64,000 bases of DNA from Phaeobacter sp. QD34_24 (GTDB lineage: Bacteria > Pseudomonadota > Alphaproteobacteria > Rhodobacterales > Rhodobacteraceae), in NCBI RefSeq assembly GCF_028890115.1, contig NZ_JARCJD010000010.1, positions 62,001 to 126,000 of the forward strand. Reading direction: 5' to 3'. The notes beneath the pieces were generated by a model. The model was not told where the DNA came from and searched no databases. It saw only the letters and a program-made list of their open reading frames with translations. Of the stretch, positions 1 through 64,000 are shown in pieces (the first letter of the stretch is position 1; each line of letters opens with the position of its first letter). The translations under genes and the position numbers were made by a program.

Positions 1-584
1 GCAGCCATTTCGCTGACCCGTTGTTCATCTGTCGTCTCCTCCAGCAAGTCTAGTGCGTGAGACGTGTAGTCGGGATCATAGCCCCACTCATCCACAAAAT
101 ACTCACTGATCACGCGACGTTCAACTTGGTCAATGTTCCCATCAATGGCTGCCACCTTTACAGCTAGGCTGCCAACAAGGTCCATGAAAGATGCCCCAAG
201 AACATCTATCGGGGTGTTGAGGAACCGCGGTATCTCCTCGACGCGACTTCCGTAGTAGGATCTGTAAAGCCGCGTAACTCCGTAGAACATGCCCGCCGAA
301 GCGACGCTAGCTCCAACAATGTAAGGCACCGGAGAAAAGGGGTTAAAAAGAGTCAACAGCGCTGCCACCCCTTTAGGAGCCAGGGCGGATGCAATCAAAG
401 AGCCACCGCCCGCACCTGCGCCAGCGAAGCCCCCTGTTTTGCTAAGATCACCAAGCAAGTCTGCCATCTTGAGAGACGTAAATACGCCCGCTCCTGCGCC
501 GACCTTAGCCTTAAACCTGTCTTCGTTCTCAACTACGCGTTCAACAAGATCGAAGCTTTCAATACGATCCTCTATGGTCGTCAT
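1..584 (-). CDS. TerB-like domain protein, C-terminus cut by window edge
   Basis: The frame is open from an ATG at 584 to the window edge, giving about 194 residues without the C-terminus. The N-terminus has glycine/alanine-rich and hydrophobic stretches (about residues 45-100). After that comes a segment with AVKVAAIDGNIDQVERR followed by YFVDEWGYDPDY. This resembles the TerB/DjlA-type helical fold, with its acidic IDG motif thought to bind metal. The next gene upstream on the same strand ends 6 bases before this start, so the two are probably co-transcribed. Function is unknown; TerB domains occur in tellurite-resistance and stress systems. The base composition is more AT-rich than the neighbouring housekeeping genes. 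Confidence 0.6.
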   Translation of the reverse strand, partial: MTTIEDRIESFDLVERVVENEDRFKAKVGAGAGVFTSLKMADLLGDLSKTGGFAGAGAGGGSLIASALAPKGVAALLTLFNPFSPVPYIVGASVASAGMFYGVTRLYRSYYGSRVEEIPRFLNTPIDVLGASFMDLVGSLAVKVAAIDGNIDQVERRVISEYFVDEWGYDPDYTSHALDLLEETTDEQRVSEMA

Positions 585-590
585 TCTTCC

Positions 591-1040
591 TTAGACCTTT
601 GCTGTAAAAGGGGAAAATTCTGCCTCTACTTCGTCCATCGCCTGTTTCAATGCCCCTTGGCGTATGTCCATGACCGCACCTTGTGCGAGCCCGAGAAGGA
701 CCAAAAGCTTGCTAAGAAAGCCACCAATTAGAGGCCAAGCAGCGATGCCAAGCAGGGTCGCCAGCGCCACCGCCACGATCACACCAAGGGTCATGTTGGG
801 GAATTTCTTAATCAGTCCCATGGCGATGTCCAACACCCTCCGGCCAATCGCCACCACCACCTCACCAACCTTAATGGTGAACTTCGCAATATCGTAGAGT
901 AGAGCCTTCATGTCTGCCGATAGATCGGTACGATCAACGAAATCCTTCACCTTCCGCAACGGTGGTGAGGTCCGGACACGCTCCAAGGCTTCCTCCATTG
1001 TGAACATCTCTTGAGCGCCAGAACCATTTTCTTTGACCAT
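591..1040 (-). CDS. small putative membrane protein, partner of the TerB-like gene
   Basis: 149 residues. The N-terminal half is charged and probably helical (about 1-80). One or two hydrophobic segments follow at about residues 82-118 (GVIVAVALATLLGIAAWPLI, then a leucine-rich stretch), and the tail is acidic. I recognise no known family. It ends just before the TerB-like gene on the same strand, so it is likely the first gene of a two-gene unit. It lies beyond the 3' end of tRNA-Ser in relatively AT-rich DNA. Together these suggest an accessory insertion, but no integrase is visible. Confidence 0.5.
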   Translation of the reverse strand: MVKENGSGAQEMFTMEEALERVRTSPPLRKVKDFVDRTDLSADMKALLYDIAKFTIKVGEVVVAIGRRVLDIAMGLIKKFPNMTLGVIVAVALATLLGIAAWPLIGGFLSKLLVLLGLAQGAVMDIRQGALKQAMDEVEAEFSPFTAKV

Positions 1041-1408
1041 CGCCTTTTTCTCCTATCGTCCGGATAATCCTTGAATCTGTTATTCACCGATTAGAACAAT
1101 TTCGCCATTGATTTCGGTCAATTATGCGCCCCGACGCTGGTTGTCACTTTGGGCATCGCGCAGCCTTACGAAGTTTTGCGCTGTGCCACGCCGCCTTCGG
1201 GTGTCTCTGTTCGCTTCGATAGCAGCCGAACTCACCTCAACTGCGGCGCAATCATATTTCCCTAACTATCTGATATATAGACAACTTTTTAATCCGCCTC
1301 GATCTGAGTGAAGGGCGGGTGGAAAGAGACGCGGGGCGTTCAGAGACTGATTTCGGCTAAACGACCAGTCTCCGAAAGTCGGATGGCATCGCTAAACCCC
1401 TTTGAACC
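1041..1408. other. gene-free stretch between accessory operon and tRNA-Ser
   Basis: About 370 bases without a convincing reading frame. The short open frames here have poor codon use and no ribosome site. The sequence is AT-rich in places, notably around 1260-1300, and presumably holds the promoter of the 591-1040 gene. I see no copy of the tRNA 3' end that would mark an attachment site. Confidence 0.4.
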
Positions 1409-1436
1409 AAAAAGAAAAAAGGCCCCGCTAGGGACC
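1409..1436 (-). terminator. intrinsic terminator after tRNA-Ser
   Basis: Read on the minus strand, GGTCCC-TAGC-GGGGCC forms a 6-bp stem with one G-U pair. A T-run interrupted by one C follows directly. It lies 25 bases after the tRNA 3' end and fits a rho-independent terminator. Confidence 0.75.
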
Positions 1437-1461
1437 TCATCTCGGGTTTGCGATGTGCAAG

Positions 1462-1551
1462 TGGCGGAGACGAAGGGATTCGAACCCTCGAGACGGTTTC
1501 CCGCCTACTCCCTTAGCAGGGGAGCGCCTTCGACCACTCGGCCACGTCTCC
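1462..1551 (-). tRNA. tRNA-Ser (anticodon GCU)
   Basis: Read on the minus strand, the acceptor stem GGAGACG pairs with CGTCTCC. A G discriminator and an encoded CCA follow. The anticodon loop CTGCTAA gives GCT, which reads AGC/AGU serine codons. The T arm contains GGTTCGAATCC, and a long variable arm typical of type II tRNAs is present. The total is 90 nt including CCA. A terminator follows at 1409-1436. Confidence 0.95.
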
Positions 1552-1700
1552 GTCGGCCGGTATATGGGCCAAGCCCAAGGGAAACAAGGCCGAAAATCGC
1601 GGTTCGGGGCATTTTTCAATCCGGCATCGAAAAACCGCCAGGATGCAACTGGCGGGCGTTTCACGTCGGGGCTCTCTGGCATGCCTGTTGCACAGCACAG

Positions 1701-1731
1701 AAAAACGCCCGCCAGAAAGCTCTGACGGGCG
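1701..1731 (-). terminator. intrinsic terminator of ychF
   Basis: On the minus strand CGCCCGTCAG and CTGGCGGGCG form a perfect 10-bp stem with one T-G pair. The loop is AGCTTT, and five T's follow. It starts about 25 bases after the ychF stop codon. Confidence 0.85.
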
Positions 1732-1755
1732 CCATGTTTCAGCTGAAGGCAGGGG

Positions 1756-2853
1756 TCAGGTGTTGAACAGGAAGTGCATCACATCGCCGTCCTGCACGAT
1801 GTAGGATTTGCCCTCGGCGCGCATCTTGCCTGCTTCCTTGGCACCCTGTTCGCCATTGTTGGCGATGAAGTCCTCATAGGCGATGGTTTCGGCGCGGATG
1901 AAGCCTTTTTCGAAATCGCCGTGGATGACACCGGCCGCCTGGGGCGCCGAGGTGCCCTTGCGGATGGTCCAGGCGCGGGCCTCCTTGGGGCCGACGGTGA
2001 AATAGGTTTCCAGGTGCAACAACTCGTAACCGGCGCGGATCAGGCGGTCGAGACCGGCCTCGGTCAGGCCCATTTCCTCTAGGAACATCTGCGCCTCGTC
2101 CGCCTCCAGCTGGCTGATCTCTTCCTCGATCTGGGCCGAGATGATCACATGGGCATTGCCCTGGGCCGCCGCCATTTCGGCGACCTTGGCGGAGTGTTCA
2201 TTGCCCTCGACGGATTCGGATTCGCCGACGTTGCAGACATAAAGTACCGGTTTGGTGGTCAGAAGCTGCAGCATGCGCCAGGCCTTGGCGTCTTCGGCGT
2301 CGACCTCCACCAGGCGAGCGGGCTTGCCGTCTTCCAGCATCGCCTGGGCATCGGCCAGAAGGCGATCCTGCTGCTGGGCTTCCTTGTCGTTGCCCTTCAG
2401 CTTGCGCACCAGGCCCGCGCGGCGCTTCTCGATGCTTTCGAGATCCGCCAGCATCAGCTCGGTCTCGATGGTTTCGGCATCGGCCACCGGATCGACGCGC
2501 CCCTCGACGTGGGTGACATCGCCATCCTCGAAACAGCGCAGCACATGGGCGATCGCGTCCACTTCGCGGATATTGGCCAGGAACTGGTTGCCGAGGCCCT
2601 CGCCCTTGGAGGCCCCTTTGACGAGACCCGCGATATCCACAAAGGTCATCCTGGTCGGGATGATCTGTTTCGAACCGGCGATGGCCGCAAGTTTGACGAG
2701 ACGCGCATCGGGAACGCCGACTTCACCCACATTGGGTTCGATGGTGCAGAACGGAAAATTCGCCGCCTGTGCCGAGGCGGTTTTCGTCAACGCGTTGAAC
2801 AGCGTCGATTTGCCAACATTGGGCAGACCGACGATTCCCATTTTAAAGCCCAT
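1756..2853 (-). CDS. ychF: redox-regulated ATPase YchF (Obg-related P-loop NTPase)
   Basis: 365 residues, the usual length. Members of this family bind ATP rather than GTP and associate with the ribosome; they have been linked to translation quality control and oxidative stress. The P-loop GLPNVGKST is at residues 9-17. [10 protein letters not shown] and [12 protein letters not shown] follow as switch motifs, a helical insert lies in the middle, and a TGS-like domain ends the protein. The start was chosen at 2853 because a strong AGGAGG site lies just upstream. A longer open frame to 2949 has no such site. A terminator follows at 1701-1731. Confidence 0.95.
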
Positions 2854-3048
2854 ACCGGCCTCCTGATGCCACTTGGCTGCGCTTCTAGGCAGCAATGGAG
2901 TATGGTGCAAGCGGTCATGGAAAAAAGGCGCTGCCGAGATCTTGCTCACGGGTTTTCACGGTTTCTATCATTTGCTTGATTTTTCTGTCGGAACGAGACT
3001 TAAATGCACATGTTGCGGTCACCAGACGCAAACAAGCCGAGATTGATC

Positions 3049-3540
3049 ATGAAATACATTGCCGCCCTGACAGCCGTTCTCCTGAGTGCGCATGCCGCCC
3101 ATGCCGAAGACCGTGAGATTTCTATCGGAATCGGATATTCCGACTATTCCCGCCCCGGGTCAGAGAATGGTGCGCTGGTGTCACTTGACTATCGGCACAG
3201 CCCGTTCTGGGAAAAGGGTAACTTTGCGGCCCGTTTTGGTGCCGCGCTGGATGTTCAGGAAACCGGAGATGTCTTCATTGGGGCCGGTGTGGCCGGGAGA
3301 TGGGATCTGGGCCGGGCCTGGTTCATCGATGCCAGCATCCTGCCGGGGGCCTATTTCGAGAGCGTGGCGTTGAACGATCTGGGCTCGACCTTCGAAATAC
3401 GAAGCGAGATCGGGGTCGGGCGCGGCTTTGCCAATGGAACCGCCGTATCGCTGGCGATCTCGCATAAATCCAATGCCTCCACCGCCAGTCTCAATCCCGG
3501 CGTGAATTCCGTGCACCTGCGCTGGCACATTCCGCTTTAG
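3049..3540 (+). CDS. PagL-like acyloxyacyl hydrolase (lipid A 3-O-deacylase family)
   Basis: 163 residues beginning with a clear signal peptide that ends AHAAHA. The mature part alternates polar and hydrophobic residues as in an eight-strand outer-membrane barrel and ends in an aromatic-hydrophobic strand (RWHIPL). Near the C-terminus is ISHKSNAS, matching the H-x-S-N catalytic motif of PagL, which removes the 3-O acyl chain of lipid A. The position 14 residues after the histidine, occupied by the catalytic glutamate in Pseudomonas PagL, is an asparagine here (NPGVNS). Activity is therefore uncertain. The start at 3049 was chosen because it opens the signal peptide. Confidence 0.75.
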   Translation: MKYIAALTAVLLSAHAAHAEDREISIGIGYSDYSRPGSENGALVSLDYRHSPFWEKGNFAARFGAALDVQETGDVFIGAGVAGRWDLGRAWFIDASILPGAYFESVALNDLGSTFEIRSEIGVGRGFANGTAVSLAISHKSNASTASLNPGVNSVHLRWHIPL

Positions 3541-3623
3541 GCGGCTTTGCGCGCCGGGGTTGGGATTGATTTTAGCCCCAACATTCGGCACACCGGGGCG
3601 AACAGTAAACACAAGGCCCGACC

Positions 3624-4415
3624 ATGACCCGCATCGATGCAAAATTCGCTGACCTCAAGGCAGCAGGGAAGAAAGCTTTCGTCTCTTACGTCATGGCCGG
3701 GGACCCGGATTACGAAACCTCCCTGCAGGTGGTCAAAGGCCTGCCCGCCGCCGGTGTCGACATCATCGAGCTGGGCCTGCCATTCACCGACCCGATGGCG
3801 GACGGGCCGACCATTCAACTGGCCGGTCAGCGGGCGCTGGATGCGGGCATGACGCTGGAGCTTACGCTCCAGCTGGCCACCGAGTTCCGCAAGGAAGACG
3901 ACACCACGCCGATCGTGCTGATGGGCTATTACAACCCGATCTACAACCGCGGGGTCGACACCTTTCTGCAGGATGCCAAGGCCGCCGGGATCGACGGGCT
4001 GATCGTCGTGGACCTGCCCCCGGAGGAGGACGAGGAGCTCTGCATTCCGGCCCAGGCCGCAGGGCTGAATTTCATCCGTCTCGCCACCCCGACGACGGAC
4101 GACAAGCGCCTGCCGCGGGTTCTGCAGAACACCTCGGGCTTTGTATATTATGTCTCCATCACCGGCATTACCGGTGCGGCCGAAGCCGAAGCGGGCGACG
4201 TGGGACCGGAAGTGGCCCGGATCAAATCCGCCACCGATCTTCCGGTGATCGTCGGTTTCGGGATCAACACCTCGGAAAAGGCGCAGAATATCGCTTCGGT
4301 CTCCGATGGTGCCGTGGTGGGCAGCGCCATCGTCAGTCAGATCGGCGCCGGGAAGTCGGTTGATGAGGTGCTGGCCTTCGTGAAGTCCCTGTCGGACGGC
4401 GCCCACGCAGCTTGA
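3624..4415 (+). CDS. trpA: tryptophan synthase alpha subunit
   Basis: 263 residues. It splits indole-3-glycerol phosphate into indole and glyceraldehyde 3-phosphate and passes indole to TrpB. The catalytic pair appears as [16 protein letters not shown], with Glu49 and Asp60 at the positions known from E. coli. The phosphate-binding glycine segment VIVGFGI is near the C-terminus. It is separated from trpB and trpF (10.9-12.9 kb) and lies on the opposite strand, so the pathway is split over at least two units here. Confidence 0.96.
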
Positions 4416-4487
4416 CGCCACTGCGCCTGACGGTGCCGACATCCTGAGTGGTGCTGGCCGAGGCTTCGACCGAAACCGCCAAGGTCT

Positions 4488-5771
4488 TCAGGTCGTGGTC
4501 CCTTTGCAGGGCAGCCGGTCATGGGTGTCGCACAAGAGGCGCGCAATCGCCGGGAAAAGGTCTGCCTTTCGGGTCGGCTTTGCCACGTGATCCGACATGC
4601 CGTTCGCCATGTAGCCTTGGACCTGGTGCAACATCGCATTGGCAGAGATCGCGATGATCGGAACCGGTTGGCGTTCCTCTTGGCTCTCGACCTCGCGGAT
4701 CTTGCAGGTTGCGGTCACCCCGTCCATCACCGGCATGTTCACATCCATCAGGATCAGGTCAGCCCCCTCCGCCTGCCAGAGATCGAAGAGTTCCGCCCCG
4801 TCAGACACGATGGTCAGATCCAGGTCGAACTCTTTCAGCAGGTGGCGCAGCACCAATTGATTGGTCAGGTTGTCTTCCGCCGCCAGCACCCGCCAGCGCC
4901 GATCCGCCAGGACGGCACGGCTCCAATCGTTTTCTTCCTGTGCCGTTTGCTTCGGTGGTTCTGCCGCCTCCAGCACGAGCGAGACATGGAATTCGCTGCC
5001 CTCTCCCTCGGCGCTGGTGAATTCGATGCCACCGCCCATTTCCTTGCAGATCTGCTGTGCCACCACGAGGCCCAGCCCGGTGCCACCATGGCGCCGGTTC
5101 ACGCTGGCCTGAGCCTGGGTGAAAGGGTTGAACAGCTTGCCGTGCTGCTTTTCATGAATGCCGGTGCCGGTGTCGCGAATGTTGAAGTCGAGCAGGATCG
5201 TCTCCTCTCCCAGATGCGCTGCCGATACCGAGAAGGACAAGGCGCCCTCTGCGGTGAATTTCAGCGCATTCGACAACAGGTTCCCAAGTACCTGCCGCAA
5301 TCGGGTCGGGTCCAGTTTGGCCCAGACTTCGCCCTTGACCATCAGCCCGCTTAGAACGGTGGTAAAGGACAGCCCCTTGGCCTCGATGCGGGGGCGGTAC
5401 TGCTGGCACAGCGACATGAAAATCTCGTTCACGTTGCTCGGCAGGGTCTCCAGCTCCAGCTTGCCCGCCTCGACCTTGGAGAGATCCAGAATGTCATCGA
5501 CGATGGTGAGCAGCAGGTTGCCACTGTCGGTTATGGTGTCGAGGATCTCTTGCTGATCTTCCCGCAGCCCGCTGTCGGCCAGGGCCTCTGCCATTCCGAG
5601 GACACCGTTCAGCGGTGTCCTGATCTCATGGCTCATGACCGCCAGAAAGGCGGATTTGGCCTGATTTGCGGCCTCGGCTTCCTTGCGGGCGGTTTGCTCC
5701 CGCTTGAAGGCCGCGCGCATGTCAGCCAAGCTGCCCGCCTCGGGAAATGAAGAATCGAATTCTGTTTCCAC
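4488..5771 (-). CDS. soluble hybrid histidine kinase with receiver domain
   Basis: 427 residues from a GTG start. A short N-terminal coiled coil (about 15-40) leads straight into a HisKA domain with SHEIRTPLNG (His48). The HATPase domain has an N box near residue 168, DTGTGI near 201 and GGTGLGL near 230. A linker follows, then a receiver domain with Asp343 in LILMDVNMPVMDG and Lys398. No transmembrane or sensory domain is visible, so the signal must arrive through a partner or the coiled coil. An internal start near residue 18 is possible. It is divergent from lldD, with 235 bases between them. The partner and output are unknown. Confidence 0.88.
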   Translation of the reverse strand: METEFDSSFPEAGSLADMRAAFKREQTARKEAEAANQAKSAFLAVMSHEIRTPLNGVLGMAEALADSGLREDQQEILDTITDSGNLLLTIVDDILDLSKVEAGKLELETLPSNVNEIFMSLCQQYRPRIEAKGLSFTTVLSGLMVKGEVWAKLDPTRLRQVLGNLLSNALKFTAEGALSFSVSAAHLGEETILLDFNIRDTGTGIHEKQHGKLFNPFTQAQASVNRRHGGTGLGLVVAQQICKEMGGGIEFTSAEGEGSEFHVSLVLEAAEPPKQTAQEENDWSRAVLADRRWRVLAAEDNLTNQLVLRHLLKEFDLDLTIVSDGAELFDLWQAEGADLILMDVNMPVMDGVTATCKIREVESQEERQPVPIIAISANAMLHQVQGYMANGMSDHVAKPTRKADLFPAIARLLCDTHDRLPCKGTTT

Positions 5772-5973
5772 GTTTGACCCGGTTTACCCCTGAAATTCTG
5801 TCCGCTCCCACGACAGCCAGGCAATCGTCCCCGGCGCAAACGGCGCCACCCCGACCGGCTGTCAGGAGAATCCTAGCAATGGCAAGTGATAAATCTAACG
5901 TAAAATGCCGAAGGGGGACATTTTGTCCAAGCGCAAAGGCAATCATTGCGCTGGCGCCACACAATTGGTAAAG

Positions 5974-5989
5974 AATGTTGACCAACATT
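5974..5989. promoter_or_regulatory. perfect inverted repeat upstream of lldD (candidate operator)
   Basis: AATGTTG-AC-CAACATT has perfect 7-bp arms with a 2-base spacer and ends 17 bases before the lldD GTG. Position and symmetry fit a repressor site. No candidate regulator gene is adjacent. Confidence 0.45.
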
Positions 5990-6006
5990 AGGCGAGGACT
6001 GAACCA

Positions 6007-7173
6007 GTGCCTGTAATTACCAATATCAATGACTTGAAGCGCATCTACGAACGCCGTGTTCCCCGGATGTTTTATGATTATGCCGAAAGCGGCAGCTGGA
6101 CCGAGCAGACCTTCCGCGAGAACACCTCGGATTTCGAACAGATCCGCCTGCGTCAGCGTGTGGCCGTGGACATGTCGGGCCGCTCTACTGCCAGCCAGAT
6201 GATTGGCCAGGATGTCGCCATGCCTGTCGCGCTGGCTCCTGTCGGGCTGACCGGCATGCAGCATGCCGATGGCGAGATCAAAGCCGCCCGCGCCGCCGAG
6301 GCATTCGGTGTCCCCTTCACCCTGTCGACCATGTCGATCAACTCGATCGAGGATGTCGCTGAGGCAACCAACAAACCCTTCTGGTTCCAGCTTTACACCA
6401 TGAAGGACGAGGACTACGTGCGCCGCCTGATCGAGCGCGCCAAGGCGGCCAAATGTTCGGCCCTGGTGATCACGCTGGACCTGCAGATCCTGGGTCAGCG
6501 CCACAAGGACCTGAAGAACGGCCTGTCCGCTCCGCCGAAACTCACCCCCAAGACCATCGCCAACCTGATGACGAAATGGGCCTGGGGCATTGAAATGCTG
6601 GGCGCCAAGCGGCGCGAGTTCGGCAATATCGTCGGCCATGTGGAAGGCATCTCGGATGCCTCCTCGCTCGGCGCCTGGACGGCGGAGCAGTTCGATCCCT
6701 CGCTCGACTGGGGCAAGATCGAAAAGCTGAAAGAGATGTGGGGCGGCAAGGTGATCCTGAAGGGGATCCTGGACGCCGAAGACGCCAAGATGGCTGCCAA
6801 GGTGGGCGCCGATGCCATCACGGTCTCCAACCACGGCGGGCGGCAACTGGATGGTGCGCTCAGCTCGATCCGCATGCTACCGCAGATCATGGATGCCGTC
6901 GGCGATCAGGTCGAGGTCCATCTCGACAGCGGTATCCGCTCGGGCCAGGACGTCTTGAAGGCGCTGGCGCTGGGGGCCAAGGGCACCATGATTGGCCGCG
7001 CTTTCGTCTACGGGCTGGGTGCCATGGGGCAGAAGGGTGTCACCACCGCGCTGGAGGTGATCCAGAAGGAACTCGACACCACCATGGCCCTGTGCGGCGA
7101 GCGCAACGTGAAGGATCTGGGGCGTCACAACCTGCTGGTCCCCGAAGGTTTCGAGGGCGTCTGGCAGGGCTGA
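6007..7173 (+). CDS. lldD: FMN-dependent L-lactate dehydrogenase (alpha-hydroxy acid oxidase family)
   Basis: 388 residues from a GTG start with AGGCGAGG upstream. The family oxidises L-lactate to pyruvate and passes electrons to quinone at the inner membrane. MFYDYAESG near residue 21 and ALAPVG near 75 are family features. The active-site block SNHGGRQLDGA carries His276 (general base) and Arg279 (substrate carboxylate). The FMN phosphate-binding DSGIRSG and GRAF segments follow. Sister enzymes use glycolate or mandelate, so the substrate is inferred. A palindrome just upstream may be its operator. Confidence 0.85.
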   Translation: MPVITNINDLKRIYERRVPRMFYDYAESGSWTEQTFRENTSDFEQIRLRQRVAVDMSGRSTASQMIGQDVAMPVALAPVGLTGMQHADGEIKAARAAEAFGVPFTLSTMSINSIEDVAEATNKPFWFQLYTMKDEDYVRRLIERAKAAKCSALVITLDLQILGQRHKDLKNGLSAPPKLTPKTIANLMTKWAWGIEMLGAKRREFGNIVGHVEGISDASSLGAWTAEQFDPSLDWGKIEKLKEMWGGKVILKGILDAEDAKMAAKVGADAITVSNHGGRQLDGALSSIRMLPQIMDAVGDQVEVHLDSGIRSGQDVLKALALGAKGTMIGRAFVYGLGAMGQKGVTTALEVIQKELDTTMALCGERNVKDLGRHNLLVPEGFEGVWQG

Positions 7174-7195
7174 TCCGCCTTTGGCTTTTTTGCGC

Positions 7196-7224
7196 TTTGC
7201 ATCCGGGGGATTCTCGGCTATATG
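7196..7224 (+). promoter_or_regulatory. candidate sigma-70 type promoter of rplY-pth
   Basis: TTTGCA (7196-7201) and TATATG (7219-7224) are separated by 17 bases, 62 bases upstream of the rplY start. The fit is moderate. A shifted -35 (TTGCAT, 16-base spacing) is also possible. Confidence 0.35.
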
Positions 7225-7286
7225 CGCGGCTTCACGCGGGGTGACAGCCTTGGAGGCATCCCGCCCTAACATATTGGAGAATTCAA

Positions 7287-7910
7287 ATGGCTGGAGAGAT
7301 TCCTGATCTCGTTTGCCAGGAACGTGCGGGGACGGGCAAGGGCGCCGCTCGCGCAGCGCGTCGCGCTGGCATGGTTCCTGGTGTTGTTTTTGGTGGTGAC
7401 GCTGAGCCGATGGCGATTCAGATCCCCTTTAACGAGCTGTTCAAAAAGCTGAAGGCCGGTCGCTTCAAGTCGACCCTGTGGAACCTGAAGGTCGAAGGCC
7501 AGGAAGACGTCCGCGTCATCTGCCGCGACGTTCAGCGTGACGTGGTCAAGGACCTGCCGACCCACTTCGACCTGATGCGCCTGCGCCGCACCACCAAGAT
7601 CAACCTGTTCATCCCGGTTGAATTCACTGGTGAAGATGTGGCCCCCGGCATCAAAAAAGGCGGCATGCTGTCCGTCGTACGCCCCGAGGTGGAACTGGTC
7701 GTGACCGCTGGCGATATCCCGGAAAAGCTGACCGTGGACATCTCCGAGCTGCAGATCGGTGACACCGTCACCATCTCTGCGGTTGAACTGCCCGGCGGCG
7801 CCAAGCCGACCATCGACCGCGACTTCGTGATTGCAAACATTGCAGCACCTGCCGGTCTGGCTTCCTCTGACAACGAGGAAGAAGGCGAAGCGGAAGCCGC
7901 AGAAGAATAA
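7287..7910 (+). CDS. rplY: 50S ribosomal protein L25/general stress protein Ctc
   Basis: 207 residues, the long CTC form. An N-terminal 5S rRNA-binding L25 domain (about 1-95, with the basic segment [20 protein letters not shown]) is followed by the beta-rich C-terminal domain. The tail is acidic ([12 protein letters not shown]). It binds 5S rRNA in the central protuberance of the large subunit. A strong terminator follows at 7939-7967. pth comes next on the same strand, which is the usual bacterial pairing. Confidence 0.95.
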
Positions 7911-7938
7911 GATCCACGCCGCAGGCCGGATCATTGAG

Positions 7939-7967
7939 CGGAGCCCCTTCGGGCTCCGTTTTCTTTT
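7939..7967 (+). terminator. intrinsic terminator after rplY
   Basis: CGGAGCCC-CTTC-GGGCTCCG forms a perfect 8-bp stem followed by a nine-base T-rich run with one C. It separates rplY from pth, so pth may have its own promoter or depend on read-through. Confidence 0.9.
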
Positions 7968-8053
7968 GCCCCTACGGATGACGCACCTCTGGATTTTCAC
8001 CGGCTGAGCGGGCATGTATCCCCGCAAGACGTCTGCAAACAGCGAGAGACCCC

Positions 8054-8746
8054 ATGAAACTCTTTGTCGGCCTTGGTAACCCCGGCGCAAAATATGCGCA
8101 TAACCGGCATAACATCGGCTTCATGGCGCTGGACCGGATCGCCGAGGATCACGGCTTTTCACCGTGGAAATCGAAATTTCAGGGCGAGATCAGCGAAGGC
8201 ACCCTGGACGGGACCAAGGTGCTGCTGCTGAAACCTCAGACCTTCATGAACAACTCTGGCCAATCCGTGGGCGAGGCGATGCGGTTCTACAAGCTGACGC
8301 CTGCCGATGTGACCGTGCTGCATGACGAGCTGGATCTGGCGCCCGGCAAGGCGCGGGTGAAACAGGGCGGGGGGCATGCGGGGCACAACGGGTTGCGTTC
8401 GATCCATGCCCATATCGGTGCCGACTATGCCCGCGTGCGCCTTGGCATTGGCCATCCCGGCCACAAGGATGCGGTCGCGGGATATGTGCTGCGCGACTTT
8501 CCCAAGGCCGATGAAGCCTGGCTGGATGACCTGATGCGCGGGATTTCCGATGGGGCTGCCCAATTGGCCAAGGGCGATGGCGGCAAGTTCATGAATGCGG
8601 TTGCCCTGCGCACCGCACCGCCGCGCAGTTCCACCTCTGCCGGGGGCAAGGACAAGCTCGCAAAAGAGGCAAAGCCGGAGGCGGAACCCGCCAAACCCGA
8701 GGATGCCCGCTCCCCGCTGGAACGGCTGGTCGACAAGTTCCGCTAG
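8054..8746 (+). CDS. pth: peptidyl-tRNA hydrolase
   Basis: 230 residues. It recycles peptidyl-tRNA released during abortive translation. The N-terminus has FVGLGNPG and the catalytic His19 in NRHNIGF. TFMNNSG and LHDELDL (catalytic Asp) follow, then [12 protein letters not shown]. The core ends near residue 190. A further 35-40 residue Lys/Ala/Glu/Pro-rich tail makes the protein longer than the roughly 195 residues typical of the family. Confidence 0.95.
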
Positions 8747-8819
8747 GCTGCCTTCCGTCGGGTCCGCTTTGCGCGGGGTCCTCCCCGCGGCTAGGCTGAT
8801 GGCCAAAGGGAGGAAAGAT

Positions 8820-9983
8820 ATGCGCAAGTTCATGCGGATCGCCGGGCGGATCCTGGCTGTTGCAGTTGTTGTCGCCGTTGCAGGTGGCCTGTGGAAACGG
8901 GAAGAGATCATGCGCCTCTGGGCGGTGAACTCTCTGTTTTCAGAGGAAAAGATCGTCGGAAACTTCTCCAACATGAATGCAGCCTTCCTGACCCGGCCCG
9001 TGCCGCGCGGGGCAGGGGCGGTCTCTGCGCTGCCTCAGGGGGCCGAGATGACCCTGCCGGATGGTACGGGCAGCTGGATCGAAGATCGTGCGGTGACCTC
9101 TCTTTTGGTGCTGAAGGACGGGCAGATCCGTCACGAAAGCTATCACCTTGGCACCGGTGAGGATGACCGCCGCATCTCCTGGTCGGTGGCCAAGAGTTAC
9201 CTGTCGGCTTTGTTCGGGGTGCTGCTGGAAGAAGGCGCGATTGCCTCCATCGACGATCCCGTCACCAAATATGCGCCGCTCTTGAAAGGCAGCGCCTATG
9301 ATGGCGCCAGCATCCGCAACGTGTTGAACATGGCCAGCGGTGTCACCTTTGACGAGGATTACCTGGACTATGATTCGGATATCAACCGCATGGGTCGCGA
9401 GGTTGCATTGGGCGGCACGCTGGATCAATTCGCGGCCGATCTGAAGGAAACCTTCGCCACGCCTGGTGCCACCTGGCAGTATGTCTCGATCGACACCCAT
9501 GTGATCGGCATGGTGATCCGCGGTGCCACCGGGCGCAGCATTCCCGACCTTCTGTCGGAGAAGATCATCGCGCCCCTGGGGTTGGAGCAGGAGCCATACT
9601 ACGTGACCGACGGTGAAAGCGTCGCCTTCGTCCTGGGCGGGCTCAACATCACCACGCGGGACTATGCCCGCTTTGGCCGGATGATCGAGCAGGACGGGCA
9701 CTATGGCGGCCAGCAGATCGTTCCCGCCGCGTGGATCCAAGACTCGACCCGTGCCTCGGCGCCGACTGAGGCGGGCAAGATCGGTTATGGATACCAGTGG
9801 TGGATCCCCATCGGCGCCCATGCGGGTGAATTCATGGCACGCGGGGTCTATGGCCAATACATCTATATCGATCAGGCCCGCGATGTTGTCATTGTCAGCA
9901 CCGCTGCCGACCGGAAATTCCGCGACAAGGGCGTAAACCGCGCTAATATCGAGATGTTCCGAAAGATCGCCCGCGCATTATAG
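8820..9983 (+). CDS. membrane-anchored serine hydrolase, beta-lactamase/NylB-like
   Basis: 387 residues. An N-terminal hydrophobic segment (about 5-24) should anchor or export it. The S-x-x-K motif is Ser122-Val-Ala-Lys125 in RISWSVAKSYLSALFG. NVLNMASGVTFDEDY and GYGYQWW resemble the 6-aminohexanoate-dimer hydrolase (NylB) and esterase branch of the penicillin-binding fold. The substrate cannot be read from the sequence; a small ester or amide is likely. The start was placed at 8820 after GGGAGGAAAG. The longer frame overlaps pth and lacks coding character. Confidence 0.82.
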   Translation: MRKFMRIAGRILAVAVVVAVAGGLWKREEIMRLWAVNSLFSEEKIVGNFSNMNAAFLTRPVPRGAGAVSALPQGAEMTLPDGTGSWIEDRAVTSLLVLKDGQIRHESYHLGTGEDDRRISWSVAKSYLSALFGVLLEEGAIASIDDPVTKYAPLLKGSAYDGASIRNVLNMASGVTFDEDYLDYDSDINRMGREVALGGTLDQFAADLKETFATPGATWQYVSIDTHVIGMVIRGATGRSIPDLLSEKIIAPLGLEQEPYYVTDGESVAFVLGGLNITTRDYARFGRMIEQDGHYGGQQIVPAAWIQDSTRASAPTEAGKIGYGYQWWIPIGAHAGEFMARGVYGQYIYIDQARDVVIVSTAADRKFRDKGVNRANIEMFRKIARAL

Positions 9984-9994
9984 GCCAAGCACCC

Positions 9995-10366
9995 ATGGAA
10001 AAAGACGACAGTATCAATGTTCTGGGCAGCGCCCTTCAGCCCTGTTCCAATGATCCTTTGACCGGCTTTTTCCGCGATGGTGCCTGCAACACCTGCGCGG
10101 CCGATCAGGGCAGCCATACGGTCTGCGCGGTGATGACGGGGGAATTCCTCGCCTATTCGAAATATGTGGGCAATGACCTCAGCACTCCCAGGCCCGAGTT
10201 TCAGTTTCCCGGCCTGAAACCCGGCGACAGCTGGTGCCTGTGTGCCGCGCGCTTCCTGCAGGCCGCGGATGAAGGCTGTGCGCCACGGGTGAAGCTGGCC
10301 AGCACCCACAGGCGTGCGCTGGATCTGGTGCCGCTGGAGATCTTGCGCGCCCATAGTGCCCAATAG
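9995..10366 (+). CDS. DUF2237 family protein
   Basis: 123 residues. The protein is almost all conserved family signature: NVLGSALQPCSNDPLTGFFR, DGACNTCAADQGSHTVCA, VMTGEFLAYSKYVGNDLSTP and FPGLKPGDSWCLCAARF. Several cysteines (CNTC, CLC) could bind metal. The molecular function of DUF2237 is not established. It begins 11 bases after the serine hydrolase stop and may share its transcript. Confidence 0.85.
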   Translation: MEKDDSINVLGSALQPCSNDPLTGFFRDGACNTCAADQGSHTVCAVMTGEFLAYSKYVGNDLSTPRPEFQFPGLKPGDSWCLCAARFLQAADEGCAPRVKLASTHRRALDLVPLEILRAHSAQ

Positions 10367-10418
10367 CAGCCCCTGCGCGTTCAGGTCTCACCCGCTCTGC
10401 ATTGACCGGACCGGGATT

Positions 10419-10433
10419 TCTCAGATACTGAGA
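10419..10433. promoter_or_regulatory. short inverted repeat upstream of the monooxygenase gene
   Basis: TCTCAG-ATA-CTGAGA lies 80 bases before the start of the heme-oxygenase-like gene. It could be an operator, but short symmetrical sites like this can arise by chance. Confidence 0.25.
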
Positions 10434-10512
10434 CCTATCGCCAGCCCGGGTGCGTGCTCTTGCCCGCCTTCGCCAGCCTTATGCAACCGCAGAAGAGAGG
10501 GCCAAGGGCACC

Positions 10513-10833
10513 ATGACCTTTATTGCCATGAACCGCTTCAAGATTCGTCCCGGACGGGAAGGGGATTTTGAAACCATCTGGAAAAACCGGGAAAGCCGCC
10601 TGAACGAGATGAAGGGGTTTCAGGAGTTCCGGCTGCTGAAGGGACCGAAAACCGAGGAATACAGCCTCTATTCCAGCCATGTGATCTGGGACAGCCAGGA
10701 TGATTTCGAGGCCTGGACCAAGTCCGAGCAATTCCGCAATTCGCATCGCAACGCGCGGCAGAACGAAGGCGAAAGCCCCTTTATCGGCCATCCGCAGTTC
10801 GAAGGTTTTGAAACCGTTCTGGAGGAAGGCTGA
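10513..10833 (+). CDS. antibiotic-biosynthesis-monooxygenase fold protein, IsdG/HmuD-like heme-degrading candidate
   Basis: 106 residues. This is a small ferredoxin-like alpha/beta barrel protein with a typical opening: MNRFKIRPGREGDFETIW, then RESRLNEMKGFQEFRLLKGP. Asn7, a tryptophan in EAWTKSEQF and a histidine in NSHRNA occupy the order of the IsdG Asn-Trp-His triad. Heme degradation for iron release is therefore plausible. ABM-fold proteins also act on other substrates. No heme uptake genes are adjacent. The start at 10513 follows the family N-terminus. A shared terminator follows. Confidence 0.75.
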   Translation: MTFIAMNRFKIRPGREGDFETIWKNRESRLNEMKGFQEFRLLKGPKTEEYSLYSSHVIWDSQDDFEAWTKSEQFRNSHRNARQNEGESPFIGHPQFEGFETVLEEG

Positions 10834-10871
10834 GCCTCCCGTTGCGCTGTGTAAGCGCTAGCTGGACAATG

Positions 10872-10898
10872 AAAAAGGCGCCCCAAGGCGCCTTTTTT
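10872..10898. terminator. bidirectional intrinsic terminator
   Basis: AAAAAGGCGCC-CCAA-GGCGCCTTTTTT is symmetrical, so it has a T-run in both directions. It lies between the monooxygenase gene (plus) and trpB (minus) and serves both. Confidence 0.9.
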
Positions 10899-10921
10899 GC
10901 ATTTTTTGACCGGGGCAGGGC

Positions 10922-12181
10922 TCAGTCGTCCAGGTCGCGCCCCTCTTCGGTGTCGGACATGTCAAAGCCCAGGTGCCGTGCCACGGTGAAGATATCCTTG
11001 TCGCCGCGGCCACACATGTTCATGACGATGATATGCTCTTTCGGCAGGGTCGGCGCGATCTTCATCACATGGGCCAGCGCATGGCTTGGCTCCAGTGCGG
11101 GGATGATCCCCTCCATCGCGCAGGACAGCTGGAAGGCCTCCAGCGCTTCCTTGTCGGTGATCGAGACATATTCGGCGCGACCCGTATCATGCAGCCAGGC
11201 GTGTTCGGGGCCGATGCCCGGGTAATCCAGACCGGCGGAGATCGAGAAGCCTTCGAGAATCTGACCGTCGTCATCCTGCAGCAGGTAGGTGCGGTTGCCG
11301 TGCAGCACGCCGGGCCGCCCGCCGGTGAGCGAGGCGCAATGCTGCATCTTCTCGTCAACGCCCTTGCCGCCGGCCTCGACGCCGATGATGTTCACGCTCT
11401 TGTCGTCCAGGAAGGGATAGAACAGCCCCATGGCGTTGGAGCCGCCACCGATGGCCGCAATCACCGTATCCGGCAGGCGGCCTTCGCCCTCTTGCTCGGC
11501 CAGCTGCCAGCGCACCTCCTTGCCGATCACCGATTGGAAATCGCGGACCATCGCCGGATAGGGGTGCGGGCCGGCCACGGTGCCGATGCAGTAGAAAGTG
11601 TCACGCACATTGGTCACCCAGTCGCGCAGCGCGTCGTTCATCGCATCCTTCAGCGTGCCACGACCCGAGGTCACCGGGATCACCTCGGCGCCCAGCAGGC
11701 GCATGCGGAAGACATTCGGGGCCTGACGTTTCACATCATGGGCGCCCATGTAGACCACGCATTTCAGACCGAACTTGGCGCAGACGGTGGCGGTGGCCAC
11801 CCCATGCTGGCCGGCGCCGGTTTCAGCGATGATGCGGGTCTTGCCCATGCGGCGCGCCAGCAGGATCTGCCCCAGCACGTTGTTCACCTTGTGGGCGCCG
11901 GTGTGGTTCAGCTCGTCCCGCTTCATGTAGATCTTGGCGCCGCCCAGGTGCTCGGTCAGGCGATTGGCGAAATAGAGCGGGCTGGGACGGCCCACATAGT
12001 GCTTCCACAGATCGTCCATCTCGGCCCAGAACGTGGGATCGTCCTTGGCGCGGTCGTATTCCTCTTCCAGGCTCAGGATCAGCGGCATCAGCGTTTCGCT
12101 GACGAAACGCCCGCCGAAGATGCCAAAGCGGCCCTTTTCGTCGGGTCCGTTCATGAAGCTGTTGAAAAGATCTTCGGCCAT
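10922..12181 (-). CDS. trpB: tryptophan synthase beta subunit
   Basis: 419 residues. This PLP enzyme condenses indole with serine to make tryptophan. Lys98 in HTGAHKVN forms the Schiff base, and GGGSNAMG holds the cofactor phosphate. ETGAGQHG is the catalytic segment. The length suits the family. It is the last gene of the minus-strand rpsA-ihfB-lapA-trpF-trpB block, about 100 bases after trpF, and ends at a bidirectional terminator. trpA is 6.5 kb away on the other strand. Confidence 0.97.
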
Positions 12182-12284
12182 GATTGTTCCTCTCTGCGCG
12201 GCACGGCTAATGACTATAGCGCGTCAGGCGAGGGGTAAAGAGAGCAAGGCGCAAAACCTCGCGGGTCGCGTCGATAGGACCGTG

Positions 12285-12941
12285 TCAGCCGCGTGCGGCG
12301 TGGGCGGCAGAGACGAAGGCGGCGATCTTCTCGGCGTCCTTCTGGCCCGGTGCAGATTCAACCCCGGAAGAGACATCCACCTGCCGCGCACCGGTCATGC
12401 GGATCGCCTCGGCCACGTTTTCAGGGGTGAGCCCGCCGGCCAGCATCCAGGGTTTGCGCCAGTATTTGCGCCTGGCCAGCAGGCGCCAGTCGAAGGCCAG
12501 CCCGTTGCCGCCGGGCAGATCGGCGCCTTTGGGCGGTTTGGCATCGATCAAAAGCTGGTCGGCCACATCCGAATAGATATCGATCTGCGCCAGGTCCGCC
12601 GCATCGGCGACGCCGATCGCCTTCATCACCGGCAGGCCGTAGCGGGATTTTACCGCGGCCACGCGTTCCGGCGTTTCCTTGCCGTGCAGCTGCAACATGT
12701 CCAAAGGCACCGCATCCACCAGCGCGTCCAGCTCCGCATCTGTGGCATTGACCGTCAGGGCGACCTTGCACAGGCCCACGGGAGCCTGGGCCGCCAGGCT
12801 GGCAGCGGTTTCAACGGAGACATTGCGCGGCGATTTCGGGAAGAACACGAAGCCCGCATAGGCTGCCCCTGCACGCGCGGCGCAATCCACGTCCTGCGGC
12901 GTGCTGAGGCCGCAGACCTTGACTCGGATATCCGATGTCAT
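12285..12941 (-). CDS. trpF: phosphoribosylanthranilate isomerase
   Basis: 218 residues. It converts phosphoribosylanthranilate to the enol intermediate of tryptophan synthesis. [11 protein letters not shown] at the N-terminus carries the catalytic cysteine. [19 protein letters not shown] and the C-terminal [14 protein letters not shown] phosphate site follow. Two starts are possible, 12959 and 12941. The second matches the family N-terminus and sits just after the lapA-like stop. The first would overlap that gene by 14 bases. Neither has a strong ribosome site. Confidence 0.93.
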
Positions 12942-12945
12942 TGGA

Positions 12946-13296
12946 TCAGACCGCGTCATCCAGCAGGGCGAGGACCTCGTCCTTGCCTTCGTGCTTCTGC
13001 TTTTTCAGCTTCTGCACTTCGCGGGAGAGTTTCTTGACCTCGCGGCTGTGCTGACCGGCTTCCCGGCGATGCTTGTGCTCGCGCAGCCATTCCCAGATGA
13101 AGCCAACCACCACACCAACGGCGACCCCACCCAGAACCACCACGAAGAGCGGCAGCGCGATGGTGGGGTTCCAGTCGACCAGTTCCGCAAGGGCGGTGGG
13201 CATCAGCTTCAGCTCTACGACAGAGCGATTCGCCAGGCACACGGAGATCAGGACAATCCCCAAGGCGCCCAGGATGGCATAACGAAGATAGCGCAT
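12946..13296 (-). CDS. LapA domain (DUF1049) membrane protein
   Basis: 116 residues. Two hydrophobic helices (about 5-22 and 45-67) are followed by a strongly basic coiled coil ([20 protein letters not shown] and on). This is the LapA/YciS plan; in enterobacteria that family works with LapB in controlling lipopolysaccharide synthesis. Its stop codon is next to trpF and its start abuts ihfB, as in other Rhodobacterales rpsA-ihfB-lapA-trp blocks. Confidence 0.8.
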
Positions 13297-13581
13297 TTAG
13301 GCCTTTCCGTTCAGACGGTCCCTCAAGAGCTTTCCGGTCTTGAAAAACGGCACATGTTTTTCCTCTACATGGACCGTTTCGCCGGTACGGGGATTGCGAC
13401 CAACCCGCGCATCCCGCTTTTTCACCGAAAAAGCGCCAAAGCCGCGCAATTCGACCCGGTCACCCCGGGCCATCGCGTTGGTCACTTCCTCGAATACCGT
13501 GTTCACGATCCTCTCGACGTCCCGCTGATACAGGTGCGGGTTTTCGTCTGCAATCTTCTGAATCAGTTCAGAGCGGATCAT
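13297..13581 (-). CDS. ihfB: integration host factor subunit beta
   Basis: 94 residues. It pairs with IHF alpha to bend DNA in recombination, replication and transcription. [11 protein letters not shown] opens the protein. [26 protein letters not shown] contains the beta-arm region with the DNA-intercalating proline (RNPRTG). The start at 13581 was chosen for the family N-terminus and its GGAAGG site; the longer frame is not coding. It is co-oriented with rpsA upstream and lapA downstream. Confidence 0.96.
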
Positions 13582-13849
13582 CCTTCCTGCCCTCCCAAGC
13601 CAACGCAATCCTTCGCCAAAGTACTCATGACTATAACAAGGAAAACGACGCGCCGGGAACAAGAACCGCCGATGCCGATCTCCATATTCCGGAAGATTGC
13701 CTGAAATTGCCATGTAAAACCAGAGATTTGCTGCGCAGGGTGGCTTCGCGTCGCACTGTGGGTGGGATTTTGCCGATCACGCGGCCTGCATGCGGGTTTG
13801 ATTCGCGTCCTGCCTGCCCTGGTGGCACCCTGCCCATGGCGGCCCCTGC

Positions 13850-13884
13850 CAATAGAAAACGGCCCCGCCAGAGGCAGGGCCGTT
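13850..13884 (-). terminator. intrinsic terminator of rpsA
   Basis: On the minus strand AACGGCCCTGCC-TCT-GGCGGGGCCGTT forms a 12-bp stem with one T-G pair, followed by TTTTCTATT. It starts 32 bases after the rpsA stop. The rest of the 334-base gap before ihfB (13582-13849) holds no gene I can support and presumably carries the ihfB promoter. Confidence 0.88.
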
Positions 13885-13915
13885 CCCAAGATTTTCAGCG
13901 AAAAGAAGCGGGCGA

Positions 13916-15595
13916 TCAGTCGCCGGTCTTCAGTGCGGCGCCAAGGATATCGCCCAGCGATGCACCGGAGTCCGAGGAACCATACTGTTCCACGGCTTCT
14001 TTTTCTTCCGCGATCTCGCGCGCCTTGATCGACAGGCCCAGACGACGGGTCTTGCTGTCAACGTTGGTGACGCGCACGTCGATCTTGTCACCGACCGAGA
14101 AACGCTCGGGGCGCTGATCGGCACGGTCACGCGACAGGTCGGAGCGGCGGATGAAGGACTTCATGCCTTCGTATTCCACTTCGATACCGCCGTCTTCGAT
14201 GGCGGTCACTTCGACAGTGATCACGGAGCCACGCTTCACGCCGCCCACGGCTTCGGCGAACTTGTCGCCGCCCAGGGCTTTGATCGACAGCGAGATACGC
14301 TCTTTCTCGACGTCCACTTCGGAGACAACGGCCGAAACCATGTCGCCTTTGCGGTAGTTCTGGATCGCATCCTCGCCACGCTCGTCCCAGGACAGATCGG
14401 AGAGGTGAACCATGCCGTCGATGTCGCCGTCGAGGCCGATGAACAGACCGAATTCGGTGATGTTCTTGACTTCGCCTTCGACCTCGGTGCCCTCGGGGTG
14501 AGTCTCGGCAAAGAGCTCCCAGGGGTTGCGCATGGTCTGCTTGAGGCCCAGGGACACGCGACGCTTGGCGCCGTCGATTTCCAGAACCATGACGTCGACT
14601 TCCTGCGAGGTCGACACGATCTTGCCGGGGTGCACGTTCTTCTTGGTCCAGGACATCTCGGAGACGTGGACCAGACCTTCGACACCGGGCTCCAGCTCAA
14701 CAAATGCACCGTAATCGGTGATGTTGGTGACGCGACCCTTGTGCACCGAACCCAGCGGGAACTTGGCGCCAACCAGATCCCACGGATCTTCCTGCAGCTG
14801 CTTCATGCCGAGGGAGATACGGTGGGTGTCCTTGTTGATCTTGATGACCTGAACCTTGACGGTTTCGCCGATCGACAGGATCTCGGAGGGGTGGTTCACA
14901 CGGCGCCATGCCATGTCGGTGACGTGCAGCAGGCCGTCAACGCCGCCGAGGTCAACAAATGCACCGTATTCGGTGATGTTCTTGACCACGCCGTCAACCG
15001 CATCGCCTTCGGACAGTTTGCCGATGACTTCTGCACGCTGTTCGGCACGCGATTCTTCCAGGATGGCGCGACGCGACACAACGATGTTGCCACGGCGACG
15101 GTCCATTTTAAGGATCTGGAACGGCTGCTTCAGACCCATCAGCGGGCCTGCGTCACGCACGGGGCGCACGTCAACTTGCGAGCCGGGCAGGAAGGCCACG
15201 GCGCCGCCGAGATCGACGGTGAAGCCACCTTTGACGCGGCCGAAGATCGCGCCTTCGACGCGGGCATCGTCTGCGTATGCTTTTTCCAGGCGGTCCCAGG
15301 CTTCTTCGCGGCGGGCCATCTCGCGGGAGATGACGGCTTCGCCACGGGCGTTTTCAGCCGAGCGCAGGAAGACTTCCACTTCATCGCCAACAGCGATTTC
15401 AGGAGCTTCGCCGGGATTTGCGAATTCTTTCAGATCAACGCGGCCTTCCATTTTGTAGCCGACGTCGATGATGGCCTGGCCTGCTTCAATTGCGATGACC
15501 TTGCCTTTGACAACGGAACCCTCGTCCGGGGTGTCCATTTCGAAGCTTTCGTTTAGGAGGGCTTCGAATTCCTCCATCGATGTGTTCTGAGCCAT
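13916..15595 (-). CDS. rpsA: 30S ribosomal protein S1
   Basis: 559 residues with six S1/OB repeats. Each repeat shows the G-x-V-x-x-I-x-x-(Y/F)-G-x-F-V pattern, for example VKNITEYGAFVDLGGVDGLL and VTNITDYGAFVELEPGVEGL. It binds mRNA on the small subunit and helps initiation. The start at 15595 matches the family N-terminus (MAQNTSMEEFEALLNESF). A good promoter lies 189-217 bases upstream, leaving a leader of about 180 nt; S1 often controls its own mRNA through such leaders. The terminator is at 13850-13884. Confidence 0.97.
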   Translation of the reverse strand: MAQNTSMEEFEALLNESFEMDTPDEGSVVKGKVIAIEAGQAIIDVGYKMEGRVDLKEFANPGEAPEIAVGDEVEVFLRSAENARGEAVISREMARREEAWDRLEKAYADDARVEGAIFGRVKGGFTVDLGGAVAFLPGSQVDVRPVRDAGPLMGLKQPFQILKMDRRRGNIVVSRRAILEESRAEQRAEVIGKLSEGDAVDGVVKNITEYGAFVDLGGVDGLLHVTDMAWRRVNHPSEILSIGETVKVQVIKINKDTHRISLGMKQLQEDPWDLVGAKFPLGSVHKGRVTNITDYGAFVELEPGVEGLVHVSEMSWTKKNVHPGKIVSTSQEVDVMVLEIDGAKRRVSLGLKQTMRNPWELFAETHPEGTEVEGEVKNITEFGLFIGLDGDIDGMVHLSDLSWDERGEDAIQNYRKGDMVSAVVSEVDVEKERISLSIKALGGDKFAEAVGGVKRGSVITVEVTAIEDGGIEVEYEGMKSFIRRSDLSRDRADQRPERFSVGDKIDVRVTNVDSKTRRLGLSIKAREIAEEKEAVEQYGSSDSGASLGDILGAALKTGD

Positions 15596-15783
15596 GTGGT
15601 CTCGGATTTCCTTTTCATACGTCTTTGCTGGCCATGCGGTTGTCTCCGCCGGTCTGAATGGGTTGGTCGGTCCGAGATCACGCAGTTGGACGCTCTGGAG
15701 CAAACAAACACAAAGGGCCGGAGGTTGCCCCGACCCTGCTCAGAGTGTCTTTCGTGCGTTTTCGCATCTCTGTCGACAGGCGC

Positions 15784-15812
15784 CGTATAGGGGGTTTGCG
15801 CCTTCCTGGCAA
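15784..15812 (-). promoter_or_regulatory. promoter of rpsA
   Basis: On the minus strand TTGCCA (15812-15807) and TATACG (15789-15784) are separated by exactly 17 bases, a good sigma-70 match. It implies a leader of about 180 nt before the rpsA ATG. Confidence 0.6.
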
Positions 15813-15893
15813 GGGGAAAGGGACTCTTTGCGTCGGGAGGCAGGGACTCCGGCGAACTATTCCTGCCAGCAAAACGGGTGTTCTCACTTTGAA

Positions 15894-17306
15894 TTAAGTT
15901 GACGTGCCGATTTGGTCTATTTCGTACTTATGGAGGGCATTGAGAACCGCCTCGTGATTCAACATGTAGTTCGGTCCGTGCCCGTCAAGAACCACTAGAC
16001 TATCTTCATGTTGGATACGCCTATCCGTTGGTTTCGAAGGCGGCACATTTAGAAGCTCCGGACAGTTACTTCTCACGAACTTCAAAGCAGCCGAATACTC
16101 GTGCTCGCCACCACTACTCTTAAACAGACGACTCATTAAGGTTTCTGCTCTCTCCCTAGTCAATCTAGAACGTGGCAGAGCATCTTCGAATATCTTCATG
16201 TCAAATAACGGCGCTCCGACTGCATCCCGAACTGCATCCCGAAAAGCCAGCCAAACAAGAAGCGCATAGTCCAACGGAAGATTCTTGTAGCAGCGGATAG
16301 CCAATTCCACCCGTAACTTCACCCGCTCGATCTGCCGCATCGTCAAACCACTCAACGGCGCCATTTCACCAGCCAGCCGGGCCGCCCGCGCGATGGTGAA
16401 CTCCTCCCCCTCACCAAAAGGGGTGCCTTCGGGCAAGGTGTTGAACACGTCCTCTGCCGCATTGGATAGGGCCTTTTCCGTTTGTGGCAGTTTCAGGCGG
16501 ATGTTGACGAATTTGTCCAGATACCGCTCTCCCGCCTCCCGTTTTCCGAACCGATGCTCGGCCAGACCATTGAGGTAAGCATCATCAACGAACAGGCAGA
16601 AAACGAACCCCTCGTGAGAGAACACCAGTTTCATCGCCTCAAGGAAGGCAATGGTATAATCCGGGTGGCAGCGGTCCAGCTCATCCACCAAAACCACCAC
16701 ACGCGGATTCGGATTTCCCTCTGTTAGAGCTTTACGCAGCGCCTCCATCTGCTCTTTTAACTCGACATTGCGCACCCGCTCGGCCGTGACTTGCGCTGCG
16801 ATCAAGGCGCCTGCCGCTTTTGAAATACCGACCCCGAACTTTTCCACAGCGCCTTGCAGGTCTTCGTAGCCTTCCAAAGCCTCGCTAGCCTCTCCCGAGA
16901 CAACATCCACGAGAGCCCCCATGCCCTGTTTCGCGGCAACTCCAGCCAAAGTTTTTCCCAAGACACCGACGATTTTCTTTCCGTTCTCAATCGCCTTGTC
17001 CCGCTTCGGGTTGGCACTTTCAGGCAAGGCCGCGATAAGTGCGCCAATAAACGTCAAGACTGGATCGCCCGAGTGATCGGACATGTGGGCGTCGATTTCG
17101 ATCACCACTTCGCCTTCGGCCTTCAACTGTTTCGCCCAACGTTCCCGAAAGAATGTCTTGCCCTGCCCGTATCCGGCCTCAATCGAGATCACCTTGGTAT
17201 CGGAAATGGACTTGATAAGGGTGGTGAAGGTATCCCCCACCTCGCTGTACCCTAGGCGATCCCCCTCCCAAGGGTTTGCACCAGTTCCGCTGTCACTATC
17301 CGTCAT
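15894..17306 (-). CDS. KAP family P-loop NTPase
   Basis: 470 residues. Walker A is GYGQGKT (about 45-51). Walker B is VVVLVDELDRCHPDY (about 203-217), which is the KAP signature. An alanine/glycine-rich insert (about 110-180) sits between them where many KAP proteins have membrane helices, but this one looks only weakly hydrophobic. The C-terminal half is helical and basic. KAP NTPases are patchily distributed, and a few such as PifA are involved in phage exclusion. This gene stands alone between rpsA and the B12 operon and has lower GC than its neighbours, so it is probably accessory. A defence role is only inference. Confidence 0.82.
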   Translation of the reverse strand: MTDSDSGTGANPWEGDRLGYSEVGDTFTTLIKSISDTKVISIEAGYGQGKTFFRERWAKQLKAEGEVVIEIDAHMSDHSGDPVLTFIGALIAALPESANPKRDKAIENGKKIVGVLGKTLAGVAAKQGMGALVDVVSGEASEALEGYEDLQGAVEKFGVGISKAAGALIAAQVTAERVRNVELKEQMEALRKALTEGNPNPRVVVLVDELDRCHPDYTIAFLEAMKLVFSHEGFVFCLFVDDAYLNGLAEHRFGKREAGERYLDKFVNIRLKLPQTEKALSNAAEDVFNTLPEGTPFGEGEEFTIARAARLAGEMAPLSGLTMRQIERVKLRVELAIRCYKNLPLDYALLVWLAFRDAVRDAVGAPLFDMKIFEDALPRSRLTRERAETLMSRLFKSSGGEHEYSAALKFVRSNCPELLNVPPSKPTDRRIQHEDSLVVLDGHGPNYMLNHEAVLNALHKYEIDQIGTST

Positions 17307-17417
17307 CTAAGCTCTCTGGAAACGTCTTTTCATTCATATCATTCATACTTCAATCCTGAGTTGTTCAGGCGGTATCGGCAACAAAAAACGCGAAACAGAT
17401 GATTGCTTTGTTCCGGC

Positions 17418-17558
17418 TCAGCCCCGCCGATCCTTGATGGCCGCTTCTATGCTCAACCCGTTGGTGTCGATCATCGCCGAATCCTCCGCCACCTTGGAGG
17501 CCACCTGGGCTATACGCAGGCCACCGGCCTGCAGACCCTCGGCCACCAGGGACGGCAT
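17418..17558 (-). CDS. possible small protein, 46 residues
   Basis: A short frame opening MPSLVAEGLQAGGLRIAQVA and ending IEAAIKDRRG, with plausible amino acid composition and GGGAG upstream. A TTG at 17588 could extend it to 56 residues. It lies upstream of and opposite to the B12 riboswitch. I recognise no family. It may be a true small gene, a remnant, or chance. Confidence 0.3.
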   Translation of the reverse strand: MPSLVAEGLQAGGLRIAQVASKVAEDSAMIDTNGLSIEAAIKDRRG

Positions 17559-17620
17559 GTTTTCCCGGCGGCTCCCTTGAATATTCAAGATTGACTTCTA
17601 CGGGCGGCTCAGTCTTTTTC

Positions 17621-17815
17621 GGTGCGACCTGGTTTGGATGGGATTCCATCCAGCAAAAAGGGAACGGGGTACGGCACCGGCTGTCAAATCCCCGACTGCC
17701 CCCGCAACTGTAGGCGGCGAGCGAATTCGGAAGATGCCACTGTCCCGGCAAAAGGGATGGGAAGGCCCGCATGAGCTATGACCCGCAAGTCAGGAGACCT
17801 GCCAGGTTGTTCACC
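17621..17815 (+). promoter_or_regulatory. cobalamin (adenosylcobalamin-class) riboswitch
   Basis: The B12 box is clear: AAGTCAGGAGACCTGCC near 17787-17803. GATGCCACTGTCCC and CCCCCGCAACTGTAGGCGG show the other conserved core parts. GGT..GACCTGG at 17621-17632 pairs with CCAGGTTGTTCACC near 17802-17815 to close the aptamer. It precedes btuB by about 160 bases. It should reduce expression of the B12 uptake operon when cobalamin is plentiful. No obvious T-run terminator follows, so control may act on translation. Confidence 0.92.
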
Positions 17816-17977
17816 CTGTCCGGACGCGGGGCGCGTCACGGACAACGGACCTTCCGGAGTGGTGGCATATGCTTCACCGTCTGCGGAGACAGCCTCTCCA
17901 AGGACAATCTAGAATGGACGGCCTGACAGGGGCCTGTTTTGGGGAGTCGCAAGACCGGCTTCCGCGAAGGATCGAAA

Positions 17978-19843
17978 ATGAAAACCACTCTACTGCGCGC
18001 CACCAGTGCGTTCGCGCTCCTGGTTGCACACCCCGCCCTGGCGGAGGACATCGTATATCTGGACGACATCATCGTCAGCGGCGGTCTGACCCCGATCGCG
18101 GAATCGGAATACGGGCGCTCGGCCAGTGTCATTACCGCAGCAGAGATCGAGGAGCGTGGCATTCTCACCGTGCAGGACGCCCTGCGTGCGGTCCCCGGCG
18201 TTTCGGTGAGTGGCGCGGGCGACAGCTTTACCCAGGTGCGCATTCGCGGCGGCGAGGGCAACAACACTTTGATTCTGATCGACGGTGTTCCGGCGGCTGC
18301 GGGCAACGACGAGTATTTTTTCTCGGGCCTGGAGACTGCCAATATCGAACGGATCGAGGTTTTGCGTGGTCCGCAATCGGCCTTTTACGGCTCCAGCGCC
18401 TCGTCCGGGGTTGTCAGTATCATCACCAAGAAGGGCGACATTGGCCAGGAGGTCTTTGGCAAGATCGAGGGTGGAGATGCCAATTCCGTGTCGGCGCGCT
18501 ACTCCACCCGGACGCAACGCGGCGGGCTGGCGCTTGGTCTCTCCTATCTTGATGACGAAGGCTATGACTTCTCCGGCAGTGGCGGCGAAAAGGATGGTAT
18601 CCGGCGCAAGACCATCAACCTGACCGGTGACTACCTGCTGACGGATGATCTGAAGTTGGGTTTCACCTTCCGCCACTCCGATGAGGATTACGACACGGAT
18701 ACGCAGAACTACGCTGCAACCACGGTGCAGCAATCGGTGACCGATGATCCCACCGGCACCGTCGACCGGTCCGAACGTTTGGGCAGTGTCTATGCGGAAT
18801 ACCTGATGATGGGGGGCCGCATGAAGCACCGGCTGACCTTTGAAAACAGCGATTTCGAAAGCACCCCCGGCGGCGGAGCCACCTCGCAGGCGGACCGCAA
18901 GACCGGGCGCTACCTGCTCAGCTATGCGCTGGACGGTGCCATGCTGGAGGATGCGGATCACATCGTGAACGTGATCGCGGAACATACGCGAAAACGCTCG
19001 AACACAAATGCAGGCTATCGGCCGGATCGCGATTCCTACGCCGTGGAGTATCGCGGATCCCTTGCAAACGGTCTGAATCTGCAAGCGGGCCTGCGCCGGG
19101 ACAACAACAGCACATTCGAGGACGACACCACCTGGAACATCAGCGGCGCCTATACCCTGGCCAACGGTGTGCGGTTGCATGGCTCTGCCGGGGAAGGCAG
19201 CGTCGATCCCTCGTTCTTTGAACTGTTCGGAAGCTCCTTTGGCACTTTTGGCAATCCCAACCTGACGCCTGAAAAGAACAGGAGCATCGATTTCGGGGTC
19301 GAAGTCCCCTTCCTTCAAGGGCGCGGTATTGTGGATGTCACGCTCTTTTCCGAAGAGCTGACCGACGAGATCGAATGGTATTTCGATGGGGCGCTTGGCT
19401 ATAGCACCTATCGCAACCGGGCGGAGAAATCGAAACGCGAAGGGGTGGAGATCTCGGCAATCCTGGAGGCCACTGACAGCCTGGATCTGCGCCTTGCCTA
19501 TACCTATCTGAACGCCTCAAACGCCAATGGATCGGTTGAGGTGCGCCGCCCGGAACACGAGCTGCTGCTGAGCGCACGCCAGGCGTTCCTGAACGGACGC
19601 GGCAGCGTGAATGCGGATCTGCGCTATGTGGCGGGCAACTATGATACGCAATCCTTCGGCACCTTTCCGGTGGTGCAGCTGCCCGATTACACGACCGTCG
19701 ATGTCGCCGCACGCTATGCCCTGTCGGATCGCGTGACCCTGACCGGGCGCGTGACCAACCTGTTCGACAAGGACTATTCCGATGTCTGGGGCTTCGCCAA
19801 GCGCGGACGCGCCTTCTACGTTGGCCTGGAATCGACCTTCTGA
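17978..19843 (+). CDS. btuB: TonB-dependent vitamin B12 outer-membrane receptor
   Basis: 621 residues with a signal peptide ending HPALAED. A TonB-box-like IIVSGG follows, then a plug domain (about 45-160) with ALRAVPGVSVSG, RIRGGEGNNTLILIDG and IERIEVLRGPQSAFYGS. The rest is a 22-strand barrel ending YVGLESTF. Its position behind a cobalamin riboswitch and before btuFCD and cbiZ assigns it to corrinoid uptake. The start at 17978 has GAAGGA upstream; the frame open to 17939 lacks the signal sequence. Confidence 0.92.
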   Translation: MKTTLLRATSAFALLVAHPALAEDIVYLDDIIVSGGLTPIAESEYGRSASVITAAEIEERGILTVQDALRAVPGVSVSGAGDSFTQVRIRGGEGNNTLILIDGVPAAAGNDEYFFSGLETANIERIEVLRGPQSAFYGSSASSGVVSIITKKGDIGQEVFGKIEGGDANSVSARYSTRTQRGGLALGLSYLDDEGYDFSGSGGEKDGIRRKTINLTGDYLLTDDLKLGFTFRHSDEDYDTDTQNYAATTVQQSVTDDPTGTVDRSERLGSVYAEYLMMGGRMKHRLTFENSDFESTPGGGATSQADRKTGRYLLSYALDGAMLEDADHIVNVIAEHTRKRSNTNAGYRPDRDSYAVEYRGSLANGLNLQAGLRRDNNSTFEDDTTWNISGAYTLANGVRLHGSAGEGSVDPSFFELFGSSFGTFGNPNLTPEKNRSIDFGVEVPFLQGRGIVDVTLFSEELTDEIEWYFDGALGYSTYRNRAEKSKREGVEISAILEATDSLDLRLAYTYLNASNANGSVEVRRPEHELLLSARQAFLNGRGSVNADLRYVAGNYDTQSFGTFPVVQLPDYTTVDVAARYALSDRVTLTGRVTNLFDKDYSDVWGFAKRGRAFYVGLESTF

Positions 19844-19844
19844 G

Positions 19845-20702
19845 GTGCGCCGCGCTTTCTGGATAGCTTTTGCAGCGGCCCTGTCTTTGTGCGGGGCCGC
19901 TGTCGGGAAGGAGAGGCCGGTGCCACCTGCGCCGCCCGCCCGTGTGGTGTCGATGAACCTCTGCACCGATCAGCTGTCGATGTTGCTTGCGGGCGCGGAT
20001 CAATTGGTGTCGGTCTCCTTTCTGGCGCGGGATCCACGCAGTTCGGCGATGAGCGAGGAGGCCGAGAGCTACATCATCAACCACGGGCGCGCGGAAGAGA
20101 TCTACTTGCTTAAGCCCGACCTGGTGATTGCCAGCGCCCATAGTCGGCAAGCCACGGTCTCTATGCTGCGCCGGTTGGATATTCCGGTGGCTGTGGTGGA
20201 ACCGGCGCGCTCCCTCGAAGAGGTCAGCGAGCGGATTGCCGAGGTCGGCGCCCTGCTGGGCCGCGAGGGGGCGGCGCAGGCGATGATCAGCCAGTATGAG
20301 CGCGACCTGGAGATCTTGCGTGCAACCGGCACCCGCAGCGTTCGAGGCGTTCTTTATGCAGCGCAGGGATGGACCGCTGGTGATGCAACGCTTGCAGGCC
20401 AGATCCTTCGGGCGGCCGGTCTGCAGAACGTGGCGGATGAGTTGGGCTATGACTATGGCGGCGCCCTGCCGTTGGAGCAGCTGGTCATGGTGGCCCCCGA
20501 TATGATCGTGCCCTCCACCCCCTATGCCGGACATTCCCGCGCTGAGGAAATCCTGCTACACCCCGTGATCGACGCCTATCGTCACGGCGGCGCAAGTGCC
20601 GCCATGCGCGACGCCGACTGGGTTTGCGGAACGCCGCATGTGCTGCGCGCGGTGGCGCGTCTGAGCGACGATCGCAAACGGTTCGAAACGGGAGACAAGT
20701 GA
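19845..20702 (+). CDS. btuF: periplasmic cobalamin-binding protein BtuF
   Basis: 285 residues from a GTG start one base after the btuB stop. A signal peptide (AFWIAFAAALSLCGAAVG) precedes RVVSMNLCTDQLSMLLAG, typical of class III (BtuF/FhuD) binding proteins. LLKPDLVIAS and a long helix linking two lobes follow. It delivers corrinoid to BtuCD. The ATG alternative at 19782 lies inside btuB and would displace the signal peptide from the N-terminus. Its stop overlaps the btuC start. Confidence 0.88.
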   Translation: MRRAFWIAFAAALSLCGAAVGKERPVPPAPPARVVSMNLCTDQLSMLLAGADQLVSVSFLARDPRSSAMSEEAESYIINHGRAEEIYLLKPDLVIASAHSRQATVSMLRRLDIPVAVVEPARSLEEVSERIAEVGALLGREGAAQAMISQYERDLEILRATGTRSVRGVLYAAQGWTAGDATLAGQILRAAGLQNVADELGYDYGGALPLEQLVMVAPDMIVPSTPYAGHSRAEEILLHPVIDAYRHGGASAAMRDADWVCGTPHVLRAVARLSDDRKRFETGDK

Positions 20703-21682
20703 TGCGCCTGGAACTGGGCCTGCTGGGCGTGATGCTTGGGCTTTTTGCGCTTTCGCTCACGGTGGGGCCCGCCGATGTGACCGCCATCGACAGCCTGCGG
20801 GCACTGTTTGATGACAGCTATGGCCCGCTGACGCTGGTGATGCAGGAGATCCGCCTGCCGCGTGCCCTTCTGGCGATCATCATAGGGGCGGGGCTGGGGC
20901 TGGCCGGGGCGGCTATGCAGGGCTATCTGCGCAACCCCTTGGCGGAACCGGGGCTGATCGGGGTCTCCGGCTCGGCGGCGCTGGGGGCGGTGCTGGCGCT
21001 GGCAACCGGGTTTGCCGCCAGCCTGTCGCTGGGCCTGCCGATTGCGGCCCTGGCAGGCGCCTTGGTTGGCGTGTTCCTGGTGATGACATTGGCCGGGCCG
21101 CGTGGCGGATCGCTGACCCTGATCCTCGCGGGCATTGCGATTTCGGCGCTGGCGGCGGCTTTGACGTCCCTGGTGCTCAACCTGTCATCCAATCCCTTTG
21201 CCGCCAATGAGATCGTGTTCTGGATGATGGGATCCCTGTCGGATCGCTCGATGGTGCATGTCTGGCTGTGCCTGCCCTTTGTCCTGATCGGGGCTGCGGC
21301 CCTTGCGGTCACCGCGCGGGGGCTGGATGCGCTGACCCTGGGGGAGGACGCCGCTCAGACCATGGGGATAGACCTTGGCCGCCTGCGGCTGCTAGTGGTC
21401 TTTGGCACCGCGGCGATTGTTGGCGGATCAACGGCCGTGGCCGGGGCCATCGGCTTTGTCGGGCTGGTGGTGCCGCATATCCTGCGCCCGCTGGTGGGGG
21501 CGCGCCCGTCGCGGCTGTTGTGGAGCTCGGCTATTGGCGGGGCGATCATGGTGCAGCTGGCGGATATCACCGTGCGTCTAATCCTGCCCGAACGCGATCT
21601 GAAGCTGGGGGTGGTCACTGCCATCGTCGGCGCACCCTTGTTCCTGCACCTGATCTACAAGACCCGGAAGGAACTGCCATGA
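20702..21682 (+). CDS. btuC: cobalamin ABC transporter permease BtuC
   Basis: 326 residues with about ten hydrophobic helices of the FecCD/BtuC type. Signature segments include QGYLRNPLAEPGLIGVSGSA and GFVGLVVPHILRPLVGA, which contains the coupling-helix region. The ATG at 20702 overlaps the btuF stop (TGATG), and its own stop overlaps the btuD start (ATGA). Translational coupling is therefore likely. Confidence 0.93.
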   Translation: MRLELGLLGVMLGLFALSLTVGPADVTAIDSLRALFDDSYGPLTLVMQEIRLPRALLAIIIGAGLGLAGAAMQGYLRNPLAEPGLIGVSGSAALGAVLALATGFAASLSLGLPIAALAGALVGVFLVMTLAGPRGGSLTLILAGIAISALAAALTSLVLNLSSNPFAANEIVFWMMGSLSDRSMVHVWLCLPFVLIGAAALAVTARGLDALTLGEDAAQTMGIDLGRLRLLVVFGTAAIVGGSTAVAGAIGFVGLVVPHILRPLVGARPSRLLWSSAIGGAIMVQLADITVRLILPERDLKLGVVTAIVGAPLFLHLIYKTRKELP

Positions 21683-22437
21683 GCCTTCTTTCCGTAACAG
21701 ACATGAGCGTGACCCTGCGCCAGCGCGAGGTGTTTAAGGGCCTCTCCTTTGACGTGGAGCCGGGTGAGGTGATTGGCCTGATCGGTGCGAATGGGGCAGG
21801 CAAAACCACCCTGATGCGGGCCTGCCTCGGGCTGTTGCCCCATACGGGCCGCAGTTCGCTGGCCGAACTTGGCGCAGGCGCGCGGGCCCGCGCGGTGGCC
21901 TGGATGCCGCAGGCGCGGGAAATCGCCTGGCCGATCTCTGTCGAACGCCTGGTGGCGCTGGGCCGTTTGCCGCATCTGGCGATGGGGCAGAAGATGCCGC
22001 CGCAGGATCAGGCCCATGTGGATGCAGCCATCGCTCGGCTGGATCTCGACGCCTTTCGCGAACGCGCCGCCTCGCGCCTGTCCGGTGGCGAGCAGGCCCG
22101 CGCCCTGATTGCCCGGGCCCTGGCGCAGGACACGCCGCTCCTGATGGCGGACGAGCCGATTGCGGGCCTCGATCCCGCGCATCAGATCGCGACCATGAAG
22201 GTCTTTGGCGACCTGGCGGCAGAGGGGCGGTCGGTGATGGTCTCGCTCCACGATCTGGGCCTTGCGGCGCGTCACTGTTCGCGGGTGATGCTCTTGGCAA
22301 AAGGCAGGCTTCTGGCGGACGGGGCGCCGCGGGATGTGCTGACCCCGCCGCTGATGGCAGAGGCCTTCGGGATCTCTGTCTGGCACCAGGATACCGATCA
22401 GGGACCGGTGTTTCAGGCCATGGAGGTGGTGTCTTGA
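21679..22437 (+). CDS. btuD: cobalamin ABC transporter ATPase BtuD
   Basis: 252 residues. Walker A is GANGAGKTT, the signature is LSGGEQARAL, and Walker B is PLLMADEPIAGLD, with a downstream switch His in VSLHDLGLA. It powers BtuC. Its start overlaps the btuC stop. A much longer frame in the same register runs back through btuC but is not the gene. It overlaps cbiZ by four bases. Confidence 0.92.
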   Translation: MSLLSVTDMSVTLRQREVFKGLSFDVEPGEVIGLIGANGAGKTTLMRACLGLLPHTGRSSLAELGAGARARAVAWMPQAREIAWPISVERLVALGRLPHLAMGQKMPPQDQAHVDAAIARLDLDAFRERAASRLSGGEQARALIARALAQDTPLLMADEPIAGLDPAHQIATMKVFGDLAAEGRSVMVSLHDLGLAARHCSRVMLLAKGRLLADGAPRDVLTPPLMAEAFGISVWHQDTDQGPVFQAMEVVS

Positions 22438-23096
22438 GCGCGGTCCAGCTGGATGCGCCCTGGCTGAGTTTCGATCTTGGCGCCGAGATGCAGGTGCTGA
22501 GCTGGTCGATCAATGCACCGGGATTGACCCGCGCATCGCGGATCCTTTGGCGGGAGGTTCACAACAGCGACCTGCCGCCTGACCTGGATGTGGGGGAATG
22601 GGTCGACCGGGAGCTGGCCGCAAAAGGGGCGGCGCAGACCGTGCTCATGCTGACCTCGCGGGATGTGCGCCGTTTCGAACATCGGCGTCGGCAAGTGGGC
22701 GCGGTGACGGTAGAGGCCCTGGCCACGGTGGGCCTGGCCAATGCCGAACGGGTCGGCAGCCGGGTGGATTACGCGGGACGGGACTGGGGCACCATCAATA
22801 TCGGCGTTCGCATTGATCAAGGGCTGACCCAGGCGGGCCTCTTGGAAGCCATGAGCATTGCCGTGCAGGCGCGCACCGCCGCAGTCATGGACGCGCGGGT
22901 GCAATTGCCCACGGGGATAGCGACCGGCACGGGCACCGATTGCGTGGCGATCGCCGCGCCCGAGGGCAGCGCCATGTATTCCGGTCTTCATACTGAGCTG
23001 GGCGAGGCTATCGGAGGTGCCGTCTATGATGCGGTTCTTGCCGGTGCCCAGGTCTGGATCCGCGAAAACCAGCACAGGCTGCTGGGCAGGGCGTGA
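22434..23096 (+). CDS. cbiZ: adenosylcobinamide amidohydrolase CbiZ
   Basis: 220 residues from a TTG start that overlaps the btuD stop (TTGA). CbiZ removes the side chain of (pseudo)cobalamin or adenosylcobinamide to give adenosylcobyric acid, which can be rebuilt into the cell's own B12. Matching family segments are VLMLTSRDVRRF, GLANAERVG, INIGVRIDQGL and ATGTGTDCVAIA. Placement after btuFCD means imported foreign corrinoids can be remodelled. Confidence 0.88.
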   Translation: MSAVQLDAPWLSFDLGAEMQVLSWSINAPGLTRASRILWREVHNSDLPPDLDVGEWVDRELAAKGAAQTVLMLTSRDVRRFEHRRRQVGAVTVEALATVGLANAERVGSRVDYAGRDWGTINIGVRIDQGLTQAGLLEAMSIAVQARTAAVMDARVQLPTGIATGTGTDCVAIAAPEGSAMYSGLHTELGEAIGGAVYDAVLAGAQVWIRENQHRLLGRA

Positions 23097-23117
23097 TCCC
23101 CTTGGCTCAGGCCTGGG

Positions 23118-24035
23118 TCAGCTCCCGGCGCGCCATTTTTCAAGGATGTGGCGGCTGGTCATCAGGTCGAGATGGGCGCCGCCGCCGTTCTTGAACAGGG
23201 TGATGGCGGCTGGATCATAGGCGGGGAAGGCGTCCAGCTTGTAGAAATCCGCCAGCACATCGCCGCGCTGGATGATGCCCTCGGCCAGCGGGATCTTGAA
23301 TTCGCCGATGTGATCCAGCGTGGTGTCGAAACTGTCGCAGTAAAGGCGGGCACGGCACAGCGCCTCGTCATCGGTTTCGCGCATGTCGGGGCGGTAGGCG
23401 CCAATGAGGTTCAGGTGCTGGCCGGGCTTGAGCCAGGCGCCCTTGACCACCGGGGTCGAGGACATGGTGGAGGTCACGATGATATCGGCCGACCGGACCG
23501 CGCGCTCCAGATCGTGGGCGACTTCGATCTGCGGGTAGGGGACCTTCATGTCCTCTGCCTTGGACTGGGTGCGGTTCCAGACCCGGATCTGGGCGCTGGG
23601 GTAGGCGGCGCCGAAGGCCTCGACCAGGGATCCGGCAACCGTTCCGGCGCCCACGATCAGGATGTCGCGACTGTCCGGGTTCGCGAGCCGCATGGCACCA
23701 AGCAGGCTGTCGCCCGCCGTCTTCCACTTGGTCACCAGATGGAAATCCACCAGCGCATCCAGGGTGCCGTCCTGGTCGGAGTACAGACAGACCCCGCCGT
23801 TGACCATCGGCTTGCCCGCCTCTGGGTTGCCCGGAAAGATCGTTGCGGTTTTCACGGCCAGCCCCAAGCCATCAATCCAGGCCGAACGGCTGAGCAGCGT
23901 GTCGGGATCGCGGTAGAGGAAGGTATCGCCGATCTCGGCCTTGGGCAGGTCATGCCCCTTGGCCAGCGCTTCGGTGAAGTCGATCCAGTCCAGCAGGGCC
24001 TCGCCTTCGGCAAATCCGATGGATGGGATGGTCAT
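23118..24035 (-). CDS. ornithine cyclodeaminase/mu-crystallin family protein
   Basis: 305 residues. The Rossmann segment ILIVGAGTVAGSLVEAFGAA binds NAD(P). The catalytic-domain features DALVDFHLVTKWKTAG and VNGGVCLYS are typical of the family, which includes ornithine cyclodeaminase, alanine dehydrogenase and ketimine reductases. The exact substrate is not readable. The start at 24035 has AAGGAGG and overlaps the stop of the HAD gene upstream (ATGA), so the two are co-translated. Confidence 0.82.
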   Translation of the reverse strand: MTIPSIGFAEGEALLDWIDFTEALAKGHDLPKAEIGDTFLYRDPDTLLSRSAWIDGLGLAVKTATIFPGNPEAGKPMVNGGVCLYSDQDGTLDALVDFHLVTKWKTAGDSLLGAMRLANPDSRDILIVGAGTVAGSLVEAFGAAYPSAQIRVWNRTQSKAEDMKVPYPQIEVAHDLERAVRSADIIVTSTMSSTPVVKGAWLKPGQHLNLIGAYRPDMRETDDEALCRARLYCDSFDTTLDHIGEFKIPLAEGIIQRGDVLADFYKLDAFPAYDPAAITLFKNGGGAHLDLMTSRHILEKWRAGS

Positions 24036-24652
24036 GCGGCCTCCTTGGGCGTCAACAGCCCCTCTGCCACCAGGCGCTTGGCCCAGGTTTCGGGTGTGGT
24101 GAAAAGATGGGTGTGCCAACCGCGGTGGGCGGCGGCTTCGATGTTTTCCGGGCGATCGTCGGTGAACAGCAGCCGATCCGGTGCCACGCCGGTGTCGCGC
24201 TCCAGATGATCGTAGATCGCAGGCTCGGGCTTGATGGTGCGCAAATGTCCCGACACGAAGGCACGGTCGAATTCATCGAAGAAGGGATAGGTCTTGCGAG
24301 CAACCTCGAAGGTGCCGATGCCGAAATTCGTCAGGGCAAAGACAGGGGTGCCCCGCGCCTGCAGGGCACGCATCAGCCGCACCGAATGGGGGATCTCCGG
24401 AGAGGCCATCTTGATCCAGCTGTCGTGCCAGTGGCGGATCTCCTCGGCCCAGTCCGGGTGGCGCTCGGCCAAGGCATAGACCGAGGCGCGGAAATCATCG
24501 CCGCGATCCACGCCCAGGTTCATCTCGTGAAGATCCACCTCCGCGAACAGCTGCTTGCGTCGTTCCGGGCCAAGGCGGGTGTCGAAAAAGCCTTCGGGGT
24601 TCCATTCGATCAGCACGCGGCCAATGTCGAATACGACGGCGTCGATGGGCAT
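24032..24652 (-). CDS. HAD family phosphatase (YihX-like, HAD-IA)
   Basis: 206 residues. Motif I is AVVFDIGRVLIEW, where the usual second Asp is Gly as in YihX-type enzymes. Motif II is FALTNFG. Motif III is IKPEPAIY, and motif IV is LLFTDDRPENIEAA. It likely removes phosphate from a small sugar or nucleotide; the substrate is unknown. It is coupled to the downstream cyclodeaminase-like gene by a four-base overlap. Confidence 0.85.
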   Translation of the reverse strand: MPIDAVVFDIGRVLIEWNPEGFFDTRLGPERRKQLFAEVDLHEMNLGVDRGDDFRASVYALAERHPDWAEEIRHWHDSWIKMASPEIPHSVRLMRALQARGTPVFALTNFGIGTFEVARKTYPFFDEFDRAFVSGHLRTIKPEPAIYDHLERDTGVAPDRLLFTDDRPENIEAAAHRGWHTHLFTTPETWAKRLVAEGLLTPKEAA

Positions 24653-24678
24653 CTTGTCGGTCCCTGTCCTGTCTTCGT

Positions 24679-25641
24679 TCACCCGGCCGAGCGGGGGCGC
24701 GGGCGGGGCACCGGGCGGCTGCGCCGGGTTTCCCGCCAGACTGAAACAAGGCCTGCGCCAATGATCAAGGCCGAACCGGCCCAGACCGGCACATCGGGCC
24801 ATTCATCGAAGACAAGAACGCCCCAAAGCACCGCCATGGGCATGGCGACATATTCAAAGGGCGCGGCCAGACCCGCCTCGTTCAGCCGATAGGCCTGGCT
24901 GACCAGGTAGCCGCCGATGGATCCGGCAAGGCCGACGCCGACGAACAGCCCCCAATCCTGCGGCGCGGGCCAGACCCAGGCGCGCAGGATGTAGTCAACG
25001 GCTGCGCTGTCACCACTGGCAAAGCGCCCGTCGCCGGTGGTGAGGCCGACCAGCGCGCTGACCACCAGAAAGCCAAGCGTGGGATAGAAGGACAGGGTGG
25101 AAGCCTTCTCGGCGCCGCCTGCCCGCCGGGTCAGCACATGCAGCGTGGCATAACCGCAGGCCCCCAGAAAGGGCAGGATCGCGGCGGCCTGAAAACTGCC
25201 GGGGCCAGGGCGCATGATGATCAGAACTCCCAGGAACCCCGCCGCCACCGCGCCCCAGCGCCAGGGGCCGACGCGTTCCTTCAGCACCACCACCGACAGG
25301 GCGGTGACGATCAGCGGCGTGGCAAAGGCGATGGCGACCGCCTCGGCAATCGGCATGATGGCAAGGCCGGTGAAAAAGCAGATATTGGCAAAGAGCACCG
25401 CGCAGCAGCGCATCAGATGCAGTTTCGGCTGCCGCGTGCGCAGGATGTGAAAGCCGCCCTCCAGCGGGATGATCACAGCGCCCAGCACCACGAGGGCAAC
25501 GATCGAGCGCACCATGACCACCTGATACAGCGGGTAATCGCCGGACAGGAACTTGAAGATCACGTCGATGACGGAGAAACAGACGGCAGACCCCGCAGCG
25601 GCCATCAGCCCCAGAACACTGACTTTGATTTCCTGGCTCAT
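24679..25641 (-). CDS. EamA/DMT family transporter
   Basis: 320 residues with ten hydrophobic helices in two EamA repeats, each with alternating short loops. ALVVLGAVIIPLEGG and VGPWRWGAVAAGFLGVLII are typical. The basic tail (ETRRSRPVPRPRPRSAG) is cytoplasmic. The start was set at 25641 (ATG, AAGAGG upstream); a GTG six bases earlier is possible. It sits 26 bases ahead of the HAD gene, so the three genes may form one unit. The substrate is unknown. Confidence 0.85.
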   Translation of the reverse strand: MSQEIKVSVLGLMAAAGSAVCFSVIDVIFKFLSGDYPLYQVVMVRSIVALVVLGAVIIPLEGGFHILRTRQPKLHLMRCCAVLFANICFFTGLAIMPIAEAVAIAFATPLIVTALSVVVLKERVGPWRWGAVAAGFLGVLIIMRPGPGSFQAAAILPFLGACGYATLHVLTRRAGGAEKASTLSFYPTLGFLVVSALVGLTTGDGRFASGDSAAVDYILRAWVWPAPQDWGLFVGVGLAGSIGGYLVSQAYRLNEAGLAAPFEYVAMPMAVLWGVLVFDEWPDVPVWAGSALIIGAGLVSVWRETRRSRPVPRPRPRSAG

Positions 25642-25733
25642 GGGCACCTCTTCACGCTTGCCCGATCAGTGACGTAGTTGCTCCGCTTTCGCAAGGCTCG
25701 GAGTGAGACAGAACTGCCCGAAGCGGATTGCGC

Positions 25734-26189
25734 TCAGGCCCGCTTTGCTGCCCTGATTTCCCGCTCCAGTGCATCCAGAAACCGCGAGCGGTCCGCCTTG
25801 GTGAAGCCCTTGCCGCTGCCACCTGCGCCAAGCGGGTTGGCGGCGCGCAGGTCGGCCATGAGGTCGCGCATGGCCAGTTGCTGGCCGATATTGGCCTCGG
25901 TGAAGCGTTCGCCATTGTGGCGCAGCACGCGGGCGCCCGCTTCGATGCATTTCGCGGCCAGCGGGATGTCGCCTGTCACCACCACATCGCCGACGCCGCA
26001 GCGCTCGGCGATCCACATATCCGCCACATCGGCCCCTTCGGAGACGATCACGGTTTCCACCAGCGGGTTCTGAGAGGGGCGCAGGCCGCCGTTCGAGACC
26101 ACGAACATCTTGATCCCATGCCGGGTGGCGACCCGCTCGGCCTCGGCTTTGACCGGGCAGGCATCGGCATCGATGTAGAGCGCGCTCAC
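25734..26189 (-). CDS. YaiI/YqxD family protein (DUF188)
   Basis: 151 residues. [18 protein letters not shown] and [20 protein letters not shown] are the family marks, with Asp residues in a PIN-like nuclease arrangement. [20 protein letters not shown] near the end is also conserved. The biological role is not established. It overlaps the stop of sthA by four bases and is probably co-translated with it. Confidence 0.88.
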
Positions 26190-27649
26190 TTCGCCGCCTT
26201 TTTCGTGTCAGGTTTTCGCGCCTTCTTTGCCGGGTGTTTCACCTTGAACTCTTCCGGAATTGGCATCCGGTTGAAGGCATCGAGACCTGCGATCTTATAG
26301 GCTTCGGCCAGGGTCGGGTAGTTGAAGGTGTTTTGCACGAAGTATTCCACCGTGCCTTTGAGGTTCAGCACCGCCTGTGCAATGTGAATGAGCTCGGTGG
26401 CGCCTTCGCCGACGATCTGCACGCCCAGCACCCGGCGGGTCTTGAGCGAGAACAGCATCTTCAGCATACCATGTTCCAGCCCCATGATGTGGCCGCGCGA
26501 GGTTTCGCGGAAGCGGGCGATGCCCACCTCGTAAGGTACGCCGCGTTCCTGCAGCTCCTCTTCGGACATGCCGCAGGTGGAGATTTCCGGAACCGAATAG
26601 ATGCCATAGGGGAACCAGGGGCTTTCGGGCACGGTTGGTGTTTCCAGCGCGTGACAAGCGGCGACACGGCCCTGTTGCAGGGATGTGGAGGCTAGCGAGG
26701 GGTGCCCGATCACATCGCCGGTGGCATAGACGTGCGGCACGGCGGTTTGATAGGTCTTGCGCTCGACGCTGATGCGGCCGCGGTGATCGGTCTCAAGGCC
26801 CACGGCCTTGAGGTTCAGGCTGTCGGTATTGCCCATGCGCCCGGCGGCGAACAGCAGCATTTCCCCGCGCACGTGGCGGCCATTGGCCATGCTGACCTCG
26901 ATATGGCTGCCTTCATCCTCGATCTTTTCAATGGCCGAACCCAGCCGCAGATCGACGCCGTTTTCGCGGATCTGGTGGGTGAAATCCTGGATGATGGTGC
27001 GGTCGATGAAATCGAGGAAGGTTTCGCGCGGCTCGATCAGGGTGACGCGCACATCCAGCGCCGAGAACATGGTGGCATATTCCACGCCGATCACACCGGC
27101 GCCCACCACGATCAGCGAGCGCGGGATTTCTTCCATTTCCAGGAATTCATCGCCATCCACCACGGTCTTGCCGTTGAAGGGCACGTCATCCGGGCGATAG
27201 GTGCGGGTGCCGGTGGCGATCAGGAATTTCTCGGCCGTCACGCGGGTGGTATCGCCCGCCTCGGTTGCGACCTCGACCTCGTTCGGGCCGGTGAAGCGCG
27301 CCAGCCCCGCCAGCCACTCCACGTGGTTGCGGTTGAACTGATGCTCCAGCACGTCGACCTCGTGATCCAGGGTCATATGCAGGCGCGCCTTCAGATCCTC
27401 GGCATCGATCTGGTCCTTCACCCGGTAGGCGCGGCCATAGAAACTGCGCTCGCGCCAGCCGGTGAGGTTCAGCACGGTTTCCCGCAGGGTTTTCGAGGGC
27501 ACCGTGCCGGTATGCACCGAAACGCCGCCCAGCCGGTCCTTGCGGTCGATCACCAGCACGCGGCGCTTGAGCTTTCCGGCCTGGATGGCGGCGGTGCGCC
27601 CCGAGGGGCCGGATCCGATGATAACGAGGTCGTAATCGTACTGGCTCAT
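26186..27649 (-). CDS. sthA: Si-specific (soluble) NAD(P)+ transhydrogenase
   Basis: 487 residues. This flavoprotein balances NADPH and NADH. The FAD-binding segment is [19 protein letters not shown]. Where dihydrolipoamide dehydrogenase has its redox disulphide this protein reads [13 protein letters not shown], with no cysteine pair. That absence is the mark of Sth[15 protein letters not shown] is the NAD site, followed by the dimerisation domain. The Lys/Ala-rich tail ([16 protein letters not shown]) is an addition to the E. coli form. Confidence 0.9.
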
Positions 27650-27670
27650 GGTGGTTTGGTCCTTTCGGGA

Positions 27671-28504
27671 TCAGTCGCGGTAGAGCGCCTCGGCGTGGAA
27701 GGAGACGTGATCTTCCATGAAGGTGGAGATGAAGAAATAGCTGTGATCATAGCCCGGCTGCAGGCGCAGGGTGGCCTGCTGGCGGCGCTCGTTCACGGCC
27801 TGTGCCAGCGCTTCGGGGCGCAGAAGGTCGATGAACTGGTCCGCAGTGCCGGTGTCCACCAGAACGGGGCCGTCAAAGCCTTTTTCGCGCATCATCAGCG
27901 TGGCGTCATGCTTGGCCCAGGTCGTTTCATCGCTGCCCAGATAGGCGGTCAGCTGCTTGCGGCCCCAGTCGCTGGCGGTCGGGTTGCAGATCGGCGCGAA
28001 GGCAGAGACCGAACGGAAGCGCCCCGGCAGGTTCATCGCCAGCGTCAGCGCGCCATGTCCGCCCATGGAGTGACCGCAGATCGCCTGCCGCTCCAGGTCC
28101 ACGGCAAAGTTTTCGCCCAGAAAGGCGGGGAGTTCCTCGGCGATATAGCCCCACATCTGGTAGTGCGGCGCCCAAGGCGCTTCGGTGGCATTCACGTAAA
28201 ACCCGGCACCCTTGCCAAGGTCGTAGTTGTCGTCGTCGGCCACATCATCGCCGCGCGGCGAGGTGTCGGGAAAGACGATCGCGATACCCTGTTCGGCGCA
28301 CCAGGCCTGCGCACCCGCCTTGGTCATGGCGTTTTCATGGGTGCAGGTGAGGCCCGACAGGAACCACAAGAGCGGCACCGGGCCGTCCTTGGCCTCTTCC
28401 GGCAGGAACAGGCCAAAGGTCATCTCGCAATTTGTTGCGCTGCTCTTATGCCGGTAGACGCCCTGTACGCCGCCAAAGCATGTGTTCTCGGAAACGGTTT
28501 CCAT
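27671..28504 (-). CDS. fghA: S-formylglutathione hydrolase
   Basis: 277 residues. It hydrolyses S-formylglutathione to formate and glutathione, the second step of glutathione-dependent formaldehyde oxidation. FLSGLTCTHEN forms the oxyanion region and ICGHSMGGHGAL holds the nucleophile serine. Asp and His of the triad are near DQFID and PGYDHSYFF. The formaldehyde dehydrogenase gene is not in this window. It lies 21 bases upstream of sthA on the same strand. Confidence 0.93.
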   Translation of the reverse strand: METVSENTCFGGVQGVYRHKSSATNCEMTFGLFLPEEAKDGPVPLLWFLSGLTCTHENAMTKAGAQAWCAEQGIAIVFPDTSPRGDDVADDDNYDLGKGAGFYVNATEAPWAPHYQMWGYIAEELPAFLGENFAVDLERQAICGHSMGGHGALTLAMNLPGRFRSVSAFAPICNPTASDWGRKQLTAYLGSDETTWAKHDATLMMREKGFDGPVLVDTGTADQFIDLLRPEALAQAVNERRQQATLRLQPGYDHSYFFISTFMEDHVSFHAEALYRD

Positions 28505-28731
28505 GGTGAGGCTCCCTTTTTTGTGGTTGGCCTATCAGCTACCCGTCGGCGCAAGGCGGGTCCAGTGTTGCGGCGCCCTGTCGCAGCCTTTTTGCGCCAG
28601 AAGGCTTGAGAAATGGCAAATAGGGGCGGGATCGGGCTGGTCCCCGGCGCCGCGTTGTGGCGTGTCGGGGGTAGACTTGGCCTGCGAAACGGGGGACAGA
28701 TTGCGCCACGACATGCAGCGAAGGACAGCCG

Positions 28732-29073
28732 ATGACCACGTTCCAAAGACTGACACCCGAAGCCGCCGAACCAGAGATCGAGCGCCCCGATCCGGCAAAG
28801 GTCATTTCCGGTGACCCCGTCTTCACCACCTGGAATGCGGAAGAGGTGGACGGGCTCTACTGCGGGATCTGGCAGTCGACGCCCGGCAAGTGGCGGATTT
28901 CCTACGATGAATGGGAATACTGCCGGATCCTTGAAGGGCGTTCGGTGATCACTGCGGAGGATGGCACCGAATATCCGCTGGCGGCAGGCGACAGCTTCAT
29001 CCTGCGCCCGGGCTTTTCCGGCACCTGGGAGGTGATCGAGACCACCCGCAAGGATTACGTGATCCGGCTCTAG
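28732..29073 (+). CDS. cupin domain protein
   Basis: 113 residues. A single small beta-barrel resembling the Cupin_3/EutQ (DUF861) group, with GKWRISYDEWEYCRILEG and YPLAAGDSFILRPGFSGTWEV as the two half motifs. The usual metal histidines are largely missing, so it may bind a ligand rather than catalyse. It is divergent from fghA. Function is unknown. Confidence 0.78.
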   Translation: MTTFQRLTPEAAEPEIERPDPAKVISGDPVFTTWNAEEVDGLYCGIWQSTPGKWRISYDEWEYCRILEGRSVITAEDGTEYPLAAGDSFILRPGFSGTWEVIETTRKDYVIRL

Positions 29074-29097
29074 GTTCAGGCCTCATTCATCCTGTGC

Positions 29098-30021
29098 CTA
29101 GGAAACCCAGGCGATCGCCAGCGGCACCGTCAGGATCGACACCGCGGTCGAGATCAGGATCGCGGCCGAGACGCGCTGCGGGGCGATGCCGTAATGCTGC
29201 GCCAGCATATAGACGTTGCCTGCCACCGGCAGCGAAGCCGCCGCAATCGCGACCGAGGCCGGGAAACTGGCAACCGGCACCAGCCACAGGACCCCGATGG
29301 CGACAAACAGCGGGTGCAGCACCAGCTTGGCAAAGCTGAGCCAGGCGGCCACTTCGATGCGCTCGGCGGATTTGGAGGCGAGCGAGGCGCCGATGGCGAA
29401 CAGCGCGCCGGGCGTGGCCGCCCCGCCCAGGATCGACAGGAAGTCATTGACCGGCGCCGGGATCGGCTGCGTCGAGGCCGACCAGGCAAGCCCCGCCACG
29501 ATGGCCACGATCATCGGGTTACGCAGCAGGCCGAGCGTAACCATTTTCAGGGTCTGCAGCCCCAATCCCGAACCACGCCCGGCGTTGATCAGGATGACGA
29601 TGAGCGAGGAAAAGACCACGAGGTCCACGCTCAGCACCACCATCATCGGCCCGATCGAGGCTTCACCGAACAGGATCGCCATCATCGGCAGGCCGAGAAA
29701 GCCCACGTTGCCGATGGCCGCGCATTGCGCCTCGACCGCAGCTGTGGGCACATCCAGCCCCCTCAGCGCCGCGACCGCCGTGGCGACAAGGTAAACCGCC
29801 ACGGTTCCGGCCAGGTAGCCGAGGATCAGGTTCGGATCAAAGACCTCCGCGAAGGAGAGGTTGGCCGCAAAACGGAAGATCATCGCCGAAAGCGGGAAGA
29901 AGAACACGAATTTCGTGAGATAGGCTGTCGCCTCATCGGTAAAGAACCGCGTGCGACCGGCCCAGTATCCTAGGCCGATGATTGCAAAGAAGGGCAGGGT
30001 TCTGAAGAAAATGTCAGCCAT
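29098..30021 (-). CDS. AEC family transporter (auxin efflux carrier fold)
   Basis: 307 residues with about ten transmembrane helices in two five-helix halves. AQCAAIGNVGFLGLPMMAILFG holds the crossed-helix proline motif, and ASLPVAGNVYMLAQHYGI matches the end of the family. It probably exports or imports a small carboxylate. It converges on the cupin gene, with 24 bases between stops. Confidence 0.85.
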   Translation of the reverse strand: MADIFFRTLPFFAIIGLGYWAGRTRFFTDEATAYLTKFVFFFPLSAMIFRFAANLSFAEVFDPNLILGYLAGTVAVYLVATAVAALRGLDVPTAAVEAQCAAIGNVGFLGLPMMAILFGEASIGPMMVVLSVDLVVFSSLIVILINAGRGSGLGLQTLKMVTLGLLRNPMIVAIVAGLAWSASTQPIPAPVNDFLSILGGAATPGALFAIGASLASKSAERIEVAAWLSFAKLVLHPLFVAIGVLWLVPVASFPASVAIAAASLPVAGNVYMLAQHYGIAPQRVSAAILISTAVSILTVPLAIAWVS

Positions 30022-30090
30022 CGCAGGATTGGTAACCTGATTTGACCAAAACGAAAAGCCTGATTGCGCGGGGTTCTAGAAAGCGATGTC

Positions 30091-30158
30091 CTCCCGCCCG
30101 TCGCCGCTGCATGATACATGCAGGGCTCCCGTTGGGCCGGGCCGCGCTGGCGCGCGGC
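30091..30158 (-). repeat. structured repeat, copy D
   Basis: Read on the minus strand: first arm GCCGCGC-GCCA-GCGCGGC, then GGCCCAACGGGAG, then second arm CTGCATG-TAT-CATGCAG (perfect 7 bp), then GACGGGCGGGAG. It has the same plan as copies at 30862, 43728 and 43946. It lies in the 258-base gap between the AEC transporter and a hypothetical gene. No gene is visible in that gap. Confidence 0.7.
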
Positions 30159-30233
30159 GGGCGCATGGCGCAGCCTTTCAGCTTTCCCTGCAGGCTGTGC
30201 CGAGTGGTTTCCAGCAGAATACAGGTTCTGGTT

Positions 30234-30269
30234 CTTGGAGGGGCCTCAGCAGAGAGGCCCAACGCCAAG
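30234..30269 (-). terminator. strong hairpin downstream of the 30280-30756 gene
   Basis: GGGCCTC-AGCAGA-GAGGCCC (30241-30260) is flanked by CTTGG and CCAAG, giving an extended stem. It starts 10 bases beyond the stop of the minus-strand gene. There is no T-run, so it may protect the transcript end or act as a weak terminator. Confidence 0.4.
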
Positions 30270-30279
30270 CGCTATGCCG

Positions 30280-30756
30280 CTAAAGATCGCCCAGCATCTG
30301 AGACGCCTGAGTTTTAAGATGCTCAACCCGTTTCTGTGCCTGATCCGCATAGCCGCCCAGTTTCAGGATCTCTTCCCGAAGAACGGTCAAACGCTCACCA
30401 CTTGCGGTGGGGAGTTCTTCTAGAAGGTCGAAAAGCAGGTTGCTGGCGAGCCGCGCTTCCTTCCTGCGGTTTTCCATTTCGCTTTCGGTGCCGACCAGCT
30501 GAATGACGGCTCGGAAGGCTTCGTAGTCGCTGCCCTCCAGAGGGATTTGCTCGGCGTCCGACATTGCGAACAGGGAATGCAGCGCGTCTTTGCGGCTGAG
30601 ATGCTGCACGCTGTCATAAAGCGCCCGTGCCTTGGAGGAAGGGGCTGTCGCCACATCTCGATCCGAGGGGAGCCTGCTTGTTTGCGGGATCTCTGGTGCC
30701 GCGAGGTTTCGGGCCGCAGCGGCGGATTGCCCGACATTCTGTTGGGGGGAAATCAT
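30280..30756 (-). CDS. hypothetical protein
   Basis: 158 residues, soluble. The first 45 residues are polar and probably disordered (PQQNVGQSAAAARNLAAPE and on). The rest is predicted helical with leucine-rich stretches, for example EARLASNLLFDLLEEL, and ends in a coiled-coil-like segment (DQAQKRVEHLKTQASQML). I recognise no family. It is flanked on both sides by copies of the structured repeat. Confidence 0.55.
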   Translation of the reverse strand: MISPQQNVGQSAAAARNLAAPEIPQTSRLPSDRDVATAPSSKARALYDSVQHLSRKDALHSLFAMSDAEQIPLEGSDYEAFRAVIQLVGTESEMENRRKEARLASNLLFDLLEELPTASGERLTVLREEILKLGGYADQAQKRVEHLKTQASQMLGDL

Positions 30757-30861
30757 CTTGGCCTGGTCCTTTCTGGTTACAGGCGCAGTGTCGCACTGAG
30801 AGGTGTGTATTGCGTAAATACCCTCGCCTCGGCTGTCCTATCGCGCGCTAACGCTTTGTCC

Positions 30862-30940
30862 CCGCCGCGCGTCAGCGCGGCGCCAGGCCCAACGGGAGGG
30901 GGTGGTTCCTTGAACCGCCGCCGACGGGCGGGAGCGCTCC
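30862..30940 (+). repeat. structured repeat, copy A
   Basis: First arm CGCCGCGC-GTCA-GCGCGGCG (30863-30882). GCCC at 30887-30890 can pair with GGGC at 30926-30929. Second arm GGTGGTTC-CTT-GAACCGCC (30901-30919) has one G-T pair. The end reads GACGGGCGGGAGCGCTCC. It lies between the hypothetical gene and the 3' end of mbfA. Confidence 0.75.
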
Positions 30941-30971
30941 TAGTCACGGAACCCCGTCAAAGACGCAGAGA

Positions 30972-31946
30972 TCAACCGCTGCCGATCAGGGCGCCGGCCC
31001 CCAGCACCAGCGCGCCGCCTAGGACCACCTGCAGCGTGGCGCGCCAGAAGGGCGTCTCCATGTATTTGTTCTGGATCCAGGCAATCGCCCAGAGCTCCAC
31101 AAAGACGATGAGGAAGGCCAGCGTCGTCGCCGTCCAGAACTCAGGGATCAGATAGGGCAGCGCATGGCCCAGCCCGCCCAGCGTGGTCATCACCCCCGAG
31201 GCCACGCCCCGTTTCATCGGCGAGCCGCGCCCGGACAGTTCCCCGTCGTCCGAGGCGGCCTCGGTGAAGCCCATCGAGATCCCGGCGCCGACAGAGGCGG
31301 CGACGCCCACCAGGAAGGTGGTCCAGGTGTCCTGGGTGGCAAAGGCGGTGGCAAAGATCGGCGCCAGGGTCGACACGGACCCGTCCATCAGCCCCGCCAG
31401 CCCCGGCTGCACCCAGGTCAGCACGAACTGGCGATGGGCGGTGCGGTCTTCCTCGGATCGGGCATCGCCGGTCAGATGCGCCTCTTCCAGCTCGGCGGCG
31501 GTGTCGCGGTGGCCGGCCTCTGCGGCGGCGAGATCGCCCAGCAGCTTGCGGGTCTCGGCGTCCTTGGTGCGGGCGGCGGCGGCCAGGTAGAACCGTTCGG
31601 CATCCGCCTCCATCGCCTTGGCCTCTTCGCGGATACGCTCCAGGCTCAGGTTTTCCATCAGCCAGATCGGGCGGCGCGCATAATAGCCCGCCACATGTTC
31701 GCGCCGGATCAGCGGAATGGCGGGGCCAAAGCGTTTTTCATGCAGGGCGATCAGCCGGGCGCGATGGGTGTCTTCCTCGGCGGCCATACCGTCGAACATC
31801 GCGGCTGTCGCCGGGAAATCATCCTGCAGCCGCGCCGCATAGCCGCGATAGATGCGCGCATCGTCCTCTTCCGAGGAAATCGCCAGGGCCAGGATTTCCT
31901 GGCCTGTGAGATCGGAAAACCGTTTCCGCTGAGTGAGAAAGCGCAT
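30972..31946 (-). CDS. mbfA: membrane-bound ferritin MbfA (rubrerythrin-VIT1 fusion)
   Basis: 324 residues. The N-terminal ferritin-like half has metal ligands in ISSEEDDARIYRGY, MAAEEDTHRARL, EADAERFY and AAAEAGHRDTA. The C-terminal half (about 165-324) is a VIT1/CCC1-type iron carrier with several membrane helices, starting WVQPGLAGLMDGSVSTL. Agrobacterium and Bradyrhizobium MbfA export iron and protect against iron and peroxide stress. A perfect Irr-type ICE motif sits 16 bases upstream of the start codon, so iron control is well supported. Confidence 0.9.
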   Translation of the reverse strand: MRFLTQRKRFSDLTGQEILALAISSEEDDARIYRGYAARLQDDFPATAAMFDGMAAEEDTHRARLIALHEKRFGPAIPLIRREHVAGYYARRPIWLMENLSLERIREEAKAMEADAERFYLAAAARTKDAETRKLLGDLAAAEAGHRDTAAELEEAHLTGDARSEEDRTAHRQFVLTWVQPGLAGLMDGSVSTLAPIFATAFATQDTWTTFLVGVAASVGAGISMGFTEAASDDGELSGRGSPMKRGVASGVMTTLGGLGHALPYLIPEFWTATTLAFLIVFVELWAIAWIQNKYMETPFWRATLQVVLGGALVLGAGALIGSG

Positions 31947-31961
31947 GTGGATTCCTACATA

Positions 31962-31978
31962 TTTAGAATGGTTCTAAA
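31962..31978. promoter_or_regulatory. ICE motif (Irr box) of mbfA
   Basis: TTTAGAA-TGG-TTCTAAA is a perfect 7-bp inverted repeat matching the iron control element bound by Irr in alphaproteobacteria. It is very close to the mbfA ATG and overlaps the expected promoter, which fits repression under low iron. Confidence 0.85.
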
Positions 31979-32112
31979 CTATACTCTTCGGGCAAAAGTG
32001 CAAGGCCATTGTCCATGGCAGCGACGGCAAGGGCCATAGCAGTTGTTGAATGCAGCGGCGGTAGGCTAGGGTGGCACGGTCATCCAGATAGCCAGCGCCA
32101 TGAGGACGGATC

Positions 32113-32730
32113 ATGAACCAGCAAGCCACTATCCTCAGGACCGGACGGAAGTTCGATCAGGTTCTGACGGGCGCACGCGAGGTGTTCATGGCGGATGGCT
32201 TCGAAGGCGCGAGCGTCGATGATATCGCCCGTGCGGCCGAGGTCTCCAAGGCGACGCTTTACAGCTATTTTCCGGACAAGCGGCTGTTGTTCCTGGAGGT
32301 GATCCGGAACGAATGCGCGCGACAAGCGGATGCGCCGATGGATCTGTCCGGGGCCTGCTGCACGCCGCGTGATGTGTTGACGGCAGCCGGTGGTCATATC
32401 CTGTCGGTCAGCCTGTCGGAATTTGGCCGCCGCATGTTCCGCATCTGCGTGGCAGAGGCGGACCGTTTCCCGGATCTCGGCCGCCAGTTCTATGAAAGTG
32501 GGCCCATGGTGGTGCGCGCTCGGCTGCGTGAGTATCTGCGGGACGCGGTCGGGCGGGGAGAGCTGCAAATCGAGGATTTCGATCTCGCGGCGGACCAGTT
32601 TGCTGAACTCTGCCGAGCGGATCTGGTGCCGCGCCTGGTGTTCAATATCGACACTGATTTTTCCCAGGAAGAGCGCGCGCGGGTGATCGCGGGGGCCGTG
32701 GAGATGTTCCTGGCCCGCTACGGTGTCTGA
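32113..32730 (+). CDS. TetR/AcrR family transcriptional regulator
   Basis: 205 residues. The helix-turn-helix is clear: GFEGASVDDIARAAEVSKAT followed by LYSYFPDKRLLFLEVI (about 30-65). The C-terminal ligand-binding half is of the AefR-like type. It is divergent from mbfA with 166 bases between them, so it might regulate itself or a distant target. Ligand and targets are unknown. Confidence 0.88.
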   Translation: MNQQATILRTGRKFDQVLTGAREVFMADGFEGASVDDIARAAEVSKATLYSYFPDKRLLFLEVIRNECARQADAPMDLSGACCTPRDVLTAAGGHILSVSLSEFGRRMFRICVAEADRFPDLGRQFYESGPMVVRARLREYLRDAVGRGELQIEDFDLAADQFAELCRADLVPRLVFNIDTDFSQEERARVIAGAVEMFLARYGV

Positions 32731-32781
32731 TCCGGCGCGGCGGCAACGCGGGGCGCGAAGACGGGGTGCCCCAGCCTGCGC

Positions 32782-33267
32782 TCAATGGGTGATGAAGTCG
32801 TTGGGCGTGTCGCGATAGGTCTCGTGACAGCTGAGACAGGCCTGCATCATGTTGGGCACCGTGCGCAACAGGCCGTTCATCGTATGAGCGCTCAGCCCCT
32901 TGGCGGCATCTTTGGCCCGGGCGGCGCGGGTTTCGAAATCCCGCCACTGTTGCCAGATCAGTGGCCGCGCGTGTGAATTGGGGTCCATGCGCGGTTTCTT
33001 GAACCGCTTGCGGATGTCTCCGGTGCTTTTGATCAGGGTGCGCCGGGCCGCCTTGGCCTTGGACGCGTCAAACACGATGCGCCCGGCCATCATGTCGGCC
33101 AGGGTTGTGAGGGCCGCCTTTTGGGTCGCCATCAGTTCCACCCGCCGTTTGACATGCTTGTCTGCGATCGGAGCGGCGGCATCCAGCTGTGCGCCCACAA
33201 GGGCCAGGATCAGCACCAGAAGCGCGGGCAGAAGGCGCAGATGGCGCAAGGAGATCAGGGATGTCAT
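32782..33267 (-). CDS. class II cytochrome c (c'-like)
   Basis: 161 residues. A signal peptide (LLPALLVLILALVGAQLDA) is followed by a helical bundle. The heme-binding CLSCH motif is near the C-terminus, as in cytochrome c' and c-556. MATQKAALTTLADMMAGRIVFD resembles the first helix, whose methionine or neighbouring residue can be the sixth ligand. It should work in the periplasm, perhaps in electron transfer or NO binding. The start at 33267 has GGGAG upstream; the longer frame is not coding. Confidence 0.82.
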   Translation of the reverse strand: MTSLISLRHLRLLPALLVLILALVGAQLDAAAPIADKHVKRRVELMATQKAALTTLADMMAGRIVFDASKAKAARRTLIKSTGDIRKRFKKPRMDPNSHARPLIWQQWRDFETRAARAKDAAKGLSAHTMNGLLRTVPNMMQACLSCHETYRDTPNDFITH

Positions 33268-33366
33268 GCGTGTGCTCCCGTCATGGACAGAGGTATGGCC
33301 AGAGATATGGACCGAGCCAGTGGCAGGGTCTGTGCGGGCAATAGGATTGACCGAATCGAAGAGTTG

Positions 33367-33381
33367 GAACAAATATAGAAC
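33367..33381 (+). promoter_or_regulatory. LexA (SOS) box of imuB
   Basis: GAAC-AAATATA-GAAC matches the alphaproteobacterial SOS box GAAC-N7-GAAC exactly. It lies 60 bases upstream of the imuB ATG. LexA repression and induction by DNA damage are expected. Confidence 0.85.
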
Positions 33382-33440
33382 ATCGGTAGTGCTGGCTGCT
33401 GGTTTCCAAAAATTTTCAGGCCTTCGAATCGGATCGCGCC

Positions 33441-35132
33441 ATGTCCCATCGCCGCATATTGTCGCTATGGTTTCCACGTCTGGGCGCGGAGCGGGTGATA
33501 CGCGCGGGGCAGGGCAGCCTGTCCGAACCTCTGGCCATTGTGGAGGAAGTTTCCAACACGCAGGTTATTTCTGCGTTAAATACGGCGGCCGAGGATGCGG
33601 GACTTTTTGTCGGCCAGCCGCTGCGCGATGCGCATGTCCTTTGTGCCAATCTGGTGACCCGTGGTCGTAGCCCCCCGGCCGAGACCGCCTTTCTGGCGGC
33701 ACTTGGGCGCTGGGCCGGGCAGTTCAGCCCTTGGGTCGCGCCCGAGCCGCCGGACAGCGTTACTCTGGACATGACCGGTTCGGCGCATCTGTTTGGCGGA
33801 GAAGAGGCGCTTTTGCAGCGGATCGAGGAGGAGTGCGCGCGGATGGGGCTCACCGTGCGGATGGGGCTGGCCGATACATTGGGCGCGGCCTGGGCGCTGG
33901 CGCGTTACGCGGGGGAGCAGGCGCAGCTGCCGCCCGTGCGCTCCGGCGATGCCATCGATCAGGAGGCCCGCGCCACCCGCGCCCGCGCGGCCCGAGTTCA
34001 GCAGAAGGGCCGCGCGGGGCGCAGGCACTGGACCCGGGGCGGCGCGGCGCCGCAGCCCATGAGCCCAGAGCGGGTTGCGGCGCGGATCGCAGCCGTGGGG
34101 CAGACCCGTGCGCTCTTGGCGCCTCTGCCGGTGGCCGCGCTGCGGCTGGAGCCAGGAACCGTGGCGCAACTGGGCCGTCTTGGCCTGCGGCAGATCGGGG
34201 ATCTCCTGGAGCAGCCCCGCGCCAGCCTGGCGCGACGGTTCGGGCGCGGGCTGATACTGCGTCTGGATCAGGCCATGGGAAGCACGCCCGAGCCGGTCTC
34301 TCCCGCCGGGGAGGACGACCGTTTCGCAGTGCGCCTGACCCTGCCGGAGCCGATCGGATTGCTGGAGGATCTCATGGCTGGGATCGACCGGATGCTGCCC
34401 CGGCTTTGCGCCCGGCTGGAAGAGCGCGGCAAGGGCGCGCGGCTTTTGCGGCTGGAGACGCACCGGGTGGATCAGGCGGCGCAGAGCGTCAGTGTGGGTC
34501 TGGCCCGGGCCAGTCGCGACCCGGACCGCATGCGCCCGCTACTGGAAATGAAGCTGGAAGGGATCGATGCCGGTTTCGGGATCGAGATGCTGCGCCTTGA
34601 GGTGCTTCGGGCGGAACCGATCCATGCCCGCACCCAGGCCGGGCATCTGGAGGCCAGCACTGCGGCCCGCGCCCGGCAGGCGGGGGGGCAGAATGTGGTC
34701 CTGGAGGATCTGATCGGGCGGATCGGTGCCCGCATCGGCCTAGAGGCAATCACCCGGCGCCACCCGGTCGACACCCATATCCCGGAAAAGACGGCCAAGG
34801 TGCTGGCGGCGGCCTGGTCGGATGCGGCGCGGGATTGGCCGCCCGCGCCGCATCCGCGCCCCTTGCTGATGTGGCGGCCCGAACTGGTGACGGCGCCGGA
34901 TGTCCCCAGCGTGCCGGAACGGTTCCGCTGGCGGGGCCGCGACTGGCAGCTGGCCGAGGCCGAAGGCCCCGAACGCATTGCCCCGGAATGGTGGCTGGAG
35001 GATCCCAATTGGCGCAGCGGGGTGCGTGATTACTGGGTGGTGGTCACCGACTGCGGCGCGCGGCTGTGGCTGTTCTTTGCCCATGGCGCGGCGCTGTCGC
35101 GGGGCTGGTTCTGCCATGGCAGCTTTGCGTGA
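33441..35132 (+). CDS. imuB: ImuB, Y-family polymerase-like mutagenesis protein
   Basis: 563 residues. The N-terminal Y-family fold is recognisable (RILSLWFPRLGAERVIR, LTLDMTGSAHLFGGEE-type segment, MGLADTLGAAWALARY). It lacks the complete catalytic acidic set of active DinB polymerases, as is usual for ImuB. A basic insert (about 175-205) and a C-terminal IMS-like half follow. ImuB normally bridges the beta clamp, ImuA and DnaE2 in damage-induced mutagenesis. Here it has its own SOS box, but neither imuA nor dnaE2 is adjacent. Confidence 0.88.
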   Translation: MSHRRILSLWFPRLGAERVIRAGQGSLSEPLAIVEEVSNTQVISALNTAAEDAGLFVGQPLRDAHVLCANLVTRGRSPPAETAFLAALGRWAGQFSPWVAPEPPDSVTLDMTGSAHLFGGEEALLQRIEEECARMGLTVRMGLADTLGAAWALARYAGEQAQLPPVRSGDAIDQEARATRARAARVQQKGRAGRRHWTRGGAAPQPMSPERVAARIAAVGQTRALLAPLPVAALRLEPGTVAQLGRLGLRQIGDLLEQPRASLARRFGRGLILRLDQAMGSTPEPVSPAGEDDRFAVRLTLPEPIGLLEDLMAGIDRMLPRLCARLEERGKGARLLRLETHRVDQAAQSVSVGLARASRDPDRMRPLLEMKLEGIDAGFGIEMLRLEVLRAEPIHARTQAGHLEASTAARARQAGGQNVVLEDLIGRIGARIGLEAITRRHPVDTHIPEKTAKVLAAAWSDAARDWPPAPHPRPLLMWRPELVTAPDVPSVPERFRWRGRDWQLAEAEGPERIAPEWWLEDPNWRSGVRDYWVVVTDCGARLWLFFAHGAALSRGWFCHGSFA

Positions 35133-35220
35133 CGCCCATGCCGGAGGCAGAAGAAACCCTTCGGCCTATGGCGAAGTCTTTACACTATGGGGCGCAGCCC
35201 ACAGGGCCTAGGATTGACAT

Positions 35221-35955
35221 ATGACCGTATCTCACTCCCACGGACCGCCCTGCACCCCGCGCTTTGACATTCTGGGCCAGGCTATCGGCGATGCCAGCCG
35301 CACCCGCATGCTGTGCGAATTGATGGAGGGGCGTGCCTATACCAACAAGGAACTTGCCTCGGCTGCCGGGATCACACCGCAGACCGCCACCGCGCATCTG
35401 CGCCTGTTGTACGATGCCGGGATGGTTGTGGCCGAAAAGCGCGGGCGCTGCGTCTATCACCGATTGGCGGGCTCGGAGGTGGCGCAGGCGCTGGAACAAC
35501 TGGCGGCGATTGCGCCCATGGACAGTCTTTACCTGGCGCAGCGTCGCAAGGCGGGCGGGCTGGCCGAGGTGCGCAGCTGCTATGATCACCTGGCGGGCCC
35601 CCTGGCTGTGGCGATGACGGATGCCTTTGTGCAAAAGGGCATGCTGGTCGAGCGCGACGGCGGCTTTCACGCGACCCCGTCCGATCAGTGGCAAAAGTTG
35701 GGCGTTCGCCTGCCCGACCTCGGCACACCGAGCCGACAGCCCTTTGCGCGCCCCTGCCTGGATTGGACCGAACGGCGCCTGCATGTGGCGGGCCCGATGG
35801 GGCGGCAGCTGCTGACCCACGCGTTGGAGCGCGGCTGGATGCAGCGCCGCCAGCACAAACGCGGCCTGACCCTGACTGCACCGGGGCGCAGGGCACTGGA
35901 GCAGATCCTGGGGCTGGAGATCTCGCGCATCACACAGGAGACAGATCATGCCTGA
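35221..35955 (+). CDS. ArsR-like winged-helix regulator with extra C-terminal domain
   Basis: 244 residues. The N-terminal winged helix (about 15-90) reads ILGQAIGDASRTRMLCELME, then LASAAGITPQTATAHLRLL. ArsR proteins are usually about 100-120 residues; this one carries a second domain of similar size (about 110-240). That domain contains SCYDHLAGPLAVAMTDAF and a winged-helix-like end. Typical ArsR metal cysteines are not obvious. It overlaps the next gene by eight bases. Confidence 0.82.
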   Translation: MTVSHSHGPPCTPRFDILGQAIGDASRTRMLCELMEGRAYTNKELASAAGITPQTATAHLRLLYDAGMVVAEKRGRCVYHRLAGSEVAQALEQLAAIAPMDSLYLAQRRKAGGLAEVRSCYDHLAGPLAVAMTDAFVQKGMLVERDGGFHATPSDQWQKLGVRLPDLGTPSRQPFARPCLDWTERRLHVAGPMGRQLLTHALERGWMQRRQHKRGLTLTAPGRRALEQILGLEISRITQETDHA

Positions 35956-36427
35956 AACAGCTTCCCCTCGATATACCACCCAAGCCGGTACCCGGCTGCT
36001 GATCCAGGTGCCCCAGACCGAGGCCGACAGGGTGCTGGCGGCGATCCTGTCCGTCACGTCTCTGCCCTGGGGCGATTACGACCAGGTGGCCTTTTGGACA
36101 GCCCCCGGTGTGCAGCAGTTTCGCTCCTGCCCCGGCGGGGTCAATCGGGCCAGCGAGAGGGCGGTGGAGGTTCCTTGTGTCGAACTGCAGGTCTTTATCG
36201 GCGCCAGCGCCGAGGACCTTGATCCCGTTTTGGATCCCGTTTTGCGCGCGATCTACGACAGCCACCCCTATGAGGAACCGGTGATCCAGATGATCCCGGC
36301 GGTTCGCAGCCTGCATATCCGGGGGCTGGACGAGGACAATCCAAACCGCTTCTGGAACAGGCCCGCCGCAGATTGGGTGCCGACCATCCATCGGGACTCT
36401 GCGGGCACGGGAAGCGAAACCGCTTGA
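35948..36427 (+). CDS. YqfO/Nif3 C-terminal-domain-like protein
   Basis: 159 residues. The stretch IYDSHPYEEPVIQMIPA matches the H-x-YEEP signature of the PII/CutA-like insert found in YqfO and Nif3-family proteins. Here it occurs alone, without the Nif3 metal-binding parts. It may bind a small ligand or metal. It is translationally coupled to the upstream ArsR-like regulator, suggesting a joint sensing role; this is inference. Confidence 0.65.
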   Translation: MPETASPRYTTQAGTRLLIQVPQTEADRVLAAILSVTSLPWGDYDQVAFWTAPGVQQFRSCPGGVNRASERAVEVPCVELQVFIGASAEDLDPVLDPVLRAIYDSHPYEEPVIQMIPAVRSLHIRGLDEDNPNRFWNRPAADWVPTIHRDSAGTGSETA

Positions 36428-36458
36428 TTCGCGCGCGGTTTGGCGCGAACCTTGATCC

Positions 36459-36803
36459 ATGACATTCCAGAACTCCGCGTCTTTCCCCGGCTCCGGCATT
36501 CCCGAACAGGTCTCCTTCCATCGCACGGAGCTGTCGGTGATCCTGTCCCTATACGGTCGCATGGTGGCGGCGGGGGAATGGCGGGACTACGGGATCTCCT
36601 CCCTGCGGGATATGGCGGTTTTCTCGGTCTTTCGCCGCACCGCCGAACATCCGCTCTACCGGATCGAAAAAAACCCCAAGCTGCGCAACCGGCAGGGGCA
36701 GTATTCGGTTGTCGGCATGGACGGGCAGATCCTCAAGCGCGGGCACGATCTGAAGACCGTGCTGCGGGTGCTGGAGCGCAAGCTGATCCGCGCGGTGGAG
36801 TGA
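36459..36803 (+). CDS. DUF2794 family protein
   Basis: 114 residues. Conserved alphaproteobacterial protein with FHRTELSVILSLYGRMVAAG, WRDYGISSLRDMAVFSVFRR and YRIEKNPKLRNRQGQYSVVG. The role is not known. It lies 31 bases after the YqfO-like gene and may share its transcript. Confidence 0.85.
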   Translation: MTFQNSASFPGSGIPEQVSFHRTELSVILSLYGRMVAAGEWRDYGISSLRDMAVFSVFRRTAEHPLYRIEKNPKLRNRQGQYSVVGMDGQILKRGHDLKTVLRVLERKLIRAVE

Positions 36804-36813
36804 GCGCCCGCGC

Positions 36814-37557
36814 CTAGCCCAGCCTTTTGTGTGCGGTGACCGGGCCATCGCCTTGTTCGAGAATACGGAGAATGGCGGCTTCCAACGGCTCGATTGCCAC
36901 GGCCATGTCATGGGCATTGGCATGGATGATGTGGTCTGGATCACGGACCAGCGCCACATGGCCCTTCCAGAACAGAAGATCGCCGCGCTCATAGCCGCTG
37001 GCTGCGGGCAGGGCGGTGCCGAGCTCCCGTTCCTGCGGGCCGCTGTCGCCGGGGCAGGGAATGCCGCAGGCCAGAAGTGCGGCCTGTACCAGTCCCGAAC
37101 AATCGATGCCAAAGCGGCTGTTGCCCCCCCACAGGTAGGGCGTGCCCAGGAATTTCTCGGCAACGGTCACCGGATCGTTCAAGCCTGTGCCGATGGGGGA
37201 GAGATGCACCTTCGGGATATGGCCCAACTCGGTTTCGGCAAAGCGACCCGTTTGCGCGCTGACCTGCAGCCGACTGCCAAAGCTGAGCGCGCAAAGGTCG
37301 CGCGATTTGAAATCGGCGGCCTCATAGGCGTGGGTGGCAGGCGCGCTGACCCAATGGGTGGCCTCCAGCGGTGCGGCCAGCGCTTGCGTCGCAACATGGC
37401 CGGTGTAGCCGTCCTTGCTGGCGCGGATCTCTGCCCAGTCCGAATCGCGGCTCAGAACCGCGACGCTCTCTCCGTAAAGAAGCTGTCGCTCCCGCGTGCC
37501 GCCCGGCGCGCGCAGCAAGTCCACGACGGGATGAGCGATCCGTGCGGCCCCGCTCAT
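36814..37557 (-). CDS. NlpC/P60 family cell-wall peptidase with SH3 domain
   Basis: 247 residues. The N-terminal bacterial SH3 region (about 8-120) contains LLRAPGGTRERQLLYGE. The NlpC/P60 domain has Cys153 in FGIDCSGLVQ, His200 in WKGHVALV and His212 in IIHANAHD, the expected catalytic set. It should cut gamma-D-glutamyl-diaminopimelate bonds of peptidoglycan. No signal peptide is visible, so it may recycle muropeptides in the cytoplasm. It overlaps the M17 aminopeptidase gene by four bases, which fits peptide recycling. Confidence 0.87.
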   Translation of the reverse strand: MSGAARIAHPVVDLLRAPGGTRERQLLYGESVAVLSRDSDWAEIRASKDGYTGHVATQALAAPLEATHWVSAPATHAYEAADFKSRDLCALSFGSRLQVSAQTGRFAETELGHIPKVHLSPIGTGLNDPVTVAEKFLGTPYLWGGNSRFGIDCSGLVQAALLACGIPCPGDSGPQERELGTALPAASGYERGDLLFWKGHVALVRDPDHIIHANAHDMAVAIEPLEAAILRILEQGDGPVTAHKRLG

Positions 37558-38954
37558 AGGTCCAGCAGCCCTGGCAGGGCGGCAAAGATCGCACGCGCGC
37601 CCTGGCCGACGCCGCCCTTGGGCCGGGCAGGGGCGGCATTGGGCGTCCAGCCGTAGATGTCGAAATGCATGTAGCGGGTCTCGCCCGCGAACCGGCGCAG
37701 GAACAGCGCGGCGGTGATCGAGCCCGCAAAGCCGCCCGAGGGCGCATTGTCGAGATCAGCGATACCGGGTTCGATCATCTCCTCGTAGGGGGCGTGGAAG
37801 GGCATGCGCCAGACTGGATCCGCCATCCGGGCCGCGCCGCCCGCGATTGCGGCGGCATCCGCATCGGAGCCAGCATAGAAGGGCGCCAGATCCGGCCCCA
37901 CCGCCACCCGCGCCGCCCCGGTGAGGGTCGCCATGGAGATCAGGAGGTCCGGGTCGTCCTCGCTCGCCAACGTCAGCGCATCGGCCAGCACCAGGCGTCC
38001 CTCGGCATCAGTATTGTTGATCTCCACCGTCAGCCCCTTGCGCGAGGTCAGGATATCGCCGGGACGGAAGGCATTGCCGGAGACCGCATTTTCCACCGCC
38101 GGGATCAACACGCGCAGCTGCACCGGCAGACCTGCGGCCATGATCATCCGCGCCAGACCCAGCACCGTGGCCGAGCCGCCCATGTCCTTTTTCATCAGCC
38201 CCATGCTGGCGCCGGGTTTGAGGTTCAGCCCGCCGGTATCAAAGCAGACACCCTTGCCCACCAGGGTCAGCTTCGGCCCGGTGTCGCCCCAGCGCATGTC
38301 GATCAGCCGCGGGCGTGCCGCGGCGGCGCGTCCCACCGCGTGGATCATCGGAAAGTTCCCGGACAGAAGCGCCTCGTCCAGCGTCACCTCGGTGCGAGCG
38401 CCGAAGTCTTGCGCCAGCCCCTCGGCGGCAGCCTGCAGCTGATCCGGGCCCATGTCGGCGGCGGGCGTGTTGATCAGATCGCGGGTCAGGCATTCGGCCG
38501 CGACCAGCGATTCGATGGCCGTCGCATCAATGCCTTCGGGGGCGATCAAGGCCGCGCCGGAGCCTTTGACCTCCTTGTAGCGGTCAAAGCGATAGTCGCT
38601 CATCAGCCAGCCGAAACACTCCTGTGCCAGCTGATCTTGGGGAATGGTGTTTTCGCCGGTCTGCCCTGCCAGCCGGTAGGTGCCTTCGGGCAGTTTCTCG
38701 GCGGCGGCAGCCAGCACAAAGCGCCGACGCGCGCGTTGCAGAGCCGTGCCGTATCCTGCCAGCGCCATGGCCGGTGCCGCCGTGTCTTCGCCGGGCACGA
38801 TCAAGACCTGACCGATGGCGCCCCTGAACCCATTTGCCTGCGCCCATTGCGCCACCCTGGCAGGCTGGCTTTGCAGCCAGTCGGCGCAGCTGTCCTGATC
38901 GACAATGTGAAGGGAAAGCGCAAGATCACAGGGCGCAGCAAAAACGGGGGGCAT
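37554..38954 (-). CDS. leucyl aminopeptidase family (M17) protein
   Basis: 466 residues. This two-metal aminopeptidase shows VGKGVCFDTGGLNLK (metal lysine and aspartate), MKKDMGGSATVLG and the signature NTDAEGRLVLADALTLA. It removes N-terminal residues from peptides in the cytoplasm. Pairing with the NlpC/P60 peptidase by a four-base overlap is common in alphaproteobacteria and suggests joint handling of wall peptides. Confidence 0.92.
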   Translation of the reverse strand: MPPVFAAPCDLALSLHIVDQDSCADWLQSQPARVAQWAQANGFRGAIGQVLIVPGEDTAAPAMALAGYGTALQRARRRFVLAAAAEKLPEGTYRLAGQTGENTIPQDQLAQECFGWLMSDYRFDRYKEVKGSGAALIAPEGIDATAIESLVAAECLTRDLINTPAADMGPDQLQAAAEGLAQDFGARTEVTLDEALLSGNFPMIHAVGRAAAARPRLIDMRWGDTGPKLTLVGKGVCFDTGGLNLKPGASMGLMKKDMGGSATVLGLARMIMAAGLPVQLRVLIPAVENAVSGNAFRPGDILTSRKGLTVEINNTDAEGRLVLADALTLASEDDPDLLISMATLTGAARVAVGPDLAPFYAGSDADAAAIAGGAARMADPVWRMPFHAPYEEMIEPGIADLDNAPSGGFAGSITAALFLRRFAGETRYMHFDIYGWTPNAAPARPKGGVGQGARAIFAALPGLLDL

Positions 38955-39096
38955 CGGGATACTCCGGCAAATGGGGCGTCTTCAGCCACCAGAGTATCCA
39001 CCCCCACGTTGCCTGCAAGCCCTGTGTGAAGCAGAAAAAAGTCAGATCGCGGATGCGGGATCCTCAGCAGGATCCTGCGTGTGGTCCAGGCCCGGA

Positions 39097-39501
39097 TCAG
39101 ATGGACAGATCCTGCTGCTCCCAGACGGCAGTCAGAGAACGTTCGCCAACCCGCAACAGGCGGAACACGGTCGCTGCCACGGCGGGAGCGTCCTCGCTGT
39201 CCACCGCGCCGGTCACATCCTGTGCGATGGAGGCCATCGCGGTCATGCCGATCTGATCGGAGATCGCGATCAGTGAGCGCGCGTTCTTGCGCAGGTTTTC
39301 CATATCGTTCTGGCGCCACAATCGCTCACAATGCGACAGGCGGACCGCCAGTTCCTCAATTGCACGGCAGACGACATCTTCGGCTCCGGTCTCGCCCAGC
39401 TGCGAATACAGCTCGGACAATTTCCCCGGGTCGAGATGCACGTTTTCCTTATGCATGACAGTGATTATATTCGTCACCACATTCACCCCAAAATTCTTCA
39501 T
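39097..39501 (-). CDS. hypothetical helical protein
   Basis: 134 residues, soluble, almost all predicted helix. CERLWRQNDMENLRKNARSL and ISDQIGMTAMASIAQDVTGA resemble a histidine-phosphotransfer-like bundle, but no clear phospho-histidine motif is present. The start at 39501 has GGGGG upstream. A shorter start at 39456 is possible. It is divergent from the carbonic anhydrase gene. Confidence 0.55.
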   Translation of the reverse strand: MKNFGVNVVTNIITVMHKENVHLDPGKLSELYSQLGETGAEDVVCRAIEELAVRLSHCERLWRQNDMENLRKNARSLIAISDQIGMTAMASIAQDVTGAVDSEDAPAVAATVFRLLRVGERSLTAVWEQQDLSI

Positions 39502-39633
39502 GCCCCCACGGCACGCTGCCCAATTTGCACCGCACTGGTTGTCAAAAGGTTTCCACGCCTGTGGTCAAATCACTCGAATTTACTGACAATGCAGGGTATC
39601 AGCTTTGCCAAGAACAAATCAGGGATCGCATGA

Positions 39634-40284
39634 ATGGAATACGCCAAGCCGCTGCCAGGGTATCTGGTGAAACGTTACCACGGATGGAAAGCAACGTCTT
39701 ATCAGGAAAACCAGGGCTGGTACCGACGTCTGGCCAGTGAAGGGCAGCGCCCGCGCGCCATGGTGATTTCCTGCTGTGACAGCCGCGTGCATGTCACCTC
39801 GATCTTCGGTGCGGACCAGGGCGAATTCTTCATTCACCGCAATATCGCCAATCTGGTGCCGCCCTATGCGCCGGATGGCGATCACCACGGCACCAGTGCC
39901 ACCATTGAATATGCGGTGACCGTCCTGAAGGTGTCGCATCTGATCGTTCTGGGCCATTCGCAATGCGGCGGAGTGCAGGGCTGCATCGACATGTGCAAGG
40001 GCGAGGCCCCCGCATTGGAGGAAAAAAGCAGCTTTGTCGGGCGGTGGATGGATATTCTGAAGCCCAAGTTCACATCGGTGGCGGATATCGAGGATCCGGA
40101 CGCCCAGGCGCGCCAGTTCGAACGCCATGCGGTGGTGGCTTCGCTCGAAAACCTGATGACCTTCCCCTTCATCGAGAGCGCCGTGAAGGAAGGCGCGCTC
40201 AGCCTGCATGGGTTGTGGACGGATATCGGCGAAGGCGGATTGGAATGTTTCGACGCCAAGACCGGGGCGTTCCAGCAGGTCTGA
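39634..40284 (+). CDS. beta-class carbonic anhydrase
   Basis: 216 residues. It interconverts CO2 and bicarbonate. The zinc ligands are Cys47 in SCCDSR (with the Asp49-Arg51 dyad), His108 and Cys111 in LGHSQCGG. FFIHRNIANLVPPY is also conserved. The length fits the family. Its neighbours do not indicate a dedicated pathway. Confidence 0.94.
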   Translation: MEYAKPLPGYLVKRYHGWKATSYQENQGWYRRLASEGQRPRAMVISCCDSRVHVTSIFGADQGEFFIHRNIANLVPPYAPDGDHHGTSATIEYAVTVLKVSHLIVLGHSQCGGVQGCIDMCKGEAPALEEKSSFVGRWMDILKPKFTSVADIEDPDAQARQFERHAVVASLENLMTFPFIESAVKEGALSLHGLWTDIGEGGLECFDAKTGAFQQV

Positions 40285-40301
40285 GCCTGGAGCGCTAGAC
40301 T

Positions 40302-40344
40302 ACAGCTTCTATCAACGCGAATCGCTCGCGGTAATAGAAGCTGT
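40302..40344. repeat. nested inverted repeat between carbonic anhydrase and MFS genes
   Basis: ACAGCTTCTAT (40302-40312) and ATAGAAGCTGT (40334-40344) are perfect 11-bp arms. Inside, CGCGA and TCGCG pair as a second 5-bp arm. There is no T-run, so it is either a regulatory site for the MFS gene or an RNA hairpin at the end of the upstream transcript. Confidence 0.6.
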
Positions 40345-40427
40345 TGTGCCGGTCTATCAAATATGCATATGCATGAGTGGAGGGGCGTGCCACCCGCCGA
40401 GGGTGGCGCGATATCTGGGGGACGATC

Positions 40428-41612
40428 ATGCAGTTGGGATTGATCCTGCTGTGCTTGGCCTATGTGCTCAGCCAGTTTTTTCGCGCGTTTCTGGCGGTTC
40501 TTTCCGGCGTTCTGGCGACGGATGTCGGGGCCGGGCCGGACGATCTCGCGCTGGCGTCGGGGATGTGGTTCCTGGCCTTTGCCGCCATGCAATTGCCGGT
40601 GGGCTGGGCGCTGGATCACATCGGGCCTCGGCGCAGTGCTGCGCTGTTGCTGCTGGCGGGCGGTGGCGGCGGTGCGCTGGTCTTTGCCCTGGCAAGCAGC
40701 CCTGTTCACATTACGATTGCGATGCTTCTGATCGGGGTGGGCTGTTCGCCTGTTCTGATGGCCTCTTACTATATCTTCGCGCGGCAATACCCGCCGACAC
40801 GTTTTGCTACCCTAGCGGCGCTGATGCTTGGGGTGGGATCGCTGGGCAACCTGGTTGCCTCCTATCCCACGGCGCTAGCGGTGGAACTGGTCGGCTGGCG
40901 GATGACCCTGGTGGGGCTTGCCGCGATATCGGCAGCGGTGGCGGTTGGGATCTGGCTGACGGTCAGGGATCCGGCGCCGGTTGTCGGCGAGCAGAAGGGA
41001 TCGGTACTCGACCTTCTGAGGATGCCGCTCCTGTGGGCGATCTTTCCGATCATGCTGGTGAGCTATGCGCCGGTTGCGGCCATCCGCGGCCTGTGGATCG
41101 GACCCTATTTCAGCGATGTGCATGGTTTGGACACGGGCCAGATTGGCCTTGTGACCCTGGCCATGGGGGCGGCGATGATTCTCGGCACCTTTGCCTACGG
41201 GCCGCTGGACCGGATCCTTGGCACCCGCAAATGGCTGATCTGGGGCGGCAGCATGGCGGTGGTTGTGGCGCTGATCGCTCTGATCCTGCTTCCGGGCGCG
41301 CCGGTCTGGGTGCCAATCGCCCTGATGGCGGTGATCGGCTTCTTCGGAGCCTCTTTCCCGGTGCTGATTGCCCATGGGCGCGCCTTTGTGCCGCCGCATC
41401 TGGTGGGGCGCGGGGTAACGCTGTTGAATTTCTTCGGTATTGGCGGCGTTGGTCTGATGCAGTTTGCCAGCGGTCGCATCCACGCGGCACTGACCCAAGG
41501 CACGGCGGCGCCGGATCCCACGGCCCCCTATCTGGCCCTGTTCGGCTTCTTTGCCGGCGCACTGCTTCTGGGCTGCGTGATCTATCTGTTCAGCCGCGAC
41601 AGCATGGATTGA
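40428..41612 (+). CDS. MFS transporter
   Basis: 394 residues with twelve hydrophobic helices. GWALDHIGPRRSAALLLLAG is the loop 2-3 motif of the major facilitator family. The second half repeats it as GPLDRILGTRKWLIWGG. The substrate is not identifiable. The start at 40428 was chosen because GGGGAC precedes it and the first helix begins at once. Confidence 0.88.
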   Translation: MQLGLILLCLAYVLSQFFRAFLAVLSGVLATDVGAGPDDLALASGMWFLAFAAMQLPVGWALDHIGPRRSAALLLLAGGGGGALVFALASSPVHITIAMLLIGVGCSPVLMASYYIFARQYPPTRFATLAALMLGVGSLGNLVASYPTALAVELVGWRMTLVGLAAISAAVAVGIWLTVRDPAPVVGEQKGSVLDLLRMPLLWAIFPIMLVSYAPVAAIRGLWIGPYFSDVHGLDTGQIGLVTLAMGAAMILGTFAYGPLDRILGTRKWLIWGGSMAVVVALIALILLPGAPVWVPIALMAVIGFFGASFPVLIAHGRAFVPPHLVGRGVTLLNFFGIGGVGLMQFASGRIHAALTQGTAAPDPTAPYLALFGFFAGALLLGCVIYLFSRDSMD

Positions 41613-41724
41613 GTGGCGCGGGGCGCATCGGCGCCCTTTGACGACAGGAACCCTTTAAATCCTTCGCTATTGCCTATAAGACACCGCAGCCGGCCACGAG
41701 GCCGGGCCAACTGGAGAAACGATT

Positions 41725-42747
41725 ATGGGTTATCGCGTCGTCGTCGCAGGCGCCACGGGCAATGTGGGCCGCGAAATGCTGAACATCCTGGCTGAACGCC
41801 AGTTCCCTGCGGATGAGGTTGCCGTTCTGGCCAGCCGTAAATCCCTGGGCACCGAGGTCACATTCGGCGACAAGACCCTCACCACCCAGGACCTGGACAC
41901 CTTCGATTTCACCGGCTGGGACATGGCGCTGTTTGCCATCGGCTCGGACGCGACCAAGAAATATGCGCCCAAGGCGGCCGCAGCGGGTTGCGTGGTGATC
42001 GATAACTCCTCGCTTTATCGCTACGATCCGGAGATCCCGCTGATCGTGCCGGAGGTGAACCCCGAGGCGGTGCATGGCTATGCCAAGAAGAACATCATCG
42101 CCAACCCGAACTGCTCGACCGCGCAGATGGTCGTCGCGCTGAAGCCGCTGCATGATCGCGCCAAGATCAAGCGCGTCGTGGTCTCGACCTATCAGTCGGT
42201 GTCGGGCTCCGGCAAGGAGGCCATCGACGAGCTGTGGGATCAGACCAAGGCAGTCTACAACCCCACCCAGGATGTGCCGCCGAAGGTCTACACCAAGCAG
42301 ATCGCCTTCAACGTCATTCCCCATATCGACGTCTTCATGGAAGACGGTTCGACCAAGGAAGAGTGGAAGATGGTCGCCGAGACCAAGAAGATCGTCGATC
42401 CCGCCATCAAGGTCACCGCGACCTGCGTGCGCGTGCCGGTCTTCGTCGGCCACTCGGAATCGCTCAACATCGAGTTCGAAGACCACCTGGACGAAGACGA
42501 GGCCCGCGACATCCTGCGCGAGGCGCCGGGCATCATGGTGATCGACAAGCGCGAAGACGGTGGCTACGTGACGCCGGTGGAATGCGTCGGCGATTATGCC
42601 ACCTTCATCAGCCGGATCCGTCAGGACAGCACCATCGACAACGGTCTGAACCTGTGGTGCGTCAGCGACAACCTGCGCAAGGGCGCCGCGCTGAACGCCG
42701 TTCAGATCGCCGAACTCCTGGGCCGTGAGGTCTTGAAGAAAGGGTAA
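41725..42747 (+). CDS. asd: aspartate-semialdehyde dehydrogenase
   Basis: 340 residues. It makes aspartate semialdehyde for lysine/diaminopimelate, threonine and methionine synthesis. VVVAGATGNVGREML binds NADPH. The catalytic cysteine is Cys130 in NPNCSTAQM. QSVSGSGKEA and the late histidine/arginine segments follow. A terminator lies at 42783-42813. Confidence 0.96.
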   Translation: MGYRVVVAGATGNVGREMLNILAERQFPADEVAVLASRKSLGTEVTFGDKTLTTQDLDTFDFTGWDMALFAIGSDATKKYAPKAAAAGCVVIDNSSLYRYDPEIPLIVPEVNPEAVHGYAKKNIIANPNCSTAQMVVALKPLHDRAKIKRVVVSTYQSVSGSGKEAIDELWDQTKAVYNPTQDVPPKVYTKQIAFNVIPHIDVFMEDGSTKEEWKMVAETKKIVDPAIKVTATCVRVPVFVGHSESLNIEFEDHLDEDEARDILREAPGIMVIDKREDGGYVTPVECVGDYATFISRIRQDSTIDNGLNLWCVSDNLRKGAALNAVQIAELLGREVLKKG

Positions 42748-42782
42748 GTTGCCGCGCAACTTGCACCAAATGCCAATAAAAC

Positions 42783-42813
42783 TGGGGCCATTTCGCAAGA
42801 AGTGGCCCCATTT
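42783..42813 (+). terminator. terminator of asd
   Basis: TGGGGCCATTT-CGCAAG-AAGTGGCCCCA forms an 11-bp stem with one T-G pair, followed by TTTGCGT. It is a clear stem with a short T-run. Confidence 0.7.
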
Positions 42814-42888
42814 GCGTCTCCTGAGGCCCCATTCTGGTCACAAACAAGCTCATGCTGAGACGGGTCAGAGATATCGAGGAACGCTGCC

Positions 42889-43248
42889 ATGTACTCCCAT
42901 GATTTTGAACGCGAAACAATGACAACCGGCGATGCGGCCATGGCCCAGACCGCCTGGTCCAGCGCCTGCGACCAAAGCAGGCTGGACACGGAAATGGTGA
43001 TCCAGCTGCGCATCTCCCTGATCCCGATCTTTGAAACGGCCACCTGCTGGTCCGATCTGCGCAGCGCCTTGCAGGCCAAGGGGTTCTACATGAAACGCGC
43101 CAAGGGCCATATGCATCTTTACGATGGCCACAGCCATGTGAAGATCTGCACCTGCAGCTCCCTGGGTTACCCCTCGGAAGAGCTGGAACAACGATTCAAG
43201 AAGTCGGCGCCCACCCGCAAGGTGCGCAAGCTGCCGGTACGCAACTGA
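42889..43248 (+). CDS. hypothetical protein
   Basis: 119 residues. The N-terminal 45 residues are polar. The rest is compact: ETATCWSDLRSALQAKGFYM, then GHMHLYDGHSHVKICTCSSL, and ends in a basic tail (RKVRKLPVRN). The W-x-x-L...L...G-F pattern slightly recalls the small domains attached to relaxases, but the similarity is weak. The start has no strong ribosome site. Its own terminator is at 43277-43315. Confidence 0.6.
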   Translation: MYSHDFERETMTTGDAAMAQTAWSSACDQSRLDTEMVIQLRISLIPIFETATCWSDLRSALQAKGFYMKRAKGHMHLYDGHSHVKICTCSSLGYPSEELEQRFKKSAPTRKVRKLPVRN

Positions 43249-43276
43249 TTTCACCCGGATCTAGCACGGATCGATG

Positions 43277-43315
43277 CCGGGCACCTCGCACGACGGGGTG
43301 CCCGGTTTGCTTTTT
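43277..43315 (+). terminator. terminator of the 119-residue gene
   Basis: CCGGGCACC (43277-43285) pairs with GGTGCCCGG (43297-43305), followed by TTTGCTTTTT. It ends 67 bases after the stop codon. Confidence 0.8.
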
Positions 43316-43439
43316 GCAGACCGGCGGCAACCGAGGGGGGCAAGTATCCTTTTGGTCAGATCAAAGCGGAAAAGATCTGCTGTTCAGTCCCTTCGGGCAG
43401 ATAGGCAGCAACGATTTGGAACGGTAACTTAGTCCTACT

Positions 43440-43600
43440 CCAGAGGGATCGTGTGATCCCCACCTGTCCAAGAAGCCGCTGCCCTCCGGGTCAGCTTCCG
43501 CAAGATCCGTATGTTGCTGTCCCCCCCCCTGGCAATCGCGGATCGCCCATCCCTACTCTGGATCGGGCGGCAGCGGCTTCGCAGGCAGACGGACTTGGAA
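43440..43600 (+). ncRNA. rod-shaped structured RNA candidate (possibly 6S RNA)
   Basis: GAAGCCGCTGCC (43472-43483) and GGCAGCGGCTTC (43569-43580) form a perfect 12-bp stem, extended outwards by CTGTC/GGCAG. Inwards lies an open bubble of 16 and 20 bases (43488-43503 and 43545-43564). A terminal hairpin follows: GATCCG/CGGATC plus GTTGCT/GGCAAT closing a loop that includes nine consecutive C's. A closing stem, central bubble and end hairpin over about 160 nt is the plan of 6S RNA. The strand is uncertain because the structure is symmetrical; plus was chosen because flanking terminators fit it. Confidence 0.4.
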
Positions 43601-43614
43601 TTTGCAAGTTTGAA

Positions 43615-43644
43615 ACAGGGTGCCGCTCTCTCTCGGCACCCTGT
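43615..43644 (+). terminator. strong hairpin after the RNA candidate
   Basis: ACAGGGTGCCG (43615-43625) and CGGCACCCTGT (43634-43644) form a perfect 11-bp stem with loop CTCTCTCT. TGTCGTTTC follows, so the T-run is weak. It could end the RNA candidate at 43440-43600. Confidence 0.5.
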
Positions 43645-43727
43645 TGTCGTTTCAGGATGGCGGTGGGCGCATGATTGATCCGTGCCGGGTGTTTTGCCGG
43701 GCGCGGGATCCATGCCGCTGGGGAAGG

Positions 43728-43799
43728 TGCTCCCGCCCGAAGGTGCCGGATCAAAGATCCATCCCCTTCGGTTGGGCGTGGCGCCGCTGACGCGGCGCA
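43728..43799 (-). repeat. structured repeat, copy B
   Basis: Read on the minus strand: first arm GCGCCGC-GTCA-GCGGCGC (43798-43781), then CACGCCCAACCGAAGG, second arm GGATC-TTT-GATCC (43760-43748), then TCGGGCGGGAGCACC. It has the same plan as copies at 30091, 30862 and 43946. Confidence 0.75.
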
Positions 43800-43812
43800 G
43801 GGGACGCTGAGA

Positions 43813-43849
43813 GGCGCCTTGAGGGGCATGTCTGCCTCCTCAAGACGCC
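43813..43849. repeat. inverted repeat in the stem-loop array
   Basis: GGCGCCTTGAGG (43813-43824) pairs with CCTCAAGACGCC (43838-43849) with one mismatch. The 13-base loop itself has GGC and GCC ends. No promoter or gene is associated. Confidence 0.6.
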
Positions 43850-43870
43850 AGATCAATTGTGAGTCTTCTT

Positions 43871-43926
43871 TCGTGTAAAGGGCAAGCCGCACCAAAGGTG
43901 CGGCGGCTGCGCCGCCCTTGACACGA
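43871..43926. repeat. cloverleaf-like inverted repeat
   Basis: The outer arms TCGTGTAAAGGGC (43871-43883) and GCCCTTGACACGA (43914-43926) pair with one mismatch. Inside, GCCGCACC-AAA-GGTGCGGC forms an 8-bp hairpin, and an overlapping GGCGGC-TGC-GCCGCC is an alternative second arm. The element spans 56 bases in the gap before livM. Confidence 0.65.
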
Positions 43927-43945
43927 GGTTGCTATTGAAGAGGCA

Positions 43946-44047
43946 GCGCCGCGTCAGCGGCGCCGGGCCCAAGGCCGTTGCGGGTGTGGTGGCGCAGCCA
44001 CCGCATTAGGCGGGCGCGGGAGGGTCTCCCCTCCCTTGCAGGCGCTC
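43946..44047 (+). repeat. structured repeat, copy C
   Basis: First arm GCGCCGC-GTCA-GCGGCGC (43946-43963), then GGGCCCAA. Second arm GGTGGC-GCA-GCCACC (43988-44002), then GGCGGGCGCGGGAGGG. Its end, GGCGCTCC, directly abuts the livM stop codon. The copy is longer and more diverged than the other three. It faces copy B in inverted orientation. Confidence 0.65.
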
Positions 44048-45118
44048 CTATCCGCTGTTGCGCAGGCGACCCACGATGCCGGTCGGGAAGAAATAGACGC
44101 TGAGGATGAACAGGACGCCAAGCCACAGCAGCCAGCGATCCGCATTGAGCAGCTCTGGCAGCAACGGCAGGGCGCTGGTCAGCTCGGCTGCGGCGCCCAT
44201 CAGGTTCTGCAGGTAGTTCTGCGCCAGCACGAACAGCGTCGCGCCGATCACCGCGCCATACATGGTCCCCATGCCGCCGATCACCACCATCAAGAGGATG
44301 TCGATCATGATCTCCATCGACAGCGATGTATCGGGGCCGACATAGCGCAGCCAGACCGCATAAAGCGACCCGGCCAGGGCGGCGATAGCCGCCGACAGGC
44401 AGGTGGCGGCAACGCGGTAGTAGACCACCCGGTAGCCGATCGCCTCGGCCCGGAAATCGTTTTCGCGGATCGCTTGCAAAACCCGGCCAAAGGGAGAGTT
44501 CACCACCCGCAGCAGGCCAAGGAACAGCACCAGCGCCCCGAGGAAGACAAAGTAATAGGCCAGGAGTTTGCCGTTCAGCTTCACGCCGAAAAGCGTGCCG
44601 TCAAAGGCCTCCTTGCCGAACTTGAAGGCCGGACCCAACTCGCGCGGGGTCTTGAACGTCAGACCGTCCTCGCCGCCGGTCAGGCCCGACAGCTGGCTGA
44701 CCAGGACCGCCACGGCAGAGGCGACGGCAAGCGTGATCATGGCAAAGAAGATTGCCCGCACCCTGAGAGAGAAGAGACCGATCACCAGCGCCAGGGCAGC
44801 AGCCAGCAGGGCGCCCGCCACGGCGCCAAACGCGATGGCATCGAACCCGCGCCCCATATGGGTCGAGGCCAGGGCCACACCATAGGCGCCGATGCCGAAG
44901 AACATCGTATGGGCAAAGCTGACGATGCCGCCATAGCCCAAGAGCAGGTCATAGCTCGCCACCAGCACGATGAAGACGCAGATCCGCGCCGCCGTATCCA
45001 CCGTGCGTACGCCGGGAAACAGGAAGGGGGCGAGCGCAAGGCAGATCAGGATCCCGCCAAGGAGCAGCGCCAGCGGCAGGGAACGGGGCGTATCGCCCGA
45101 AAGAAGGGAGCGTATCAT
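44048..45118 (-). CDS. livM: branched-chain amino acid-type ABC transporter permease LivM
   Basis: 356 residues with about ten membrane helices. YDLLLGYGGIVSFAHTMFFG and QAIRENDFRAEAIGY with LMVVIGGMGTMYGAVIGATL are LivM signatures; the latter holds the contact with the ATPase. The ATG at 45118 overlaps the livH stop (ATGA). It is the last gene of livK-G-F-H-M; a structured repeat abuts its stop codon. Neighbouring hpa genes suggest that aromatic acids may be the cargo. Confidence 0.92.
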   Translation of the reverse strand: MIRSLLSGDTPRSLPLALLLGGILICLALAPFLFPGVRTVDTAARICVFIVLVASYDLLLGYGGIVSFAHTMFFGIGAYGVALASTHMGRGFDAIAFGAVAGALLAAALALVIGLFSLRVRAIFFAMITLAVASAVAVLVSQLSGLTGGEDGLTFKTPRELGPAFKFGKEAFDGTLFGVKLNGKLLAYYFVFLGALVLFLGLLRVVNSPFGRVLQAIRENDFRAEAIGYRVVYYRVAATCLSAAIAALAGSLYAVWLRYVGPDTSLSMEIMIDILLMVVIGGMGTMYGAVIGATLFVLAQNYLQNLMGAAAELTSALPLLPELLNADRWLLWLGVLFILSVYFFPTGIVGRLRNSG

Positions 45119-46146
45119 TTTGCTTTTACCACCGGAATCATGCCCATGGGGCGCCACATCAGGATCGTGACCATCAGGGCGATGTTGGAAATCAGCGCGG
45201 CCTTGGGCTCGATGAAGGCGATGTAATTCTGCAAGAGCCCCACCAGAAGCGCGCCGATGAAGCAGCCTTCGACCGAGCCGAGCCCGCCGATGATCACCAC
45301 GATGAAGATCAGGATCATCGCGTGATTGCCCATATGGGCGGTGATTACCTCCTGGTAGAGACCCCACATCACCCCGCCGAGGCCCGCAAGGGCGGAGCCT
45401 GCGATGAAGACGCCGACGAAGACCAGCCGCAGCCGATAGCCAAGCGCCTGCACCATCTCGCCGTTCTCGACCCCGGCCCGCACGATCAGGCCGATCTTGG
45501 TGCGCCGCAGCACCCAGCGCATCGCCAGGAAGACCACAAGGCCGACGCCCACCGCCACTAGGCGGTACTTCTCGATGGCGGCACCGGCAAAGGTGATCGC
45601 GCCCTTCAGGGCCTCGGGGCGCAGGATGTAGATCTCCTCTGGCCCCCACAGGACGATGATCAGCTGTTCCACGACGATCAGCCCGCCCATGGTGACAAGG
45701 ATCTGTTTCAGGTGATGGCCATAGACAGGTTCAACGATCACCTTTTCAAAGGCCCAGCCCATCAGACCGGTGGCCAGCATGGCGCCGATCACGGCGAGCA
45801 AGATGGCGCCGAGGTTCAGCATCAAGGAGGGCGCTTCGGTCATATGGCCCAGCAGCATCAGCACCGAGATGCCGATAAAGGCCCCGACCGAGACAAAGGC
45901 ACCATGGCCGAAATTGATCACATCCATCAGGCCAAAGACCAGCGTCAGGCCCGAGGCCATGATGAAGATCATCATCCCCATGGCAAGGCCGGATACCGTC
46001 AGCGTCAGCCAGCTGGAGGGGTTCTGGATGGCGATGAACCCGGCAATGGCGATGAGCGGGACCAGCAGGATCGGCATATGCGGCGCGATACGGTCGCGAA
46101 AGGTGACCTCTGCCATCTTGGGGGCGTGTTCAGGTGCGGCAGTCAT
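45115..46146 (-). CDS. livH: branched-chain amino acid-type ABC transporter permease LivH
   Basis: 343 residues from the chosen start, with eight to nine helices. GLMDVINFGHGAFVSVGAFI is the LivH mark and IVVIIGGLGSVEGCFIGALL the ATPase contact. The start region is duplicated: a 24-bp unit containing GTGAGGCCCAAG-ATG occurs twice in tandem. ATGs at 46170 and 46146 therefore have the same ribosome site. Another in-frame ATG at 46116 has none. I chose 46146; 46170 would add MTDFVRPK. Confidence 0.9.
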   Translation of the reverse strand: MTAAPEHAPKMAEVTFRDRIAPHMPILLVPLIAIAGFIAIQNPSSWLTLTVSGLAMGMMIFIMASGLTLVFGLMDVINFGHGAFVSVGAFIGISVLMLLGHMTEAPSLMLNLGAILLAVIGAMLATGLMGWAFEKVIVEPVYGHHLKQILVTMGGLIVVEQLIIVLWGPEEIYILRPEALKGAITFAGAAIEKYRLVAVGVGLVVFLAMRWVLRRTKIGLIVRAGVENGEMVQALGYRLRLVFVGVFIAGSALAGLGGVMWGLYQEVITAHMGNHAMILIFIVVIIGGLGSVEGCFIGALLVGLLQNYIAFIEPKAALISNIALMVTILMWRPMGMIPVVKAK

Positions 46147-46185
46147 CTTGGGCCTCACGAAGTCAGTCATCTTGGGCCTCACGAA
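46138..46185 (-). repeat. livH: 24-bp tandem duplication of the livH start region
   Basis: Units 46162-46185 and 46138-46161 are identical except for one base near the end (ACTGAC versus ACTGCC). Each carries a GAGG ribosome site and an ATG. The period of 24 keeps both starts in frame. Confidence 0.9.
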
Positions 46186-46239
46186 GTGCGGTTGCGGGCA
46201 GGGCAGAAGGAATGCCCTCAGCAATTGGGAATGTCGTCA

Positions 46240-46962
46240 TCAATGCGCCTCCAGACTGAGGCCCATCAGGCGTTCCTGCAGGGCGGCATCGGTCGCCAGC
46301 TCCTGCATCTGGCCGGACCAGATCATCCGTCCGTCGTCCATCACATTGGCGCTGTCTCCCAGCGCCTTGGCGACGGCAAAGTTCTGTTCCACCAGCAGCA
46401 CCGAGGCGCCCTGATCCTTCAGGTCCTTCAGCGCGCGGGCCATGGTGGAGATGATCGCGGGCGCCAGCCCCTTGGTCGGTTCGTCGATGAGGTAGAGCTT
46501 GCGTTCCTCGACCATGGCGCGGGCAATCGACAGCATCTGTTTCTGTCCGCCCGACAGGGTGCCTGCATCCGATTTCCAGAAGGTCTTCAAGGGCGGGAAG
46601 GCGGCGAAGATCCAGTCGAGCCGGGCCGAGTTGATGGGGCCCGACGCGGCGGCCAGGACCATGTTTTCCTCGACCGTGAGATCGGCAAAGATGCCCATAT
46701 CCTCGGGCACAAATCCCAGCCCCATGCGTGCAATCGCCGGGGTGGGCATCTTCGTGATGTCCTCGCCATCAAACAGGATTTTGCCCTGATGGGCGCGCCA
46801 GTGGCCGATCACCGTGCGCAGGGTCGTGGTCTTGCCCACGCCATTGCGCCCCAGAAGCATGGTCACGGCACCGCGGGGCACCTCAAGGTCGACCCCTTGC
46901 AGGATGTGGTACTGGGCGATGTTGGTGTAGACACCTTCGAGTTTCAGGATCGCATCAGACAT
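46240..46962 (-). CDS. livF: branched-chain amino acid-type ABC transporter ATPase LivF
   Basis: 240 residues. Walker A GRNGVGKTT, signature LSGGQKQML and Walker B KLYLIDEPTKGLAP. YTNIAQYHILQGVDLEVPRG at the N-terminus is typical of LivF. The start at 46962 was chosen by family length; the gene overlaps livG by eight bases. It powers import together with LivG. Confidence 0.92.
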   Translation of the reverse strand: MSDAILKLEGVYTNIAQYHILQGVDLEVPRGAVTMLLGRNGVGKTTTLRTVIGHWRAHQGKILFDGEDITKMPTPAIARMGLGFVPEDMGIFADLTVEENMVLAAASGPINSARLDWIFAAFPPLKTFWKSDAGTLSGGQKQMLSIARAMVEERKLYLIDEPTKGLAPAIISTMARALKDLKDQGASVLLVEQNFAVAKALGDSANVMDDGRMIWSGQMQELATDAALQERLMGLSLEAH

Positions 46963-47734
46963 CTGCCAGCACTCCTTCCAGGCCGCGGCCCATATAGGCC
47001 TCTTGCACAACGTCCGAGGCCATCACTTCGGCAGGCGGACCATCGGCGGCCAGCGCGCCGTTGTGCAGCACGATGATGCGGTCGGCGAGGGTGCGGATCA
47101 CGTCCATCTTGTGTTCCACCAGAAGGATCGTGCGGTCGCGTTGGTCCTTCAGTTCCTCGATCAGATCCAGCACCACGGGCGCCTCATCGACGCTCATGCC
47201 GGCGGTGGGTTCATCGAACATGTAGACGGCAGGATCCAGCGCGATCAGCAGGGCCACCTCCAGCTTGCGCTGGTTGCCGTGGGAAAGTTCCGAGACCACC
47301 TGATGGCGCTGCTCTAACAGGCGCACCCGGCGCAGGATCGCCTCGGCCTGATCGGTCAGGTCCTGATGGCGCGAAACCATGGACCAGAGGTTGAAGCTGC
47401 GCCCGGATTTGGCCTGCACCACAAGGCGCACGTTCTCCAGTACCGAAAGGTTGGGGAAAAGATTGGTGAGCTGGAAGGCGCGGCCGATCCCGGCGCGGGT
47501 GCGGGCGGAAACCGACATACCGCCGATATCGCGCCCTTTGAGAAAGACGCGCCCGGCGCTGGCGGGGATCTGGCCTGAGATCAGGTTGAAATAGGTCGTC
47601 TTGCCCGCGCCATTGGGGCCGACGATGGCAGTGAGTTCCCCTGCGCTGAAATCGCAGGTCACCGCATCGACGGCTACATGGCCGCCGAACCGAACCGTCA
47701 GGTTCTCGGTGCTGAGGATGGGAGAGGTGGTCAT
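46955..47734 (-). CDS. livG: branched-chain amino acid-type ABC transporter ATPase LivG
   Basis: 259 residues. Walker A is GPNGAGKTT. The signature region ELSHGNQRKLEVAL deviates from LSGG, as is usual in LivG, and Walker B is AVYMFDEPTAGMS. GRAFQLTNLFPNLSVLENV is a LivG mark. The start at 47734 is chosen by family length; an ATG at 47791 is a less likely alternative. It is 125 bases after livK, so a separate processing or start signal may lie there. Confidence 0.92.
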   Translation of the reverse strand: MTTSPILSTENLTVRFGGHVAVDAVTCDFSAGELTAIVGPNGAGKTTYFNLISGQIPASAGRVFLKGRDIGGMSVSARTRAGIGRAFQLTNLFPNLSVLENVRLVVQAKSGRSFNLWSMVSRHQDLTDQAEAILRRVRLLEQRHQVVSELSHGNQRKLEVALLIALDPAVYMFDEPTAGMSVDEAPVVLDLIEELKDQRDRTILLVEHKMDVIRTLADRIIVLHNGALAADGPPAEVMASDVVQEAYMGRGLEGVLADV

Positions 47735-47859
47735 GTCAGTCTCTGGTCTGTCCGCGTGCAGGATAATCCCTGTATCGCGGAAATGGGCCATCTCGGGATG
47801 GCCAGGCCGAACAGGAACGGCCCGAGGGAATGCCCCGGACCGCCCGTAATCTCAGGAGC

Positions 47860-49032
47860 TTAGTTGCGGACCGGGATCGGCAGATCTTCGATCTTCAACT
47901 CACGCACCAGTTCCGGGATCGCCCAGTCGACACCGTCTTCGACCTTGATCTTGAAGTGGTACATGGGCTGCAGCGCCTGGTGGTCTTCGGCGCGGAACGT
48001 CATGGTGCCCTTGGGGCTTTCCCAGGACATGCCTTCCATGGCGCTGATCAGCTCTTCGGTGTCTGTCGATCCTGCTTTCTTGATCGCCTCGACCGCTGCG
48101 ATACCGGCTGTCATGCCGCCTGCGGTGAAGAAATCGGGCGGAGTGCCAAAGCGGGCCTGGTGTTCCTTCACCAGCCAGTCGTTCACCGGGTTCTGCGGGA
48201 TTTCATAGTAGTAATAGGTGGCGCCTTCCATGCCGGGGAATTCCTTGTAGCCCTTCATGGCTGCCAGGATGTTGCCGCCGGTTGCCAGTTCGATGCCGAA
48301 CCGGCTGGGGTCCATGGCGTTGATCTTGCTCATCGGGTTGCCGCCGCCGGCCCAGATCACAAAGAGCTTCTTCTCGCCGTCCAGATCCTTCATCGCGTTG
48401 AAGATCCGCTCGGCCGCCGCGGTGAAGTCGGTGGTGTCGGTGGGCACGTATTCCTCGTGGGTGACACCGCTGCCGACGCTTTCCAGCGCTTCCTTGAAGG
48501 CGGCGATACCGTCGCGGCCAAAGGCGTAATCCTGCGCCAATGTGGCGATATGCACGTTCTCACCGGCCAGGGCGATGGCGTTCGACACCGCGTCCTGGGA
48601 CGAGTTGCGCGAGGTGCGGAAGATGTAGCGGTTCCAGTTCGAGCCGGTGATGCTGTCGGCCACGGCAGGCTCGACGATCAGCAGCTTTTCGTATTCCTCG
48701 GCCACCGGCAGCATCGCCAGCGCCACGCCCGAGCTGACCGGGCCGATCGCCAGATCCACCTCGTCGTCGCCATAGGCCTCTTCCAAGAGGGCCTTGCCGT
48801 TTTCCGGCTTCAGCTGGGTGTCCTTTTCGATCACGACGATCTTTTCGCCGTTGATCTCCATGGTGCCGCCGGTGGCATATTCCAGCCCCAGCATCAGCCC
48901 GTCATGGGATTGTTTTGCATAGGCCTCGAAGGGGCCGGTTTTGCCGTAGATATGGGCAATCTTGATGTCTGCCGCCGCGGCCGAAGCCAAGGCAAGCGCT
49001 GACACCATACCCGCAAGAATTGCGCGTTTCAT
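47860..49032 (-). CDS. ABC transporter substrate-binding protein (LivK/type I periplasmic)
   Basis: 390 residues with a signal peptide (MVSALALASAAAADIKIAHI). The mature protein has the two-lobed type I fold: GKTGPFEAYAKQSHDGLMLG near the start, AIGPVSSGVALAMLPVAEEY and TLAQDYAFGRDGIAAFKEAL later. Members in this branch often bind aromatic or other carboxylates instead of leucine. It is the first gene of the liv unit and follows the hpa operon on the same strand. Substrate is inferred, not shown. Confidence 0.85.
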   Translation of the reverse strand: MKRAILAGMVSALALASAAAADIKIAHIYGKTGPFEAYAKQSHDGLMLGLEYATGGTMEINGEKIVVIEKDTQLKPENGKALLEEAYGDDEVDLAIGPVSSGVALAMLPVAEEYEKLLIVEPAVADSITGSNWNRYIFRTSRNSSQDAVSNAIALAGENVHIATLAQDYAFGRDGIAAFKEALESVGSGVTHEEYVPTDTTDFTAAAERIFNAMKDLDGEKKLFVIWAGGGNPMSKINAMDPSRFGIELATGGNILAAMKGYKEFPGMEGATYYYYEIPQNPVNDWLVKEHQARFGTPPDFFTAGGMTAGIAAVEAIKKAGSTDTEELISAMEGMSWESPKGTMTFRAEDHQALQPMYHFKIKVEDGVDWAIPELVRELKIEDLPIPVRN

Positions 49033-49160
49033 CGCTGTCCTCCCTGATGCCGCGCCGGTCTGTTCCGGGGTCTCCCTAAGGACCGTTTGCGCGGGGTCAC
49101 TCCTGTGCGCTCAAGCTATCGGGGAGGGGTGAATTCGGTCAATTGCAGGGAAATACGTAT

Positions 49161-49196
49161 CGCCCCGCGCCGCCCATATGGCAGCGGCGCAGGGCG
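49161..49196 (-). terminator. strong hairpin between hpaI and the liv genes
   Basis: CGCCCCGCGCCGC (49161-49173) pairs with GCGGCGCAGGGCG (49184-49196) with one mismatch. It begins 13 bases after the hpaI stop on the minus strand. No T-run follows. It may end or stabilise the hpa transcript, with partial read-through into liv possible. Confidence 0.5.
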
Positions 49197-49208
49197 GTTT
49201 CCGGTGCG

Positions 49209-49979
49209 TCAGCGCGCCTTCCAGTCGGCGGCCAGCTTGCGGGCGTTCTGGGCCAGGATCAGCACGTCCAGACCCACGGCGAGGAACTGTGCCCCCATGT
49301 CGAAATAGGCCTGTGTAGCCTCTTCGGTGACGCCCAGGATGCCCGGTGCCTTGCCTGCGGCGCGGATGTGTTCCAGCGCGCCCTTGATCACCGCGCGCAC
49401 CTCGGGGTGGGCGGCATTGCCCTGATGGCCCATGTCGGTCGAAAGGTCCGCCGGGCCGATGAAGACGCCGTCGATGCCCTCGACCTTGAGGATGTCATCC
49501 AGCGCCGCGATACCGGCGCGGTTTTCCACCTGCACCAGCAGGCAGATCTCCTGATCCGCGGTCTGGATGTAGTCGCTGACCGAGCCGAACCGGCTGGCCC
49601 GCGCGCCCGCAGCCCCCACACCGCGGGTGCCATGCGGCGGGTATTTGCAGGCGCGCACCAGCTCCTCGGCCTGTTCGGCGCTTTCGACGATGGGCACCAG
49701 CACGGTCTGCGCGCCCGCATCCAGCACCTGCTTGATGATCCAGGTCTCGCCAATCGGCACGCGCACGACCGGGTGGCTGTCCGAGGCTTCGAGCGCGATC
49801 AGTTGGTCCCGGATCGAGCGGATGTCGTTGGGGGCATGTTCGCCGTCGACCACCAGCCAGTCAAAGCCGCAGCTGCCCATGATCTCGGCCACGGCGGGTT
49901 CGGCAAAGCTCATCCAGCAGCCGATCTGGCGTTTGCCGTCAGCGAGGGCCTGTTTGAAGCTGTTCTTGGGTGCGGGCAT
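49209..49979 (-). CDS. hpaI: 4-hydroxy-2-oxoheptanedioate aldolase HpaI
   Basis: 256 residues of the HpcH/HpaI class II aldolase family. It splits 4-hydroxy-2-oxoheptanedioate into pyruvate and succinic semialdehyde, the last step of homoprotocatechuate degradation. FDWLVVDGEHAPND, VRVPIGETW and VQVENRAGIAALDDI (metal glutamate) and GVFIGPADLSTDMGH (metal aspartate) are visible. It is the final gene of the operon. Confidence 0.93.
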   Translation of the reverse strand: MPAPKNSFKQALADGKRQIGCWMSFAEPAVAEIMGSCGFDWLVVDGEHAPNDIRSIRDQLIALEASDSHPVVRVPIGETWIIKQVLDAGAQTVLVPIVESAEQAEELVRACKYPPHGTRGVGAAGARASRFGSVSDYIQTADQEICLLVQVENRAGIAALDDILKVEGIDGVFIGPADLSTDMGHQGNAAHPEVRAVIKGALEHIRAAGKAPGILGVTEEATQAYFDMGAQFLAVGLDVLILAQNARKLAADWKAR

Positions 49980-50007
49980 GGGAAACCTCGTTTGTCAGGT
50001 AGGGTGG

Positions 50008-50808
50008 TCAGGCAAAGGCGATGGCGACCTGGCCGAAGGGGCCGAAATCGGCGGTGATCTCGCTGCCGGATGGGCATTCGATGGGCCGGATGAACGAGCC
50101 CGACAGGACGATATCCCCGGCTTCGATCTGTTGTCCATATTCCGCCATGCGCCGCGCCAGCCACAGCACGGATGTGACGGGATCGTTCAGCACCCCGGCA
50201 CCCAGACCTGTTTCCTCGACCGTGCCGTCGCGGGCGACGATGGCACCAACCCAGCGCAGATCCTGCGCGTCGATGGCATGGCGCTCGGTCCCCAATACGA
50301 CGCCCGCATTGGCGGCATTGTCGCTGATGGTGTCGGTGATGATGCGAGCCTGCCCGGTGGCGGGATCTGCGCGCAGGATGCGGGTGTCGAGGATCTCAAG
50401 CGAGGGCGCCACATAGTCGGTGGCGGCGATCACGTCTTCGCGCGTGCAGTCGGCACCTGCGAGCGGCGCTTTCATCACAAATGCGATCTCCGCCTCGACG
50501 CGGGGCTGGATGAAGCGCCCGGCGGGCACGGTGCTGCCCGTCTCAAAGGCCATATCATCGAGCAGCACGCCGCTGTCGGGGGTGGTGATGTTCAGCGCCT
50601 GCTGCATGGCGCGGCTGGTCAGGCCGATCTTCCAGCCGATCTTGCGGCGCCCCGCGGCCAGCTTTTGCGCCACCAACGCCTTTTGCACCGCGTAGGCATC
50701 CTCCAGCGTCATGCCCGGATAGGCGAGGGACAGTAGCCCGCATTGCTGGCCGGTTTCTTCGGCCTTCAGCAGGGTTGCTGCGGCCTCTGCGTGTTGGTCG
50801 GGGGTCAT
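50008..50808 (-). CDS. hpaH: 2-oxo-hept-3-ene-1,7-dioate hydratase HpaH
   Basis: 266 residues, FAH-fold hydratase. It adds water to 2-oxo-hept-3-enedioate. Key segments are GRRKIGWKIGLTSRAMQQAL, PRVEAEIAFVMKAPLAG (metal glutamates) and PSLEILDTRIL. It overlaps the upstream FAH-family gene by four bases and precedes hpaI by 28 bases. Confidence 0.9.
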   Translation of the reverse strand: MTPDQHAEAAATLLKAEETGQQCGLLSLAYPGMTLEDAYAVQKALVAQKLAAGRRKIGWKIGLTSRAMQQALNITTPDSGVLLDDMAFETGSTVPAGRFIQPRVEAEIAFVMKAPLAGADCTREDVIAATDYVAPSLEILDTRILRADPATGQARIITDTISDNAANAGVVLGTERHAIDAQDLRWVGAIVARDGTVEETGLGAGVLNDPVTSVLWLARRMAEYGQQIEAGDIVLSGSFIRPIECPSGSEITADFGPFGQVAIAFA

Positions 50809-51662
50809 GCCTCGTCCTCGACGCTGTTGGTCAACTTGCCGATACCTTCGGCCTCGACCTCGATCACGTCACCGGGTTTCAGGAAGCGGGGCGGATCAAA
50901 GCGCGCGCCGGCGCCGGTGGGGGTGCCGGTGACGATCACATCGCCGGGCACCAGCGTGGTGAAGGTGGAGATGTATTCGATCTGGCGGCGGATCGGGAAG
51001 AGCATGCGGCTGGTGCGGTCGTCCTGGCGCAGCTCTCCGTTCACATGGGTGGTCAGGCGCACATCATCCAGCTGCGCCGCTGCGGTAAAGGGCACCAGCC
51101 ACGGCCCCATGGCGCCGGAATTGTCCCAGTTCTTGCCTTGCGTCACGTTGAACTTCGCATGGCGCACCCAGTCGCGCAGGGTGCCCTCGTTACACAGGGT
51201 GACGGCGGCGATGTGATCATAGGCGTCCTCGGCCTTGATGCGGCGGCCACCCTTGCCGATGACGATGGCGATCTCTCCCTCGTAGTCCAGCTGCGGGGTT
51301 TCCGGCGGGCGGATCAGCGGCTGCCCCTGCCCGGTAAAGGAACGCGGAAAGCGGATGAACAGCGACATGTTCGGTGGCGCGTCCTGCCCGTCCTTGTATT
51401 CGGCATTTCGGTCGGGAAAGTTGACGCCGACGCAGATGATCTTTTCCGGGTTTGGCACCGGGATCTGGTAGGTGAATGTGCCGGTTGGATGCGTCACCGG
51501 ATGGTTCCTGGCCGCCACCGCCAGATCGTGCAGCCCATCGGCGGCGATCACATCGCGTAAGGTAGGCCAATGGGGGAAGCCGGGCGACAGGGCGGCCATG
51601 CCTTCGTCGGTGACGGCGCCATAGTAGGTCTCGCCATTGGCGGAATAGGTGGCAAAGCGCAT
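50805..51662 (-). CDS. hpaG: fumarylacetoacetate hydrolase family protein (HpaG-like)
   Basis: 285 residues with a single FAH domain. ICVGVNFPDRNAEY, LDYEGEIAIVIGKGGRRIKA (metal glutamate pair) and ARFDPPRFLKPGDVIEVEAE are family features. In the pathway it should decarboxylate 5-oxo-pent-3-ene-1,2,5-tricarboxylate. Enterobacterial HpaG is a two-FAH fusion of about 430 residues, so this is the one-domain form. It touches the decarboxylase gene upstream by one base. Confidence 0.75.
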   Translation of the reverse strand: MRFATYSANGETYYGAVTDEGMAALSPGFPHWPTLRDVIAADGLHDLAVAARNHPVTHPTGTFTYQIPVPNPEKIICVGVNFPDRNAEYKDGQDAPPNMSLFIRFPRSFTGQGQPLIRPPETPQLDYEGEIAIVIGKGGRRIKAEDAYDHIAAVTLCNEGTLRDWVRHAKFNVTQGKNWDNSGAMGPWLVPFTAAAQLDDVRLTTHVNGELRQDDRTSRMLFPIRRQIEYISTFTTLVPGDVIVTGTPTGAGARFDPPRFLKPGDVIEVEAEGIGKLTNSVEDEA

Positions 51663-53098
51663 CAGTTGGCTCCTTCTGTCTGGCCGGTTTTCAGGCTGGC
51701 GGCGATTTCTGTGATGACATCATAGGCCATCATCACGTCACCCTCGGTGGTTTCGAACTGCCCCGCCTGGAAGCGGATCACCAGATCGCCATCGACGCGT
51801 GTCTGCGTAAGGTAGATCCGCCCATCATCATTGATCGCATTCACCAGCGCGAGGTTCAGCGCGTCCAGATCCGTGGCGCCTGCGGGCGCATAGCGGAAGG
51901 TCCAGAGCGACCACATCGGCGGGGTCACGATCTCAAAATTCGGGGTCGCGGCGAGCTTGTCATGCAGCTGGTTTGACCAGTTGACATGGTTGCGCAGGCG
52001 GGTGCGCAGCCCTTCAAGGCCGTAGGTGCGGATCAGGAACCAGATCTTCAGCGCGCGGAAGCGGCGGCCCAAGGGAACCGACCATTCGGAATAGTTGATG
52101 ATGCCGTCCTTGCCGTGGGTCTTCAGATACTCGGGGCTGATCGCCAGCGTCTGCACTAGATCGTCGGGGTTCTTCAGGAAGTGGGCCGAGCAGTCGAACT
52201 GCGCACCCAGCCATTTGTGCGGATTGAAGACGATGCTGTCGGCGCGCTCGATGCCGGGCCAGTAGTGGCGATACTCGGGGCATATCATCGCCGATCCCGC
52301 CCAGGCCGCATCCACATGGGTATAAAGCCCGTATTTCACGGCCACATCCATCACCCGGTCCACGGGATCGGTGGCGCCGGTGCCGGTGCCGCCGACGCAG
52401 AGGATCACGCCCGCAGGCTGGAGGCCCGCCTCGATATCGGCCTTGATCGCGGTCTCTAGCGCCTCGGGGTCCATGCCGCGCCAATCGCCCTTGATCGGCA
52501 CCCGCACCAGGTTCTGCTGGCCGATACCGGCAACCCAGATGGCGCGGTCGATGGAGGTATGCACCTCGGAAGAGCAATAGACCCGCAGGGGCTTCTGGCT
52601 GAACAGACCGTCCTGATTGCCTTTCCAGTTCAGCGCCTTTTCCCGCATGGTCAGCACCGCGGCAAGGGTGGCTGAAGAGGCGCTGTCCTGAATGACGCCC
52701 TGAAACGGCTCGGGCAGGTCCAGCGCCTGGCGCAGCCAGTCCATCATCCGGGTTTCCATTTCGGTCGCCGCCGGAGAGGTCTGCCAGAGCATGCATTGCG
52801 GCGCGATGGCCGAGGTCAGGAACTCCGCCAGTACGGAAGGTGCTGCGGCATTCGAGGTGAAATAGGCAAAGAAACGCGGGTGTTGCCAATGGGTGATGCC
52901 GGGCATCACGATCTCTTCGAAATCGGCAAAGATCGCCTCCATGCCGGTCCCGGTCTCGGGTGGAGCGCTGGGCAGGGCGTTCAACACCTCGCCCGGTTCG
53001 GTGCGGGCGCGCACGGGGCGTTCGCCCACGGTCAGGTGATAGTCCTGCGCCCAGTCGGCGACCTTGCGGCCCCAGTCTGAGAATTCATCCCATTTCAT
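51662..53098 (-). CDS. PLP-dependent aromatic L-amino acid decarboxylase family protein
   Basis: 478 residues, group II decarboxylase. The PLP lysine is in SIVFNPHKWLGAQFDC. ITHWQHPRFFAYF, DSASSATLAAVLTMREKAL and YTHVDAAWAGSAMICPEYR (PLP aspartate) match the AADC group acting on tyrosine, DOPA, phenylalanine or tryptophan. It sits inside the hpa operon, between HpaG-like and HpaD. It probably produces tyramine or dopamine, whose oxidation yields 4-hydroxy- or 3,4-dihydroxyphenylacetate. That link is inferred. Confidence 0.88.
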   Translation of the reverse strand: MKWDEFSDWGRKVADWAQDYHLTVGERPVRARTEPGEVLNALPSAPPETGTGMEAIFADFEEIVMPGITHWQHPRFFAYFTSNAAAPSVLAEFLTSAIAPQCMLWQTSPAATEMETRMMDWLRQALDLPEPFQGVIQDSASSATLAAVLTMREKALNWKGNQDGLFSQKPLRVYCSSEVHTSIDRAIWVAGIGQQNLVRVPIKGDWRGMDPEALETAIKADIEAGLQPAGVILCVGGTGTGATDPVDRVMDVAVKYGLYTHVDAAWAGSAMICPEYRHYWPGIERADSIVFNPHKWLGAQFDCSAHFLKNPDDLVQTLAISPEYLKTHGKDGIINYSEWSVPLGRRFRALKIWFLIRTYGLEGLRTRLRNHVNWSNQLHDKLAATPNFEIVTPPMWSLWTFRYAPAGATDLDALNLALVNAINDDGRIYLTQTRVDGDLVIRFQAGQFETTEGDVMMAYDVITEIAASLKTGQTEGAN

Positions 53099-53134
53099 GT
53101 TTCAATATCCTTCGTTCGGGCTTGTGCCCGGACA

Positions 53135-53187
53135 GCGCCTGACCTTCCCCCCGGGAAGGCGCTTCTCGCCTCCCCAAGGTCAGGCGC
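53135..53187 (-). repeat. long intra-operon hairpin before the decarboxylase gene
   Basis: GCGCCTGACCTT (53135-53146) and AAGGTCAGGCGC (53176-53187) are perfect 12-bp arms. The spacer holds GGGAAGGCG/CGCCTCCC, a second stem with one bulge. A small CGGGC-TTGT-GCCCG hairpin adjoins it. This is the largest gap (104 bases) within the hpa operon. Confidence 0.7.
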
Positions 53188-53202
53188 CGTCCTCATGTTG
53201 TG

Positions 53203-54183
53203 TCACGGTGCAATGATCGGCTGCGCGGTGAGCGCACTGGGCTGCGGCTCGACCCCTTCAAAGGTTGAGCCTTCCTCGAACCAGCTGCGCGGGGCTGCGG
53301 CGCCCCAAAGGGTCTGGCGTTGCGGATCGGTGAGCGACCATTTGATCGGCTCCAGATCCGGATCGCAGGTCTGGTAGTCCGAGCAGTAGATCTCGATCCG
53401 GTGCCCATCCGGGTCGCGCACATAAAGGAAAAACGCATTGGAAATCCCGTGCCGTCCGGGGCCGCGCTCGATATTGTCCACGTAGCCGGTGGTGGACATC
53501 AGATCCAAGAGATCGATGATGTTGAGCGGGGTCGGCACCCAGAAGGCGGTGTGGTGCAGACGCGGACCCAGACCATTGGTAAAGGCCACATCATGCACGC
53601 CGCCCTTGCGGTGCATCCAGGCGGCCCAGACTTTGCCGCTGTCGTCATCTTCGGTGTATTCGGTGACGCGGAACCCGATCTCGTTATAGAAGGCGACGCT
53701 GGCGTCCACATCGGCCGAGAACATGTTGAAATGGTCGATGCGGAGCGGTTTCACCCCGTTATAGAGCCTGTATTTCTGGTGGATCGGCTCCAGCCGCTCC
53801 ATCTTGACGTAGAACTCCAGCGGGATGCCCCAGGGATCACGGGTGCGCAGGGTGCGCCCCATATGCGGGCGCTCGACCCATTCTACCGGCAGCCCCTTGG
53901 CGGCAAAGAAGTCGGCGGCCTTGTCGAGGTCGGGTTCGTCGAACAGCTTGAAGCCAAGGACCGCCACCGACGGCGCGTCTGCCTGCACCAGCACGATGCA
54001 ATGATGGCCGCGTTCCTCCATCGCGCGCAGATAGATGCGGGTCTCGTCCTCATGGGTGGCCTGCAGGCCGAGCGTGTCCACGTAAAAGGCGCGGCTGGCG
54101 GCAAGGTCCGTCACCGCATATTCCACATGACTGAGGCGGAGGATGTTGAAGGGCGGATAGAGTACGGGGGCGGGAACGGGCAT
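53203..54183 (-). CDS. extradiol dioxygenase, vicinal-oxygen-chelate (type I) homoprotocatechuate 2,3-dioxygenase-like
   Basis: 326 residues with two glyoxalase-fold repeats. YAVTDLAASRAFYVDTLGL opens the first. The second has the iron ligands in RIDHFNMFSADVD (His), GPRLHHTAFW (His) and DPDGHRIEIY (Glu). AAWMHRKGGVHDVAFTNG and NIERGPGRHGISNAFFLY closely resemble the Brevibacterium/Arthrobacter homoprotocatechuate dioxygenases. It should cleave 3,4-dihydroxyphenylacetate. The start at 54183 has AAGGAGG upstream. Confidence 0.85.
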   Translation of the reverse strand: MPVPAPVLYPPFNILRLSHVEYAVTDLAASRAFYVDTLGLQATHEDETRIYLRAMEERGHHCIVLVQADAPSVAVLGFKLFDEPDLDKAADFFAAKGLPVEWVERPHMGRTLRTRDPWGIPLEFYVKMERLEPIHQKYRLYNGVKPLRIDHFNMFSADVDASVAFYNEIGFRVTEYTEDDDSGKVWAAWMHRKGGVHDVAFTNGLGPRLHHTAFWVPTPLNIIDLLDLMSTTGYVDNIERGPGRHGISNAFFLYVRDPDGHRIEIYCSDYQTCDPDLEPIKWSLTDPQRQTLWGAAAPRSWFEEGSTFEGVEPQPSALTAQPIIAP

Positions 54184-54209
54184 TGGTGCCTCCTTGTTTG
54201 AACCGGTGC

Positions 54210-55061
54210 CTAGACCGGGAAAATCACGTTTGTCTGGCCGGTGCCGGAGCTGGGGAAATAGGGTGTCACCACCTCGCATTTGCCATCATAGGCATCCCAT
54301 CCCAGCGCGCCATAAAGCATCGCCGTATCATGCATCGACCCTTCGCCGCAGCAGAACTGGGCATATTCGCTGAGCATTTTCAGGAAGGTGGCGTGATCGC
54401 CGTTCTTCCACATTTCCAGCACATGCAGGTCCATCTGGCGGTTGAATTCGGAACTGATGGTGAAGGTGCCGTTGTTGGCGGCGTAATCCTTGTTGGCCCA
54501 GATCTTATGGGACAAGGATCCCGAGGCGACCAGCAGCACCTTGCTGTCCGAAGCCTCCACCGCGGCGCGGATCGCCTCGCCCACGATACGGCTTTCGTCA
54601 TGGCCATGCACCGTGGCCCAGGCCGCGACAGAGACGACCTTCATATCGTGCTCGCGGCTCATGAAGCGCATCGGCACCAGGGTTCCGTATTCCAGTTCCA
54701 GACTGTCCAGATGATGCGCCAGCGTATAGGCGCCCCGGTCCGAGGCCTCCTTGGCAATGGCGTCGCCCAGTTCCGGGTTGCCGTCATAGCCGTAGGGCAG
54801 ATCCTGGATGAACTGCGGGAACTCGTTCGAGGTGAACAGCCCCTCGAAACGTTTATTGGCGTTGATGTGAAAGCCCGCGTTGATCACCCAATGGGTGTCG
54901 CAGATCACCACGGTATCGGCACCCAGCGCCTTGGCCCGGCGGGCGATTTCACGGTGCCCGTCGATGGCGGGCTGGCGGGTGCCCTTGATGGGCCCCTCCT
55001 GCTCGGACATCAGCATGGTGGGCACGTGGGTCATCTTGGCGGCGAGAACGATCTCTCCCAT
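54210..55061 (-). CDS. hpaD: 3,4-dihydroxyphenylacetate 2,3-dioxygenase, LigB (type III) family
   Basis: 283 residues, the length of E. coli HpaD. LAAKMTHVPTMLMSE, GTRQPAIDGHREI, VVICDTHWVINAGFHINA and LEYGTLVPMRFM match that enzyme closely, as do LLVASGSLSHKIW and EGSMHDTAMLYGALGW. It opens the homoprotocatechuate ring by extradiol cleavage. Unusually, the adjacent gene encodes an unrelated enzyme for the same reaction. The start at 55061 follows GGGAGGAAAG. Confidence 0.92.
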   Translation of the reverse strand: MGEIVLAAKMTHVPTMLMSEQEGPIKGTRQPAIDGHREIARRAKALGADTVVICDTHWVINAGFHINANKRFEGLFTSNEFPQFIQDLPYGYDGNPELGDAIAKEASDRGAYTLAHHLDSLELEYGTLVPMRFMSREHDMKVVSVAAWATVHGHDESRIVGEAIRAAVEASDSKVLLVASGSLSHKIWANKDYAANNGTFTISSEFNRQMDLHVLEMWKNGDHATFLKMLSEYAQFCCGEGSMHDTAMLYGALGWDAYDGKCEVVTPYFPSSGTGQTNVIFPV

Positions 55062-55107
55062 GTCTCTTTCCTCCCGAAAGGGTCTATTGCGCGTTTCCGA
55101 AAGGGGA

Positions 55108-56615
<1,508 letters not shown>

Positions 56616-56616
<1 letters not shown>

Positions 56617-57008
56617 CACTGCTCTGCCTTCTTCATGTGGTCGCGGATGGTGCCGCATTTGGGGGAAAGGTCGGGATCGATGTCGCGCATCTCAAACGAC
56701 AGCGCGAGGGAGTGTGTCTGCATCGCGGGTTCCAGGTACCGCCGCGCGGCCTCGAAGATTTCAGCCGTGGCGCGCTTGCGGGTGTCCAGATCCCGGCCAC
56801 CGCGCAGCCGCACGGCGATATCCACATATCCGTGCTGAGGATCTCCATCGGCAATCGAGACATGGGTGGCCGCAAAGGCGCGCACGCGGATGCCTGCCAG
56901 CGGCAGCACGCCGGTTTTGGCTGCCGCCACGCGCAAGACGTTGCACAGGCCCGCGATATCGGCATAGCCTTCGACATTCGGTGAGTAGTCCACCGTGATA
57001 TGGGGCAT
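56616..57008 (-). CDS. hpaF: 5-carboxymethyl-2-hydroxymuconate delta-isomerase HpaF
   Basis: 130 residues of the tautomerase superfamily with the N-terminal proline (MPHITVDYSPN) that acts as base. VRAFAATHVSIADGD and YVDIAVRLRGGRD follow. The family length fits. It is the first gene of the hpa operon and is read away from the regulator gene. A symmetrical candidate operator lies 14 bases upstream. Confidence 0.92.
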
Positions 57009-57022
57009 CGGATGTGCTCCTC

Positions 57023-57052
57023 CTCATTTCATTAACATGTGTACCAAATGAG
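57023..57052. promoter_or_regulatory. candidate operator of the hpa operon
   Basis: CTCATTT (57023-57029) and AAATGAG (57046-57052) are perfect arms around a central ACATGT with the same centre. Symmetry holds at 11 of 15 base pairs. Size and position suit a MarR/HpaR dimer site just before hpaF. Confidence 0.55.
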
Positions 57053-57100
57053 GCGGCAGGCGTCAATACGCGGGGCTTGTGCATTCCAATTGCGTTTTAT

Positions 57101-57124
57101 GCGTGTTTAAGGTGATAAACGCGC
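57101..57124. promoter_or_regulatory. candidate operator at the hpaR start
   Basis: GCGTGTTTA and TAAACGCGC form 9-bp arms with one mismatch around a 6-base spacer, ending directly before the hpaR ATG. It could allow autoregulation by blocking transcription or translation start. Confidence 0.4.
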
Positions 57125-57559
57125 ATGACAAAATCACTGCCATCCACCGACCGTTCACTGCCGATTGCCCTGTTGCGGGCGCGTGAACGTGTCATGGGTC
57201 CGATTCGAGCGCTCTTGACCGATGCCAACCTGACCGAACAGCAATGGCGCGTGTTGCGCGTTGTGCAGGAAAGCGGGCCGACGGATCCGACCCAGATATC
57301 GGAAGAGGCCTGCCTTCTGTTGCCCAGCTTGACCCGCATCCTGCAAAAGCTGGAAGAGAAAGAGCTGATCAGTCGCAGCCGGGATCAGGTCGACCGGCGC
57401 CGTCAGGTGGTGACGATCACCCCGGCAGGGGAAAAGATCATCGATGACAATATCGATGCCAGCATGGCGCTGGTCGAGCGGACTCGCCAGAAGATGGGCG
57501 AAGAGCGCTACGAGGCGCTGCTGGACCTGCTGAACGATCTGGACAGGATCGAACTTTAA
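57125..57559 (+). CDS. hpaR: HpaR, MarR-family regulator of homoprotocatechuate degradation
   Basis: 144 residues. The winged helix-turn-helix reads LTEQQWRVLRVVQESGPTDP, then ISEEACLLLPSLTRILQKLE and SRSRDQVDRRRQVVTITPAG for the wing. This matches HpaR, which represses hpa genes until the aromatic acid is present. It is divergent from hpaF; two symmetrical sites lie in the 116-base space. It converges on the glycerate kinase gene with a four-base overlap. Confidence 0.88.
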   Translation: MTKSLPSTDRSLPIALLRARERVMGPIRALLTDANLTEQQWRVLRVVQESGPTDPTQISEEACLLLPSLTRILQKLEEKELISRSRDQVDRRRQVVTITPAGEKIIDDNIDASMALVERTRQKMGEERYEALLDLLNDLDRIEL

Positions 57560-58812
57560 TCCGGTTTGCGCAGGAAGACCTGCACATCGGCCACATTGGT
57601 GCCGGTGCCCCCGGTCATCACCAGGGCATCCGCAGCCTTCAGGGCGGCGTAGCTGTCGTTATTGGCCAGTAGCGCCTCGGGATCCTGCCCGGCGTCGCTG
57701 ATTGCGGCCCAGGTTTCAGGGGAGACGATTCCGCCTGCCGCATCGGTCGGGCCATCGCGCCCGTCGGTGCCACCCGACAGGAAGACCCAATCCCCGGTCA
57801 GGCGCTCAGTGCCAAGCTGTGCCACCCGCAAGGCCAATTCCTGATTGCGCCCGCCAAGGCCAGTGCCGGTCAGCCGCACGGTGGTTTCGCCGCCAAAGAT
57901 CAGCGCCACGGGTCGATCCGACGGGGCCTTGTGTGCGGCCCCGATCACCGCTTGGGCGGCCTCTGCCACATCGCCGGTCAGGTGGTCGCTGACAATCTGC
58001 GCTTCCCATTCAGCTGCGGCCTCTGTCATGGCGGCAAGGCTGTGGCGGTTCGACCCGATCAGGATGTTCTGCGCCTTTGGCAGGCGGACTTCGCTATCCG
58101 GAGCAGAGAGATGCGCCTTGACCGCCTCGGGGGCTGTCTCCCAGATCCGTGCCCGCTGCATCACCGCGCGGGCCTCGGCGCGGGTGCCGATGGGGGAGAC
58201 CGTGGGCCCCGAGGCGATGGCTCGCAGGTCGTCGCCGATCACATCAGACAACAGATAGGCGGTGACCGGTGCCGGTGCTGCATGGCGCAACAGCCCGCCA
58301 CCCTTCAGATCCGACAGCTGCTGGCGGATCAGGTTCATCTCGTTGATTTCAAGCCCCGAGGCCAGCAGTAGCCGCCCCACCTCGGCCTTGTCCTCTAGTG
58401 TCAGCCCCGATGCAGGCGCGACCATCAGCGCCGATCCCCCACCCGAGATCAGCGCGATCACCCGGTCCTGCGCTGTGGCGCCCGCCAGGAAGTCGACCAC
58501 GGCCCGTCCGGCGGCGGCGCTGGCCTCGTCCGGGACGGGATGGCTGCCTGCGATCACCTGCGCTCCGGGAAGGGTGCAGAGGTTTTCCGGGTTGGTCACC
58601 ACAAGGGCCGCGCGCGGCTCGGGGATCTGAGCCAAGGCTTCGCGCATCATCGGGATGGCGGCCTTGCCCACCGCAAGGATCAGGCTGCGGCCGCCTTCGG
58701 GCAGGGGCGCAAGGGGCGCCTCGGCAAGCTGACGGCGCAGCGCAAGGGCTGGATCTGCGCGCTCCACGGCGGCGGCAAACAGCGCAAGCGCGGTTTTGCG
58801 AAGGTCACTCAT
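57556..58812 (-). CDS. glycerate 2-kinase, MOFRL family
   Basis: 418 residues. SLILAVGKAAIPMMREAL, VIALISGGGSALMVAPASGL and LSDVIGDDLRAIASGPTVS form the first domain. VALIFGGETTVRLTGTGLGG with RNQELALR and FLSGGTDGRDGPTDAAGG form the MOFRL domain. It phosphorylates glycerate to 2-phosphoglycerate; older names call such genes hydroxypyruvate reductase (TtuD). The start at 58812 is set by family length. Confidence 0.88.
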   Translation of the reverse strand: MSDLRKTALALFAAAVERADPALALRRQLAEAPLAPLPEGGRSLILAVGKAAIPMMREALAQIPEPRAALVVTNPENLCTLPGAQVIAGSHPVPDEASAAAGRAVVDFLAGATAQDRVIALISGGGSALMVAPASGLTLEDKAEVGRLLLASGLEINEMNLIRQQLSDLKGGGLLRHAAPAPVTAYLLSDVIGDDLRAIASGPTVSPIGTRAEARAVMQRARIWETAPEAVKAHLSAPDSEVRLPKAQNILIGSNRHSLAAMTEAAAEWEAQIVSDHLTGDVAEAAQAVIGAAHKAPSDRPVALIFGGETTVRLTGTGLGGRNQELALRVAQLGTERLTGDWVFLSGGTDGRDGPTDAAGGIVSPETWAAISDAGQDPEALLANNDSYAALKAADALVMTGGTGTNVADVQVFLRKPD

Positions 58813-58905
58813 GTCTCTTTCCCCCGGCTGGCAGCGTGACCCGATCAATGCCGGGATGTTATCGCTAAACTTGGTGGGTCTTCTGCCTGAAAGACGCGGG
58901 CAAGG

Positions 58906-60453
58906 TCAACCGCCGGGGCGGGGGCGGAGATACCTTTGCGGTCCTCCGGTGGTGATCTGATCCAGCGACAGGGTGTGATCGGCGTTCTTCATCCGGTGGC
59001 GCAGCATGGTGCGTGTGAGGCGGGCAAGATCTGCCTGCAGGGCGGGATCACCGGCCACATTCGCCATCTCCCCGGCACCGTGATGATCGAACAGCAGGGG
59101 CGGCAGGTTGGCGGCGAATTCCACCAGGGTGAAGCGATCATCGCGCAGGATCGCGAGCGAGGAATTCGACAGATCAAGGCCAGGCATATCGCCCGGCGCA
59201 TCGGGCTGGGCGAAATCGAGTTCGGAATAGGCATGGCTGCGCCAGCCATCAGGTGTTTCGCCGCGCAACAGCGGCAGCAGCGAGGCGCCGTCCATCGCAT
59301 TGGGGATCTCCTGCCCGACCCAGTCCAGAATGGTGGGGGTAAGATCAATGGATTCGGTGAAGGCATCGACCTGGGATCCGGCGCGTGCGGCGTTGCCAGG
59401 CAGGCGGATCATCAGCGGCGTGCGATAGGCCGCATCATAGACCGAGAACTTGCCCCAGCTGTGCCGGTCGCCCAGCATCTCGCCGTGGTCGGCGCTGATG
59501 ATGACGAGCGTGTCGTCCTCCTGGCCGCTGTCCTTCAGGAACTGAAGAACACGTCCGATGTGGGTATCGATCTCAGATACAAGGCCCAGATAGATCGCGC
59601 GCAGGCTCTGGACCACGTCGTCGCTGGCCTCCAGATCCGGGAAGCCCATCACGGTAGAGGCGGGCGTGACCGCGTCCATCATCGGGCCAAAGAACGGGTG
59701 CATTGCGCGTTCGGCCTGCGGCTGCTCCAGGCGGCTGGGCAAGGGCAGGGCGGCGGGATCATACATATCGTTATAGGGCGCAGGCGCCACCAGCGGCGGA
59801 TGCGGGCGAATATAGGTGAGATGGGCAAACCAGCTTTGATCGGCGTAGGCGGGCATGGTGGCCAGGAACCGATCAGTCAGGAAGGCGGTGTCGCTGTCCT
59901 CGGCCCGGTAGGGGGCAGGATCGTTGAGGCGGGCGGGGCCGCCGGTGGGAGAGACCGGCCTGTAGAGATCCCAGTAGTCCTCGAAGGCATAGCCCTTGCT
60001 CATCAGGTACGAGCGCCACGGGTAGGACATCTCCAGCCGCATCTCCAGCATCTCGTGGAAATCGGCCATGTGGTATTCATAGGTCTGCACCGCCGGATCA
60101 TTGGGGTGGTGCACGCGCGGATCTCGGGAGGTGTCGGTATAGCCGAACAGCATCGGCAGGTAGCCGCATTTGCGCATCTCGCCCGCCAGGGTCGGGGCAT
60201 CATGGCGCAGGGGCGTGCCATTGCGCACCGATCGGTGGTTCATCGCATATTGCCCGGTCAGGATCGAGGCGCGCGAGGGCCCGCAGGGGTTCACCACCGT
60301 GTAATTGCGGTCAAACGTTACGGCGGTTTCCATGAAGCGGCGCAGGTTGGGCAGCTCCACATGCGCCGCCAGCGCGCCGCTCAGGCAATCGGCTCTCAAC
60401 TGATCGATGAGGATGAACAGAACGTTCTTGCGGGGGCGGGGGGATGAGGCCAT
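58906..60453 (-). CDS. phosphonate monoester hydrolase/arylsulfatase-type enzyme
   Basis: 515 residues of the alkaline phosphatase superfamily. Metal ligands begin with LFILIDQLRADC. The nucleophile is Cys57 in NPCGPSRASILTGQ, a C-x-P-x-R motif converted to formylglycine. LIGYT-like LFGYTDTSRDPRVHHPNDP and YIRPHPPLVAPAPYNDMYDP are closer to Rhizobium phosphonate monoester hydrolase than to choline sulfatase. IISADHGEMLGDRHSWGK supplies the second metal site. No signal peptide is seen. It is divergent from the DeoR regulator and Na/Pi carrier. Confidence 0.85.
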   Translation of the reverse strand: MASSPRPRKNVLFILIDQLRADCLSGALAAHVELPNLRRFMETAVTFDRNYTVVNPCGPSRASILTGQYAMNHRSVRNGTPLRHDAPTLAGEMRKCGYLPMLFGYTDTSRDPRVHHPNDPAVQTYEYHMADFHEMLEMRLEMSYPWRSYLMSKGYAFEDYWDLYRPVSPTGGPARLNDPAPYRAEDSDTAFLTDRFLATMPAYADQSWFAHLTYIRPHPPLVAPAPYNDMYDPAALPLPSRLEQPQAERAMHPFFGPMMDAVTPASTVMGFPDLEASDDVVQSLRAIYLGLVSEIDTHIGRVLQFLKDSGQEDDTLVIISADHGEMLGDRHSWGKFSVYDAAYRTPLMIRLPGNAARAGSQVDAFTESIDLTPTILDWVGQEIPNAMDGASLLPLLRGETPDGWRSHAYSELDFAQPDAPGDMPGLDLSNSSLAILRDDRFTLVEFAANLPPLLFDHHGAGEMANVAGDPALQADLARLTRTMLRHRMKNADHTLSLDQITTGGPQRYLRPRPGG

Positions 60454-60652
60454 GGCGCGTCTCGTTTTGACTGTCTGTCGCCAGATAATCTTGCCGCGTC
60501 GGCTTTGGGAAGGGTTTTCTCGACCACACAATCCTGTGAGATGTGACCGGTTATCTGTGGGTTTTTGTGGAATTGTGTGGAGTATTCTCCCATATTGAAG
60601 CATCAAACCCGTTTGCTTGCCCTGTCGAGTTGTCCTGTCGAGGTCGAATTCC

Positions 60653-61450
60653 GTGTCGTCCACTCCCCGATTGTCCCGCCGCGAAGGTGAGCTTGTCGAA
60701 GCCCTGCAACGCCTTGGCGGATCGGGGCGCAGCGCCGAATTGGCGCGGGTGCTGGATGTCTCCGAGGAGACGGTGCGCCGCACGGTCAAATCCCTGGCCA
60801 AGGCGGGGCTGGTCGAGCGCGTGCATGGCGGTGCTCATCTGACCGGCGGCCAGGCGGGGCAGAGCTTCTTTCGCCGCATTGGGGAAAACCGGGCAGAAAA
60901 GCAGCGCATCGCGCAGGCGGCGATCGGTCGGATCAGGGATGGCATGACGGTCTTTCTGGACGTCGGCTCCACCACTGCCTTTGTGGCAGAGGCGCTGCGG
61001 CAAAGGCGGGACCTGACGGTGGTGACCAATTCCATCGGCGTGGCGCAGACACTGGCAAGCCACAATGGCAACCGGGTGCATCTCCTGGGCGGGGAAATGC
61101 AGAGCGACGAGCGCGGAACCTTCGGCCCCGTGGCCGAACAGCAGGCGGGGCGGTTTGCCTTTGATGTGGCGGTGCTTTCTGCCGATGCGCTGTCGGCCAA
61201 ACACGGGGTTCTCTACCACAGCGCGCCCGAGGCACATCTGGCTCGGGTGATCGCCGAGGGGGCCGAGGAGGTGCTGCTGGTGTCGACCCAGGGCAAGGTC
61301 GGCAGGACCGCCCCGCATCGCGGACCTGCGCCGCAGATGCTGGATCTGCTGCTGATCGATCAGCCCCCGGGCAAGAAGCTGGCAAAATCCCTGGCCGATT
61401 GGGGGGTCGCGACAGAGATCGCCCCTGAGGCAGATCAACAGACCCCATAA
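60653..61450 (+). CDS. DeoR/GlpR family transcriptional regulator
   Basis: 265 residues from a GTG start with GAGGTCG upstream. The N-terminal helix-turn-helix is RSAELARVLDVSEETVRRTV followed by VERVHGGAHL. The sugar-isomerase-like sensor domain has FLDVGSTTAFVAEAL and VTNSIGVAQTL, expected to bind a phosphorylated effector. The DeoR-typical HG-G-A motif is present. It precedes the Na/Pi gene by 12 bases, so both probably form one transcript. Confidence 0.87.
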   Translation: MSSTPRLSRREGELVEALQRLGGSGRSAELARVLDVSEETVRRTVKSLAKAGLVERVHGGAHLTGGQAGQSFFRRIGENRAEKQRIAQAAIGRIRDGMTVFLDVGSTTAFVAEALRQRRDLTVVTNSIGVAQTLASHNGNRVHLLGGEMQSDERGTFGPVAEQQAGRFAFDVAVLSADALSAKHGVLYHSAPEAHLARVIAEGAEEVLLVSTQGKVGRTAPHRGPAPQMLDLLLIDQPPGKKLAKSLADWGVATEIAPEADQQTP

Positions 61451-61462
61451 AGGAAGGCAGAG

Positions 61463-63139
61463 ATGGCGATATTGACCTTTCTGATCAGCCTCGCGGGGGC
61501 GACCATGCTGCTGCTTTTTGCGGTGCGTATGGTGCGCACAGGGATCGAGCGCAGTTACGGTGCCTCCTTCCAGCGGCTCCTGACCGGGGCGCGCAGCCCT
61601 GTTCAGGCGGGCGCGGCGGGCGTTGGCCTGGCGCTGGTGCTGCAAAGTTCGACTGCGGTGGCGCTTTTGGTGACCGGGTTTGCCGCCAGCGGCTATCTGA
61701 CCTTTCCGACCGGTCTGGCCATCGTGCTGGGCGGTGATCTTGGGTCGGCGCTGATCGTGCTGCTCTTGTCCTTCCGGCTGGATTGGCTGGTGCCGGTGCT
61801 TCTGGCGGTGGGCGGCTACCTTTTCGTCAAGACAGAGGCGAAGAAGCCGCGCCAGTTGGGGCGCATCCTGTTGGGCGTTGCCTTCATCCTGATTTCACTG
61901 CGGTTCCTGCGCGAGGCGATGGACCCGATCCGCGACAGCGCCTTCCTGCCCGCGATCGCCGGGTATCTGGCGCGCGATTACATCACCGCCTTCCTGGTGG
62001 GGGGCGCGCTGGCCTTTGTGATGCATTCCTCGGTGGCGGCGATCCTGATGTGCGTCACATTGGTGCAGATCGGAGCGCTGCCCTTTGCCGCCGGCCTGTC
62101 GCTGGTGCTGGGCGCCAATTTCGGATCTGCCTTCATTCCCGTCTGGCTCAGCCGGGGCATGGCAATCGGCGCCCGTCGCATTCCCTTTGCCAACCTGTTC
62201 CTGCGTGGCAGCTGGGCGGTGGTCTGCCTCTTTTCCTCCCATGCCGTCATGGGAGCTGGTCTGCTGGGCGATCCGCAAGGGGGGCAGATGCTGGTCTATA
62301 CCCATCTGGCCTTCAATGCATCGCTTCTGATCGCGGCACTGCCTGTCTACCGGCCGGTGCAGGCCATGATGGCGCGCCTGTTGCCGGAACCCGCAGCGCC
62401 GGAGACGGAGGGACCTGGGCGTCCGGCCTCTGCACTGGTGCCGGGGGATTATGCCTCTCCCACCCTGGCGCTGGCCAATCTCAAACGAGAGCTGCTGCGC
62501 ATGATCGATCTGATCGACACCATGTTCCGCCCCCTGCCGGATCTTTACCGCAGCGGTGATGCGGCGCAGATCAAGGCGGTTCAGGCGCTGGACCAAGAGG
62601 TGAACGCCTGCCTCTCCGGCATCCGTGCCTATGTGGCGGGCATCCCGGAAGACGCGTTTTCGCGCGCCCAGCTGAAGACAGCGCGGGACCTGGTGGAATA
62701 TGCGATCCGCCTCGAGACCGCCGGTGATGTGGCCGCCGCGCGACTGTCGGCGCTCGCCGGGGAGCTTAACAAGAAGGGGCTCAGGTTCTCGAAGGATGGC
62801 TGGTCAGAGATCGTCTGCCTGCACGAGGCGATCGCAGACAACCTGCGGCTGGCCTCCAACGTGCTGATTTCGGACGATCTGGAAAGCGCGCGCCTGTTGA
62901 ATCTGGAAAAGACCGAGGTGAAACGCATGGAGCGCGACAGCCGCAAACGCCATCTCAAGCGCTTGCAACGGGGGGTGAGCGAGAGTTTCGAGTCCTCCGA
63001 TATCCATCTCGAAACCCTGCGGGCGCTCAGAGAGTTCAACAGCCATATTGCGGCGGTCTCCTATCCGGTGCTTTATCAAAACGGCCAGCTGTTGGAGACA
63101 CGGCTGATCGAAAAGATGAAGCCGGAACCGGTGAGCTGA
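61463..63139 (+). CDS. Na/Pi cotransporter family protein with PhoU-like tail
   Basis: 558 residues. The N-terminal carrier has two inverted halves with the paired signatures LVLQSSTAVALLVTGFAASG and FVMHSSVAAILMCVTLVQIG. The C-terminal part (about 335-550) is helical and PhoU-like. It should move phosphate, probably outwards or inwards with sodium; direction is not certain in bacteria. Its neighbours, a phospho/sulfo-ester hydrolase and a DeoR regulator, support a role in phosphate handling. Confidence 0.88.
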   Translation: MAILTFLISLAGATMLLLFAVRMVRTGIERSYGASFQRLLTGARSPVQAGAAGVGLALVLQSSTAVALLVTGFAASGYLTFPTGLAIVLGGDLGSALIVLLLSFRLDWLVPVLLAVGGYLFVKTEAKKPRQLGRILLGVAFILISLRFLREAMDPIRDSAFLPAIAGYLARDYITAFLVGGALAFVMHSSVAAILMCVTLVQIGALPFAAGLSLVLGANFGSAFIPVWLSRGMAIGARRIPFANLFLRGSWAVVCLFSSHAVMGAGLLGDPQGGQMLVYTHLAFNASLLIAALPVYRPVQAMMARLLPEPAAPETEGPGRPASALVPGDYASPTLALANLKRELLRMIDLIDTMFRPLPDLYRSGDAAQIKAVQALDQEVNACLSGIRAYVAGIPEDAFSRAQLKTARDLVEYAIRLETAGDVAAARLSALAGELNKKGLRFSKDGWSEIVCLHEAIADNLRLASNVLISDDLESARLLNLEKTEVKRMERDSRKRHLKRLQRGVSESFESSDIHLETLRALREFNSHIAAVSYPVLYQNGQLLETRLIEKMKPEPVS

Positions 63140-63209
63140 TCCGAATGGCCGCAACGCCCGCTTTTGGATTCCCGTTCCGCCCCATCGTCCTGAAAGGCAT
63201 TGAACCGCA

Positions 63210-64000
63210 GTGAGCCCCTTTGTCATTGTCATCGTTCTCATGGCGGCGACGCTGCACGCGGTGTGGAACGCCATCGTCAAAACCGCCGAGGACCGCACCA
63301 CCATGCTGGGGCTGGTGGCGCTGGGCCATGTGATCCCGGGCGCGGTCATGGTCGCCCTGCTGCCACTGCCCGCAGTGGAAAGCCTGCCCTATGTGGCGGC
63401 CTCCACCCTGGTGCATTTCGGCTATTTCTACATGCTGGGGCGCGCCTATGCCCATGGCGATCTCAGCGTGGTCTACCCCATTGCCCGGGGCATCGTGCCG
63501 GCATTGGTGGCGCTATGGGCGATGCTATTTGCAGGGGAGGTTCTGCCGACCCAGGCCTGGGGCGGGATTGCGCTCATTGCCTGTGGTATCCAGCTCAGCA
63601 GTTGGCAGGCGCTGAGATCCGGTGTGGGGCGGGCAGCGCTGGGCTATGCTGTGGGGACCGGGATCTGCATCTCGGCCTATTCGCTGATCGATGGGCTTGG
63701 CGTGCGCCTGTCCGGGAATACCCTCAGCTATTGGGCCTGGGGCGCGTTTCTTGACTTGTTTGTGGCTTCGTTCATCGGGCTGCGCAAAAAGGCCAGTCTG
63801 GGTGCAGTGCGCCCGCGCAGCTGGATTATTGGTATCGGCGGCGGGTTCGTGTCGATGACGGCCTATGGGCTGGTTCTATACGCCAAGACCTTTGCTCCCC
63901 TGGGGGCGGTCTCGGCCTTGCGCGAAACATCGGTCATCTTCGCAGCCCTGATTGGATTCGTTTTCCTGAAAGAGGGCCACTGGATGCGCCGCCTGGGCGC
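63210..64000 (+). CDS. EamA/DMT family transporter, C-terminus cut by window edge
   Basis: 263 residues are visible from a GTG start with GAAAGG upstream, and the frame is open to the window end. ATLHAVWNAIVKTAEDRTTM, YFYMLGRAYAHGDLSVVYPI and ARGIVPALVALWAM are typical of the EamA fold, followed by the second repeat (AKTFAPLGAVSALRETSVIF). About eight or nine helices are seen. The substrate is unknown. Confidence 0.85.
   Translation, partial: MSPFVIVIVLMAATLHAVWNAIVKTAEDRTTMLGLVALGHVIPGAVMVALLPLPAVESLPYVAASTLVHFGYFYMLGRAYAHGDLSVVYPIARGIVPALVALWAMLFAGEVLPTQAWGGIALIACGIQLSSWQALRSGVGRAALGYAVGTGICISAYSLIDGLGVRLSGNTLSYWAWGAFLDLFVASFIGLRKKASLGAVRPRSWIIGIGGGFVSMTAYGLVLYAKTFAPLGAVSALRETSVIFAALIGFVFLKEGHWMRRLG

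Follow-up and report, generated by a model that had tools for sequence, protein, structure and literature searches.

The region between p119 and livM

The window, that is, the whole 64-kb stretch of DNA that was analyzed, contains 799 nt at positions 43249 to 44047, between p119 and livM, that are made up of three parts, namely, a terminator, a candidate RNA gene, and a copy of a dispersed repeat. The features are listed below together with two lone outer units of the repeat found elsewhere in the window; R1 designates a covariance model of the core of the repeat, and R2 a model of its unit A.

42889..43248, plus strand: p119, neighboring gene of 119 residues
43276..43306, plus strand: intrinsic terminator on the asd/p119 side, predicted from the sequence, with a 13-bp stem followed by TTTGCTTTTTG
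43340..43650, plus strand: candidate gene for a structured non-coding RNA, single copy, with conservation across 4/4 genus genomes
43614..43645, plus strand: fully paired 12-bp hairpin with a CTCTCTCT loop, terminator-like end of the candidate RNA
43726-44022: composite repeat copy consisting of unit A, core, and inverted unit
43726..43800, plus strand: outer unit A, 5' copy, 75 nt with two hairpins (R2, 83.9 bits)
43805..43943, plus strand: core, 139 nt, with hairpin H1, linker, basal stem, and three-way hairpin H2 (R1, 107 bits, E = 6.6e-28)
43861..43865, no strand assigned: GAGTC, a GANTC site of the core near its basal stem, read from the sequence
43944..44020, minus strand: outer unit, inverted 3' copy, diverged (R2, 34.9 bits, E = 3.5e-4)
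30087..30160, plus strand: lone outer unit A (R2, 68.8 bits)
30862..30938, minus strand: lone outer unit A (R2, 72.9 bits)

The original prediction had described the stretch as gene-free and as containing at least seven inverted repeats. Our coding-potential script likewise found no gene between 43248 and 44048, and all seven named inverted repeats were recovered at, or a few bases off, the predicted positions:

43277-43288/43294-43305: arms
43472-43488/43564-43580: arms (rod)
43614-43625/43634-43645: arms
43732-43752/43756-43776: arms, with an additional hairpin at 43781-43798
43813-43824/43838-43849: arms
43871-43926: stem, from the fold
43946-43972 and 43988-44005: inverted-repeat segments

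The stretch is not uniform, since an ordinary terminator is also present. Moreover, a 27-nt inverted repeat absent from the original description was found, in which 43772-43798 pairs with 43946-43972 (93% complementary); it is the first of the eight inverted repeats listed in the 64-kb window (length of at least 18 nt, spacing of the two copies up to 300 nt). The last four apparent hairpins therefore belong together, as the arms of a single composite structure. A conserved short protein gene, named beforehand as the finding that would speak against the prediction, was sought and not found. Such a gene in 43249-44047 is ruled out by alignment gaps and codon statistics, and the overlapping open reading frames are unsupported, as many gaps in a four-genome alignment of the first 400 nt have lengths not divisible by three.

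Folding of the 799-nt stretch gave -431.7 kcal/mol, compared with -353.2 ± 5.6 kcal/mol for 20 dinucleotide shuffles (z = -14.1). The z values were -10.9 for 43720-44040 (100 shuffles) and -3.75 for the rod at 43440-43600 (200 shuffles). At a local scale the signal is less extreme: the best 200-nt segment starting in the stretch (at 43801) ranks 8th of 638 across the 64 kb by z (-3.4), probably because segments of this length sever long-range pairs.

The p119 product had no Pfam match, and homologues that are 28 to 49% identical occur near asd in some Rhodobacteraceae. A weak isrB match inside the p119 gene (window positions 42932-43013, minus strand; 26.6 bits versus a gathering score of 35) is probably due to chance.

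The region 43340-43650 is, judging from its sequence, probably a separate gene for a non-coding RNA, and it has a terminator-like hairpin of its own. The candidate starts near TATCCTTTTGG, includes the conserved rod at 43472-43580, and folds with z values of -5.4, -3.4, and -6.3 relative to shuffles in three genomes; gaps in its alignments (A1 and A7) across the four genus genomes are often not multiples of three. The hairpin at 43614-43645 is nearly identical in all four of these genomes; its T-tract is imperfect, and it is missing from the list produced by our terminator scan. With BLAST, the region had no second place in its own genome and was nearly confined to the genus: 2 of the 149 family genomes matched, namely, its own and one more with a match of 25 nt. 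No Rfam match over the gathering score was obtained for 43340-43650, and 6S RNA was rejected as its identity, the sole RF00013 match in the genome lying elsewhere (C4:81657-81809) and below the cut-off. The original suggestion of one or more non-coding RNA genes is thus plausible for this region, which is conserved in the genus and has a terminator-like 3' hairpin; for the repeat core, the base-pair statistics described below argue against a single-stranded RNA as the conserved entity. In Parasedimentitalea denitrificans, the TATCCTTTTGG motif also precedes a p119 homologue (L021, 6039-6090; nhmmer E = 0.0039), and in Tritonibacter litoralis it lies directly after asd on the other strand (L029, about 5052-5062, minus).

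A comparison of the asd-liv junction among relatives, proposed together with the original prediction, revealed that parts of the repeat come and go. The arrangement of unit, core, and inverted unit is present in the window, in the congeneric genome G001, and, degraded, in G003; G002 has a unit and a core without the inverted unit. In T. litoralis (L029), asd-p119-livM is kept with a lone unit (R2, 40.9 bits) and no core. R1 had no match when it was run against 80 named asd loci. The idea of a landing zone for structured elements accordingly holds for 43726-44022, which is a dispersed-repeat copy at a junction that varies among genomes. At the G001 junction, the RNA candidate and the repeat are separated by about 3 kb of additional DNA (L131, G001:C3, about 1300-4250), which has long open frames and is absent from the other three genus genomes.

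Copies of the composite repeat and their genomic positions

BLAST located the repeat in 30 places of its own genome. With R1 we obtained 21 matches there, corresponding to 20 distinct ones and one weak reverse-strand match, and 18, 19, and 16 matches in the three congeners. R2 gave 87 matches in the own genome, 84, 52, and 61 in the congeners, and 31 in G008, with no match in G004, G005, G007, and G021. Across the Rhodobacteraceae, R1 matched at least 65 of 394 sampled genomes and R2 at least 44 of 295, these counts being lower bounds because only 8 to 16 candidates were scored per genome. In a draw of 385 genomes of the class, R1 also matched at least 7 that belong to other families, with three matches spanning the full model.

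The modules occur as unit-core-inverted unit, unit-core, core-less paired units, lone units, and lone cores, and some genomes harbor one module only (core in G007 and G021, unit in G008). A unit lies just upstream in the same orientation for 17 of the 20 own cores. Terminal inverted repeats, a criterion for MITEs, are present in that unit A and a downstream inverted unit flank the core, but this applies to only 8/20 own cores. Two places between inverted unit pairs (window positions 30161-30861, and L010) were examined for a mobile-element gene, and one gene is called at each; the one in 30161-30861 had no Pfam match. A T-rich tract behind the last unit hairpin is lacking in most home-genus copies, and in L185 and L186 it lies just upstream of the core; where it is present, the hairpin and tract resemble an intrinsic terminator. 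When the window copy and 16 fetched loci were searched against Rfam, no repeat sequence scored above the gathering score; only tRNAs passed, in L191.

In G021, five copies are 90 to 94% identical over ~248 nt and have unrelated flanks, one of them starting right at a stop codon. The near-identity is a sign of what appears to be recent dispersal; no consistent target duplication was found in the five copies. A REP-transposase partner was sought and not found, as the Y1 transposase (Y1_Tnp, PF01797; RAYT-type) had 0 matches in the home genome, with 5 of 14 control genomes positive in the same search.

Gene orientations were taken from a gene caller based on codon statistics, which was checked on the genes of the window; L220 and L197 were scored as unknown, as the caller starts a gene inside the core. 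The own cores (n = 20) lie between convergent genes in 12 cases, tandem genes in 7, and divergent genes in none, with 1 unknown. The corresponding values are 12, 5, 0, and 1 for G002 (n = 18) and 19, 15, 1, and 1 for other genomes (n = 36), and ten further cores from G001 and G003 include 8 convergent and 2 tandem cases. The distribution of the own cores differs from that of the gene pairs in the window, which are 8 convergent, 48 tandem, and 9 divergent (Fisher p = 2.6e-5). Of 29 lone or paired units examined, 20 have an upstream gene on the same strand, and 18 of these 20 begin 5 to 46 nt past its stop codon; the 29 were drawn from 49 matches by leaving out duplicates, the composite copy of the window, and weaker partner units. 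For copies without a same-strand gene, no tRNA gene was found as the upstream partner in 16 of the 17 loci scanned. At L191, a core lies downstream of two tandem tRNA-Asp genes, and the association with gene ends therefore extends beyond coding genes.

Of the 19 copies in G002, 18 were fetched, and each of these 18 shares its junction with an own core; the composite repeat is stable in position within the genus. The genes next to own cores are unrelated (ruvB, ispE, and genes for a xanthine permease, an aromatic transaminase, an FKBP isomerase, and a LysR regulator), and those next to cores elsewhere encode a betaine-aldehyde dehydrogenase, glycerol kinase, a TRAP permease, and SMC. A co-regulated regulon was discarded as an explanation, the neighbors being functionally unrelated. 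We also discarded the rule that the core always lies behind a same-strand gene, as this holds for either orientation in convergent pairs and the tandem cases show both. At the junction between the glycerol kinase and FAD-monooxygenase genes, the core is found in opposite orientations in different genera, which could have arisen through recombination between inverted flanking units.

Base pairing in the core and rival explanations

Enterobacteria are well known for their extragenic palindromic repeats, and in the present family the question of whether selection acts on DNA or RNA can be addressed by counting. In 61 aligned core matches, 36 pairs were evaluated; 93.4% of the cells are standard pairs, and two-sided changes are present in 31/36. 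None of 500 shuffles matched any of five measures, and slid partners were 33 to 45% paired. This alignment includes four weak reverse-strand matches and was fitted to the model, which favors pairing. An independent check, run in both directions, combined pairwise alignments with single-sequence folds for 18 ortholog pairs from the own genome and G002. Two-sided compensated pairs numbered 69 versus 25 expected (maximum of 40 in 300 simulations), broken pairs numbered 214 versus 393 expected, and the substitution rate was 0.13 at paired and 0.29 at unpaired sites. Pairing has thus been preserved after insertion, as indicated by the excess of compensation and the deficit of breaks among orthologs; the counts are not independent events because ortholog rows share history.

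An RNA acting from one strand tolerates G-U but not A-C, so that parity between the two tells selection on a single-strand RNA from selection on DNA or on both strands. Among 1780 cells at pairs of the core with a Watson-Crick majority, the G-U:A-C ratio was 26:26. In RNase P, used as a control from 15 Rhodobacteraceae genomes, it was 46:4 among 1327 cells (Fisher p = 2.7e-6 for the difference, the cells not being independent). Both counts leave out pairs that are <80% canonical or <60% occupied, and the core G-U:A-C and GANTC counts leave out the four weak reverse-strand rows of alignment A4; for RNase P, 25 loci were sampled, of which 16 were from the same family and 15 were aligned, L302 being left out. 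Without the pair filter the ratio was 37:38 on A4 and 31:17 on A5, and when pairs with a G-U majority were also counted, RNase P gave 124:4 and unit A 51:6. By subset, the ratios were 11:13 for non-genus cores, 15:11 for genus cores, and 11:6 for unit A, and in the genus rows of alignment A8 the ratio was 35:22; the slight G-U excess in genus rows makes some selection on a one-strand RNA possible. Given the parity in the core, pairing is kept nearly alike on both strands. Either palindromic DNA is selected, or both transcripts fold, or template-switch correction acts in a strand-symmetric manner. Many of the unpaired bases in the core are also invariant, something that a palindrome alone would not require.

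Our results demonstrate that the repeat is modular in build, is present in copies throughout the genome, is placed at gene ends, mostly those of convergent genes, and has retained strand-symmetric pairing after insertion. Its hairpin-forming copies lie at gene ends across many marine bacteria and probably mark or separate neighboring genes. On balance, we lean toward reading the dispersed composite repeat of which 43726-44022 is a copy as an extragenic palindromic element, similar to CIRs and BIMEs, that would act as a two-way boundary at gene ends. The element would have spread as a non-autonomous, MITE-like element, as the recent near-identical copies in one relative suggest. It may have been retained in that a DNA palindrome, or hairpins in both of two converging transcripts, would provide a boundary effective in both directions. 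Such a boundary may stop or protect transcripts that run towards each other, and/or the palindrome may extrude as a cruciform that is recognized by proteins.

The strongest rival is a neutral MITE-like relic with no present function, in which template switching, being strand-symmetric, keeps palindromes perfect without selection. We consider this somewhat unlikely. The strand-symmetric and almost purely Watson-Crick pairing agrees with it, as do the dispersal in G021, the unrelated neighbors, and the lineage-specific presence. The fixed junctions of the 18 fetched G002 copies, a substitution rate at paired sites that is half of that at unpaired sites, the conservation of unpaired motifs across genera, and the avoidance of divergent intergenic regions, however, are not what a relic would predict.

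The copies might also be strong bidirectional transcription terminators that were simply multiplied by recombination, an explanation that we regard as unlikely. Although they are located at gene ends, and a T-rich tract follows the last hairpin of the unit in L016, L185, and L186, the window copy has no T-tract after its unit hairpin, no strong terminator is listed within the repeat, and a conserved three-way structure of 140 nt exceeds what a terminator needs.

It is decidedly doubtful that the core is a functional one-strand RNA belonging to a family of small RNAs, whether derived from 3' UTRs or free-standing. The main result against the core being an ordinary small RNA is the parity described above, which is unlike RNase P. 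In addition, no sigma-70-like promoter was found in the scanned stretch, tandem contexts hold both orientations (4 on the same and 3 on the opposite strand in the own genome, 9 and 6 in other genera), and the glycerol-kinase junction carries the core either way around. These points stand against strong covariation in the core, conserved unpaired motifs such as CTGAGA and GCAGGTCTGCC, and a fixed distance of ~85 to 115 nt between most cores and a same-strand stop codon, all of which would suit a small RNA. During genome annotation, copies of the repeat will probably be misread as sRNA genes.

A cis-regulatory RNA such as a riboswitch is extremely improbable and largely refuted by location, because most copies lie behind genes and face a convergent gene, the neighbors share no pathway, and there is no Rfam match, even though the element is structured and conserved and in three genomes lies between a betaine-aldehyde dehydrogenase gene and the next gene.

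GANTC sites and relationship to known repeats

GANTC is the site of CcrM. Its density is 5.9/kb in 57 core copies, compared with 0.95/kb across 26 fetched loci and a value of 0.94/kb for the window. Of 28 non-genus genomes, 14 have at least one fetched copy with GANTC in both basal-stem arms; in the home genus these sites are largely missing (3 of 21 copies per arm). L270, a distant match outside the family, also carries GANTC in the basal-stem arms. The GANTC-bearing basal stems that many relatives have hint at a connection with CcrM methylation, and the GANTC-rich stem points to a testable tie between gene-end repeats and cell-cycle methylation. A more specific version of the boundary reading, in which a cruciform with a strand-symmetric fold at converging gene ends would have CcrM-methylatable GANTC arms and a strength that depends on replication-linked hemimethylation, with the units as swappable adaptors on either side of a core common to many genera, is speculative and very unlikely to be correct in full.

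Among known repeats, the closest kind appears to be the CIR, compared by description only. CIRs exceed 100 nt, have an inverted-repeat organization, and are located at gene 3' ends. According to passages of PMC10969869, which credits these Caulobacter CcrM-associated intergenic repeats to Chen and Shapiro (2003), they are long, strictly intergenic, GANTC-linked, and found in Alphaproteobacteria, like the composite repeat. The composite repeat has an above-background GANTC density and long intergenic inverted repeats at gene ends, both of which are CIR-type features. It differs in that its home-genus copies have mostly lost GANTC and its core is bracketed by separate units of ~75 nt.

REP, BIME, and REPIN elements of enterobacteria and pseudomonads are, like unit A, extragenic palindromes near stop codons that occur singly or in inverted pairs, and in BIME-like mosaics other motifs lie between the units, as here. 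In contrast to a REP unit of ~35 nt, unit A has ~75 nt and two hairpins, and the home genome is devoid of a Y1 (RAYT-type) transposase. The core between the units is, unlike in REP/BIME, itself a widespread structured module. ERIC- and MITE-like palindromic repeats share a length of 100 to 300 nt, intergenic location, high copy number, structure on both strands, and non-coding nature, but, as far as descriptions allow comparison, they lack the unit-core-unit build and a core that is widespread with different 5' parts. RIME/ABC elements of rhizobia are likewise alphaproteobacterial intergenic mosaic palindromes; compared by description, they differ in that their hosts belong to a different family. 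REP-type elements of S. meliloti can be transcribed, according to a passage of PMC2873474. No description of the composite repeat was found in the open-license PMC papers that were searched, a weak indication of novelty, and as far as those papers go this is a real, previously unnamed family.

Core-like or arm-like matches were also observed in 9 records of Leisingera plasmids, and unit matches in 2 records of Tritonibacter mobilis replicons; the repeat is therefore present on extrachromosomal replicons as well. In G336, eight places match only model positions of about 59-132, the part that forms hairpin H2. Their scores are nearly equal, as though H2 by itself had turned into a high-copy repeat.
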